IMG/VR virus record: IMGVR_UViG_3300025929_000033
Span: 1 to 38,155 of that record
Length of the DNA: 38,155 nucleotides
Direction: 5' to 3' (one strand)
Source: a virus
The notes under the pieces were generated by a model, which worked only from the letters and a program-made list of their open reading frames with translations, had not been told where the DNA came from and did not search any database. Below are positions 1 to 38,155 of the stretch, in pieces. Position 1 is the stretch's first letter. Each line of letters begins with the position of its first letter. The position numbers were made by a program, and so were the translations under genes.

Positions 1-135
1 TGTGCCTGTCAATGTGCCTTACAAGTCCACAAGCGCAAATAGCGTAACGCGGACTCTGCAAGCCCGCCTTGAGGACGCAATTTATCTTGCCGACTACGCC
101 AGCGGGACGCCTAACAGCGCAGCCCTGCAACTGGC
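1..135. repeat. Terminal direct overlap (left copy)
   Basis: Bases 10-135 match 38030-38155 exactly; within 1-9 the only difference is T at base 9 against G at 38029. The reading frame of the tail spike is continuous across the join. I read this as the overlap left by assembling a circular or circularly permuted genome, not as a biological repeat. The base-9 mismatch turns a glycine codon into valine and is either strain variation or an end-of-contig error. Confidence 0.9.
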
Positions 136-1252
136 GATCAATGACGCGCAGACTAGCGGCAAGACGCTTTATCTGACGCCGACGATCACGAAAGATTCTG
201 CCGTCGTCATCACCGCGCCTTGCAGCATTGTGGGCGTGGGCAAGAAGACCGTAGCGACTTCTACGGCGGTGAACATCAACTGGATCACCATCAAGTCCTC
301 GGATGTGTCGATCAGCAATATCTATATTGACGATCTCGCCGCGACAGGCGGTTGGGACTTCACGATTGACACCGGCGCTGGCGTCGCTCTTGAGCGCATC
401 CAGATCAGGAACGTCACGGCGTTGCATTCCAAGGGCGGGATTCGGGATACTGGCACCGGCACTCACGTCACGGTGGACATTGACAACTATTTTAACCGCA
501 TCCTGAAAGGTCCGCATATCCAGTTCACGCGGTCGTTCGCCTATCTGGACATCAACAACTCCACGGCGGACTTCAACGGTTCAGGCGCATCGGGAAACTT
601 TGTCTCGTTCTCCCTCACAGGGACGGGCTTGCCCGGCGATGCAGGCGGCGGGAAGTTCAAGGCTTGCCACGTTCTCGGTGGCGGTGGGCCAACCCTGACG
701 AATCAGATCGGCTTCCTGTTTACCGACTATAAAGCCGCATGGTTCATAGGCGACATCACGGCTGATGGATGCGGCGGCAAGGGCTATCGGTTCGTTCGGT
801 GCAACAAACTGGAGGGATGCATCACCGCAAGCCTGTGCGAAGATCACGCCGTTGAGTTTGAGGACTGCACTTTCTCTTCTCTGGTGATTAACGCTCAAGG
901 ACGCAAAGGCCTTGGCGGCGCTCTGGCGAACAAAGACCTGATGAGGTTTATCACCGTCACGGGCGGAAACAGCGCGATCAACATCCTGCCTGGCTATCTT
1001 GCCGGTCCGACAGGCAATCATGTCAACGTGGTGGGGACGCAGGGTGGCCCCATCAACATTGTTGGCGGAACAGCTTCGGGCGCTACAGGCCGCGCTTTGG
1101 TCGTCACCGGAACGTCTGTCGTGCAGTGGACGGCCTTTGTCTGGGCGGACAACACGGCGGGCAACTACGACCTTGGCAATGCGGTCCAATGGATCGAGGG
1201 CGTGTTTGCGTCTGGCGGCCGCACGACGTTCAATGGGCCGGGAACCGGCTAG
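2..1252 (+). CDS. Tail spike / receptor-binding protein, C-terminal part (gene begins at 37593)
   Basis: This is the body of the tail spike; its first ~143 codons lie at the other end of the window. The GTG at base 2 is an internal valine codon, not a start. The segment TRTLQARLEDAIYLADYAS is the usual hinge of podoviral tail spikes between the particle-binding head and the beta-helix. The rest is rich in G, T, V, N and I with evenly spaced short strands (for example VSISNIYIDDL, ALERIQIRNVTAL), as expected for a right-handed beta-helix that binds or cleaves surface polysaccharide. No catalytic residues can be assigned by eye. Joined, the protein is about 559 residues. It ends in GRTTFNGPGTG with a TAG stop. 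Confidence 0.85.
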   Translation: MPVNVPYKSTSANSVTRTLQARLEDAIYLADYASGTPNSAALQLAINDAQTSGKTLYLTPTITKDSAVVITAPCSIVGVGKKTVATSTAVNINWITIKSSDVSISNIYIDDLAATGGWDFTIDTGAGVALERIQIRNVTALHSKGGIRDTGTGTHVTVDIDNYFNRILKGPHIQFTRSFAYLDINNSTADFNGSGASGNFVSFSLTGTGLPGDAGGGKFKACHVLGGGGPTLTNQIGFLFTDYKAAWFIGDITADGCGGKGYRFVRCNKLEGCITASLCEDHAVEFEDCTFSSLVINAQGRKGLGGALANKDLMRFITVTGGNSAINILPGYLAGPTGNHVNVVGTQGGPINIVGGTASGATGRALVVTGTSVVQWTAFVWADNTAGNYDLGNAVQWIEGVFASGGRTTFNGPGTG

Positions 1253-1312
1253 CGCAAGGTGGGGCGGCGGGATATAGTGGGAGGGGCAATCCTGCCCTGT
1301 GGAGTAACTGAC

Positions 1313-1396
1313 ATGGCGGCTAAACCACGTCCAAAGCCTGCGAGGTCGCCAATCTCGGCTCCTCCGAAACCTCGACCGAAAGGCGGCAAAAAATGA
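1313..1396 (+). CDS. 27-residue basic proline/lysine-rich peptide
   Basis: The ORF reads MAAKPRPKPARSPISAPPKP and then RPKGGKK. It follows a good ribosome-binding site (GGAG, 8 bases upstream) and its stop overlaps the next start as ATGA. The 16 bases spanning its RBS and start (1301-1316) are identical to those before the small structural gene at 29120, which supports real translation. The function is unknown. The very basic, proline-rich composition suggests binding to nucleic acid, membrane or a partner protein, but nothing more can be said. Confidence 0.6.
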   Translation: MAAKPRPKPARSPISAPPKPRPKGGKK

Positions 1397-1527
1397 CCTG
1401 CAAGCCCCTGAAAGATCAGCCCTCGCCACAGTCTGACGACAGCCCGATCACTAATCCTCCACCCCCGCCTCCGCCACCTCCGGTTGACCCTAACGAGCCG
1501 CCGATTATCTCGCGAAAACGAACGTGA
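1393..1527 (+). CDS. 44-residue polyproline protein
   Basis: Starts at the ATGA overlap with the preceding microgene and ends in a GTGA overlap with the following membrane-protein gene, so it sits in a strictly coupled chain. The product is MTCKPLKDQ... with nine consecutive prolines at residues 22-30 and a basic C-terminus (SRKRT). Such a proline run would stall ribosomes unless EF-P acts, which could slow translation of the coupled gene downstream. A cysteine at residue 3 is present but there is no hydrophobic signal, so it does not look like a lipoprotein. The role is unknown. Confidence 0.6.
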   Translation: MTCKPLKDQPSPQSDDSPITNPPPPPPPPPVDPNEPPIISRKRT

Positions 1528-2003
1528 TTGAACTCCTCATCCTTGCAGTCGTTAGCGGGCTGGCGCTCCTGAACAGAGACGCCGTGTGGCTCGCTGCGGC
1601 GCTTTGCGCGGGATGGGGAGCTTCGTTCATCATGGAGCAACGCAGCCTCTATGACTGGATTCCATACGTTGATGCGGTTGTTTTCTGGCTGCTGATGCTT
1701 CTTCCGGCGGGGGTCTCGTGCTCCCGCCGCACTCTTGTGTTGTTTTTACAAGGCGCGGTGATGGCGATTCACGCCGTCTATTGGTGGCAGTGGTGCAACT
1801 ACCGCGATTATGGTAACGAATACAAAGCCGCGCTCTTCGGGGCCTACGTCATCACAATGGCTGTTCTGGCCTTGGGGAACTTCAATGTACGATCCTTCGT
1901 TGGAGCCGTTCTACAGGGCCTTCGGGGCTTTTTTGATCGTTCTCCCAGGCTTGGTGTGGCGCGTTGTTCGCCTCGTTCGCAGACGCAGGACAAAGGCCGG
2001 TGA
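1524..2003 (+). CDS. Multi-spanning membrane protein, holin-region gene 1
   Basis: 159 residues from a GTG start that overlaps the previous stop (GTGA). About four hydrophobic segments are visible: residues ~2-16, 22-36, 50-66 and 105-118, with a hydrophilic basic tail. It begins the run of membrane genes just before the endolysin, so a holin or antiholin role is possible. I recognise no family. The last ~120 bases are overlapped in another frame by the small gene at 1885. Confidence 0.7.
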   Translation: MIELLILAVVSGLALLNRDAVWLAAALCAGWGASFIMEQRSLYDWIPYVDAVVFWLLMLLPAGVSCSRRTLVLFLQGAVMAIHAVYWWQWCNYRDYGNEYKAALFGAYVITMAVLALGNFNVRSFVGAVLQGLRGFFDRSPRLGVARCSPRSQTQDKGR

Positions 2004-2007
2004 ATGA
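1885..2007 (+). CDS. Small single-span membrane protein, nested
   Basis: 40 residues: an acidic N-terminus (MYDPSLEPF), one hydrophobic span (AFGAFLIVLPGLVW) and a strongly basic tail (RLVRRRRTKAGE). It lies in a different frame over the end of the 1524 gene and just overlaps the start of the next gene. GGGGA lies about 6 bases before the ATG. The N-out/C-in pinholin-like topology is suggestive in this lysis neighbourhood, but size and position are the only support. Confidence 0.5.
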   Translation: MYDPSLEPFYRAFGAFLIVLPGLVWRVVRLVRRRRTKAGE

Positions 2008-2326
2008 CACGTTTCTCAACACCGAATGGTATAGCTATTCCGCCGCTGTCGCTGGAGCGCTTTGGGGTGTATCATTGCAGCCTGATTTCGGGCGCATCAC
2101 TCTACGGACAAAGGTGTGGCGATGCCTCCTAGCCATTCTCTTGGCGTTCTTCATCGGACCGGGGTTGTTGCATACCTATTTCAAGGGCGCATCGACCCAA
2201 GTGTCAACGGCAATCATGTTCGGCCTGTCGATGGCCGCACTAACGGTGGTTCCTATTGTTCTAAGGCGCGTTCAACTACTAGCCAAAACGGGAAAGCTGT
2301 GGGGCTTACCAGAGGACAGACAATGA
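2000..2326 (+). CDS. Membrane protein, holin candidate
   Basis: I take the GTG at 2000 as the start (product begins MNDTFLNTEWYSYSAAVAG). A longer frame opens at ATG 1964, but that part is antisense-like in composition and deeply overlaps two genes. Three hydrophobic segments are visible: SAAVAGALWGV, CLLAILLAFFIGPGLL and IMFGLSMAALTVVPIVL. The C-terminus is polar and basic. About 108 residues with three spans fits a class I holin in outline. It is coupled to the genes on either side. No sequence family is recognised. Confidence 0.65.
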   Translation: MNDTFLNTEWYSYSAAVAGALWGVSLQPDFGRITLRTKVWRCLLAILLAFFIGPGLLHTYFKGASTQVSTAIMFGLSMAALTVVPIVLRRVQLLAKTGKLWGLPEDRQ

Positions 2327-2694
2327 CTCCGCTAAGGAATCTGCACAGAGAATATTGGTTCTGGCTGTCTGCGGCAGGCGTGGTTGGTTTCTTTCTGCTG
2401 ACCTTCATGGTGTGGCCATTCGCGCCTATGAGTAGCCTGGCGATCATGGCTGCGGTCATTCGTGGCGCTCTGCTGACGCTAACGGGGTTCGCCGTGATCG
2501 CCCTTCCGATGCCCTATTGGGAGCGTGTCGGGTTGGGTGGCGCTACGGCCGGTATGTTCATGACCACACAGAGCCTTCTTAACCCGCACACGCCTTGGGA
2601 AGCATGGGCGTCGATTATCTCAGGCACGGGCTGGCTGATGTTCGTCGCGGCTCTGTTCGGCCCGACGATGTGGAAGCGGATCGCGCACAAATGA
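2323..2694 (+). CDS. Membrane protein, four hydrophobic spans
   Basis: 123 residues from the ATG in an ATGA overlap with the upstream stop. The N-terminus is basic (MTPLRNLHREYW), followed by hydrophobic segments WLSAAGVVGFFLLTFMVW, LAIMAAVIRGALLTLTGFAVIAL, a less hydrophobic central region, and WLMFVAALFGPTMW before a basic end (KRIAHK). Its stop overlaps the next start. It belongs to the membrane cluster that precedes the endolysin, and may act in lysis or in superinfection exclusion. The sequence cannot separate these. Confidence 0.7.
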   Translation: MTPLRNLHREYWFWLSAAGVVGFFLLTFMVWPFAPMSSLAIMAAVIRGALLTLTGFAVIALPMPYWERVGLGGATAGMFMTTQSLLNPHTPWEAWASIISGTGWLMFVAALFGPTMWKRIAHK

Positions 2695-2969
2695 CCGACG
2701 ACACCCGCCCCCAAGACAAGATCAGTTGGCGCGATCCAGAGGCGTTGATTAGCGGCATTATCGTCGCTCTGTGGGCGGTGGGCTTTGTATTCACCTACCT
2801 TGTTGAGCCAGCCAACGGCTCTGAGCAAGCTATCGGGCAAATGCAAGGCGTCCTGAATGCCGCCCTGTCGTCTGTGGTGGCTTATTGGATCGGTTCTAGC
2901 CGTGGGTCCAAGCGCAATGCTGAGCGGGCTGACAAGGCTGTGGACGCGCTGACGGAGAGTAAGAAGTGA
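2691..2969 (+). CDS. Holin-like membrane protein
   Basis: 92 residues, starting at the ATGA overlap. After an acidic soluble N-terminus (MTDDTRPQDKISWRDPEA) come hydrophobic segments LISGIIVALWAVGFVFTYLV and VLNAALSSVVAYWIGSSRGS, ending in a charged tail (KRNAERADKAVDALTESKK). The WIGSSRGSKR end of the second span recurs in phage holin-like proteins. It directly abuts the endolysin gene (GTGA overlap), which is the commonest position for a holin. Of the five membrane genes here it is my first choice for the holin. Confidence 0.6.
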   Translation: MTDDTRPQDKISWRDPEALISGIIVALWAVGFVFTYLVEPANGSEQAIGQMQGVLNAALSSVVAYWIGSSRGSKRNAERADKAVDALTESKK

Positions 2970-3550
2970 CTCTAGATGCCAAACGCCTCCAGACACGCCT
3001 TGGCGTCGCTGCTGACGGCATTATCGGCGCTGGCACACTCACGGCGCTGTTCAAGGCCTTTGGCGCTCCTGACGAACGTGCGCGGGAACTAGGCTTATCT
3101 GCCAACGTCCATTTCCGCACCTACGGCATTCTCGACACTGGCCTGCGCCTGGCTCACTTCATGGGACAGTGCGCGCACGAGTCGGGCGGCTTTCGTTACA
3201 TGGAAGAGATCGCCAGCGGTCAGGCCTATGAAGGACGCAAAGACCTTGGCAACGTCGTTCCTGGCGATGGCAAGCGATATAAGGGTCGTGGTCCGATTCA
3301 GCTAACAGGGCGCGCAAACTATCGTGCATTCGGACGAGAGGTCGGCATCGACTTCGAATCGCACCCGGAGATCGTCGCTTTCCCATCTATCGGGCTTATG
3401 GCGGCTGTTCGCTACTGGAATAGCCGGAACCTGAATGCCTTGGCTGATGCTGACGACTTGATTGGCATTACGCGGAAGATCAACGGCGGAACGAATGGTC
3501 TTGAAGATCGCAAGGCGCAGACGGCTAAGGCGAAAGGGTTGATTCTATGA
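2966..3550 (+). CDS. Endolysin, GH19 chitinase/lysozyme-like
   Basis: 194 residues from a GTG start overlapping the previous stop. The first ~30 residues (LDAKRLQTRLGVAADGIIGAGTLTALF) resemble a short peptidoglycan-binding repeat. The catalytic domain follows, with AHFMGQCAHESGGF at about residues 61-74 carrying the expected catalytic glutamate in HES, then YKGRGPIQLTGRANY and the GITRKINGG motif near the C-terminus. These are hallmarks of phage GH19-family endolysins that cut the glycan backbone of peptidoglycan. No signal peptide is present, so release depends on the upstream holin candidates. The spanin genes follow at once. Confidence 0.9.
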   Translation: MTLDAKRLQTRLGVAADGIIGAGTLTALFKAFGAPDERARELGLSANVHFRTYGILDTGLRLAHFMGQCAHESGGFRYMEEIASGQAYEGRKDLGNVVPGDGKRYKGRGPIQLTGRANYRAFGREVGIDFESHPEIVAFPSIGLMAAVRYWNSRNLNALADADDLIGITRKINGGTNGLEDRKAQTAKAKGLIL

Positions 3551-3885
3551 GAGTGTTCGGCCTCTCCGCATCCCTAACCAAAATCCTCTCTGCCGTCTCG
3601 CTGGTCCTGTTGCTGGTCGTGACGCTGCTAGTGATGGGCTATTGCAGCCAGCGGGAGAGGGCTCAACAAGCCCGCAACGCACAGACTCAGGCCGAAGGGC
3701 GCACCGTATCCGCGACAGAAGCTATCAAGGAAATCGGCTCACTGAACGAGCGCGGACAAGCAACAGATACACAGGTGGAAAATGCACAGAACGCTATCCG
3801 TCAAGCTGACCCGGTTGATCGCGACCGGATCGCTCGCTATCATTTGTGCGTCTTGCAGCAGCAACCCGATTGCAAGCGGCTGTAG
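3547..3885 (+). CDS. Rz: Rz-like inner-membrane spanin subunit
   Basis: 112 residues. One N-terminal transmembrane segment (KILSAVSLVLLLVVTLLVMGYC, residues ~12-33) is followed by a periplasmic, coiled-coil-like stretch rich in Q, A and E. It starts in an ATGA overlap with the endolysin stop and has a lipoprotein gene nested out of frame in its 3' part. Topology, length and gene order match lambda Rz. It would join the outer-membrane lipoprotein to bridge the periplasm and fuse the membranes at lysis. Confidence 0.8.
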   Translation: MRVFGLSASLTKILSAVSLVLLLVVTLLVMGYCSQRERAQQARNAQTQAEGRTVSATEAIKEIGSLNERGQATDTQVENAQNAIRQADPVDRDRIARYHLCVLQQQPDCKRL

Positions 3886-4108
3886 TGCCTTTGCAGAGTC
3901 GATCCTGACGAAACCCACGCCCCATGCCACTATCGGTAACACGGGCGACCCGGCGCTTGATTGGCAGCTATATGGTCAGGCCGAAACGGGCCAACTCAAC
4001 AAAGCCAACGACGACAAGGCGACGGGCTTCCGCATCATAAGCGCGTGTGAAGTGCGTGACGCGGAAATCCTGGCGAAGATCAATCGGCCTTGGTGGCGAC
4101 TTTGGTAG
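3782..4108 (+). CDS. Rz1: Rz1-like outer-membrane spanin lipoprotein
   Basis: 108 residues, read in a different frame from Rz, starting inside it and running ~220 bases past its end. The N-terminus is a lipoprotein signal: basic (MHRTLSVKLTRLIATG), hydrophobic (SLAIICA), then a cysteine in CASC at about residue 25. The -3 position of the lipobox is C rather than the usual L. The mature part is longer than lambda Rz1 and less proline-rich. Its last 29 bases overlap the convergent leftward gene that ends at 4080. Confidence 0.75.
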   Translation: MHRTLSVKLTRLIATGSLAIICASCSSNPIASGCSAFAESILTKPTPHATIGNTGDPALDWQLYGQAETGQLNKANDDKATGFRIISACEVRDAEILAKINRPWWRLW

Positions 4109-4232
4109 GTGCGTTCGGATAGACCTCTAGCATCACGTCTTGTCCGTTCGCATAGACGCGCCACTGACCAGGCTTGGCGAATCTTTTGACGTGTCCTGCG
4201 GCGACAAGTGTGATTGCGGCTGATTTGGTCAT
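4080..4232 (-). CDS. Small 50-residue protein, last gene of the leftward operon
   Basis: Product MTKSAAITLVAAGHVKRFAK followed by PGQWRVYANGQDVML and a short tail. A strong ribosome site GGAGAGAGAA ends directly before the ATG. This GGAGAGA leader recurs at several early genes of this phage. The ORF is compact with two likely beta-hairpins. No family is recognised. It is the most distal gene of the leftward early operon and overlaps the end of the Rz1 gene by 29 bases, tail to tail. Confidence 0.65.
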   Translation of the reverse strand: MTKSAAITLVAAGHVKRFAKPGQWRVYANGQDVMLEVYPNAPTKVATKAD

Positions 4233-4252
4233 TTCTCTCTCCTTTAAATTAG

Positions 4253-4651
4253 TCATCCCTCCCCCTTCCCATTGCGGGCGAGGAAGGCGCGGTAAGCGTG
4301 ACGCGCCATTTCTACAAGATCAGCCAGTTCTTCTGCTTTGCAGTCCTGCGCCTCTCCATCCGAAGTGATCGCGTCAAAAACCTCGAATATTAGAGCGCTG
4401 AACAGCTCCCGTTCCTCCTTCAGTTCAGCGATCAGGGCTTTGATGGTGGCGGGCGACGCTGTTTCCGCGAAAGCAGACTGCTCTTCGCTTGCGGAGCCGA
4501 AAAACTTGGCGGCTCCGATTTCGCGGTATGTCCCGTAAAACTCGTCTGGCCCCTGATGCGTCAGATTCCAGCCGTCGCCGCCTTCAATGCGCTCTACGGC
4601 CTTTTGAGCCTCATCCGCCAGCTTCTCCAGCGCGTCTAGGTCGATGGTCAT
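4253..4651 (-). CDS. Hypothetical early protein, helical
   Basis: 132 residues, acidic and helix-rich. The N-terminus (MTIDLDALEKLADEAQKAVERIEGGDGWNL) and the central ALIAELKEERELFSALIFEVF stretch are typical of small phage early proteins of unknown function. The start ATG overlaps the preceding stop (ATGA), so it is coupled to the Lar-like gene upstream. The C-terminal part (EELADLVEMARHAYRAFLARNGKGEG) is helical and amphipathic. I cannot name a family. Confidence 0.7.
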   Translation of the reverse strand: MTIDLDALEKLADEAQKAVERIEGGDGWNLTHQGPDEFYGTYREIGAAKFFGSASEEQSAFAETASPATIKALIAELKEERELFSALIFEVFDAITSDGEAQDCKAEELADLVEMARHAYRAFLARNGKGEG

Positions 4652-5100
4652 GCGTCACCTGTCGGGGCGGCGGGAAGCGGACGAAGCCGACGCGATTTGT
4701 CGGCAAGTTGATCGGACAGGATTTTCGACATGCCTTGTCTGGCGTGAGGGCAATCGGGATGATCCGGCTCGGGCTGCAAGACGTAGCCAATATTGGCGGC
4801 GATCTCGGTCGCAAGCGCGAACTGTTCATCGCACGTCATGTCCTGCCACCCACCCCCTGGCAGCGGCGATGCGGGGGCGGCTCGACGGTTCCAAGCTGCA
4901 ATCACGTCAGCCTTCGTGTCTCCGTGGACGTTGACGTAATGCTCAACATACACCCACGATTCCGGCGCTCCTGATCCATCGCACCCGGCCGCCCATTTCG
5001 TCGTTTCCTCATCGACATCGTATTTCGACACGCCAGGGTCAGCGCCACAGAACGGGCAAGGCACCAGGCGCAGCGCATCGGCGGGGGTTTTATTGCTCAC
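4648..5100 (-). CDS. Lar-like zinc-finger protein (restriction alleviation family)
   Basis: 150 residues from a GTG start in a GTGA overlap. Residues ~13-75 carry the Lar signature: LVPCPFCGADPGV, a second cysteine region, and AWNRRA. Lar-family proteins of Rac prophage modulate type I restriction, and many phages carry relatives of untested function. Downstream of WNRRA there is an extra ~70-residue extension (DMTCDEQFALATEIAANIGY...) not found in short Lar proteins, perhaps a fused second small ORF. Confidence 0.7.
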   Translation of the reverse strand: MSNKTPADALRLVPCPFCGADPGVSKYDVDEETTKWAAGCDGSGAPESWVYVEHYVNVHGDTKADVIAAWNRRAAPASPLPGGGWQDMTCDEQFALATEIAANIGYVLQPEPDHPDCPHARQGMSKILSDQLADKSRRLRPLPAAPTGDA

Positions 5101-5576
5101 GGCTGCGTCTCCTGCTGTAGGGCGGATTGCGCGTCAGCACGTCCCGCGACGGCCTTCCAAAACGCTTCTCGCTCCGGCTCTTCCAAATGTCGGATCAAGA
5201 TCAGCCGGATTTCCTCGAAGGTTTTTTCTGCGGCGATAAGGCCCTTCGCCAGCCGATCCGCTCGGGCTTCGGACCTTTGCCATGCGACTGACCGTCGAGA
5301 CCGTTCGGCAATCAATTCTGCGACCTTGGCTTTCTCGGCGTCTATTGCGGCTTGAGCGGACGCGGCGGTTACGAGGGGCGTGATGGTGACAGACTCGGTC
5401 CCTTCGTAGGTTCGCAAACGTTCTGCCCAAGTTTCCGCGCCCGTTCGGCTGTCGCGGATACCAGAAACACCCCCGCCAGATTTGTAACCGGGCGGGCAGA
5501 AGTAGCGCGCCTCAACAATCCAGCGCACCACTTCCAGCCCCGCAGCTTCGGGGGTTTGGGAGGGGGCGGCGTTCAC
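5097..5576 (-). CDS. Coiled-coil hypothetical protein
   Basis: 159 residues from GTG (GTGA overlap with the upstream stop). The N-terminal ~70 residues contain YFCPPGYKSGGGVSGI and a beta-rich stretch. Residues ~70-135 form a charged heptad-like coil (AEKAKVAELIAERSRRSVAWQ...EARADRLAKGLIAAEKTFEEIRLILIRHL). Such coiled coils are frequent in early phage proteins built from exchangeable segments. It is coupled to the genes on both sides. The function is unknown. Confidence 0.7.
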   Translation of the reverse strand: MNAAPSQTPEAAGLEVVRWIVEARYFCPPGYKSGGGVSGIRDSRTGAETWAERLRTYEGTESVTITPLVTAASAQAAIDAEKAKVAELIAERSRRSVAWQRSEARADRLAKGLIAAEKTFEEIRLILIRHLEEPEREAFWKAVAGRADAQSALQQETQP

Positions 5577-5776
5577 GACCGTTGCTCCCTGGCTTTGCGT
5601 CGCAGCGCCTTCTCAAGCGCTACAGCCTTTCGATTGCTGCTGGGCTTGCCGATTGGCTGCTTGCCCGTCAGCGGACTTATGGGAGCGGGTTTTAGGGGCC
5701 GCTCTCGATACTGGTCATAGTCGCCAGCCGCCATCATGGCCGCAATCGCTGCGATAGCCGTTGGATCGCGCATCAT
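5573..5776 (-). CDS. Small basic hypothetical protein
   Basis: 67 residues beginning MMRDPTAIAAIAAMMAAGDY and ending in a basic tail (ALRRKAREQRS). The open frame extends upstream to 5968, but that part is an arginine-rich shadow of the neighbouring Lar-like gene. I use the ATG at 5776, which overlaps the previous stop by one base (TGATG). The N-terminus is alanine/methionine-rich and could be an amphipathic helix. No family is recognised. Confidence 0.65.
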   Translation of the reverse strand: MMRDPTAIAAIAAMMAAGDYDQYRERPLKPAPISPLTGKQPIGKPSSNRKAVALEKALRRKAREQRS

Positions 5777-5988
5777 CACGACTTCTCCCCTTCCTTCGCG
5801 GCGGTCGATTTCAGGGCGCGGCGGTTCCAGTTGTACGCACTGGTCTCGTAGTCGCCGTAGGCGTCCTCGATTTCTTCGGTCTGGGCGCAGCCTCGGCGGC
5901 ATTCTACCCAGCTTTCCACAGCGTCCTCGGCTACCCGATACGCCACGTAGCGGGCCTTTGACCCGCAATCACATAGACGCAGGGTCAT
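5776..5988 (-). CDS. Second Lar-like zinc-finger protein
   Basis: 70 residues: MTLRLCDCGSKARYVAYRV, a second cysteine pair region in WVECRRGC, and the closing AYNWNRRA. The CxC...C...C plus WNRRA pattern is that of Lar-like zinc proteins, here in the short form. The start at 5988 forms an ATGA overlap with the large upstream gene. It is a probable divergent paralogue of the protein at 4648-5100. Confidence 0.65.
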   Translation of the reverse strand: MTLRLCDCGSKARYVAYRVAEDAVESWVECRRGCAQTEEIEDAYGDYETSAYNWNRRALKSTAAKEGEKS

Positions 5989-7256
5989 GAACGCCCCTCC
6001 GATTTCAGGGCGGCGAGGGCTTTGGCGGCGCGGCGAAGATGGCCGTAGGTCGCGACAACGGCAGATGATCCGAATGCCCCTGCCCATCGGACAAAAACAG
6101 TGTCATCAGGGCGCAGCGGGAACGTGGGAGACTTTTCGATCAGCGCGCGCTCAAACTTCACGAACGCCGCAAACGGCTCCAGCGCCTCCACCGCGATCCG
6201 CACCCTGTCTTCATCGGCGGCGTGGGTCGGGGATGGGTGGGCGTCTCGGAGTGCCAAAATCCGCGATCCCTTGGCCCCGTAATGTTCCCGCTCCTCATCG
6301 AATATTTGATACCAGGCGTCGGGGTTCTGTTTGGACTGACGGAACCACGCCACAGGCTCCCCCGCCGCCCCTTCGTCCTGGGCCTCGGCTCGGGCGGGGG
6401 TGGTGGAGAGGGCGGCACGCGCAACTGTTTGAGCCTCTTCGGCGGTCAGAGCAGGCTCTACGGTGATGTCGGTTTGGCAGTAGCCAGAGCGGTGCTGCTG
6501 TTCACCTGCAATACGCTCAAGTGCTTTCAGCCAAATGTCGTAGCGTCCAGCCCCGGCCATGAACGCATCGACCATTTCGTCAGCAGAATAGTCTCTGTCA
6601 GCCGGATCGCATTCGACGTGCCGATTGAGCCACGACCACGCCGCGTCTTCCCCGCTGCTGTGCTGGCCTCCCAAGGCGAGGGGGCGGGCGGACACGGCGT
6701 CGTTCCAGCCGTTCGCGTAGGACAGTTGGGGCGCGTTCGGGCAGTCCCAACGCGACGGATCAACAAGGGCAATAACATCGCCGCCACCCATCATCTGTTC
6801 CCGCGTCTCTCCGCTCGGTTGGGGGCGAAGGTTTTGGATTTCCTCAAAGCGGCCGTCCGTGAACTCGGCATGACGGCGCGCCCATAAAGACCCGTCGTCG
6901 CCCTGGTAGATGACCACGTTCTCGTCATCCAGCAGGCCGGACGGCGAGCATTGCGCCTTGCCGAAGCCAAGAGACGTGTAAGTCGTTCCGCGCTCCTTGT
7001 GCCGCCAACGGCGACCGGCCATCGCGTCGGGACGAACCAATCCTTGCACGTCCCGCTCCGACCCGCTCGCTTCGACCGGAGCGGTGGGGGCGAGGCTTAT
7101 AACGGCGCGAACACCCGCCTCAAGTTCGGTGCGTTCACTGTTCAGTTCGTCGCCGCCATAATTGGAATAGGCCCAGCCGTTACCGCCAAGGGCTTCGTGT
7201 AGCGCCCTGACTGCGGCGTCCATGTCCAGCGGGCCGGGTGTGGGGGCTTGGGTCAT
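5985..7256 (-). CDS. Large Ea22-like mosaic early protein
   Basis: 423 residues. I place the start at the ATG at 7256 because GATGGAGAGAGAA lies just before it; a second ATG four codons upstream overlaps that RBS. The protein looks assembled from modules: an N-terminal DMDAAVRALHEAL segment, a middle region with EPVAWFRQSKQNPDAWYQIF as in Ead/Ea22-type proteins, and a C-terminal RIAVEALEPFAAFVKFERAL...GHLRRAAKALAAL helix. These segments are common in early operons of temperate and lytic phages. It is preceded by a probable internal promoter at 7280-7308. The role is unknown. Confidence 0.7.
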   Translation of the reverse strand: MTQAPTPGPLDMDAAVRALHEALGGNGWAYSNYGGDELNSERTELEAGVRAVISLAPTAPVEASGSERDVQGLVRPDAMAGRRWRHKERGTTYTSLGFGKAQCSPSGLLDDENVVIYQGDDGSLWARRHAEFTDGRFEEIQNLRPQPSGETREQMMGGGDVIALVDPSRWDCPNAPQLSYANGWNDAVSARPLALGGQHSSGEDAAWSWLNRHVECDPADRDYSADEMVDAFMAGAGRYDIWLKALERIAGEQQHRSGYCQTDITVEPALTAEEAQTVARAALSTTPARAEAQDEGAAGEPVAWFRQSKQNPDAWYQIFDEEREHYGAKGSRILALRDAHPSPTHAADEDRVRIAVEALEPFAAFVKFERALIEKSPTFPLRPDDTVFVRWAGAFGSSAVVATYGHLRRAAKALAALKSEGRS

Positions 7257-7279
7257 TTCTCTCTCCATCTGATGTAAAT

Positions 7280-7308
7280 ACGCTAGTCGTGCTTTATTGC
7301 CCCGTCAA
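7280..7308 (-). promoter_or_regulatory. Probable internal leftward promoter
   Basis: On the minus strand TTGACG (7308-7303) and TAGCGT (7285-7280) are separated by 17 bases, upstream of the 5985-7256 gene. The -35 hexamer is identical to that of the main leftward promoter at 9172-9177. The -10 is weak. The spacer holds ATAAAGCACGACT, a 13-mer whose halves recur near the 9150-9177 promoter and may be an operator. Confidence 0.4.
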
Positions 7309-7489
7309 GGGCCTTCTTGCGCCGCGTATCCCACGCCTTCTTTGCACGCTCTGACCGACGCTCTGGCGACCAGTCATCCCATGACGCCTTCGCCGCCGCA
7401 CTCGCCGCACCTGGCTTGTCTCGGAACGGCCTGTGCGTGGACGCCTGCCCGCCTTTGGACGCGCGTTCGGTTAGGGTGAGTTTGGTCAA
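7283..7489 (-). CDS. Small basic protein with TTG start
   Basis: 68 residues, MTKLTLTERASKGGQASTHR... then ASAAAKASWDDWSPERRSERAKKAWDTRRKKAL. I choose TTG at 7489: GGAGG sits five bases upstream and the TTGA overlap couples it to the previous stop. The ERASKGGQAS and RAKKAWDTRRKK elements resemble the small DNA-binding repeats near HNH and NUMOD proteins, but this resemblance is weak. The function is unknown. Confidence 0.6.
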   Translation of the reverse strand: MTKLTLTERASKGGQASTHRPFRDKPGAASAAAKASWDDWSPERRSERAKKAWDTRRKKALDGAIKHD

Positions 7490-7680
7490 AGGGGCCTCCA
7501 ATGCGTCGGCGTGTAATAGACATACATTCTGTCATCAGCCGTGAACCACAGCCGACCGTTTGCGCCGCCCCGTTTCAGCTTTGACTCATTGCGAGGGCCG
7601 TGGTCGTCATCGTCAATTTTTGTATGAACGACCTCGCCAATCGCGGGTAAAATAGCTTCCGTTTTAATCCAATCACTCAC
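7486..7680 (-). CDS. DUF551-like small protein
   Basis: 64 residues from GTG, in a GTGA overlap. The pattern MSDWIKTEAILPAIGEVVHT, followed by GRLWFTADD and the closing VYYTPTHWRPL, is that of the DUF551 family: a W...LP..G..V start and a THWRPLP-like end, common in early regions of enterobacterial and other phages. The biochemical role of the family is not established. It is coupled to both neighbours. Confidence 0.7.
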   Translation of the reverse strand: MSDWIKTEAILPAIGEVVHTKIDDDDHGPRNESKLKRGGANGRLWFTADDRMYVYYTPTHWRPL

Positions 7681-7934
7681 GCCCCAACCCTCCGCAACAC
7701 TTCTTTCTCCTCAAGATGCGCTTCCAGTTCGCGTTTGGCCTTAACCGTCAGAGGCCCCAGGTCAGCCATCAGCGACTTCAGAACCTCCCGCGCGACGAGG
7801 CAATCCTCCTGCGCGCTGAGGATGCTCTGTAGCGTTCCTGCATTGTTCATTTTCATAGCCGCACGGTTAAGCGCAGCAGCCGCGTTGAGGGCCTTCTGGT
7901 GCGTCGTGCGGGGGATGGTGGTTTTGGGGGTCAT
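7677..7934 (-). CDS. Helical hypothetical protein
   Basis: 85 residues from the ATG at 7934 in an ATGA overlap with the upstream gene; a longer frame to 7967 is only shadow sequence. The product (MTPKTTIPRTTHQKALNAAA... EDCLVAREVLKSLMADLGPLTVKAKRELEAHLEEKEVL) is almost entirely helical. No family is recognised. Confidence 0.65.
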   Translation of the reverse strand: MTPKTTIPRTTHQKALNAAAALNRAAMKMNNAGTLQSILSAQEDCLVAREVLKSLMADLGPLTVKAKRELEAHLEEKEVLRRVGA

Positions 7935-8140
7935 GCCACAGACTCCACGACAGGCGTCCACTTCCATCGCCCGCTATTTGCGCGGAAAACCTTTTCTTGG
8001 ATTTCGACCGCCCCATCCTGCCCGTAAACGAGTGCGTAATGTCGGGCCTCTTTTAAAGCATCGGCGCGGCTCGCCGCATACGCGCTGGCTACCTCCATGC
8101 CGTCTTGCACTACGCGGAAATCAAATCCTGGCTCAGCCAT
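7931..8140 (-). CDS. Small hypothetical protein
   Basis: 69 residues beginning MAEPGFDFRVVQDGMEVASA, with a possible alpha/beta fold (ADALKEARHYALVYGQDGAVEIQEKVF). The start at 8140 has GGAGAAG upstream and overlaps the previous stop by one base (TGATG). It is part of the tightly packed leftward operon. The function is unknown. Confidence 0.65.
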   Translation of the reverse strand: MAEPGFDFRVVQDGMEVASAYAASRADALKEARHYALVYGQDGAVEIQEKVFRANSGRWKWTPVVESVA

Positions 8141-8292
8141 CACTCTTCTCCATCTTTCATGTCTGCGCACTCACGCAGACGGGTTTTAATATCCAGGGCC
8201 TGTAGTCCGGTCAGGTCGCCGGGTCGGATCGCGCCTTCTCGTGCGCCCATGCAGGCGAGGATCAGGCGGGCATCTAGGGGGGTTAGGATCAC
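8140..8292 (-). CDS. 50-residue hypothetical protein, GTG start
   Basis: Product MILTPLDARLILACMGAREG followed by AIRPGDLTGLQALDIKTRL and an acidic end. It starts at GTG in a GTGA overlap with the preceding membrane-protein gene and ends one base into the next start, so it is coupled on both sides. It is too short to be obvious in an ORF scan. The helix-rich sequence resembles no family I know. Confidence 0.6.
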   Translation of the reverse strand: MILTPLDARLILACMGAREGAIRPGDLTGLQALDIKTRLRECADMKDGEE

Positions 8293-8408
8293 GTCATCAC
8301 CTTCAGCGCCACAAACAGCGCAACCGCGCCAACGACAGGCCAGAAGAGCATCCGTGCGACGCCCTCTGCGATCTGGCCCGGTGTGGGTTCGAATCCGTCA
8401 AAATTCAT
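8289..8408 (-). CDS. Single-span membrane microprotein
   Basis: 39 residues: MNFDGFEPTPGQIAEGVARM, then a transmembrane segment LFWPVVGAVALFVALKV. The start at 8408 lies in an ATGA overlap; the longer frame upstream is a shadow of the neighbouring gene. Position within the early operon suggests a host-membrane effector, for example superinfection exclusion, but nothing specific supports this. Confidence 0.6.
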   Translation of the reverse strand: MNFDGFEPTPGQIAEGVARMLFWPVVGAVALFVALKVMT

Positions 8409-8635
8409 TGTGTAGCCTCGTAAATATAAACGGTTTCGTCTGGCAAAACGCCGTATTCCGTGCGGACCTTTAGTCGGCCTTCCATCGCAAGCCGAAGCAC
8501 AGCATAGCCCCACGTTCCCCGCGCCACGTTCTGATAGGGCGACATACGGATAGGGGCAGACGCGATAATCTCTTCGTCTGTCGGTTCTGGAGGCGCGACG
8601 TAGGTTTGCGTGATTACTTTTTTACGCCACCACAT
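8405..8635 (-). CDS. Small hypothetical protein
   Basis: 76 residues beginning MWWRKKVITQTYVAPPEPTD and ending GVLPDETVYIYEATQ. Its start overlaps the preceding gene by 14 bases. The N-terminal MWWRKK and central NVARGTWGYAVLRLAMEGRL are notable but match no family I can name. It is coupled downstream through ATGA. Confidence 0.6.
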   Translation of the reverse strand: MWWRKKVITQTYVAPPEPTDEEIIASAPIRMSPYQNVARGTWGYAVLRLAMEGRLKVRTEYGVLPDETVYIYEATQ

Positions 8636-8843
8636 GGCTAGACCCCTTCATCGCGGCACGAGCCGCCTTGCGTTCGTCGGACAGGACGCGGACGATGATG
8701 CGCTGACCGTTGGCGAGGGTGACGTGAAGAACTGGCTCCAGTCCGTTCAAAATCTCCCGGCATTCGTATTCGTCTTCATTCCAAGGCCAAATATCAAATT
8801 CCACAAAGCCGCCCATCACCGCTTCCCACGGCTTAACGTCCAT
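8622..8843 (-). CDS. Small hypothetical protein
   Basis: 73 residues from ATG 8843 (MDVKPWEAVMGGFVEFDIWP). Two beta-rich stretches follow (EILNGLEPVLHVTLANGQRIIVRVL) and a basic tail with KAARAAMKGSSHVVA. A longer frame to 8924 is tryptophan/arginine-rich shadow. It overlaps the upstream gene by 11 bases. The function is unknown. Confidence 0.6.
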   Translation of the reverse strand: MDVKPWEAVMGGFVEFDIWPWNEDEYECREILNGLEPVLHVTLANGQRIIVRVLSDERKAARAAMKGSSHVVA

Positions 8844-9120
8844 TTTCCGCCTCCATCTTCGCCACCGCCACAGCACAGCCAACGAGATAGGCTTCGTCTG
8901 CGCTGACTTCGGGGATTGCCTCAATCATCCAGTCAATCGTGTTCTCTGGCAGCTTGAAACGCTTAGCCAAATCTACAATCGACTGTCCCAATTCCGAACA
9001 CCACGCAGCCCGCTCATGAGCCTCGTCTCGCGTTGCCTGGTTCTGTCCGTGCGCCTCGACGTAATCACGAATGAACTCGTTGTAGGCGTTAGTTAGCTTC
9101 TGTTCTTCAGCGGTCGCCAT
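8833..9120 (-). CDS. First gene of the leftward early operon, helical protein
   Basis: 95 residues, MATAEEQKLTNAYNEFIRDY... with a helix-turn-helix-like stretch at SIVDLAKRFKLPENTIDWMIEAI. The ATG at 9120 is preceded by GGATGGAGAGAACGAC, the best form of the phage's early ribosome site. Promoter TTGACG-N16-TATGGT lies 30-57 bases upstream. Fourteen bases of its leader (9123-9136) are exactly complementary to the loop region of the candidate RNA at 21884-21897, so it is a possible antisense target. No family is recognised. Confidence 0.7.
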   Translation of the reverse strand: MATAEEQKLTNAYNEFIRDYVEAHGQNQATRDEAHERAAWCSELGQSIVDLAKRFKLPENTIDWMIEAIPEVSADEAYLVGCAVAVAKMEAENGR

Positions 9121-9149
9121 GTCGTTCTCTCCATCCAATCGACACCCTC

Positions 9150-9177
9150 ACCATACACGCATAAAGCACCGCGTCAA
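9150..9177 (-). promoter_or_regulatory. Main leftward early promoter
   Basis: Minus strand: TTGACG at 9177-9172, 16-base spacer, TATGGT at 9155-9150. This is the best sigma-70-type match in the window and points into the leader of the first leftward gene. TATGGT recurs as the -10 of three rightward promoters at 21643, 21813 and 22264. Direct partial repeats ATAAAGCAC and AAGCACGACT at 9161-9185 flank the -35 and may be operator half-sites. Confidence 0.65.
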
Positions 9178-9214
9178 GCACGACTTATCGCTTGCAACGC
9201 GCGTTAGGCTGTGC

Positions 9215-9325
9215 ATGATGAGGACAGGCCGCACAGGGTGGTCCCATGAACAACTACACAGACTCCGCGAATTGGTTAGCAAGGCTGATCGGCTGGCGGG
9301 GTTGATTGAGGGAGCAGGACGATGA
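9215..9325 (+). CDS. 36-residue basic peptide, first gene of the rightward early group
   Basis: MMRTGRTGWSHEQLHRLREL followed by VSKADRLAGLIEGAGR. The frame opens further upstream to 9119, but that covers the divergent promoter region, so I take ATG 9215. It ends in an ATGA overlap with the next gene, which supports translation. AGG lies about seven bases before the start. The helical, leucine-spaced sequence is compatible with a small regulatory peptide. Evidence is limited to coupling. Confidence 0.4.
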   Translation: MMRTGRTGWSHEQLHRLRELVSKADRLAGLIEGAGR

Positions 9326-9930
9326 GTAAGTTTTTTGATTGGATGTTTGGCGAAGAGCGTCCGCAGGCAAGGATTGAGGTAGAAAAAAGCAAGGAGCCGA
9401 AAGTGAAGAAAGAGCGCGGATCGTTTGCGACATCACCCGCTGATATTGAGGCTTCAAAAGCGGCAAAAAAAGCATGGGAGCAAAGGGAAAAGGCAGCTTA
9501 CGACGCCTTTGTGCCAAAAGAACCCGCCTTCAAGATCGTTCAAGTTCCGGCAGGCCATTTTTTAATTCTGCGTCGCTATACACAAAGAGCCAATGATATT
9601 GGCTTCGGTTTGTGGACGTATGACTATCATCCATGGGCAGACGAAATCGATAAATGGCCCGTTGGTCCTTATGACGCATACGAAACGGTGAAAAACACCG
9701 ACGCGCCCATCATGACAAAGGAATACGGCTCGTTCCGATATACGTATGGAAACGAATATCGCCTGACCGGTTATGCGGACCTCGCGTTCAACGTATTCGA
9801 GGACGCTGAAGCCTATCTGTTCCGCATGGCCCAGCCACAGGATTGCGAAGTCGGTTACGACTTCCCGCCGCTCAAGAAGCGCGCCAAGCCCACTGTCAAA
9901 AAAGCCAAAGCCACAGGCACACCCCAATGA
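9322..9930 (+). CDS. Hypothetical early protein, lysine-rich ends
   Basis: 202 residues. The N-terminus has MSKFFDWMFGEERPQARIEV and a charged linker to about residue 65. A central folded region (FKIVQVPAGHFLILRRYT... GFGLWTYDYHPWADEIDKWPVGPYDAYETV) is aromatic-rich, and the C-terminus is a basic tail (KKRAKPTVKKAKATGTPQ). Its codons look visibly less GC-biased than those of the neighbours, suggesting recent acquisition. It is coupled to the GcrA-like gene by ATGA. I do not recognise the family. Confidence 0.75.
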   Translation: MSKFFDWMFGEERPQARIEVEKSKEPKVKKERGSFATSPADIEASKAAKKAWEQREKAAYDAFVPKEPAFKIVQVPAGHFLILRRYTQRANDIGFGLWTYDYHPWADEIDKWPVGPYDAYETVKNTDAPIMTKEYGSFRYTYGNEYRLTGYADLAFNVFEDAEAYLFRMAQPQDCEVGYDFPPLKKRAKPTVKKAKATGTPQ

Positions 9931-10268
9931 CCGCACACGACTACGCCGAAGTCAGGCTGATGGCCCGCGCCAGGCAAACATCGGGAATGCCAAGCGGACG
10001 AGACACCGAATGGACAGACAAAGAGGTGAAGGTGCTGACGGACGGGCTGGCGAACAAGGACAGCTACCAGACCATCGCTGACCGCCTCGGCGTCACGCGA
10101 AACACGGTTGGCGGGAAGGTCTATCGCATGAACCGCGCGAAGAAAAAGGCGAATCTGAAAGCGGAGAAAAAACCGCTTGTCGAAATCTCTTGGGACAGGC
10201 GCACGTTTGAGACGTGGGAAGAGCGTAAAGAGCGGCTAGCAAAGGAGCGCGCCAATGTCAGGGCTTAA
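9927..10268 (+). CDS. GcrA-like helix-turn-helix protein
   Basis: 113 residues from ATG 9927 (ATGA overlap). Residues ~28-68 read EWTDKEVKVLTDGLANKDSY then QTIADRLGVTRNTVGGKVYRM, which matches the N-terminal DNA-binding helix-turn-helix of GcrA (WTxxxVxxLxxLW...IAxxLGVTRNAVIGKVHR). GcrA is an alphaproteobacterial cell-cycle regulator that contacts sigma-70 and favours GANTC-methylated promoters. The rest is a lysine-rich linker and a charged helix (TWEERKERLAKERA). The C-terminal cysteine motif of host GcrA is absent here but a similar motif occurs two genes on. Role inferred: redirecting host transcription. Confidence 0.7.
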   Translation: MTAHDYAEVRLMARARQTSGMPSGRDTEWTDKEVKVLTDGLANKDSYQTIADRLGVTRNTVGGKVYRMNRAKKKANLKAEKKPLVEISWDRRTFETWEERKERLAKERANVRA

Positions 10269-10572
10269 CTGTCCACAATGCGGCGCAAAAGGCATGGTCA
10301 CGGACAGCCGTCCACATCCCAAAGGCATTCGTCGCCGCCGTGCCTGTCCCAATGGTCATCGCTACAGTTCGCTTGAGCAGATCGAAGTGATGGGACGTAT
10401 GACCGCCAGCGCATCCAAGCCCCGAGCCACACGCATCAACCTCATGACGCTGCCCCTGACCTATCTGACCATTGACCAGAAGAAGCGCGCCAAGCAGTTC
10501 TTTGCGGCTGGATGGACTCTGGCAGAGGTTGCGCCCCTATTTGACATGAAGCCAGCGGACCTACGCAAATGA
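10255..10572 (+). CDS. NrdR-type zinc ribbon fused to an HTH-like tail
   Basis: 105 residues with AAGGAG before the ATG; overlaps the previous gene by 14 bases. The first 45 residues (LNCPQCGAKGMVTDSRP... IRRRRACPNGHRYSS) copy the zinc ribbon of NrdR, the ribonucleotide reductase repressor, including DSRP and IRRRR. The zinc ligands are C6, C9, C31 and probably H35 in place of the fourth cysteine. The NrdR ATP-cone is missing. Instead, residues ~68-105 (YLTIDQKKRAKQFFAAGWTL... PADLRK) look like a resolvase-type HTH. A small DNA-binding regulator is likely. Confidence 0.6.
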   Translation: MSGLNCPQCGAKGMVTDSRPHPKGIRRRRACPNGHRYSSLEQIEVMGRMTASASKPRATRINLMTLPLTYLTIDQKKRAKQFFAAGWTLAEVAPLFDMKPADLRK

Positions 10573-10811
10573 CCCCCTGGACCCAACGCCAATACGGACA
10601 ATGCGCCTATCTCCTGACCCGCATGGACGCCTGCTGTGCGCCTGTCGCGCGCGGGTCTGCGATGGCGGATCGCTACTGTCTCGACCACTATAACCTCATG
10701 ATAGACCGCGACGGCATGAGGCGCGCACAGGCTAAGCGCGGCGGTTTTAACAAGGGCGTCCCGGCGCGGTTGGCGACGGGGTGGGACCACGGCCGGGAGG
10801 GTGGGAAGTGA
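10569..10811 (+). CDS. Cysteine-motif protein resembling the GcrA C-terminus
   Basis: 80 residues, ATGA-coupled to the zinc-ribbon gene. C12, C22, C23, C37 and H40 are arranged as QCAYLLTRMDACC followed by DRYCLDH. This recalls the C-terminal part of host GcrA (CKWP...F.FCG...YC..H), which contacts sigma-70. The match is by pattern only and spacing differs. The tail is basic and glycine-rich. If correct, the phage has divided GcrA functions over two small genes separated by one. Confidence 0.55.
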   Translation: MTPWTQRQYGQCAYLLTRMDACCAPVARGSAMADRYCLDHYNLMIDRDGMRRAQAKRGGFNKGVPARLATGWDHGREGGK

Positions 10812-11566
10812 GGGACCAGAACATCGGACGCGGACGGTTCATGTTGGGCGACTGCCTAGAGCGCATGGCCGAAATTCCAGACGCATCGGTTGATATGATC
10901 CTGTGCGATCTGCCGTATGGGACGACGCAGAACAAGTGGGACGCGGTAATTCCGTTTGAGCAGCTTTGGGCGCAATACTGGCGCGTCGCCAGGCCCGGCG
11001 CGGCCGTGGCGCTCACGACGCAATGTCCGTTCGACAAGGCGCTCGGCGCGTCACAACTACAGCACCTGAAATACGAATGGATTTGGGAAAAGTCAGAAGC
11101 CACGGGGCATTTGAACGCTAAAAAACAACCGATGAAATGCCATGAAAACATCCTTGTTTTTTATCGCTCCCAATGCGCTTACAGGCCGCAAATGACTAAA
11201 GGCGCCAAGCTGGTTACGATAAAGCAGCGAAGCGCAAATGAGTCTTCAAACTACGGCTCTCAGAAACCTACGACTTATTCCAGTGACGAACGCTACCCAC
11301 GCAGCGTGATCCAGATTCCCAAAGACGATAAAAATGCGAAATTGCACCCCACCCAAAAGCCCGTCGCCCTGTTCGAATACCTGATCCGCACCTATACTGA
11401 CGAGGGCATGACGGTGCTCGACAACTGCGCAGGGTCCGGCACGACCGCAATCGCCGCCGAACGCACCGGGCGCAACTGGATTTGCATCGAGCGCGATCCT
11501 GATTACTACGCCAAAGCCTGCGCGCGCGTTGAGGCTGAGGTGGCGTCTAGGGGCCTGTTCGCATGA
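10808..11566 (+). CDS. DNA adenine/cytosine-N4 methyltransferase, beta class
   Basis: 252 residues from GTG 10808, with GGGAGG upstream and a GTGA overlap. Catalytic motif IV is DLPY (residues 34-37, in ILCDLPYGTT). The target-recognition region lies in the middle, then HPTQKP (180-185) and SAM-binding motif I LDNCAGSGT (204-212). Motif IV before motif I makes it beta class (N4/N6-methyltransferases). No restriction partner is nearby, so it is likely a solitary anti-restriction or regulatory methylase. The catalytic motif DLPY rather than DPPY is a permitted variant. It sits beside the GcrA-like genes. Confidence 0.85.
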   Translation: MRDQNIGRGRFMLGDCLERMAEIPDASVDMILCDLPYGTTQNKWDAVIPFEQLWAQYWRVARPGAAVALTTQCPFDKALGASQLQHLKYEWIWEKSEATGHLNAKKQPMKCHENILVFYRSQCAYRPQMTKGAKLVTIKQRSANESSNYGSQKPTTYSSDERYPRSVIQIPKDDKNAKLHPTQKPVALFEYLIRTYTDEGMTVLDNCAGSGTTAIAAERTGRNWICIERDPDYYAKACARVEAEVASRGLFA

Positions 11567-11607
11567 CCCGCCCCTCCAAGCTCCCGACGTGCGAGAAGTG
11601 CAAATGA
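11563..11607 (+). CDS. 14-residue CxxC micro-ORF linking two genes
   Basis: MTRPSKLPTCEKCK. The start overlaps the methyltransferase stop (ATGA) and the stop overlaps the resolvase start (ATGA). It may be a translational bridge whose only function is to pass ribosomes on, or a genuine micropeptide with a CxxC pair. It is much too short to judge by composition. Confidence 0.35.
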   Translation: MTRPSKLPTCEKCK

Positions 11608-12089
11608 CCTATTTCATCGGAATAGACCCCGGCCTTTCTGGCGCGATTGCTCGCTATGATCCGGAAACCAACGGCCTTGTCGTTCGCGACGTGCCGACGC
11701 ACGAACTGAAGCGAAACGGCAAGACCAAGCGCGAGGTCGATCTGCACGGCCTTGCTCGGATCATGGACGATCTGACGAAAGAAGCGGGCGGATCAATCCT
11801 GATCGAACAGGTCGGTTCAATGCCTGGTCAGGGCGTTTCGTCCGTCTTCGCCTTCGGTAAGGTCTATGGCATCCTGCTTGGCGTCAGCGCCGCGACCTTC
11901 GTGCCGCTCGATACCGTCACGCCCGCCGTGTGGAAGAAGGCGATGGGCGTCACGGCGTCTAAGGATGGATCACGCGCCAAGGCGTCGAGTTTGCTGCCTC
12001 AGTGGTCGCACTATTGGTCACGGGTTAAGGACGACGGGCGGGCAGAGGCTGCGCTTTTGGCTATTTACGCTTCAAGGAATGGAAAATGA
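11604..12089 (+). CDS. RuvC-like Holliday junction resolvase
   Basis: 161 residues from ATG 11604. RuvC-fold motifs are clear: D8 in FIGIDPGLSGA, E69 in ILIEQVGSMPGQG, and an acidic pair D143/D144 in KDDGRAEAALLA. The segment KAMGVTASKDGSRAKA matches phage and poxvirus-type RuvC relatives. It would resolve branched DNA during replication or before packaging. It belongs to a recombination/replication block with the PD-(D/E)XK nuclease and the SSB-like protein. Confidence 0.85.
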   Translation: MTYFIGIDPGLSGAIARYDPETNGLVVRDVPTHELKRNGKTKREVDLHGLARIMDDLTKEAGGSILIEQVGSMPGQGVSSVFAFGKVYGILLGVSAATFVPLDTVTPAVWKKAMGVTASKDGSRAKASSLLPQWSHYWSRVKDDGRAEAALLAIYASRNGK

Positions 12090-12844
12090 ACGCTTTTGAG
12101 ACGCACGGCCTGACGCACCTGTCAGCATCACAAATTAACACCTGGATTGCAGCGCCTAGCCTGTGGGTTATGGAGAAGCTTCTCGGTAAGCGTGGCGGCA
12201 TGGGATGTGCCGCGCACAGAGGGACCGCCGCAGAGGCAGGGATTAGCGCAGGGCTGTTTGACCCCTCATTGAGCCATGAGGATTGCGTAGCGGTCGCCAT
12301 GCCCGTCTATGACCGGCTAACGGCGCTTTCCGGCGATCCCAAGCGCGACACAGAGCGCGCGGTCATTCCCGGCATGGTTCAGCAGGGCCTTGCGGTTCGC
12401 GAGCATGGTTTACCTATCCGTCCGAACGATGGTGCGCAGCACAAGATTGAGGTTCGCCTGGAAGGCGTCAGCGTCCCGATCATCGGCTATCTGGACTGGC
12501 TGTATGCGGAGGAAGTTCTGGACCTCAAGACGACGCTGCGTGTGCCTAGCGCGATGTCGGAGACGCACTTGCGTCAAGCGTCGCTCTACAAGACCGCGCA
12601 TATGGACAAACGGGTTCGCTTTTTCTATGCGTCGGACAAGAAATCCGAGAAGCACACCTTGACGCGGGAGCAATATGACGCTTCCATCAAGCAGCTAACG
12701 CTTTCGGCCCAGCGCCTGGAGCGTTTTCTCGGACTGTCGAAAGACGCCAGAGAACTTGCGGCCATCGTGCCGCACGACAGCAGCAGTTTCTATTTTGCGG
12801 ACGCTCAGACAAAGGCGAACGCAGTCGAGATTTACGGCTACTAA
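12086..12844 (+). CDS. PD-(D/E)XK exonuclease, RecB/Cas4-like
   Basis: 252 residues, ATGA-coupled. The N-terminal SASQINTWIAAPSLWVMEKL is the usual opening of Cas4/RecB-like phage nucleases; HRGTAAEAG (residues 44-52) is motif I; D137 in IGYLDWLY and DLKTT (D147, K149) form the metal-binding core. The following helices (HLRQASLYKTA) fit the fold. It probably supplies 5'-3' degradation or recombination together with the next, SSB-like gene. Confidence 0.8.
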   Translation: MNAFETHGLTHLSASQINTWIAAPSLWVMEKLLGKRGGMGCAAHRGTAAEAGISAGLFDPSLSHEDCVAVAMPVYDRLTALSGDPKRDTERAVIPGMVQQGLAVREHGLPIRPNDGAQHKIEVRLEGVSVPIIGYLDWLYAEEVLDLKTTLRVPSAMSETHLRQASLYKTAHMDKRVRFFYASDKKSEKHTLTREQYDASIKQLTLSAQRLERFLGLSKDARELAAIVPHDSSSFYFADAQTKANAVEIYGY

Positions 12845-12899
12845 CGGTCGTAATGCGCGGTCCCGACGCTTTTCGGGTGGATGAAAAGAGAGAACGAAC

Positions 12900-13535
12900 A
12901 TGGCCCTTGGCCTCAGCACCGAAACCACCAGCAGCGAAGACTTCATCGGCTACGTCCAATACGACGCCCGAGCCGGTCGCTTCTTCCGCCCAGATCGCAC
13001 CCAGAACAGCGGCGGCGATTGGGAAACCAACAAGGAAGAAATAACCAACGGCTTCACCGCCGTGATGGACCTGGAAAACATTCAGGTCGGCTGGATTCTC
13101 TACAACACCGCCGCAGCCCCGTCTTACCACATGGTCAAGCTGGGCGAGCCTATGCCTCCGAAGCCTTCGGATAAACACAAGCAAGGGTTCCTGATGGAGC
13201 TTAAGCTTGGCAAGTCGTCGGGTGGAGAACATCGCACCTTCTCGCACACCGCTAAGGTGGTGCTGGGTCCGATTGACACCCTGCACACCGAGTATGAGGC
13301 AGGCAAGAAAGATAACCCCGGCAAGCTTCCTGTCGTGTCCTTGGTCAAGACCGTTTCGGTCACGTCGGGTTCGGGCGACAAGAAGAGCACTAACTACAGC
13401 CCTGTGTTCCAAATCGACAAGTGGGTTGATCGTCCCGCCGAACTTGGCGGCAAAGGCGGCGCGGCTAAGGAAGAACCGAAGCCAGAGCCGGTCAAGGAAA
13501 CTCCGAAGGTCGATAGCGGTTCGGAAGAGTTCTAA
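12900..13535 (+). CDS. Single-stranded DNA-binding-like protein
   Basis: 211 residues with GAGAGAACGAAC before the ATG. The body contains beta-rich segments (FIGYVQYDARAGRFFRPDRT, QVGWILYN, VSLVKTVSVTSG, YSPVFQIDKWVDRP) as in phage SSB/recombination mediators. It ends in a flexible tail rich in E, P and K that finishes DSGSEEF. That acidic tip with a terminal aromatic residue is typical of SSB-type proteins that recruit partners. It lies between a RecB-like nuclease and the primase. A strong terminator follows. Confidence 0.7.
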   Translation: MALGLSTETTSSEDFIGYVQYDARAGRFFRPDRTQNSGGDWETNKEEITNGFTAVMDLENIQVGWILYNTAAAPSYHMVKLGEPMPPKPSDKHKQGFLMELKLGKSSGGEHRTFSHTAKVVLGPIDTLHTEYEAGKKDNPGKLPVVSLVKTVSVTSGSGDKKSTNYSPVFQIDKWVDRPAELGGKGGAAKEEPKPEPVKETPKVDSGSEEF

Positions 13536-13540
13536 GGAGG

Positions 13541-13568
13541 AAAGGGGTCGAGAGACCCCTTTCTTTTT
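13541..13568 (+). terminator. Rho-independent terminator
   Basis: Nine perfect pairs AAAGGGGTC / GACCCCTTT with a GAGA tetraloop, followed by CTTTTT. It closes the 9215-13535 gene group. The next promoter's -35 box (13567-13572) begins within the T-run. Confidence 0.9.
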
Positions 13569-13595
13569 GTCCAAATGTATTGCTTTTGATATTAG
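13567..13595 (+). promoter_or_regulatory. Promoter for the HTH-alpha-CTD regulator and primase
   Basis: TTGTCC (13567-13572), 17-base spacer, TATTAG (13590-13595), placed directly after the terminator and ~35 bases before the ATG of the regulator. Both hexamers deviate from consensus by two bases. It could be autoregulated by the downstream Cro-like protein; no clear operator palindrome is visible in the spacer. Confidence 0.5.
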
Positions 13596-13629
13596 CCCGT
13601 GTCAGTGTCTGATTAGCAGGAGATATTGC

Positions 13630-14004
13630 ATGACAGATTTAGACCCTATCGACGCGCTTAAGAAGGCCATCGAAGATGCTGGAAGCCAGAACGCTCTCGC
13701 TCGCAGGATTGGCCTTCCTCAGGCCTACCTTTCTCAGGTGCTGAGTGGGTCGCGTCCACCCTCTGAAAATCTCTTGGCCGGTCTAGGTTTGAAGCGTGTC
13801 GTTGTCCGTGCCTCAGAAGTCAAGCCTCCGCTTACAGTAGCGGAGGCGGAGCTAAGCGTTAGAACCGGGAACGCCGCCAAGCGGATATGGGGTGACGATA
13901 TGCTTCTGTCTGACCTTTGCGCGAAAACGGATGATGATCTTCTCGCGGCAGGTTTCATGCGGAAGTCGATTAAAGAAATTCGTGAAATCGGTGAATGGCT
14001 GTGA
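13630..14004 (+). CDS. Cro-like HTH regulator fused to an RNA polymerase alpha-CTD-like domain
   Basis: 124 residues, with CAGGAG ten bases before the ATG. Residues ~8-56 are a Cro-like helix-turn-helix (ALKKAIEDAGSQNALARRIG, AYLSQVLSGSRPPS). Residues ~68-124 resemble the C-terminal domain of the RNA polymerase alpha subunit: VAEAELSVRTGNAAK aligns with the E. coli VDDLELTVRSANCLK, LLSDLCAKTDDDLL with IGDLVQRTEVELL, and FMRKSIKEIREI with LGKKSLTEIKDV. The counterparts of DNA-contacting R265 and N268 (R78, N81) and K298/S299 (K112, S113) are kept. It may bind UP-like DNA or replace alpha-CTD contacts. It overlaps the primase start (TGATG). Confidence 0.75.
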   Translation: MTDLDPIDALKKAIEDAGSQNALARRIGLPQAYLSQVLSGSRPPSENLLAGLGLKRVVVRASEVKPPLTVAEAELSVRTGNAAKRIWGDDMLLSDLCAKTDDDLLAAGFMRKSIKEIREIGEWL

Positions 14005-16781
14005 TGACCGACAACAACATCGAAGCGCGTCATTTGGACGCCAGCACGATTGCGGCCATCTCAGAAGAGATCGGCGCAGCAAAGGCTCGCGGCTGGTTGC
14101 AGAACGACCTAAAGCGCTGGTTCACGTCAAAAGCGGTCGCACACGCAGATTATAAATCTGCTCTGTCTGGCGCTGCGGTCCCTGCCAGTGTTGCCGGAAC
14201 GCTTATTCAAATCAGTATTACGGGACTACCGGAAAGGCCCTGTGCTCCGAACGCTGAGGACATTCGCAAGCATATTGAATGGTTGATTGAGCCAGCCAAG
14301 AGCGATTACGCCGACGCGCTGTTTGAAATCGCCTACGATGCGGGTCAGGGCCATTGCAACGCCGCTGCGCTGTTCGATCTGGATGAGGTCGAGAAAGCCG
14401 TTGAGTTTGCCGTTCAGAAGAATCTGGCGGGGTCGAATGTCTATATTGCCGCCGCTCTGAAGCTTCCTGATACGGAGCGTAAGGGTCGGTCTGAAACGAA
14501 AGATTTTTATGTCGCTACGGCGGTCCCTATCGACATCGACAGCGACTATGACACGACACGCGCTCGCATGGCGACAGTCTGTGAAGACGCGCTTGTCGTA
14601 ACCACAGGTCTTACGCCTGAACGGCGGTCGCAGCATTGGACGCGTTTGGTTGAGCCGTGCGACGATGAGGCCGATTTCGCTCATGCGTTCGCCGCTCTTG
14701 TCCTGCACACTAACGCAGACGCGAAGGTCAAAGACTCAGCCCGCATCATGCGGCTGGGTGGGACTGTCTCCTATCCAGGCGAACGCAAACAGGCGAAGGG
14801 TTATTGCACGGAGCTAACCGTCACGACAGTTCGCGACAACGCCAAGCCGTCAGACATTGAGCGCCTCAAGTCGCTTGAGGAAGCCCCCTTGTCTATGCGC
14901 CAGGAAGTGACGCGCGAAGCCGGACAAAGTGGTGAAATCCAGAAGGATTGGGTTGGGCGCGTTACCGATGGTCGGGAGTCTCACTTCCGAGACATTTTGC
15001 TGCGCCACATTCGTCAGTTCCAAGAAGAGAACGGCGCGGACCCCGAGCCTAAAGAGCTTTTTGATAGTGCGTTTGCAGAGTTCAGCGATCCTCTTAAAGT
15101 CAAAAACGACGATGGTCGTTGGACCAACGCCGCAGGGCAACAGCAACTTCAGATGCGGGTTCAAAACACCATGCGACGCTTGCGCAGCGGACGCTTGGCG
15201 AAACTCGGTCTCTACAGCTACGAAACCGGAGAGGGTCAGGCGCAAGCGGAAGAAGTTCAGGCAAATCGCAACGCCGTGATGGAGGCGCGAAAAAAGCCTG
15301 AGACTTTTGTGGCTGAGGTCGTGTCAAGCGAGGGCGAAATTACGCCCGTTGTCACTGAAACAGAATCAGTCACACCGACGGGCGCATCTATTTTCGATCC
15401 TTGGGAGCGTTACGCAGTTCCCGCTTTTCCGTTGGAAGTCTTGCCTCCGGTGCTTCGCGATTATGTGGAGTATCTTTCGGTCAGCACCGGAGGAGACCGT
15501 TCGGCAGTTGCGATGTCGGCACTAGCCGCCTTGTCGGGGTGCATGAGCCAAGAGTTTGCGCTCAAGATGAAACGCTCGGGCGACTGGTATGTTAAGCCGC
15601 GCCTGTGGGTGATGTTGGTTGGCGATCCGTCGTCCAAGAAATCTCCCATAATGTCAGCCTGCGTTCGCCCCGTCCGGTCATGGGAATCTGTCGGCGTAAA
15701 GGATTACCAATCGTCCTATGCGAGGTGGAAAGCGGACGGCGACAAGAATGAACCGGAGCCGGTCAAGCCGACACGCTTCCTTCTGAATGAGGTTACGTCC
15801 GAAAAGCTGGGCGAAATCCTTTCGCGCCAGGACAGAGGTGTTCTGGTTGAGCAAGACGAAGTGTCGGGATGGATTGGCGCTATGGATAAATACGGCGGCG
15901 GCAAAGGGGCTGCTGCTGATCGTGGCTTTTGGCTTGGTGCGTATAACGGAGGCCCACGCACCATTGACCGACTTGGACGGGGGGAGACATTCGTTCAGAA
16001 TTTGTGCGTTGCCTTTATAGGCGGCGTCCAGCCAGACCGTCTGGCGGAAATGGCAAACCTAACCTCTGACGGCCTTCTTCAGCGCTTTCTTCCCGTCATG
16101 ATGACCCGCGCCGTTTATTCGGGAGAGGTCGAGAGCGAAGCTCCTGCTGAGGCTTATAAAGATTTGTGCTTCCGGCTTTTGCGCATGATGCCCGCAAAGC
16201 TCCAGATGGATGAAGGGGCCAGAGAGGCCTCAGGAGCGTTTCAGAGGTTCCTTCATGACCTTGAGGGCATGGACGGGCTAGGAAAGGGCTTCTGCGGCTT
16301 CGCAGGCAAGCTATCGGGCATCCACGGGTCTCTTTCTCTCGTGCTCCACATGATCAGCGATCCTGATGCAGTTCTAGACGCGGTTTCGGAGCGCACGGTC
16401 AGGGATGCGGAGCGCATCATTCGCGATTTCTGCATTCCGCACGGACTGGAGCTTTATCGCAGTTCGACGGACGGCGGAGATTGGGAGGCTCTACGCAAGA
16501 TCGCCAGCTTTATTCTGACGAGCGATAAAGAGCGCTTCACGGCTTCGGATTTCACGGCAGGCGTTCGGTCTCTGCGCGGCCTTACAACGTGGGAAATCGG
16601 GCAACGCGTTTCGCCTTTAGTTGCGGGTGGATGGCTTTCAGAAGATGAGGGCGGCAAGGGCTGGACGGTCGTTAAAAACCTTCGCCTAGCGATGTCTGAG
16701 AGGCGAGCAGAGGAGGCCAGGCGAAAGGCTGAGGTGATGAAAATCATCAAAAAGGGAAGAGTTGACGTTGATGGCGAGTAA
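14004..16781 (+). CDS. Primase/helicase of the DUF3987 type
   Basis: 925 residues if started at ATG 14004 (TGATG overlap); ATG 13995 is an alternative adding three residues. The N-terminal third contains PIDIDSDYD (~residues 175-183) and TVSYPGERK, as in archaeal-eukaryal-type primase/polymerase (prim-pol) domains. A linker follows, then the DUF3987 ATPase part, with a Walker-A-like GDPSSKKSP at about residue 540, EVSGWIGAMDKYGGG, and FIGGVQPDRL. DUF3987 proteins act as replicative helicase/primases in phages and mobile elements. It is the only replication protein visible, so replication probably relies on the host polymerase. Confidence 0.8.
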   Translation: MTDNNIEARHLDASTIAAISEEIGAAKARGWLQNDLKRWFTSKAVAHADYKSALSGAAVPASVAGTLIQISITGLPERPCAPNAEDIRKHIEWLIEPAKSDYADALFEIAYDAGQGHCNAAALFDLDEVEKAVEFAVQKNLAGSNVYIAAALKLPDTERKGRSETKDFYVATAVPIDIDSDYDTTRARMATVCEDALVVTTGLTPERRSQHWTRLVEPCDDEADFAHAFAALVLHTNADAKVKDSARIMRLGGTVSYPGERKQAKGYCTELTVTTVRDNAKPSDIERLKSLEEAPLSMRQEVTREAGQSGEIQKDWVGRVTDGRESHFRDILLRHIRQFQEENGADPEPKELFDSAFAEFSDPLKVKNDDGRWTNAAGQQQLQMRVQNTMRRLRSGRLAKLGLYSYETGEGQAQAEEVQANRNAVMEARKKPETFVAEVVSSEGEITPVVTETESVTPTGASIFDPWERYAVPAFPLEVLPPVLRDYVEYLSVSTGGDRSAVAMSALAALSGCMSQEFALKMKRSGDWYVKPRLWVMLVGDPSSKKSPIMSACVRPVRSWESVGVKDYQSSYARWKADGDKNEPEPVKPTRFLLNEVTSEKLGEILSRQDRGVLVEQDEVSGWIGAMDKYGGGKGAAADRGFWLGAYNGGPRTIDRLGRGETFVQNLCVAFIGGVQPDRLAEMANLTSDGLLQRFLPVMMTRAVYSGEVESEAPAEAYKDLCFRLLRMMPAKLQMDEGAREASGAFQRFLHDLEGMDGLGKGFCGFAGKLSGIHGSLSLVLHMISDPDAVLDAVSERTVRDAERIIRDFCIPHGLELYRSSTDGGDWEALRKIASFILTSDKERFTASDFTAGVRSLRGLTTWEIGQRVSPLVAGGWLSEDEGGKGWTVVKNLRLAMSERRAEEARRKAEVMKIIKKGRVDVDGE

Positions 16782-16794
16782 ACGCCATTTCCGT

Positions 16795-16928
16795 CAGGAT
16801 TGTCAGGATTTAATGTGTTTTCCTGACAATCCTGCTTGCGCGTATGTAAGCAAACTTGAAAATCCCCCTCTCTCTATCTTTAGGCGAGAAGTTCGGTAAC
16901 GCGCACGCAAGCAAGATTGTCAGGATTT
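16795..16928. repeat. Inverted and direct repeats, possible replication origin or operator
   Basis: The 167-base gap between the primase and the next gene holds a perfect 13-bp inverted repeat (CAGGATTGTCAGG at 16795-16807, CCTGACAATCCTG at 16822-16834, 14-base loop) and a third copy, GATTGTCAGGATTT, at 16915-16928. Within the left arm TCAGGATT is itself repeated. There is no T-run, so it is not a standard terminator. Iteron-like spacing beside the primase suggests an origin or regulator site. I see no gene in 16782-16948. Confidence 0.55.
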
Positions 16929-16948
16929 TGGAAAACGGAGAGATGAAA

Positions 16949-17494
16949 ATGAATGAAGACAGCCAGACCCTTAAGGCGTTCATAGACGGCGTGGATCACA
17001 TTGCGCAGCGCATGGAGTCGAAGTGGGGCGTGGATCGCCTGCCGCTTCTGGTCAGCACGGAAACCCGCGCCAAGTTCTATCGCCAGGGCGAGCGGATGCG
17101 GGAGGCGCTTCTGGCCTGCTACAACGCCAAGGTCATTACCCGTGATATGCTGGACGCCGCAGAGAAGGCGACGGGCGGCATGGAGCGCGCTTGGGCTGCG
17201 CTGGACAAGCAGGCGACTGAGGCGGGCGAGAAACCGATTGATCCCGATGTTTGGGAGACGCCCTTGTCTGATGGCTCGCTTGTCGCTATCGTGCAGACCA
17301 ACGCAGATGCGTCGAAGGTTATTCGGGATGGGCGACTCAAGAACGTCTGGACGCTCGAAGAGGTGGCTCGCGCCATTGAGGCCTTCCCTGACATTGTTCG
17401 GTCGATCAAGGAGACGTTTCCCGGTGCGCTGGTTCAACCTGTCAAAACGAAGCGAGCGCGTGGGGAGAAGCTTGATGACCCTGTGCCGTTCTGA
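16949..17494 (+). CDS. Hypothetical protein before the small terminase
   Basis: 181 residues from ATG 16949, eight bases after CGGAG; an in-frame ATG two codons earlier would be too close to that site. The product is helical (SQTLKAFIDGVDHIAQRMES, AALDKQATEAGEKP, EEVARAIEAFPDIVRSIKETF) and ends with a basic stretch and DDPVPF. Similar uncharacterised proteins occur near replication genes of alphaproteobacterial phages. Its leader contains the third copy of the GATTGTCAGGATTT repeat, so it may be regulated from there. Confidence 0.75.
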   Translation: MNEDSQTLKAFIDGVDHIAQRMESKWGVDRLPLLVSTETRAKFYRQGERMREALLACYNAKVITRDMLDAAEKATGGMERAWAALDKQATEAGEKPIDPDVWETPLSDGSLVAIVQTNADASKVIRDGRLKNVWTLEEVARAIEAFPDIVRSIKETFPGALVQPVKTKRARGEKLDDPVPF

Positions 17495-17506
17495 TCGGGT
17501 GTCGTG

Positions 17507-17962
17507 ATGGCTGAGCGTGGTCGTCCCAGCAAATACACGCCAGAGGTTGCGGATATCATCCTGAAGGGCGTTTCCGAAGGATTGTCGCTTCGCAAGGTTT
17601 GTGAACCCGACGACATGCCTTCGGAGGCGTCTGTGCGTCAGTGGGTTATCGACGACAAGGAAGGCTTTTCCGCGCACTACACCCGCGCGAGAGACATCGG
17701 GCTTGACTGTCGAGCCGATGCATTGGTCGAGGCAGCCAAGGAAGCCAAGGATGCATCTCTAGGACGTTTGTCGTTCGACGCTGACCGCTGGTATCTTTCC
17801 AAGCTCGCCCCCAAACGCTACGGCGACAAGATCACGCAGGAACACACCGGCGCAGACGGCGGGCCGATGAAGGTGGAGGGAAGCCTGACGCAGACGGTGT
17901 TGGTGAAGTTGAGCGACGCGGCGTTGGCTGAGATCGCGGCAGCACAGGTGACCGAAGGATGA
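17507..17962 (+). CDS. terS: Terminase small subunit
   Basis: 151 residues from ATG 17507 (a GTG immediately upstream is in frame). The N-terminal RGRPSKYTPEVADIILKGVS and SLRKVCEPDDMPSEASVRQW form the HTH of the terminase small-subunit family; SFDADRWYLSKLAPKRYGDK is its usual C-terminal signature. The protein binds the packaging site and regulates the large subunit encoded at 22512. Unusually, about 4.5 kb of accessory genes and RNA candidates separate the two terminase genes. It is coupled to the next small gene by ATGA. Confidence 0.85.
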   Translation: MAERGRPSKYTPEVADIILKGVSEGLSLRKVCEPDDMPSEASVRQWVIDDKEGFSAHYTRARDIGLDCRADALVEAAKEAKDASLGRLSFDADRWYLSKLAPKRYGDKITQEHTGADGGPMKVEGSLTQTVLVKLSDAALAEIAAAQVTEG

Positions 17963-18138
17963 AACTGTCAGACGATTTCATGCGCCACGCTTGGCGCTTC
18001 CACACGACCGATCAAATCAAGGCTTTGAAGCCTGATACGTCGGATCGCGCTGCTGATGTAGCAGAGGGACGTAAGCGCATCCTAGAGATACGAGCGCGTG
18101 ATGACGTCCTGGCGAGCATTCCGGTGGCGGGGGAGTAG
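17959..18138 (+). CDS. 59-residue hypothetical protein
   Basis: Starts in an ATGA overlap with the small terminase: MKLSDDFMRHAWRFHTTDQI then a charged helix (DVAEGRKRILEIRARDDVLASI). It is absent from simple length-based calls. The coupling suggests an accessory packaging or regulatory role, but no family is recognised. Confidence 0.6.
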   Translation: MKLSDDFMRHAWRFHTTDQIKALKPDTSDRAADVAEGRKRILEIRARDDVLASIPVAGE

Positions 18139-18172
18139 GGCGGTGCGTAAAATCACAATGGAGGAAAATGAG

Positions 18173-18379
18173 ATGAATGTTTTTGAGAGAGCACAACAGG
18201 CTGTCGCCAAAATACCGGTAGGACTATCGTCTGATGGAGATACGGTTTACGCGGGGCATTTTGTTTCGTCAGAGATCGTAGCGGCTGTCTTGAACGCGGT
18301 GGCGGTCTCGCTGTCCGATTCAGCGGACGAAGAGACGACTAAGGGATGCCTGAAGTCTGTGTTAAACGGTTGTCATTAG
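18173..18379 (+). CDS. 68-residue hypothetical protein
   Basis: From ATG 18173 with GGAGG eight bases upstream: MNVFERAQQAVAKIPVGLSS... FVSSEIVAAVLNAVAVSLSD, ending in CLKSVLNGCH. In-frame ATGs further upstream (18098, 18158) lack spacing to the ribosome site. The sequence is acidic, alpha/beta and soluble. The promoter of the candidate RNA at 18403 lies in its last codons. Confidence 0.65.
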   Translation: MNVFERAQQAVAKIPVGLSSDGDTVYAGHFVSSEIVAAVLNAVAVSLSDSADEETTKGCLKSVLNGCH

Positions 18380-18398
18380 TTCTCTGCTGTTGTAGAAA
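18370..18398 (+). promoter_or_regulatory. Promoter for candidate RNA A
   Basis: TTGTCA (18370-18375), 17-base spacer, TAGAAA (18393-18398). The predicted start, around 18403-18405, coincides with the 5' strand of the first stem of the RNA candidate that follows. Confidence 0.55.
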
Positions 18399-18402
18399 AT
18401 GA

Positions 18403-18520
18403 GAGCCAGACCTAGCCGGGTGCACACCGCGAAGGCTCGACACATAGATCGAGGGGTCAGGCAGCCTTTATGGGTCAAGACCGCAAAGGCCGCCAGTATC
18501 GAAAGGTGCTGGCGGTTTTG
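18403..18520 (+). ncRNA. Candidate structured small RNA A, ~118 nt
   Basis: No convincing gene covers this stretch. By eye the transcript would fold into: GAGCC (18403-18407) with GGCTC (18434-18438), holding a small GGT/ACC hairpin; GCCTTT (18464-18469) with AAAGGC (18485-18490), with inner GGTC/GACC; and a closing terminator stem. A matched promoter begins just upstream and a T-run ends it, so the unit has both boundaries. It is followed by a CGTTAT-TCCG-ATAACG hairpin. No known RNA family is recognised, and tRNA is excluded because there is no T-arm. Confidence 0.5.
18490..18519 (+). terminator. Terminator of candidate RNA A
   Basis: CCGCCAG (18490-18496) pairs with CTGGCGG (18509-18515) over a 12-base loop, followed by TTTT. 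The stem overlaps the last base of the preceding AAAGGC stem, so the two may compete or stack. Confidence 0.7.
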
Positions 18521-18602
18521 TCGTAATTAGGTACGATATCGTTATTCCGATAACGCCCCCTCCCGAAGTGCTGGAGTGGCTGGCGAGTCAGAAGGTGGAG
18601 TG

Positions 18603-18833
18603 ATGGCGGGTCGGTGGGTTATGATAGGCTGGGGGCGAAATCGGCTGAGGCAGATCGGGCATTCGTTTGACCTGTTATTTATTGCTCGGCCTGACCTAAC
18701 GCCTGAGGGGTGCGTGATTCTTAGCGCAATCCGCGTTCATGCCGAAACAAAGCCATTCAGGGTTTGGATTAACTCAGACGCGCGAGAGATAGCCGAGCGC
18801 AACTTGGCCCTTGCGTCGATCCCGGTGAAATAA
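18603..18833 (+). CDS. Hypothetical protein
   Basis: 76 residues from ATG 18603, MAGRWVMIGWGRNRLRQIGH... then IARPDLTPEGCVILSAIRVH and a C-terminal helix (DAREIAERNLALASI). GGAG lies only two bases before the ATG, so initiation may instead be coupled to the short frame that ends at 18603 (TGATG overlap). It converges with the leftward HTH-nuclease gene with a 14-base gap. Confidence 0.55.
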   Translation: MAGRWVMIGWGRNRLRQIGHSFDLLFIARPDLTPEGCVILSAIRVHAETKPFRVWINSDAREIAERNLALASIPVK

Positions 18834-18847
18834 TTTAGCCGCACCCC

Positions 18848-19351
18848 TCACAATGGAGGGATGTAAATCACCGGTTCTCCAGCGACGACAACGGCGTAAT
18901 GCTCGCATCTATCGGACGGCCTGCGAGTGTAGCGCAATCCATCAGGCTTTCGGCTTCCTGAGCGGACCTCAATGCGCTTGAGGACTTCGCCGTCAGGTGA
19001 TTGAGCGATCAAATCAGAGTGCGCGCGAAACAGCGGGAAAAAGACTTTCCAGCCGCGCGTCATTAGATCGGCCGCTGTCATTAGCTCGCTGATTGATCCA
19101 GACGTGCTTGTGCTGACGGTGTTTATCACGCCTGGAATTTCTAGCTTAGGAACAACCTCGCGCTTTTTTTTATCAGGACCCCACACGCGCACAGGCTCAG
19201 AGGCTGTAAGTCCAACGCTCTTAAGAACGATGTGAACATATTGCTTAGAACAGCCATGGCTGCCCGCCAACTGACGGGCCGTTAAGCAGGGATTCTCTTT
19301 TACGGCAGCAATGATTTTATCTGCTTTCGTCTCAGGCCTGAGGAAATTCAT
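18848..19351 (-). CDS. Winged-HTH fused to a PD-(D/E)XK-like nuclease domain
   Basis: 167 residues. The N-terminal ~50 residues (ADKIIAAVKENPCLTARQLA, CSKQYVHIVLKSVGL) form a winged helix-turn-helix. After a basic linker, residues ~84-165 read SGSISELMTAADLMTRGWKV, HSDLIAQSPDG, KRIEVRSGS and HYAVVVAG, which follows the group I intron-associated PD-(D/E)XK endonuclease layout: E89, D113, E128. The usual catalytic lysine of ExK is arginine (R130). It is the only leftward gene in this half of the genome and has its own palindromic promoter. It could be a nuclease used against rivals, or an inactive nuclease turned repressor. Confidence 0.65.
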   Translation of the reverse strand: MNFLRPETKADKIIAAVKENPCLTARQLAGSHGCSKQYVHIVLKSVGLTASEPVRVWGPDKKKREVVPKLEIPGVINTVSTSTSGSISELMTAADLMTRGWKVFFPLFRAHSDLIAQSPDGEVLKRIEVRSGSRKPDGLRYTRRPSDRCEHYAVVVAGEPVIYIPPL

Positions 19352-19375
19352 GTGTGTCTCCTTGTTGACGAAAAT

Positions 19376-19404
19376 AAACTAACAATGCACTTGACGCCCG
19401 TCAA
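19376..19404 (-). promoter_or_regulatory. Promoter of the HTH-nuclease gene
   Basis: Minus strand: TTGACG (19404-19399), 17-base spacer, TAGTTT (19381-19376), about 25 bases before the ATG. The -35 box lies in one arm of the 19387-19408 palindrome. The mirror arm offers a second TTGACG facing right, but no good -10 follows on the plus strand. Confidence 0.5.
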
Positions 19405-19408
19405 GTGC
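19387..19408. promoter_or_regulatory. Perfect palindromic operator
   Basis: GCACTTGACG-CC-CGTCAAGTGC: ten-base arms, two-base centre, no mismatch. It overlaps the -35 of the leftward promoter, so a dimer bound here would block transcription. The adjacent winged-HTH protein is the natural candidate, for autorepression. Confidence 0.7.
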
Positions 19409-19469
19409 TGTGAGACAACACATCAACGGCGCAGGGCAATCACGCACTAGCCGGGATGGAGAAGCGCAG

Positions 19470-19637
19470 ATGCCGCAGCAAACGTTCAAGGCCATTTTGT
19501 TTTTTGATGGCGAAGAAATCTTGAAAGCCGAGTTCCCTTCTTATGCAACGGCAAATTCGGCCTGCGACGAACGCGAGGCCCGTTACCGGGCTGATACGGG
19601 CGCGATGGGTTATCGCTTTAAGCGTGAGATTTATTGA
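19470..19637 (+). CDS. 55-residue hypothetical protein
   Basis: MPQQTFKAILFFDGEEILKA... ATANSACDEREARYRADTGA and YRFKREIY. The ATG at 19470 has GGAGAAG upstream; the frame extends to 19410, where there is no ribosome site. A small alpha/beta fold is likely. It starts a chain of short coupled genes. Confidence 0.6.
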   Translation: MPQQTFKAILFFDGEEILKAEFPSYATANSACDEREARYRADTGAMGYRFKREIY

Positions 19638-19774
19638 TGGACAAGGACGAAGCCCTAGAAGCAGCCCGCGAGTTCATCGCGGGCTTTGCTGATGTTGTTG
19701 ATGGTGACTACGGCGCGCCTGAGCCGAACCGTGCAATGCAGATCGTGTCTATGATTGACGAAGCGTTGTCATGA
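19637..19774 (+). CDS. 45-residue acidic protein
   Basis: MDKDEALEAAREFIAGFADV then VDGDYGAPEPNRAMQIVSMI and DEALS. It starts one base inside the previous stop (TGATG) and ends in an ATGA overlap with the HTH gene. The strongly acidic composition could suit a DNA mimic or partner of the next HTH protein, but this is speculation. Confidence 0.55.
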   Translation: MDKDEALEAAREFIAGFADVVDGDYGAPEPNRAMQIVSMIDEALS

Positions 19775-19941
19775 CCCCTGCTGAATACCGCACCGCCCTA
19801 ACCACCCTCGGCCTGTCGCAACTCGCTGCCGGTCGTTGGCTTGGCGTGTCCCCCAAGACCGCGCAACGGTATGCGTCTGATGGTCCGTCGCCTGGCGCGG
19901 CTAAGGCGATTCAGGGCGCGCTGAAATTTGGGCTGTGGTGA
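19771..19941 (+). CDS. Small HTH protein, 56 residues
   Basis: MTPAEYRTALTTLGLSQLAA, then GRWLGVSPKTAQRYASDGPS and a short tail. LTTLGLSQLAAGRWLGVSPKTAQRY is a helix-turn-helix of the XRE type with little else attached. It is coupled to the acidic gene before it. The following gap has a promoter with a palindrome in its spacer, a plausible target. Confidence 0.65.
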   Translation: MTPAEYRTALTTLGLSQLAAGRWLGVSPKTAQRYASDGPSPGAAKAIQGALKFGLW

Positions 19942-19950
19942 AATAACCGC

Positions 19951-19979
19951 TTGACCCGCTGACCGGTCAGGGCTAGTGT
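19951..19979 (+). promoter_or_regulatory. Promoter with internal palindrome
   Basis: TTGACC (19951-19956), 17-base spacer, TAGTGT (19974-19979). The spacer contains CTGACCGGTCAG (19959-19970), a perfect 12-base palindrome and likely operator. It drives the chain beginning at 20005, whose leader carries GATGGAGAGAACG (19990-20002). Confidence 0.55.
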
Positions 19980-20004
19980 CTGGATAACAGATGGAGAGAA
20001 CGAC

Positions 20005-20157
20005 GTGACCATGATGAATCGCCTAGACGCCCGCCGCCAACAAATGCTGATCGACCTGCAACGCGAAATGGCCGATCTAGTTGAATCGGGGGACATCACC
20101 GCCAACGAAGCAAACGAATGGGTCAATCGTGCCGCTGACCGTTGGGCGGGTGAGTAA
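20005..20157 (+). CDS. 50-residue hypothetical protein, GTG start
   Basis: MTMMNRLDARRQQMLIDLQR then EMADLVESGDITANEANEWV and NRAADRWAGE. I use GTG 20005 because GATGGAGAGAACGAC directly precedes it, identical to the leader of the leftward gene at 9120. An ATG two codons on is possible. The protein is helical. It is a second potential target of the antisense-loop RNA at 21884-21897. Confidence 0.6.
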   Translation: MTMMNRLDARRQQMLIDLQREMADLVESGDITANEANEWVNRAADRWAGE

Positions 20158-20345
20158 TGGACGACTATTCCCGTCACTTCACTGTTTGGAGGCTGCAAAG
20201 CGCAGCTTCTGGACAGGTTATCTATCGCGCCGACGTTAGCTATGCTGGCGAGATGCGTGACGCTCACGCATATCAGATGCCGGTATGGGAAGGTATTGCG
20301 CGATCTAAAGCCGAGGCTATGAAAGCTTGGGAGACGAGCCAATGA
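20157..20345 (+). CDS. 62-residue hypothetical protein
   Basis: MDDYSRHFTVWRLQSAASGQ... then YAGEMRDAHAYQMPVWEGIA and a C-terminal helix. It starts in a TAATG overlap. The beta-strand then helix pattern is common among small phage proteins; no family is named. It is coupled to the next gene by ATGA. Confidence 0.6.
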   Translation: MDDYSRHFTVWRLQSAASGQVIYRADVSYAGEMRDAHAYQMPVWEGIARSKAEAMKAWETSQ

Positions 20346-20530
20346 CCCCCGACGCCCTACACAAGCGCGCTGAGAGGCAGAGGCGAAGGGAGGCGGGGGA
20401 GGTGAGGGTGGAGGTGTGGTTTGCGCCAGATGAAGCTACATGGCTTAAAAGCGTGAGCGCAAAAGGAAACATGCCGGTGTCTGAGGCTGTGCGCTGGGCT
20501 GTTTGCATGATGATGGAGAGTGGAAAATGA
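20342..20530 (+). CDS. Ribbon-helix-helix-like small DNA-binding protein
   Basis: 62 residues from ATG 20342 (ATGA overlap). ALHKRAERQRRREAGEVRVE supplies a basic N-terminus, then VEVWFAPDEATWLKSVSAKG and MPVSEAVRWAVCMMM follow the beta-strand, helix, turn, helix order of ribbon-helix-helix repressors. A local regulator is likely. Confidence 0.55.
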   Translation: MTPDALHKRAERQRRREAGEVRVEVWFAPDEATWLKSVSAKGNMPVSEAVRWAVCMMMESGK

Positions 20531-20667
20531 TAGAGCGAGAAAAAGTCTTCTTCGCCTGTTGGGCTCTCGTCGCATTAGTGGTGGTTGTGGTTGCGGCCTA
20601 CAACATCGGCGTCCTGCATGGCGGCTCTCGCGCCATATCGACGTTTTGCGCTGGGGAGACGCAATGA
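20527..20667 (+). CDS. 46-residue single-span membrane protein
   Basis: MIEREKVFFACWALVALVVV continuing VVAAYNIGVLHGGSRAISTF and a short tail. One strong transmembrane segment starts near residue 8. It is coupled on both sides (ATGA). The function is unknown; the size fits small phage membrane effectors. Confidence 0.6.
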   Translation: MIEREKVFFACWALVALVVVVVAAYNIGVLHGGSRAISTFCAGETQ

Positions 20668-20951
20668 CCAACCCGACCCTTGAACGCGCGGCTAGGGCTG
20701 TCTGCCGGTCGGACTATCTGCTCATGCCACGCTATCGTAAGCCGGGTGCTGAGGCCGCTCTAGATGCCGCTGTCGATGACGACTGGCAGGCCTATGTCGA
20801 TCATGCCCGCGCCGTGCTGATGGCTGTGCGGGATGAAGGCATGAACATCTATCACGGAAGCAATCTTAACTCGCCCTTCCCTGGCTATTCAGCAGCGGAG
20901 GGCTTTGCCGATATGATCGACGCCATCCTGAACGATAAGGAGGGGGAGTGA
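20664..20951 (+). CDS. Hypothetical protein, 95 residues
   Basis: From ATG 20664 in an ATGA overlap: MTNPTLERAARAVCRSDYLL... then DDWQAYVDHARAVLMAVRDE and FADMIDAILNDKEGE. The TLERAARAVC...W..Y.DHARAVL layout is frequent in small proteins of alphaproteobacterial phages and often appears inside larger mosaic proteins. The function is unknown. Confidence 0.65.
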   Translation: MTNPTLERAARAVCRSDYLLMPRYRKPGAEAALDAAVDDDWQAYVDHARAVLMAVRDEGMNIYHGSNLNSPFPGYSAAEGFADMIDAILNDKEGE

Positions 20952-21127
20952 TGGCTTACGACTGGCCGCATACACGAGCCGCATGGGCGAGGCTGCAAAC
21001 AGCGTGGGCTTACATTCTTGTAAAATGGGCCATGAAGTTGGACTATCATGAGGTTGTAGACATCGTGATTGACCAAGAGCTAACGCGGGAACCCACCGCC
21101 CCCAAACCCGTTGACGAGGTGAAGTGA
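20951..21127 (+). CDS. 58-residue hypothetical protein
   Basis: MAYDWPHTRAAWARLQTAWA then YILVKWAMKLDYHEVVDIVI and a proline-rich end (TREPTAPKPVDEVK). It starts one base inside the preceding stop and is followed by the zinc-ribbon gene in the same manner. Helical; no family recognised. Confidence 0.6.
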   Translation: MAYDWPHTRAAWARLQTAWAYILVKWAMKLDYHEVVDIVIDQELTREPTAPKPVDEVK

Positions 21128-21324
21128 TGTCATCTGTTGAAAGATGCGCGAATTGCGGAGCCACATATCCGGTGGTAATGTATGGCTCCTGCGGAGGATG
21201 CGTAACGATGAAAGCTACCGAAACGACTCTTGGAGACGGCGGAACTGGATGCGTTGAAGGCGTTCCGTGTGGAGCCGAGGGCGATAGCGGCCTTGGTGTC
21301 GGTGCCAGCGGGACGCAGATTTAA
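21127..21324 (+). CDS. Small zinc-ribbon-like protein
   Basis: 65 residues. The N-terminal third has CANCGATYPVVMYGSCGGC, two CxxC pairs as in a zinc ribbon. The remainder is glycine-rich and low in complexity (LGDGGTGCVEGVPCGAEGDS), which may mean the true protein is shorter or frameshifted. It starts in TGATG and ends in TAATG overlaps with neighbours. Confidence 0.5.
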   Translation: MSSVERCANCGATYPVVMYGSCGGCVTMKATETTLGDGGTGCVEGVPCGAEGDSGLGVGASGTQI

Positions 21325-21488
21325 TGACGCTCCTCGTCACCCTCCTGATCGCCCTCGTCGTCCTGGCGCTCGTCATCTACGCCATCGACCTGATCCCCAT
21401 AGGTGACGTGCGCATTAAGCGGCTGATCCAGGCCGTCGTCGTCCTCCTCGCCGCGTTGTGGGTTGCGCAGAGGGCGGGGGTGTTGTAG
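21324..21488 (+). CDS. Thivi_2564-like small membrane protein
   Basis: 54 residues: MTLLVTLLIALVVLALVIYA, then IDLIPIGDVRIKRLIQAVVV and LLAALWVAQRAGVL. The two hydrophobic spans around a polar IDxIPxxxRIKxxI loop match the small Thivi_2564-type membrane family of unknown function found in many bacteria and phages. Its last codons overlap the promoter of candidate RNA B. Confidence 0.65.
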   Translation: MTLLVTLLIALVVLALVIYAIDLIPIGDVRIKRLIQAVVVLLAALWVAQRAGVL

Positions 21489-21491
21489 TCA
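21463..21491 (+). promoter_or_regulatory. Probable promoter for candidate RNA B
   Basis: TTGCGC (21463-21468), 17-base spacer, TAGTCA (21486-21491), lying over the end of the membrane-protein gene. Its -35 is close to those of the next two promoters (TTGCGA, TTGCGC). The predicted start is ~21498. Confidence 0.4.
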
Positions 21492-21497
21492 ACGGAT

Positions 21498-21641
21498 ATT
21501 GAGCCGCTCCCTAGTTGGGCCTGCTACATCGAGATGACGGGGTTCCTAGGCCAAGTCACGATGATGCGGTGATGGTGCAATCCCATCATGTCGGCAGAAA
21601 TTCAAGCCCGCCAATGTCCTTGCGATGTTGGCGGGGTTTTT
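21498..21641 (+). ncRNA. Candidate structured small RNA B, ~144 nt
   Basis: Fills the start of a 492-base stretch with no convincing gene before 21981. Visible pairing: GCCG (21503-21506) with CGGC (21592-21595); TGATGG (21570-21575) with CCATCA (21583-21588); and the terminator stem. Its 5' portion (GAGCC...CCTAG...GGG) weakly resembles RNA A. An open frame from 21588 crosses it, but that peptide is C/G/R-rich and unlike the real protein downstream. Boundaries come from a weak promoter and a strong terminator. Confidence 0.4.
21607..21641 (+). terminator. Terminator of candidate RNA B
   Basis: CCCGCCAA (21607-21614) with TTGGCGGG (21628-21635), 13-base loop, then GTTTTT. The loop and right arm contain the -35 of the next promoter (TTGCGA). 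Confidence 0.8.
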
Positions 21642-21648
21642 GTATGGT
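21620..21648 (+). promoter_or_regulatory. Promoter embedded in a terminator hairpin, for candidate RNA C
   Basis: TTGCGA (21620-21625) lies in the terminator loop, and TATGGT (21643-21648) follows the T-run, with an exact 17-base spacer. The -10 equals that of the main leftward promoter. Confidence 0.55.
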
Positions 21649-21652
21649 GTGG

Positions 21653-21811
21653 GTGCGAGCGGCGTGGAAAGCAGACACGCAGAAACCCTCCTGACAGGCA
21701 GTCCCATGCCTACCGCAGAGTCAGGGGGCGGGTGAATGGGACAGCCGGATTAGCGCCCGGCCTCGCACACAGCCCGCCCTTTGGCCTTGCGCCTGGGGCG
21801 GGTTTCGTGTT
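21653..21811 (+). ncRNA. Candidate multi-helix small RNA C, ~160 nt
   Basis: The best RNA candidate. A closing helix GTGCGAG (21653-21659) / CTCGCAC (21762-21768) encloses three further helices: GCGTG (21662-21666)/CACGC (21676-21680); nine pairs 21687-21695/21720-21728 (core CCTGAC/GTCAGG) stacked on hairpin AGGCA (21696-21700)/TGCCT (21707-21711); and GCCGG (21744-21748)/CCGGC (21757-21761), which abuts the closing helix. A terminator follows after four bases. The promoter's predicted start falls on the closing helix. Every helix is perfect apart from one G-U pair. Function and family are unknown; it is not a tRNA. Confidence 0.55.
21773..21811 (+). terminator. Terminator of candidate RNA C
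   Basis: CCCGCCC (21773-21779) with GGGCGGG (21796-21802); the loop has an inner GGC/GCC stem. It is followed by TTTCGTGTTTT. Confidence 0.75.
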
Positions 21812-21818
21812 TTATGGT
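21787..21818 (+). promoter_or_regulatory. Weak promoter-like element for candidate RNA D
   Basis: TTGCGC (21787-21792) in the terminator loop and TATGGT (21813-21818) after the T-run repeat the arrangement at 21620-21648, but the spacer is 20 bases, longer than sigma-70 normally uses. RNA D may therefore come from read-through. Confidence 0.3.
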
Positions 21819-21824
21819 CATGGT

Positions 21825-21911
21825 TCTAGCCGAACTGAGGTGGCTCGCCACTGCCGGGGATGCCCGCTCGATAACTCCACCAGCGTTCTCTCCATCCGCT
21901 GGTGGGGTTTC
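21825..21911 (+). ncRNA. Candidate small RNA D with an anti-ribosome-site loop
   Basis: About 87 bases with hairpin CGGG-GATG-CCCG and a final nine-pair terminator hairpin whose 11-base loop is TTCTCTCCATC (21886-21896). This loop is the exact complement of GATGGAGAGAA. With flanking bases, 21884-21897 complements 14 bases of the leftward gene leader at 9123-9136, and 13 bases of the leader at 19990-20002. An alternative pairing of CTGAGGTGG with CCACCAG could act as an anti-terminator. It may be a separate RNA or a leader of the gene at 21981. Confidence 0.45.
21877..21911 (+). terminator. Terminator with C/U-rich loop
   Basis: CCACCAGCG (21877-21885) pairs perfectly with CGCTGGTGG (21897-21905), followed by GGTTTCTT. 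The T-run is interrupted by one C. Confidence 0.75.
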
Positions 21912-21980
21912 TTGCGTTTGGGGCGCAACCGACAGGCCAGCAACGCGTTACCCCGTCTCCACCCATTCGGAGACATGGCC

Positions 21981-22208
21981 ATGTCTAAAGAACCCACCTA
22001 TGAAGACGCCAAGGAAATCGTTGACAAGCACGATGAGGCGGTAAATCCCAAGGGTCTGCGCCGGGAGACGAACCAGGCTTCTGGCGTCGTCATGAAGTCC
22101 AATCCCGTCGATCCGTCGATCCTGACCTACGACCCCAAGGATGTCGAATACGATGAGGAAGTCCGTAAGCAAGCCGAGAAGGCCCGCAAGGACGAAGACA
22201 AGAAGTAA
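21981..22208 (+). CDS. 75-residue charged hypothetical protein
   Basis: MSKEPTYEDAKEIVDKHDEA then VNPKGLRRETNQASGVVMKS and a charged tail (QAEKARKDEDKK). I use ATG 21981, eight bases after CGGAG; ATG 21975 is too close. The frame is open back to 21588 but that part covers the RNA candidates. The protein is soluble and likely partly disordered. It ends before a terminator. Confidence 0.65.
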   Translation: MSKEPTYEDAKEIVDKHDEAVNPKGLRRETNQASGVVMKSNPVDPSILTYDPKDVEYDEEVRKQAEKARKDEDKK

Positions 22209-22231
22209 CCGGCGCGTATTGCCGCGATTGG

Positions 22232-22259
22232 CCCGTCACTTGAGTGTGGCGGGTCTTTT
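22232..22259 (+). terminator. Rho-independent terminator
   Basis: CCCGTCAC (22232-22239) with GTGGCGGG (22246-22253), one G-U pair, six-base loop TTGAGT, then TCTTTT. Confidence 0.8.
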
Positions 22260-22269
22260 GCGTTATGGT
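22240..22269 (+). promoter_or_regulatory. Promoter embedded in a terminator, for the packaging/structural genes
   Basis: TTGAGT forms the loop of the preceding terminator hairpin and TATGGT (22264-22269) follows the T-run with an 18-base spacer. It lies 25 bases before the gene at 22294 and could drive the large terminase and head genes. Confidence 0.5.
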
Positions 22270-22293
22270 GGGTAATTGATGGAGAGAGAGACG

Positions 22294-22515
22294 ATGCAAA
22301 AGAACGACGCAATCGACGCCATTTGTGGTCATGGTTTCCCGAGCCAAGAGGTCGCCGCCGCAATTACCAAAATAGGCCTAGCCCGGTTTACGGGTAATCA
22401 ATGGAACGAGTGCTGGGATTGGGACCGAAGCGGTCTTTCGGCGCTCGATAGCGCATCGATCAACCAGATTTACCGTGCATTGAAAGCCTACGAAAAGCCT
22501 GCCGAGGTTGCGTGA
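22294..22515 (+). CDS. 73-residue protein coupled to the large terminase
   Basis: MQKNDAIDAICGHGFPSQEV... then KIGLARFTGNQWNECWDWDR and a C-terminal helix. ATG 22294 follows GATGGAGAGAGAG. The stop overlaps the terminase GTG start (GTGA). Position suggests an accessory to packaging or a leftover early gene; the sequence is not recognised. Confidence 0.65.
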   Translation: MQKNDAIDAICGHGFPSQEVAAAITKIGLARFTGNQWNECWDWDRSGLSALDSASINQIYRALKAYEKPAEVA

Positions 22516-23870
22516 ACTTCACCGCCGCTGACATCGTAGCTGCCAAGATCGAGTTACACAGACGCGGGCTATGTCCTGTCGGCGCTAAGGACATCCCGCC
22601 GATCCTTATCCCCGTCTTCACCGGCCCTGCTGACGTAAGATATGCGTTCGGTGGTCGTGGCGGCGGGAAGTCATGGGCCTTCACGAAAATGGCCGCCGTG
22701 CGTGGCGCTATAGCGGACGCAGAGGGCAAGACAGGCGTCCTGCTGTTCATCCGTGAGTTCATGAACAGCCTGGACGATTCCAGCCTGCAAGACCTCAAGA
22801 ACGCGATCCTTAGCGATCCGTGGCTGTCATCGGTCTATGAGGTCGGGGAAAAATTCGTCAGGACGCGATCAGGGCGCATCAAGTGCATTTTCAGCGGCAC
22901 AAGCGTCAACCTGTCAAGCATTAAGTCGAAGTCCAAAATCCTGCTCTGTCTGGCGGAAGAGGCCGAATACATCCAGGCCGATGCGTGGGAGAAGCTGATT
23001 CCGACGATCCGCGAGGAAGGATCGGAGCTATGGGCTATCTGGAACCCCGAGACGGATCGTAGCTGGGTTCACAAGAACCTTCGTCTATCGGATGACCCGC
23101 TCATCAAAGGCGTCGAGATCAACTGGCCTGACAATCCGTGGTTCACATCCAAGATGGACCGCGACCGCCTGCGTTCGAAAGAGAATGATCCTGACAACTA
23201 CGATCACATATGGGAAGGCGCGTTCAAGACCGTGTTCAAAGGATCGTACTATACCCGCGACCTAACCAAAGCTCGCGTTGATGGCCGAATTACGGATGTT
23301 CCGCATGATCCGCTAATGACGTATCGCGCCTATTGGGACATCGGCGGGACAAGCGCCAAGGCCGACGCTTGCACAATTTGGATCGCTCAATTCATCGGGC
23401 AAAAGATCAATGTGCTGGACTATTACGAGTCCGTAGGCCAGCCTCTCGCTGCACATGTCAACTGGCTGCGCGATAAGGGCTATGAGAACGCTCTGTGTGT
23501 CCTGCCGCACGACGGGGTTAAGCACGATGCCGTCTATACAGTCACCTACGAAAGCGCGCTGACTGAAGCAGGATTTAACGTCGAAGTCGTGCCGAACCAA
23601 GGCGCTGGAGCTGCGAATATGCGGATTGAGGCGTCCCGGCGCATCTTTGGAAAGATATGGTTTGACGACAAGCCGACTGAGCCAGGACGCAAGGCGCTCG
23701 CCGCCTATCATGAGAATTGGGACGATGAGCGTGGGATTGGTCGCGGCCCTGTTCACGATTGGTCATCGCACGGCGCGGATAGCTTTGGCTTGATGGCGGT
23801 TCATTACGAAGAGCCAATAGAGCGCAAAAAAGCATCTTCTGGCGCTCGCACACGGTCATGGATGGGGTAG
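22512..23870 (+). CDS. terL: Terminase large subunit
   Basis: 452 residues from GTG. Walker A is GGRGGGKS (residues 47-54), followed by coupling-motif-like FSGTSVN; Walker B is LLCLAEEAE (144-152). The C-terminal RNase-H-like nuclease starts with D276 in YRAYWDIGGTS, with further acidic residues in HDWSSHGADSF (~D423). This is the terminase_3-type motor/nuclease of podoviruses and siphoviruses. It pumps DNA through the portal and cuts concatemers. Circular permutation of the assembly agrees with headful cutting. Confidence 0.92.
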   Translation: MNFTAADIVAAKIELHRRGLCPVGAKDIPPILIPVFTGPADVRYAFGGRGGGKSWAFTKMAAVRGAIADAEGKTGVLLFIREFMNSLDDSSLQDLKNAILSDPWLSSVYEVGEKFVRTRSGRIKCIFSGTSVNLSSIKSKSKILLCLAEEAEYIQADAWEKLIPTIREEGSELWAIWNPETDRSWVHKNLRLSDDPLIKGVEINWPDNPWFTSKMDRDRLRSKENDPDNYDHIWEGAFKTVFKGSYYTRDLTKARVDGRITDVPHDPLMTYRAYWDIGGTSAKADACTIWIAQFIGQKINVLDYYESVGQPLAAHVNWLRDKGYENALCVLPHDGVKHDAVYTVTYESALTEAGFNVEVVPNQGAGAANMRIEASRRIFGKIWFDDKPTEPGRKALAAYHENWDDERGIGRGPVHDWSSHGADSFGLMAVHYEEPIERKKASSGARTRSWMG

Positions 23871-23919
23871 CGCGCAAAAATCGTGCGTGTTATATGCTCC
23901 TAAACGGGAGTTTCATGCC

Positions 23920-24501
23920 ATGAGCGTTGCGGGTAAGTCGGTAGGCGATAACACGCCGGTTCAGGCATATCAGCCTGTCAGGCTGGTGGATGCGACGGGG
24001 GCTCCCACGACCGCCCCTGCCGCGACGGGCGATGGATCGACTAAGGTTGCTGGAGGCAATGGCACTTCGTCTGCCAGCAACGCTAACCCGTTCCCCACGA
24101 CGACTGCGGGCGTGACTTCGACGGCCGTTGCAAGCGCCACCAACCCCTTTCCTACGTCAGCGACTCCTAACAGTCTGACAACCAGCGCTCCCACATCGAC
24201 GCAGACCGCTACGGCGGCTGGTTCACTTGTCGCCAAGGCGAGCGCCGGTAACTGCTACGGCTTCAACGTCGTTTCGGGCGCTTCTGCTGGATATTTCATG
24301 CTGTTCAACAGCACGACCGTTCCGGCTGACGGCACGGTCACCCCGTTCAAGGTTTATGTGATTGCCGCTAACGCGTCCCTTGGTGTTCATTGGGATATTC
24401 CGCGCCGCTTCGGGACGGGCATCACTGGCGTATTCTCCACAACTGGCCCCTTCACCAAGACGATCAGCGCCACGGCATTCATCGGGATCGATTACGTCTG
24501 A
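23920..24501 (+). CDS. Virion decoration/structural protein, Ser/Thr/Ala-rich
   Basis: 193 residues from ATG 23920, nine bases after GGGAG. The first ~110 residues are low-complexity T/S/A/P with the repeat NPFPT occurring twice. The C-terminal ~80 residues (AGSLVAKASAGNCYGFNVVS... GYFMLFNSTTVPADGTVTPF... IPRRFGTGITGVFSTTG) match the fold seen in small phage head/tail surface proteins with an SGASAGYFMLFN-like motif. Probably displayed on the capsid. Confidence 0.6.
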   Translation: MSVAGKSVGDNTPVQAYQPVRLVDATGAPTTAPAATGDGSTKVAGGNGTSSASNANPFPTTTAGVTSTAVASATNPFPTSATPNSLTTSAPTSTQTATAAGSLVAKASAGNCYGFNVVSGASAGYFMLFNSTTVPADGTVTPFKVYVIAANASLGVHWDIPRRFGTGITGVFSTTGPFTKTISATAFIGIDYV

Positions 24502-24938
24502 TGGGTGATAGTGTTTACTCGGGCGACTTCGCAAGTAAGGCGGACATTCCTGCTGCTGCGACAAGCGCCCCGCCGTCTGTTGCTGATTCTAGCGCCGTTG
24601 GCACTCAGCCGATGGTCTATGCGCTGGCGAACCATACTCACGCCTCTAAAGCCCGCAAAATGCGCGCTACGAGTGCTGCGGACGGTCTGATTAGTTGGAC
24701 ATTTAACCCTCCGTTCACTAATGGCGTTACGCCCATCATTTCAGCCATCGCAGAGACGGCAACTGGCGTCACGGACGTGATCAACGTGCAAGTCGAGGGG
24801 ACGCCGACCGCTACCGGCGCGACCCTGCGTGTGACCCGCACTAACCGCTCCACGGTCGCCCTGATCGGCCTAACGATTCTGTCTCTCCCGTCGCAACCTG
24901 GCGCAACGGTCGTCCACGCAATCGCTCTGGAGCCGTAA
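24501..24938 (+). CDS. Small virion surface protein
   Basis: 145 residues, starting one base inside the preceding stop. VYALANHTHASK contains the ANHTH motif of tail-fibre and related structural proteins, often linked to trimerisation. The rest is beta-rich (LISWTFNPPFTNGVTPIISA... VQVEGTPTATGATLRVTRTN... VALIGLTILSLPS). With its upstream neighbour it probably forms an appendage. It ends in a TAATG overlap with the portal. Confidence 0.65.
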   Translation: MGDSVYSGDFASKADIPAAATSAPPSVADSSAVGTQPMVYALANHTHASKARKMRATSAADGLISWTFNPPFTNGVTPIISAIAETATGVTDVINVQVEGTPTATGATLRVTRTNRSTVALIGLTILSLPSQPGATVVHAIALEP

Positions 24939-26905
24939 TGGCTGAGAAAAAAGAATCCAAAGCCGACATTCACGAGGACGCGCTAGAGCTATTTGACCTG
25001 TGCGTGTCGTCGGACAGCGAGAATCGCTCGCTTGCCGATGAGGATATTCGGTTCGTCAAGTTGCGTGAGCAATGGCCTGAGCCGGTGCGTCGTCAGCGTG
25101 AGATCGAAGGCCGTCCTTGCCTGACGATTGACCAGCTTGGCTCTGTCGTGCGCCAGGTGGTCAACGACAGCCGCCTGAACAAGCCGTCTATCAAGGTCAA
25201 GCCGGTTGACAGCAAGGCCGATCCCAAAACCGCCGAAATCCTTGGCGGGCTGATCCGCAACATCGAATACTCGTCCAATGCCGATGTCGCCTACGACACG
25301 GCGATTGACTACGCCGTCACTTCGGGTCGCGGCTATTTCCGCATCAACGCGCAATATGCGTCGGACGACACATTCGACCAGGATTTGATTATCGAGCGCA
25401 TCAGCGACCCGATGACGGTCTATGGCGATCCGTATTCGACCGCTGCGGACTCGTCGGATTGGAACCACGCGTTCGTTCTCGATACGATCAGTGAAGACGA
25501 ATACGAGAAGCGGTTCAAAGGCAAGGACGTGGTGTCGTGGGACGCCCTGGCTTCGCTTCAGAACGATTGGTACGATGGCGAGCGGGCGACCATCGCGGAG
25601 TATTGGTGCCGCAAGGAAGTCGAATCCTACGCCGTCATGCTTTCGACGGGCGAAGTGGTTCAGGCTGACGAGATGCCTGAATTGCAGTCGGTTTATAGCG
25701 AAGGGCTTCCTCAACTGGACCCGATGACGGGGCAACAGGTCGGATGGCTGCAAGAGCCTGTGTTGGTGATGGCCGTGCGAACGATCAAGTCGCACAAAGT
25801 CACGCAATACATCATGAACGGCAAGGAAATCCTCGAAACCGTCGATTGGCCTGGTAAATACATCCCTATTGTGCCGGTTTACGGGGAAGATTTTGTTGCT
25901 GACGGCAAGCGTTGGTTTTCCGGCGCGATCCGCGCGGCTAAAGACGCGCAACGGATGAAGAACTATTGGCGCTCGACTACGACAGAGCTTGTGGCTCTTG
26001 CGCCTAAAGCGCCGTGGGTGGGGCCTGAGCAAGCCTTCCAAGGCGAGGATGCCGAGAAGTGGGAAACCGCTAACAGCGAGTCGTGGGCCTATCTGTCGTA
26101 TAAGGGGAACGTGCCGCCCCAGCGTCAGCCCTTCTCGGGTGTTCCTGCTGGCGCGTTGCAAGAGTCACTGAACGCGACGGATGACATCAAGAGCATTACA
26201 GGCATTCACGACGCCTCGCTTGGCGCACGGTCGAATGAGACAAGCGGGCGGGCGATCCTGGCGCGTCAACGTGAGGGCGATGTTTCGACCTTCCACTATA
26301 TCGACAACCTTGCGCGGGCGATCCGTCACGCGGGACGTATCCTGATCGACCTGATTCCGCACTTCTACTCGGTGTCGCGTGTCATTCGCATTCTGAACCC
26401 GGAAGGCGAGGCTGAAACGGTGCGCGTCGGTTCGCCGGAAGAAGCGATGGCGGCCCAACAGGAAGCCATGCGGACCCAGCAAGAGGTTGGGCAAATCTAC
26501 GCGCTCGGTGTCGGCAAATATGACGTTGCGGTGGATACCGGCCCATCGTTCACGACGCAGCGCGAAGAGTTCAATGCGTTGCTGACCGAACTTATACGCG
26601 CCGCGCCTCAATATGCCGATCTTCTAGGCCCGCTTCTCATCAAGTCGTTCGACGCGCCTGGCGTGGACAAGATCATGGCTGAAATCGAGAAGCGCAACGA
26701 AATGGCTGCTCAGCAGGCGCAACAGCCTGATCCTGAAATGCAGGCGAAAGCCGCCGAACAAGCCATCAAGGCACAGGAGGCCCAAGAGAACGCCGCGCTG
26801 GAGCGCGAGAAGCTGGCTCTTGATGCCTACAAGGCCCAAACCGACCGACTGAAGGTCGAACTAGATGCGATGCAACCGAGGAACGCTCCAAGGACATTTG
26901 CATGA
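24938..26905 (+). CDS. Portal protein, P22 family
   Basis: 655 residues, close to the 700+ of P22 portal. Recognisable parts: the N-terminal RFVKLREQWPEPVRRQREIE and GRPCLTIDQLGSVVRQVVND, the wing region with ISDPMTVYGDPYS, the clip/stem area (FSGAIRAAKDAQRMKNYWRS), NATDDIKSITGIHDASLGAR and SNETSGRAILARQREGD, all typical of P22-type portals. The C-terminal ~80 residues are a Q/A/E-rich coil like the barrel of P22 portal. It forms the dodecameric ring for DNA entry and exit. Confidence 0.9.
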   Translation: MAEKKESKADIHEDALELFDLCVSSDSENRSLADEDIRFVKLREQWPEPVRRQREIEGRPCLTIDQLGSVVRQVVNDSRLNKPSIKVKPVDSKADPKTAEILGGLIRNIEYSSNADVAYDTAIDYAVTSGRGYFRINAQYASDDTFDQDLIIERISDPMTVYGDPYSTAADSSDWNHAFVLDTISEDEYEKRFKGKDVVSWDALASLQNDWYDGERATIAEYWCRKEVESYAVMLSTGEVVQADEMPELQSVYSEGLPQLDPMTGQQVGWLQEPVLVMAVRTIKSHKVTQYIMNGKEILETVDWPGKYIPIVPVYGEDFVADGKRWFSGAIRAAKDAQRMKNYWRSTTTELVALAPKAPWVGPEQAFQGEDAEKWETANSESWAYLSYKGNVPPQRQPFSGVPAGALQESLNATDDIKSITGIHDASLGARSNETSGRAILARQREGDVSTFHYIDNLARAIRHAGRILIDLIPHFYSVSRVIRILNPEGEAETVRVGSPEEAMAAQQEAMRTQQEVGQIYALGVGKYDVAVDTGPSFTTQREEFNALLTELIRAAPQYADLLGPLLIKSFDAPGVDKIMAEIEKRNEMAAQQAQQPDPEMQAKAAEQAIKAQEAQENAALEREKLALDAYKAQTDRLKVELDAMQPRNAPRTFA

Positions 26906-26926
26906 GGCCATTCCGGCCAAATGGGG

Positions 26927-26955
26927 TTTATTTTGCCCCACAATGTCGATATAAA
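26927..26955 (+). promoter_or_regulatory. Possible promoter before the scaffold gene
   Basis: TATAAA (26950-26955) is a good -10; TTTATT at 26927 with a 17-base spacer is a poor -35. A small TGGGG/CCCCA hairpin (26922-26926, 26936-26940) lies in between. It could boost scaffold and coat expression relative to portal. Confidence 0.35.
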
Positions 26956-26963
26956 GGCATACT

Positions 26964-27872
26964 ATGACTGACGCGACCAACCAAGACGATGTGATTGATG
27001 TCTTCGAAGATCAATCCGCGCCTGGAGTCGAAACCGATCAGGATGAAAATGACGGTGTCGATGACCAAGCCTCGACCGAGGGAGACGAAGACTCCGAAGG
27101 CGAAGGCAGTCCTAGCGACGGCGAAGACGACGAGTACGAAGAAGTAGAGCGCGGGGACAAACGCTATAAGGTCCACAAAGACCTGAAGGCCGACTTGCTT
27201 AGGCATGACGACTATAGCCGGAAGACCCAAGTTCACGCGGAGGACGTTCGGCGCTTTGAGCAAAAAGTGCAGGCTTTTGATGCAGCTTCTGAGGAAAGCC
27301 TGAATGCAGCGATTGAGGTTCGATCCATTCGCGACCGTATGGAGGCCATTCAGGCCCTGACGGATCAAGAGTGGAATTGGATTAGGGCCAACCAGCCTGA
27401 CCAATACGACAGAATCGTTCGCGAAATGACAACGCTCCCGCAAAAACTCGCGGAGGCAGAGAATACCTCGAAGGCCAAGAAAGACGAAGTCCTCAAGGCG
27501 CAGTCTGAAATCCAGACCAAGCGAATTGAACAAGGCCAAGCTATCCTGGCGCGAGACATCCCCGGTTGGGGGCCGGAATTGGGGAACAAGCTGGTCGAGT
27601 TTGCCGCCAAGGAATTCGGAGCCACCGCTGACGAAGACAGCGATGCGTTCATGAATCCCAAAGTCGTCAAAATGGTCCACGCACTCTATCAGGCCCGGCA
27701 ATCCCAACAAAAAGCACAAACCGCAAAACGTGCTGAGCAGGCTCAAAAAACCGTTCCCGCCAATACAGTGAAAGGCGGTGCGGCACCCAAGGGAGGGCTT
27801 CACGACAAGCTCTCTGCGACGGAATGGGCGGCACGGCGCAATCGTGAACTCGCTGCTAAGGGACGTCCCTGA
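26964..27872 (+). CDS. Scaffolding protein
   Basis: 302 residues between portal and coat. The N-terminal ~60 residues are extremely acidic (DEDSEGEGSPSDGEDDEYEE); YKVHKDLKADLLRHDDYSRK is a common scaffold motif; the middle is a long charged coil (RSIRDRMEAIQALTDQEWNW, KLAEAENTSKAKKDEVLKAQ), and the C-terminus is basic (HDKLSATEWAARRNRELAAK), as in P22-type scaffolds, where it binds coat. It guides procapsid assembly and leaves before packaging. Confidence 0.88.
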   Translation: MTDATNQDDVIDVFEDQSAPGVETDQDENDGVDDQASTEGDEDSEGEGSPSDGEDDEYEEVERGDKRYKVHKDLKADLLRHDDYSRKTQVHAEDVRRFEQKVQAFDAASEESLNAAIEVRSIRDRMEAIQALTDQEWNWIRANQPDQYDRIVREMTTLPQKLAEAENTSKAKKDEVLKAQSEIQTKRIEQGQAILARDIPGWGPELGNKLVEFAAKEFGATADEDSDAFMNPKVVKMVHALYQARQSQQKAQTAKRAEQAQKTVPANTVKGGAAPKGGLHDKLSATEWAARRNRELAAKGRP

Positions 27873-27895
27873 CGCCAGCATAAGGAGGCCTGAAA

Positions 27896-29107
27896 TTGGC
27901 TAATACGCTACTCTCCCCCACCGTCATTACGCGGGAAGCCTTGCGCATCCTGCACAATGAATCGACCTTCCTGGGTAATGTTAACCGGTCTTATAATGAC
28001 CGTTTTGCGCGCACCGGAGCGAAGATCGGTGAAACCCTCAACATTCGCAAGCCGAACCAATTCAACATTCGGCGCGGTCGGGTCGCTCAAGTTCAGGACG
28101 TGAACGAAGAGACGATCCCGCTGACCATCCAGCAGCCCATTGGCGTGGACATGAAGTTCGATTCCCGTGAGCTTGCGCTGACGCTGGACGACTTCTCGGC
28201 CCGTTACATCCGTCCCGCCGTTAGCCGCCTGACGGCTGCGCTGGAAACGGACTTTCTGGCCTATGCCCTGCCGCGTGTTCCTAACGCGGTGGTCAACGCT
28301 GGCGCTCTGCAACTGTCAGACGCCCTGAACGCCCGTGCGATCCTGTCGAACCACCTGGCTCCGTCCAGCGACCGTTACGCTCTGGTCAATACGCAGCAAA
28401 ACGTGGATGTCGTTAACGGCACCTCGACGCTGTTTAACAACCAGACCGAAATCGGCCGTCAGTATCGCGAAGGCTATATGGGTCGCGCTGCTGGCTTCGA
28501 CTGGTTCGAATCCACCACGGCTCCGCGCTTCTTCGCTGGCGCTGGCACCGGCTATCTGGTCAACGGCGCTAACCAAGCTGCGTCGAACCAGAACCTGCCC
28601 GGCCAGACCATGACTCTGATCGTGGACACCGGCACCGGCCAAATCGCTCCCGGCTCCATCTTCACGATGGCGGGCGTGTTTGAGGTCAACCCGGAAACCA
28701 AGGCGTCGAACGGCAAGCTGCGTCAGTTCACGGTTATCGCCACCAATGCGACGAACGCCACTCAACTGACCATCGCCCCGGCGATTGTCACGACCGGCGC
28801 TAAGCAGAACGTGTCGAACGCCCCGGCCGATAACGCCCCGATCAACATCCTGACCACGGCCTCCAACAACTACGACCAAGGCCTGTTCTTCCAGCGCGAC
28901 GCCTTCACCCTGGTGACTGTCGATCTGGATATGCCGAACGACGTGGACTGGAAGGCTCGCGAGAGCATGGATGGCGTGTCGATGCGCGCTCTGCGTCAGT
29001 TCGACATCATCAACGATGAATGGGTGACTCGTCTGGATATTCTGCCGGGCTATGCCGTTCTGTACGAAGATTGGGCCGTTAAGGCTCTGTCGCGTCCGCA
29101 AACCTAA
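27896..29107 (+). CDS. Major capsid protein, P22 coat family
   Basis: 403 residues. The start is TTG 27896, with AAGGAGG well placed before it; no ATG or GTG alternative exists near the MANTLLSPTVITREALRILH N-terminus, which is the standard start of P22-like coats. Typical segments: GETLNIRKPNQFNIRRGRV, SRELALTLDDFSARYIRPAV, FDWFESTTAPRFF, and a C-terminal MRALRQFDIINDEWVTRLDI plus GYAVLYEDWAVK. HK97-fold shell protein with an inserted domain at residues ~220-310. A TTG start for the most abundant protein is unusual. Confidence 0.9.
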   Translation: MANTLLSPTVITREALRILHNESTFLGNVNRSYNDRFARTGAKIGETLNIRKPNQFNIRRGRVAQVQDVNEETIPLTIQQPIGVDMKFDSRELALTLDDFSARYIRPAVSRLTAALETDFLAYALPRVPNAVVNAGALQLSDALNARAILSNHLAPSSDRYALVNTQQNVDVVNGTSTLFNNQTEIGRQYREGYMGRAAGFDWFESTTAPRFFAGAGTGYLVNGANQAASNQNLPGQTMTLIVDTGTGQIAPGSIFTMAGVFEVNPETKASNGKLRQFTVIATNATNATQLTIAPAIVTTGAKQNVSNAPADNAPINILTTASNNYDQGLFFQRDAFTLVTVDLDMPNDVDWKARESMDGVSMRALRQFDIINDEWVTRLDILPGYAVLYEDWAVKALSRPQT

Positions 29108-29119
29108 GGAGTAACTGAC

Positions 29120-29299
29120 ATGGGTGTTCACCAACTTTCCGATAAAGGCCCGGATGGCTCGGCTCTAGGCCAAGCCCCGGACGACAAGATCGGATTCTAC
29201 GGCGCTGTTCCGATTGCTCAGCAAGTGCTGGCAGCAGGCGCTACCGCCGCGCAGATTGTCGATGCGCTGACCGCGCTGGGACTGACGCGTAAGACCTGA
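29120..29299 (+). CDS. Small head protein, 59 residues
   Basis: MGVHQLSDKGPDGSALGQAP, DDKIGFYGAVPIAQQVLAAG, then a helix and LGLTRKT. Proteins with the SDKGPDGxxLGQxxxDKIGFYG pattern lie just after coat in many podo- and siphoviruses and are thought to be head decoration or fibre components. The 16 bases around its start equal those at 1301-1316. A terminator-like hairpin follows. Confidence 0.7.
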   Translation: MGVHQLSDKGPDGSALGQAPDDKIGFYGAVPIAQQVLAAGATAAQIVDALTALGLTRKT

Positions 29300-29313
29300 T
29301 GTGCTAGGGTGTT

Positions 29314-29337
29314 GGGGGCTTCGGCCCCCTTCATCTT
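29314..29337 (+). terminator. Terminator or attenuator after the coat genes
   Basis: GGGGGC-TTCG-GCCCCC, a very stable six-pair hairpin with a UUCG tetraloop, followed by TTCATCTT. The T-run is weak, so it may only reduce transcription into the tail genes. Confidence 0.65.
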
Positions 29338-29348
29338 ATGGAGCTACC

Positions 29349-29570
29349 ATGATCGCCCCCCATCCGATGTTTATGTATCAAGGCGACGAAATGCGCCTCT
29401 TTGCGGAGGGCGAAGAGATTCCGCATGGCTGGATGGATCGTCCGTCGCCGTTTAAAGTTCCTGATCCGACGAAGTTTGATCCCGATGGTGATCGCTCGTT
29501 TGGTGGGGCTTTGACTCCCGATAAGTCGCGTCGTGGACGCCCACCAAAGGTTCGCCCCGATGCCGTTTGA
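29349..29570 (+). CDS. Small hypothetical structural-module protein
   Basis: 73 residues: MIAPHPMFMYQGDEMRLFAE, EIPHGWMDRPSPFKVPDPTK and a basic tail (DKSRRGRPPKVRPDAV). GGAG lies five bases upstream. The basic end resembles an AT-hook-like RGRPPK motif. Similar short proteins with a GWMDxP segment occur beside head-completion genes. It overlaps the next gene by 11 bases. Confidence 0.6.
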   Translation: MIAPHPMFMYQGDEMRLFAEGEEIPHGWMDRPSPFKVPDPTKFDPDGDRSFGGALTPDKSRRGRPPKVRPDAV

Positions 29571-30207
29571 GAATTACACCCAGCTACAGGCTGAAATTAA
29601 GTCGTTCCTGTGGGATCGCGCCGATGTCGTTGAGCGCATCCCCTCCTTCATTGCGCTGGCAGAGTCGGAAGCCCGTCGTCTGCTGAGAACGCGTCAGACG
29701 AATGCAACGCGCCCGTTCACGCTCGCCAATGGTCAATCGTCCATTCCCTGCGGCGCTGGACAAGTTAAAGCCGTGAGGGTCATGGAAGGCAATACGCGTG
29801 ACCTGGACTATGTGTCGCCGGAACAGTTCTCCGCTCTGTCGTCGCCTAACGATGGCGTCGCGCGTTTCTACACGATCCAGAACGACAGCATTTATTTTTA
29901 TCCTGCCGGACCGACGACGGGCGAAATGGTTTTTGTCGATCCGTTTGAGCCGCTGTCCAAGACGTGTGCTTGTAATTGGCTGCTCAAGAACCACCCCGAC
30001 ATTTACCTTTGTGGCGCGCTCAAGTGGGGCAAGGCCTGGCTGATTGATGGTGATTGGGATTGGGCTACACCGTTCTATTCGGCTATTGAGGCGGCAAACG
30101 CGCATACGCCCCGCGTCCAGACCAACACTCATGTTCGCGCGGACGAGGCGTCGCTCATGGCAAGCCGTCGCGGCTTTGATATTCGCACAGGGGGTTTCGA
30201 TGCCTAA
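29560..30207 (+). CDS. Head-to-tail adaptor, P22 gp4-like
   Basis: 215 residues from ATG 29560. Helical N-terminus (YTQLQAEIKSFLWDRADVVE, RIPSFIALAESEARRLLRTR), a beta-rich middle (TIQNDSIYFYPAGPTTGEMV), and LLKNHPDIYLCGALKWGKAW: the pattern of the phage adaptor family that binds under the portal ring. Gene order (coat, adaptor, tail hub) agrees with this role. Confidence 0.8.
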   Translation: MPFENYTQLQAEIKSFLWDRADVVERIPSFIALAESEARRLLRTRQTNATRPFTLANGQSSIPCGAGQVKAVRVMEGNTRDLDYVSPEQFSALSSPNDGVARFYTIQNDSIYFYPAGPTTGEMVFVDPFEPLSKTCACNWLLKNHPDIYLCGALKWGKAWLIDGDWDWATPFYSAIEAANAHTPRVQTNTHVRADEASLMASRRGFDIRTGGFDA

Positions 30208-30814
30208 CACGACCAATCACAATGTCCCTCTGCCGACTGTAGGGGCTTCGGCTGATACATGGGGCGGCGAGAACAACGACGCGCACCAAGCATGGGACAC
30301 GCTGACCTCTGGAGCGCAAAACACGATTCTAGGTCGCGTCGCATCCGGCTCTGGCCCCATGACGCAACTGACCACGGCTCAAGTCAGGGATGCGATCACC
30401 AATTTTACGGGTGATGCCGGTTCGGGCGGCGTCAAGGGCATGGTCCCCGCGCCCGCTGCTGGTGATGGCGCATCGGGTAAGGCCCTCATGGCGTCTGGCG
30501 GATGGGGCTATCCTGGCGCGCGCGCGATTGGTCGTTTTAACGGCACGACAGGCGCAACGGTCAATGCACGGGGTGTTTCTGTATCGCGCACTGGCGTGGG
30601 ACAATACAACGTGACGCTTTCGCCCGTCATGGCTGACGCTAACTATATCGTTGATGTGCCGGTAGAAACCATTCTCTATCGCAGCTCTTTGCCTGCCATC
30701 AAGAGCAAGACGGCTTCTGGCTTTACCGTCGAGTTGACGCGCACGGTTTACAATTCACCATCCTCTGATTTCTTCGACCCTGAATTCCTGAGTGTGATCG
30801 TTTACGTCGTCTGA
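30200..30814 (+). CDS. Tail-associated structural protein
   Basis: 204 residues from ATG 30200, overlapping the adaptor end. MPNTTNHNVPLPTVGASADT and WGGENNDAHQAWDTL are typical of N-termini of short tail-fibre-type proteins; the C-terminal ~85 residues (AIGRFNGTTGATVNARGVSV... YNVTLSPVMADANYIVDVPV) form a beta-sandwich seen at fibre tips. A minor fibre or tail knob part is likely. Confidence 0.65.
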   Translation: MPNTTNHNVPLPTVGASADTWGGENNDAHQAWDTLTSGAQNTILGRVASGSGPMTQLTTAQVRDAITNFTGDAGSGGVKGMVPAPAAGDGASGKALMASGGWGYPGARAIGRFNGTTGATVNARGVSVSRTGVGQYNVTLSPVMADANYIVDVPVETILYRSSLPAIKSKTASGFTVELTRTVYNSPSSDFFDPEFLSVIVYVV

Positions 30815-30815
30815 C

Positions 30816-32288
30816 ATGGCATATATCGACATCACGCCGCCGCCTGGTCTAAGGGCGGCAGGGACGAAATACCAGAGCAAGGGATACTACCGGACCTCCG
30901 ATCTTGTTCGGTGGGAAGGCGGGGCTTTACGACCTATCGGCGGATGGCGGAATCGTGCCGATATGTTGCTGTCGGGCGTGTCTCGTGCCGTCATCACATG
31001 GTCAGACAACAACAACCAAAGCTGGATCGGCGTTGGGACGCATACCAATCTTTACGCGATCACGCGTGGTGGTGCTGTGTCAGACATCACGCCAGCGGGG
31101 CTGACGCCAGGCCGCGTCAATAGCGTGTCGGGCGGCGGATATGGGTCGGGGCCTTATGGCTTGGGTATATACGGCGCGCCCACGGCTGACGCGACAAATG
31201 TTCTTCCGGCTTCTGTCTGGTCGCTAGATACGTTCGGAGAAAACCTTGTCGGGGTCATGGATTCCGAAGAGATTATTTATCAGTGGGAACCCGGCGACCC
31301 AGAGGCTCTGGAAGTCACCGAGGCTCCTTCTGCGCGAGCCGTGCTTACGACCGCAGAGGGCATACTTATGGCCTTCGCTGCGGATGGCAATCCTCGTCTG
31401 ATGCGTTGGTCGGGGCTTCAGAACATCACAGATTGGACGCCTACCGCGACGAACCAAGCGCGTGACCAACTTATACAGACGCAGGGCGAGCTAATGTGCG
31501 GCAAGCGCGTCGCTGGCGCAAACCTCATCCTGACAGACGAGGGCGCGTTCAGGGCGACCTATGTAGGTCCGCCGTTCGTTTATACATTTGACCGTGTTGG
31601 GTCGGGCTGTGGCGTGATTAGCCGTCAATGCGTCGCCGTGACGCAAACTTCGGCCTATTGGATGGGCCGTAATGGCTTTTTCCAATATAACGGCTTTGTC
31701 CAGCCGTTGCCCTGCGACATCCAAGATGCCGTATTCTCGGACTTCAATCAGCAACAGAACGCAAAAGTCTCGGTTGTTCTGGTTGCCGACTCCAATGAGG
31801 TCTGGTGGTTCTATCCGTCCCAAGGCTCGCTTGAATGTGACTCTGCCGTGGTCTTCAACTACCTTGAGGGCACATGGATGACGCACCGTCTGTCACGCAC
31901 CGCTGGAACAGGGTCGAACGGGGCTTTTCAATACCCCATCATGGTCAGCCCGACAGGCACAGTTTACGACCATGAGGTCGGAGATTTCCGCGACAACAGA
32001 GCGTCAACTGTGCGCACCGGACCAATGGAAATCGGGACGGGTGACCGGGTTGTTCTGCTTAAGCGCTTCATTCCTGACGAGCGAAACGCCGGTTCTGTGG
32101 ATGTGAAGTTCTACGGTCGCGCATGGCCGAACACGCCCGATCTTGTTTTTGGCCCCTACGACGCAACCTCGCCTGCCGATATGCGGGCGACGGCCCGTCA
32201 GATGGAAATCGAATACATCAGCGAGCCAAACGCTGATTTTCGCATCGGCAACTTCCGCTTTGAAGTGCAGCCAGGAGGCAAGCGATGA
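30816..32288 (+). CDS. Tail hub / DNA-stabilisation protein, P22 gp10-like
   Basis: 490 residues. Opens with PPPGLRAAGTKYQSKGYYRT and LVRWEGGALRPIGGWRN, then repeated beta-blades with W and G (WSDNNNQSWIGVGTHTNLYA, YGSGPYGLGIYG, RLMRWSGLQNITDWTP, YLEGTWMTHRLSRT). This is the tail-hub protein family that seals the packaged genome under the adaptor in P22-like phages. No frameshift or truncation is visible. Confidence 0.75.
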   Translation: MAYIDITPPPGLRAAGTKYQSKGYYRTSDLVRWEGGALRPIGGWRNRADMLLSGVSRAVITWSDNNNQSWIGVGTHTNLYAITRGGAVSDITPAGLTPGRVNSVSGGGYGSGPYGLGIYGAPTADATNVLPASVWSLDTFGENLVGVMDSEEIIYQWEPGDPEALEVTEAPSARAVLTTAEGILMAFAADGNPRLMRWSGLQNITDWTPTATNQARDQLIQTQGELMCGKRVAGANLILTDEGAFRATYVGPPFVYTFDRVGSGCGVISRQCVAVTQTSAYWMGRNGFFQYNGFVQPLPCDIQDAVFSDFNQQQNAKVSVVLVADSNEVWWFYPSQGSLECDSAVVFNYLEGTWMTHRLSRTAGTGSNGAFQYPIMVSPTGTVYDHEVGDFRDNRASTVRTGPMEIGTGDRVVLLKRFIPDERNAGSVDVKFYGRAWPNTPDLVFGPYDATSPADMRATARQMEIEYISEPNADFRIGNFRFEVQPGGKR

Positions 32289-32485
32289 CGCCTGTAAATC
32301 CGTCGTTTGCGTATGATTATACCAACGAAGCCCAGTTTCGCGCACAAGTCTTGCAAGAAGATTTGCGAAACGTGAAAACCACATCTCCGATTAGCTCGCT
32401 GGTGTTTATCGACGTTGCGGACGGCAAGCCCTACCGCGTGACGCTGGACGGCGGGGTGTTTGTTTTTGATGAGGTCACGCCTTGA
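32285..32485 (+). CDS. 66-residue tail-module protein
   Basis: MTPVNPSFAYDYTNEAQFRA, a helix, then SSLVFIDVADGKPYRVTLDG and FVFDEVTP. It overlaps both neighbours by 4 bases. The N-terminal YDYTNEAQFR element is common to small proteins in this position of podoviral genomes. A minor virion part is inferred. Confidence 0.65.
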   Translation: MTPVNPSFAYDYTNEAQFRAQVLQEDLRNVKTTSPISSLVFIDVADGKPYRVTLDGGVFVFDEVTP

Positions 32486-32829
32486 AGTGGCAGGATCACA
32501 TCAAGCGCGCCCTGGCTTATCAGGCGACACACGATATTGAGGACGTGGAGCGCATGGTGGAAGACGGCGAGGCGCAGCTTTGGCTAGGTGAAAAGTCAGC
32601 CGCCGTAACCGAGATTGTGTCGTTCCCAAAAGCCAAGGTGCTACATCTGTGGCTCTGCGGCGGCGACTTGCGGGAGATAACAGAAACCATGCTCCCGAAA
32701 GCAGAGGCCTTTGCGCGCGCGCAAGGGTGCAATCGCTTAACTACGGCTGGTAGAATTGGTTGGGATAGGGTAATGAGTAGGCACGGATTTACCCCTGCCG
32801 CCTCGATTTGCGCGAAGGACTTGCACTAA
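32482..32829 (+). CDS. GNAT-like acetyltransferase-fold protein
   Basis: 115 residues from TTG 32482 (TTGA overlap). EDVERMVEDGEAQLWLGEKS... VTEIVSFPKAKVLHLWLCGG and MLPKAEAFARAQGCNRLTTA, GRIGWDRVMSRHGFTP follow the order of a GNAT fold, with the final GWxRVxxRxGF signature, but the acetyl-CoA loop is abbreviated (GGDLRE). Such genes recur between tail-hub and ejection-protein genes in podoviruses. The substrate is unknown. Confidence 0.6.
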   Translation: MKWQDHIKRALAYQATHDIEDVERMVEDGEAQLWLGEKSAAVTEIVSFPKAKVLHLWLCGGDLREITETMLPKAEAFARAQGCNRLTTAGRIGWDRVMSRHGFTPAASICAKDLH

Positions 32830-33383
32830 TGAGTTTCTCACTGGGTGGCAGCAAGCAAAAACAGACCCAAAATCAGACCCAAAGCAGCACTTCGACGTTT
32901 ACGCCGAATGCCGAATATATGGGCATGGTTCAGGGTGGTCTGGACCGCTCTCTTGGCCTGATCGGAAACTACGGCACGACGGGACAGGCGGATGTCGCTA
33001 ATTACCTGAACCCCATGCAGGACACGATCAACGCCCAAATCCGGCGTTCTGGTTCGATTGCGGCAAACAATAACGACGCACAGGCCGCAGCGGCAGGAGC
33101 GTTTGGGGGTTCGGGTTGGGGCTTGCTTCGAGGGGAAACAGCGCGCGCTTATGCCGATGCCGAAGCCAACGCCGCTGCGCAAGGCTATAACACAGCGCTG
33201 CAAGCTGCCATGCAGGAGCGTGGCGCATCGAGCGCTTACGACCTGAACGCCTTGCAATCGTATTTGTCGGGTTTGGGACTGCTAGGGAACTGGGGAACCA
33301 CGACGAGCAACGGCACATCGAGCGGCGTGACGAAGGGAAGCGGCATGAACTTTGGGGCCAACTTCACTTATGGGGGTAAGTGA
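32829..33383 (+). CDS. Ejection (internal virion) protein candidate 1
   Basis: 184 residues from ATG 32829 (TAATG). Very rich in G, A, S, Q and N; MSFSLGGSKQKQTQNQTQSS starts a disordered segment, then ADVANYLNPMQDTINAQIRR and a Gly/Ala-rich tract with GWGLLRGETARAYADAEANA. This resembles P22 gp7-type ejection proteins by order and composition only. It would leave the virion with DNA and help form the channel. Confidence 0.6.
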   Translation: MSFSLGGSKQKQTQNQTQSSTSTFTPNAEYMGMVQGGLDRSLGLIGNYGTTGQADVANYLNPMQDTINAQIRRSGSIAANNNDAQAAAAGAFGGSGWGLLRGETARAYADAEANAAAQGYNTALQAAMQERGASSAYDLNALQSYLSGLGLLGNWGTTTSNGTSSGVTKGSGMNFGANFTYGGK

Positions 33384-34660
33384 TGGTCAATAGTCTGCTC
33401 GCACCATCTGCTGTGATTGGCCTTATGGGCGCGCAGCGCCGTCAGAACTCGCTGTTGCCGTTCCCGATTCAAGCCGATCCGCTGGACGAAATGATGTTCC
33501 AGCGCGCGCCTAATGGGTATGTCGAAGGCGCTGGCGGTCAATACTTCGCGGCTGATCGCTCTGGTCAGATGCCTGTGCAACAGCAAGCCCCTGCGACGCC
33601 ACAGCGCGACCGCGTGAGCGGCTGGCGTGTGCTGGACCGTGTGTTGGGTGGTCAGACGGTCAGCGAGGGTCTGGACGCCGAGCGCGCGCGTTTGCAGGCT
33701 CAGGCGTTGCAGCCTCAACAGCAGGCGCGTATTCAGGCGGCCCTAGGCGCAATCACCGACCCCCGCGAACAAGCCCTGTTCCTCGGACTTGGTGGCGAGG
33801 ATTGGCAAAAGAACGTCGCGCAACAGTATGCGCCGCAAGTCATTGGCGCTGGTGGAATTCAATCGGTCATTGGCAATGGCCGCATGGTTGGCGCACCGAG
33901 CGTTGGCGAGTTTGGTGATCGTGTCCGCCTAACCGATCCCGTAACCCGTCAAACCACATACAGCGAGCCTCGCGCGCCCTCTTATCAAGAGCAGACGGCC
34001 CGCATCAATGCGACCAATCCGGTTAGCGTGGCGCAGGATGCTACGCTGGTTGACCCCTATACGGGGCGGACTATTGCTCAAGGCGTTCAGCGTCCCGACA
34101 TCCAGAACGTCGCACCTGGTGGTGAGGCTTTGGCGTTCGATGCGGCTGGGAACATCATTAATCGCGTTGGCTCTACGCAAGAGCGACCGTTGAGCGCGTC
34201 CGACCAGAAAGCCATCGACGAGGCTGACGTAAACGTCACTCGTTTGACATCCAGCGTCAATCGTGCGCGTCAGATTCAGCAGCAAATCGCGACGGGCCAA
34301 CTGAATTTGGGGCCGCTCACGAATGCGATCAGTGGCGCGCGAAACGCCATTGGGCAGTCCGACACTAACTCTCTCAACTATGACGCACTTCTGGCTTGGG
34401 CGAAGGCTGCACGTAATGCTGCACTTGCTGCGAATACTGGCGTCCAGACTGACCAAGACGCTATCCGAGAGCTTGATACAATCCTTAGCGGCGTCAAGGA
34501 CGAACGTGTCGTAACGGCTGCGCTTCAAAGGTATATCGACCTTCAAGGCCAGACAGCGGAAGCCATTCAACGCGGCGTTCAGCGCCGCATGGCCGGTCGT
34601 TCTGGTTCTGCTGGCGGAAGCGTCCCGCCTCTTCCTCCTGGCTTTGAGTTGGATCGCTAA
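33383..34660 (+). CDS. Ejection protein candidate 2
   Basis: 425 residues from ATG 33383 (TGATG overlap; a GTG immediately upstream is in frame). Q/A/R-rich with helices (ERARLQAQALQPQQQARIQA), a beta-like middle (GAPSVGEFGDRVRLTDPVTR), and helices at 270-400; ends in SVPPLPPGFELDR, an ending common to phage internal proteins. It lies between ejection candidates 1 and 3, matching P22 gp7-gp20-gp16 order. Confidence 0.65.
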   Translation: MVNSLLAPSAVIGLMGAQRRQNSLLPFPIQADPLDEMMFQRAPNGYVEGAGGQYFAADRSGQMPVQQQAPATPQRDRVSGWRVLDRVLGGQTVSEGLDAERARLQAQALQPQQQARIQAALGAITDPREQALFLGLGGEDWQKNVAQQYAPQVIGAGGIQSVIGNGRMVGAPSVGEFGDRVRLTDPVTRQTTYSEPRAPSYQEQTARINATNPVSVAQDATLVDPYTGRTIAQGVQRPDIQNVAPGGEALAFDAAGNIINRVGSTQERPLSASDQKAIDEADVNVTRLTSSVNRARQIQQQIATGQLNLGPLTNAISGARNAIGQSDTNSLNYDALLAWAKAARNAALAANTGVQTDQDAIRELDTILSGVKDERVVTAALQRYIDLQGQTAEAIQRGVQRRMAGRSGSAGGSVPPLPPGFELDR

Positions 34661-37188
34661 TGGCTGAAGGTCAAACCGCAACCAATCCTCAGACCGGCGA
34701 GCGCGTCGTCCTGCGTGGCGGTCAGTGGGTTCCGCTGGGCGGTGGTCAGGCTATGCCGCGCCAACAGCGTCAAGCCGCCCCCCGTTATAGCGGCCCCATG
34801 CCGTCTTCGGCGGATGAAATCTTTGGCTCCCTTGTCGCCCAAGAGTCTGGCGGTCGTGCCGGTGTGCGCGGTCCCATGACCCAATACGGTCAGGCATTGG
34901 GTCGCACCCAAGTGTTGCCTTCGACCGCCCGTGGTATCGCTCAAAATCTTGGCATCGCTTACCGTGAAGACTTGCTGACCGGAACGACACCAGAGGCCGC
35001 AGCCTATCAGGATCAGTTGGGCCGTGCCTATTTGGAAGAGGGCTTCCAGAAGACCGGAAACGCGCGCGACGCCCTGATGTATTATCATGGCGGCCCGGAT
35101 CGCTCGCTGTGGGGGCCGAAGACGCAGCGCTACGCCGATGAGGTCTTGGGGCGGTGGTCAGGCGGAGATGTTGCGCCTGTTAGTCAGTCCGCAGCCATGC
35201 CCGCCAAGCAACCCGCCATCCAGACCGCCACTAACCCGCAAACGGGCGAAAAGCTGCAACTGATCGACGGTCAGTGGCAACCGATGCAGCAGGCGATGGA
35301 AGTCACGATTGACACGCCAGGCATCCGCATCCTTGGCGGCAAAACGCAGATTTATGACGCTGCGACCGGCACTTATCAGGATGCCACGCCAGATCAGATT
35401 GCGGAATACGAAGCCAATCAGCGCCGTTCACAAGCCGACCGTCAGGCCCGCGTCGAACGTCAAGCTGATCCGCAATATCAAGCGGCTATGGCCGACGCAC
35501 AGCGCGGCTCTGCGAACGTGCCGGATCAGTTGCGGGCGTTTGGCCTTGGTGGAACGCTTGGTTTTCTGACGGACATCAACGCGACTGCTCAGGGCGCTTT
35601 GCAGGGGTTGGAGAACGCAGGCCGCAACGTCTCGGGTCAGCCTATCGAATACAGCGCCGCAATGGCTGCGCAGGCTGCACGTGATAGCGAGCGCGACGCA
35701 CAGGCGCGGTTCGCCGCTGAGAACCCACTTCAAAACTTTGGCTTGCAAGTCGCTGGGGGGCTGTTTACTCCCGGCATCGGTCAGGCCGGACGCTTCATTG
35801 AGAACGCGCAGGGTGCGGCACGTCTAGGCCGTGCGGCTGGTGTAGGCACTGGCGTAGGCGTTGCGTCTGGCATCGGCAATAGCCAAGGCAACCTTGTCGA
35901 GCGCCTTCCCGACGCGGCTACAAGCGGTCTGATCGGCGCGGGAACCGGCGTGATCGGTCAGCGCGCTCTTGATGCTGTCTCCAGCCGGATCGCTGGTCAA
36001 GGCGGCGGGGCTGCACGTCGTCTGTCTCGTGCTGGCGTTGACCTGACGCCGGGACAGATGGTAGCGGAAACACCGGTTGTCGGTCAGTTTGTCCGCAACC
36101 TTGAGGACGTTGCGGGCGGGTTTAATCCGCTCATGGCTGGCGTCCGAAATCGCCAGAATCAGCAAGTCGTCCGCGCGGCGGGAAACGAGGCCCTTGCGCC
36201 TATTGGCGAGACATTGCCGAAAGACGCTCGCACCGGTTATCAAGTTGCACAGCGTGTCAGTAAGGTTCTTGGTGATCGTTATGACCAAGTGACCAGCGGC
36301 ATCACCGCTCGCGTCGATCCTCAGTTTACGCAGGACTTCAGCGGCCTAATGGCTCGCGCCGGAACGGTTCTTGACGACTCGAATTTGGGTCGCCTTGAGC
36401 GTATTTTGCGAGACAAGGTCTACGGCGAGATTGACGCAACTGGGACTTTGTCTGGCCCGAACTTCAAGCGCATTGAGACGGCGCTTCGCCAACAATCGGA
36501 ACGCGCTTCGCGTCCAACATCGACGCTTGCTGACAACGACTTGGCGGAAATGATTGATGAGTCGCGGGACGTGGTTCGCGATCTTATCGCTCGCCAATAT
36601 CCTGCTGCTGCTGACGAAATCACCAACCTTAATCGCGGATGGGCCAACTACAAGCGGATTGAGCGCGCAGTTACGGGTTCGGCCGGGTTTTCGCGTGAGG
36701 GAACGCCTACGCCTGGCGAACTATCTCAGACAGTCGCCAACATGTCGAGCAATTCGCAGATTGCGAATGAGCGCGCCTTGCTTCAGGGCTTGGCGACGGA
36801 TGCTCGCACCGTCCTGCCTTCCACTGTTCCTGACTCCGGCACAGCCCAAAAGACTGTTTTGGCGGCATCGGCTGGAGCGCTAGGAACGGGAGCGGTAGCG
36901 GCCATTAACCCGACCTTGGCGGGTCTTATTGCTGCGGGAGCCGTGGTGTATTCACGACCCGGTATAGCTTTCCTGAACGCCTTGTATCGAGCAACTGACT
37001 CTCGCGCAGCCAACGAGATTGTTCGTCAGTTGGCGCAACAGGCTCAGGAGAACCCCGCTCTAATTCCATATTACGAAGCTGCCGCTCAGCACGTAATCGG
37101 TCGCGCTCCGACAGATACACCAACAGCCCCGCAAGCCCAACCATCAACGCAGGCCCCCAGCGCGGCCCTGCAAAGGGTGATGCAATGA
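34660..37188 (+). CDS. Ejection protein with lytic transglycosylase domain
   Basis: 842 residues. A soluble lytic transglycosylase (SLT) domain lies at ~50-165: catalytic E62 in FGSLVAQESGGR, then YGQALGRTQVLPSTARGIAQ and DALMYYHGGPDRS. The motif TATNPQTGE...GQWxP occurs twice, at ~6-25 and ~188-208, flanking the SLT domain. The C-terminal two thirds is long helix and glycine-rich hydrophobic stretches (e.g. near residues 725-770: LAASAGALGTGAVAAI) suited to membrane insertion. It probably bores through peptidoglycan during DNA entry. Confidence 0.8.
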   Translation: MAEGQTATNPQTGERVVLRGGQWVPLGGGQAMPRQQRQAAPRYSGPMPSSADEIFGSLVAQESGGRAGVRGPMTQYGQALGRTQVLPSTARGIAQNLGIAYREDLLTGTTPEAAAYQDQLGRAYLEEGFQKTGNARDALMYYHGGPDRSLWGPKTQRYADEVLGRWSGGDVAPVSQSAAMPAKQPAIQTATNPQTGEKLQLIDGQWQPMQQAMEVTIDTPGIRILGGKTQIYDAATGTYQDATPDQIAEYEANQRRSQADRQARVERQADPQYQAAMADAQRGSANVPDQLRAFGLGGTLGFLTDINATAQGALQGLENAGRNVSGQPIEYSAAMAAQAARDSERDAQARFAAENPLQNFGLQVAGGLFTPGIGQAGRFIENAQGAARLGRAAGVGTGVGVASGIGNSQGNLVERLPDAATSGLIGAGTGVIGQRALDAVSSRIAGQGGGAARRLSRAGVDLTPGQMVAETPVVGQFVRNLEDVAGGFNPLMAGVRNRQNQQVVRAAGNEALAPIGETLPKDARTGYQVAQRVSKVLGDRYDQVTSGITARVDPQFTQDFSGLMARAGTVLDDSNLGRLERILRDKVYGEIDATGTLSGPNFKRIETALRQQSERASRPTSTLADNDLAEMIDESRDVVRDLIARQYPAAADEITNLNRGWANYKRIERAVTGSAGFSREGTPTPGELSQTVANMSSNSQIANERALLQGLATDARTVLPSTVPDSGTAQKTVLAASAGALGTGAVAAINPTLAGLIAAGAVVYSRPGIAFLNALYRATDSRAANEIVRQLAQQAQENPALIPYYEAAAQHVIGRAPTDTPTAPQAQPSTQAPSAALQRVMQ

Positions 37189-37226
37189 GAAACAGGAATA
37201 CGATGACTTTCATGGGGGCATGTTAG
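37185..37226 (+). CDS. 13-residue micro-ORF between genes
   Basis: MRNRNTMTFMGAC, starting in an ATGA overlap with the ejection protein and ending one base before the next ATG. It may only bridge translation to the gene at 37228. Too short to assess further. Confidence 0.25.
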   Translation: MRNRNTMTFMGAC

Positions 37227-37227
37227 C

Positions 37228-37596
37228 ATGGCTTGCTGCGGAACTAAAATCGAGGTTTCCCGCAATGAAGATTTGCGCGTCACCTATACCCCTAGCTCGG
37301 GCTATACGTTCTCGACCTTCACGGCGAAAATGCAAGTCCGCGAATATGAAGGCGCGCCCGATCCTGCGCTGCTGACGGTCAACATGGTTGCGACGATCAA
37401 CGGCTCAAAGTTTGAGGTGTATGGCTCCAGTCTCGTCCTGACTGTGAAGAAGGCTGACCTTGCGCTTCTGCCCGTCGCTGATCCCGTCAGCGATCCTGTC
37501 GCTTTGACCTACGATGTGATCGTAACTGATGGGACTGGCTTTGAAAGCCGATTGGTTGGCGGGCCGTTTATCGTTCAAGAGGGGGTTACGCGATGA
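37228..37596 (+). CDS. Small beta-sandwich structural protein
   Basis: 122 residues: MACCGTKIEVSRNEDLRVTY, FSTFTAKMQVREYEGAPDPA, LTYDVIVTDGTGFESRLVGG. The layout follows the N-terminal BppU-like/tail-attachment folds found before receptor-binding proteins. GGGGG lies upstream. It is ATGA-coupled to the tail spike and may help attach it. Confidence 0.6.
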   Translation: MACCGTKIEVSRNEDLRVTYTPSSGYTFSTFTAKMQVREYEGAPDPALLTVNMVATINGSKFEVYGSSLVLTVKKADLALLPVADPVSDPVALTYDVIVTDGTGFESRLVGGPFIVQEGVTR

Positions 37597-38155
37597 GCGA
37601 GACTGTCAACTTTAACATCAATGGCGATGTTGTTTCTGTTCTGATTGAAGGCGGCGCTCTTGCCCCTGGAATGTCGATTGCGAATGAGGCGCTTAACGCG
37701 GCTGTAGCAGAAGCCCAAAGCGCCGCTGAACAGGCAGAAGCGGCGCTTGCAGGCGTTCCTGCTATTGCAGAAGCGTCTGGCGCGACCGCTGGCGCAACGG
37801 CCGGGGCGACTGCTGGTGCTGCGGCTGGCACTACGTCAGGCACCGCTGCCGCTAACGCCGTTGTCGCCACCAAGGCCAACACCGACTTCAGCAACGTCAC
37901 GGCGGTGACTGGACGAAACGCCCTGTCTGCTGCTGCGCGTGATGGCTCCGACGTGTCGGCAACCGCCTTCCGCACGGCTATTGGCGCGCTCCCCCTTAGC
38001 GGGTCAGGCGCGACGGTCGCTGTGCCTGGCAATGTGCCTTACAAGTCCACAAGCGCAAATAGCGTAACGCGGACTCTGCAAGCCCGCCTTGAGGACGCAA
38101 TTTATCTTGCCGACTACGCCAGCGGGACGCCTAACAGCGCAGCCCTGCAACTGGC
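37593..38155 (+). CDS. Tail spike, N-terminal part (continues at base 2)
   Basis: Starts in an ATGA overlap and is open to the window end. The first ~30 residues (MSETVNFNINGDVVSVLIEG) form a head-binding start, followed by an A/E-rich coiled coil (ALNAAVAEAQSAAEQAEAAL) and a collagen-like or Ala/Gly repeat (ASGATAGATAGATAGAAAGT). Then comes the RTAIGALPLSGSGATVAV linker and the LQARLEDAIYLADYAS hinge. The frame at 38022 equals the frame at base 2, so the two pieces are one gene. Confidence 0.85.
   Translation, partial: MSETVNFNINGDVVSVLIEGGALAPGMSIANEALNAAVAEAQSAAEQAEAALAGVPAIAEASGATAGATAGATAGAAAGTTSGTAAANAVVATKANTDFSNVTAVTGRNALSAAARDGSDVSATAFRTAIGALPLSGSGATVAVPGNVPYKSTSANSVTRTLQARLEDAIYLADYASGTPNSAALQL
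38021..38155. repeat. Terminal direct overlap (right copy)
   Basis: Right copy of the 135-base overlap with window bases 1-135; the sole mismatch is at 38029. It marks the circle-closing point in the tail-spike gene. Confidence 0.9.

Follow-up and report, generated by a model that had tools for sequence, protein, structure and literature searches.

A family of compact phage RNAs with a nearly constant frame of tRNA-like proportions around a hypervariable middle

A short region starting at position 21653 of the IMG/VR virus record IMGVR_UViG_3300025929_000033 raises the question of whether it encodes an RNA in its own right, and if so, what kind of RNA. The stretch of DNA analysed comprises positions 1 to 38,155 of the record (38,155 nucleotides) and is referred to as the window; loci and contigs in the comparison carry L numbers. 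The terminase of this 38-kb record is closest to those of the viral contigs L002-L005 (70-82% identity in the best segment), while the nearest named relatives by terminase are phages of Microcystis, Rhizobium, Sulfitobacter, and Paracoccus (52-56%). That the region is a genuine RNA gene with a compact fold, and a member of a widespread family, is near certain; the mechanism of the RNA is what we infer. The best explanation as a whole, to which we give a probability of about 0.8, is a stable, trans-acting non-coding phage RNA of a family absent from Rfam 15.

The RNA and the signals bordering it are made up of the following parts:

21620-21648, + strand: promoter-like site TTGCGA-17 nt-TATGGT, identified from the sequence; overlaps the upstream terminator, predicted start inside P1
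21653-21768, + strand: whole RNA, in the order P1-P2-V-P3-P1', the window member of the family
21653-21659, + strand: P1 5' strand GTGCGAG, pairs with CTCGCAC at 21762-21768 (exactly 7 bp)
21660-21661, + strand: linker of 2 nt, CG (CG in 110 of 112 members)
21662-21680, + strand: P2 hairpin GCGUG-GAAAGCAGA-CACGC, near-invariant and family-defining
21681-21743, + strand: V, the hypervariable insert, 63 nt in the window; the same V elsewhere only in L221
21686-21728, + strand: compound arm in V, CCCUCCUGAC (21686-21695) pairing with GUCAGGGGG (21720-21728)
21696-21711, + strand: inner hairpin of the compound arm, AGGCA-GUCCCA-UGCCU, from folding
21736-21742, + strand: AUGGGAC strand adjoining P3, predicted pseudoknot with GUCCCAU at 21701-21707 (the inner hairpin loop plus one base)
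21744-21761, + strand: P3 hairpin GCCGG-AUUAGCGC-CCGGC, no spacer to P1'; U and GCG of the loop invariant
21762-21768, + strand: P1' CTCGCAC, 3' strand of the closing helix, supported by the covariation of P1
21771-21815, + strand: intrinsic terminator with a GC-rich stem and an imperfect U-tract, identified from the sequence; at the homologous place in L086

The first-pass annotation had described a seven-pair closing helix round three arms, and this is what is found, with P1 enclosing P2, the compound arm, and P3. The placement of P3 in the window comes from comparative data; the 3' arm of the minimum free energy fold is slightly wrong. The window is more stable than shuffled sequence, but the single-sequence z is only -2.4 for the RNA with its terminator and -2.9 without it (4 of 200 shuffles equally good), which is what could be said for a chance fold round a terminator. 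That explanation is already refuted: independent members, over 100 of them, show compensatory changes.

These members were found by searching the whole records of relatives with the window RNA. Two homologues were located at other genomic places, one with 70% identity across the greater part of the RNA and one with only the two ends conserved, and from this pattern of fixed ends and a variable middle, DNA patterns for the ends were made. In IMG/VR the exact P2 pattern is found in at least 120 stretches. A P2 sub-pattern gave 15 stretches, nine of them among the 120, from which the number of IMG/VR elements with the exact P2 core is extrapolated to about 200. Patterns for P3 gave 16 and 81 stretches, partly overlapping and many with a diverged P2. 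Because retrieval relied mostly on exact patterns, some of the P2 sequence conservation is built in, and the family size is a lower bound. GTDB genomes yielded 67 stretches, a number of which fail the P1/P3 test and some of which are probably chance matches; the E. coli genomes searched gave no matches. Only ten INPHARED records matched (eight Pseudomonas and two Ochrobactrum), six under no annotated feature and four overlapping a hypothetical ORF, and a DNA search of the window region against INPHARED gave nothing. A pattern demanding the window's own loop spacing had no matches. The family occurs also in a few genomes outside Proteobacteria, and three contigs (L124, L352, and L356) have two copies each.

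The members share one layout: a P1 of 7 bp of any sequence, the CG linker, a near-invariant P2 (GCGUG-GAANGCAGA-CACGC), V, and a P3 with a 5-bp stem and the loop NNUNGCGN that directly abuts P1'. All of this is present at 21653-21768. Of the 127 unique P2 matches, 112 have a closing helix that is in register, has at least five pairs, and directly encloses P3, and the spacer between P3 and P1' is zero in 111 of 112 members. For P1 itself, 133 independent members were picked by P2 and P3 only, leaving P1 out of the selection. All seven P1 pairs form in 118 of them; positions 2-7 are paired in 125-133 of the 133, against 51-86 expected by permutation, and pairing drops off beyond position 7. Every P1 position varies, with compensation. 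When 55 distinct cores were aligned, 12 of the 17 pairs had changed on both sides while 99.1% remained paired, and the covariation score of P1 and P3 was 0.546, compared with 0.110+/-0.010 for shuffled alignments (0/500) and 0.04-0.08 when slid. The P2 stem is invariant in this test because the pattern demanded it (in the trimmed alignment the letter N of the P2 loop was written as A). Members retrieved through P3, however, have compensated P2 stems (GCGGG/CCCGC, GCGCU/AGCGC, and GCGUU/AACGC) and P2 loops of 8-12 nt. All five pairs of P3 vary, while its loop keeps U and GCG, the GCG being part of the anchor used in member selection. The covariation across relatives is very strong, and a discrete, structured phage RNA, as first proposed, has come through the checks of fold, covariation, Rfam matches, and protein frame.

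Covarying stems and hypervariable centers are also known from recombination sites such as attC. The family might accordingly be read as a DNA-level element that works as a folded single strand in recombination, replication, or packaging, the more so since its genomic position varies and the window and L221 show it to be mobile between phages. This is highly improbable. P1 contains 25 G-U pairs but three A-C mismatches, meaning that the given strand folds as RNA and that folding is strand-specific. A subset of members has a promoter at a fixed distance, the members in tRNA arrays are co-directional with the tRNAs, and a single-copy chromosomal form lies beside ordinary genes; these, too, speak against such a DNA element.

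An ORF at 21588-22208 stays open across the RNA region of the window, so a coding explanation had to be considered. Where L002 and L003 have the homologous locus, the frame of the conserved protein is interrupted by a stop codon immediately before the equivalent of 21975, and the insert lengths across the family vary irrespective of reading frame. The coding explanation was rejected on these grounds; the longer ORF is only apparent, and no protein frame is conserved through the RNA region. The small conserved protein itself (21975-22208, 77 aa, function unknown) lies upstream of the terminase and is also present in L002 and L003.

When it comes to the promoter and the terminator, the initial claims hold, with corrections of detail. 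A sigma70-like site (TTGCGA at 21620-21625 and TATGGT at 21643-21648) does end four nt before P1, as a private promoter with a start on the closing helix would have it, but it is weak compared with the consensus, and a scan demanding 9 of 12 consensus positions found no promoter at the window element. A terminator does follow directly, but after two nt instead of four and with the imperfect U-tract. Promoter-like sites are found at the equivalent position in L086 (TTGTCA-N18-TATAGT), L087, L212, L214, L216, and L118. With the distance to P1 held fixed, 13 of 121 phage members have a sigma70-like promoter, against 2 in shifted controls, and TANNNT hexamers occur 4-8 nt before P1 in 22 cases where about 4 were expected. 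Averaging over all members gave no general upstream consensus, and the subset emerged only from the fixed-spacing test. Most members are without a recognizable private promoter and terminator, and having both is a trait of only a subset. For the window RNA, transcription would begin from its own promoter, on P1, and end at its own terminator.

The surroundings of the window element form a run of short cassettes (21607-21641, 21771-21815, 21873-21915, and 22230-22260), each ending in a terminator; three of them are closely followed by a TATGGT or ATGGT hexamer. Synteny as followed through the terminase and the 54-aa and 77-aa neighbors shows that the window's intergenic spot is not conserved, and other short non-coding cassettes are found there in L002, L083, and L085. 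The terminator of the window's first cassette is shared with L085 at 97%, and the cassettes that L083 and L085 carry there are different ones.

The flanking genes include terminases, endolysins, integrases, helicases, and so on, and a scan of 116 flanking ORFs revealed no gene family in common. Genes for tRNA occur in nine of 112 contexts, and in eight of the nine every tRNA is co-directional with the RNA; the elements of L111 and L127 are located in tRNA arrays, each 2 nt away from a tRNA. Many members lie 20-60 nt upstream of an ORF. This proximity would suit a cis-acting leader with riboswitch-like control of the next gene, the promoter and terminator then serving attenuation, and some riboswitches do combine conserved loops with a variable insert. 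We consider such a leader unlikely, as the flanking ORFs are without a common gene family, some members lie inside tRNA arrays or adjoin genes on the opposite strand, and the window member runs into a terminator and then a stretch with no convincing gene. That the 116 flanking ORFs have no common neighbor gene is instead an argument for action in trans, which is the probable mode of action of this RNA. A member in L161 is followed just downstream by the Rfam Proteo-phage-1 RNA (RF03044, at L161:4030-4108).

The middle of the RNA behaves quite differently from the ends. V is mostly 44-180 nt long across the family, and in 112 members it falls into about 93 clusters without detectable mutual similarity, the largest with 10 members, so that a nearly constant tRNA-shaped frame surrounds a middle differing almost completely between phages. 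The 3' end of V pairs within V above shuffles with z = 7; an earlier version of this test, using a wide tail, was weak, and it was the sharper version that gave this value. In at least 16 members the pairing partner is in a predicted hairpin loop. Comparison of the members shows V to be a separately folded domain whose 3' end pairs with sequence within it, for several members as a predicted pseudoknot. V varies yet stays folded, as expected of a part under recurrent selection. Some V domains look tRNA-derived, judging from sequence: L184 and L190 each have a match to the Rfam tRNA model, above its cut-off, within V, and a T-arm motif is found in 4 of 133 V domains, against 0.4 expected, with none on the opposite strand. 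The window and L221 have an identical V while the flanks of the two loci differ, which shows that phages have recently exchanged the element as a whole.

The nearly identical stretch that L221 shares with positions 21505-21560 is located upstream of the RNA in the window and downstream of it in L221. It was considered as a second conserved RNA element and rejected, as it reads more like the remnant of a small-protein gene (LLHR-D/E-DG...).

A V that changes while the frame stays is also what one would see if the targets differed, and the RNA could then be an antisense-type sRNA in which V pairs with host or phage messages and the frame merely stabilizes it. This seems doubtful, since V is folded with its 3' end paired inside V, some V domains contain tRNA-like sequence, no long single-stranded seed is evident, and a pseudoknot in the chromosomal form covaries.

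This chromosomal form was recognized in about 26 genome matches, from Reyranella, Enhydrobacter, and Rhodospirillales and Hyphomicrobiales MAGs (loci L233, L248, L263, L265, and L286 are among them). It has a conserved P1 (CTCGCGG), the P3 loop AGUGGCG, and a conserved V. Its pseudoknot, GGCCAU/AUGGCC, displays compensated changes and is the equivalent of the one predicted for the window. The chromosomal form is a single-copy gene. About 29 of the 76 genomes searched in the order to which Enhydrobacter and Reyranella belong have it, and a sample drawn from the whole class has hardly any (3 full matches in 385). In some genomes it adjoins putative trehalose-synthesis genes, as judged by eye. 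It looks like a domesticated phage RNA, and transfer in the reverse direction is possible.

What kind of RNA the frame represents may be approached through its proportions. A 7-bp outer helix, a 2-nt linker, a hairpin, an insert, and a 5-bp hairpin with no spacer resemble a tRNA, and the helix and linker lengths 7, 2, 5, and 0 match the tRNA acceptor/T-arm frame exactly. The family differs from tRNA in being without a CCA end (absent from the family tail profile) and an anticodon arm, and in a P3 loop of 8 nt that is not UUCRANY. ARAGORN predicts no tRNA in the window, and the Rfam tRNA model has no match to the window frame at E<=10. A true tRNA identity was therefore rejected, the model match, the T-loop consensus, and CCA all being absent under strict tests. 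On balance we nevertheless lean towards a tRNA-like frame, a reading that rests on helix lengths and context. With these proportions P1 (7 bp) and P3 (5 bp) could stack end to end as acceptor and T arm do in tRNA, P2 would occupy the place of the D arm after the 2-nt linker, and the RNA might be seen by tRNA-processing enzymes, which fits its location in tRNA arrays. It would be stable and could be cut from longer transcripts, for instance those of tRNA arrays, in the way a tRNA is.

Known tRNA mimics with an inserted domain are tmRNA and the bacterial Y RNA YrlA. They resemble the present family in having a tRNA-like frame round another folded domain, but the family is without a match at Rfam cut-offs, has no CCA, and has other conserved loop sequences. 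The models for tmRNA, C4 antisense RNA, and other phage RNAs in Rfam did not match the window or the member loci, and rsr, the gene for the partner of YrlA, was not among the listed families of the flanking ORFs. Skipping-rope RNA (RF02924) is associated with phages and has conserved parts separated by a stretch that is not conserved. The present family has the same traits, and this RNA was suspected and then excluded, as none of 28 member records matched at E<=1. It is one of the ncRNAs that have been annotated in phages (PMC8501573).

The nearest analogy, without kinship, is with GOLLD and ROOL, structured RNAs of phages and prophages whose function is unknown and which are often found near tRNA islands (PMC12286853). 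GOLLD has a conserved and a less conserved region, sometimes with tRNAs in the linker, and many members are >800 nt (PMC12286853). Our family is likewise phage-borne and structured, with conserved and variable parts and an occasional location in tRNA arrays. It is, however, about 100-240 nt long while GOLLD and ROOL are large, and at gathering cut-offs the GOLLD and ROOL models match neither the window nor any of 36 member loci. At the same cut-offs, none of the 4227 Rfam 15 models matches the frame in these loci, and at E<=10 the window has only sub-threshold, chance-level matches. Within the searchable literature, neither the sequence nor a comparable description turned up, and a published but uncatalogued description could exist. 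The family is carried by hundreds of environmental phages and was previously uncatalogued. A structured RNA family in hundreds of phage contigs and one alphaproteobacterial order has apparently escaped cataloguing, perhaps because of its hypervariable center and because E. coli genomes seemingly have no members.

The P2 and P3 loops are conserved over phages of distant hosts, which argues for a broadly conserved partner; these invariant loops may dock together, or a bacterial factor that is itself widely conserved may bind them. Precedents exist for RNA antitoxins as well as for RNA anti-CRISPRs. A frame that binds one specific toxin or nuclease would fit a phage-borne RNA with a broad host range and near-invariant P2 and P3 loops, but neither a toxin nor a known defense gene was repeatedly adjacent in a PADLOC and Pfam scan of the 116 flanking ORFs, and we regard an antitoxin or anti-defense RNA of this type as improbable.

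The reading we favor is a trans-acting RNA in which a tRNA-like frame would stabilize V and present it to host enzymes. V would then be the part that does the work and is rapidly exchanged, perhaps as a decoy, tRNA-derived or pseudoknotted, for host RNA-handling or defense enzymes. That V is a decoy or a cargo is put forward tentatively, and equally speculative is the wider picture of a tRNA-shaped case with exchangeable contents, in which a constant frame would bind a host factor and carry pseudoknots or captured tRNA remnants as V, phages would swap V in an arms race against RNA-targeting defenses, and one bacterial lineage would have domesticated a copy as a chromosomal gene. A constant frame with a variable domain is the layout expected of counter-defense. 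The frame can also serve directly as a search model and as bait in finding the host factor, and since isolated Pseudomonas phages carry members, the RNA is testable in laboratory strains.

Two loci display further tRNA-related features. In L356 (3140-3720) the two copies are placed about 380 nt apart and have the same long P1 flanks, different inserts, and a degenerate P2; one of the two inserts holds a tRNA T-arm. In L085, positions 3260-3330 are non-coding, lie between terminators, and hold GCAGGATTTGAACC, a sequence that resembles a reverse-complemented tRNA T arm.
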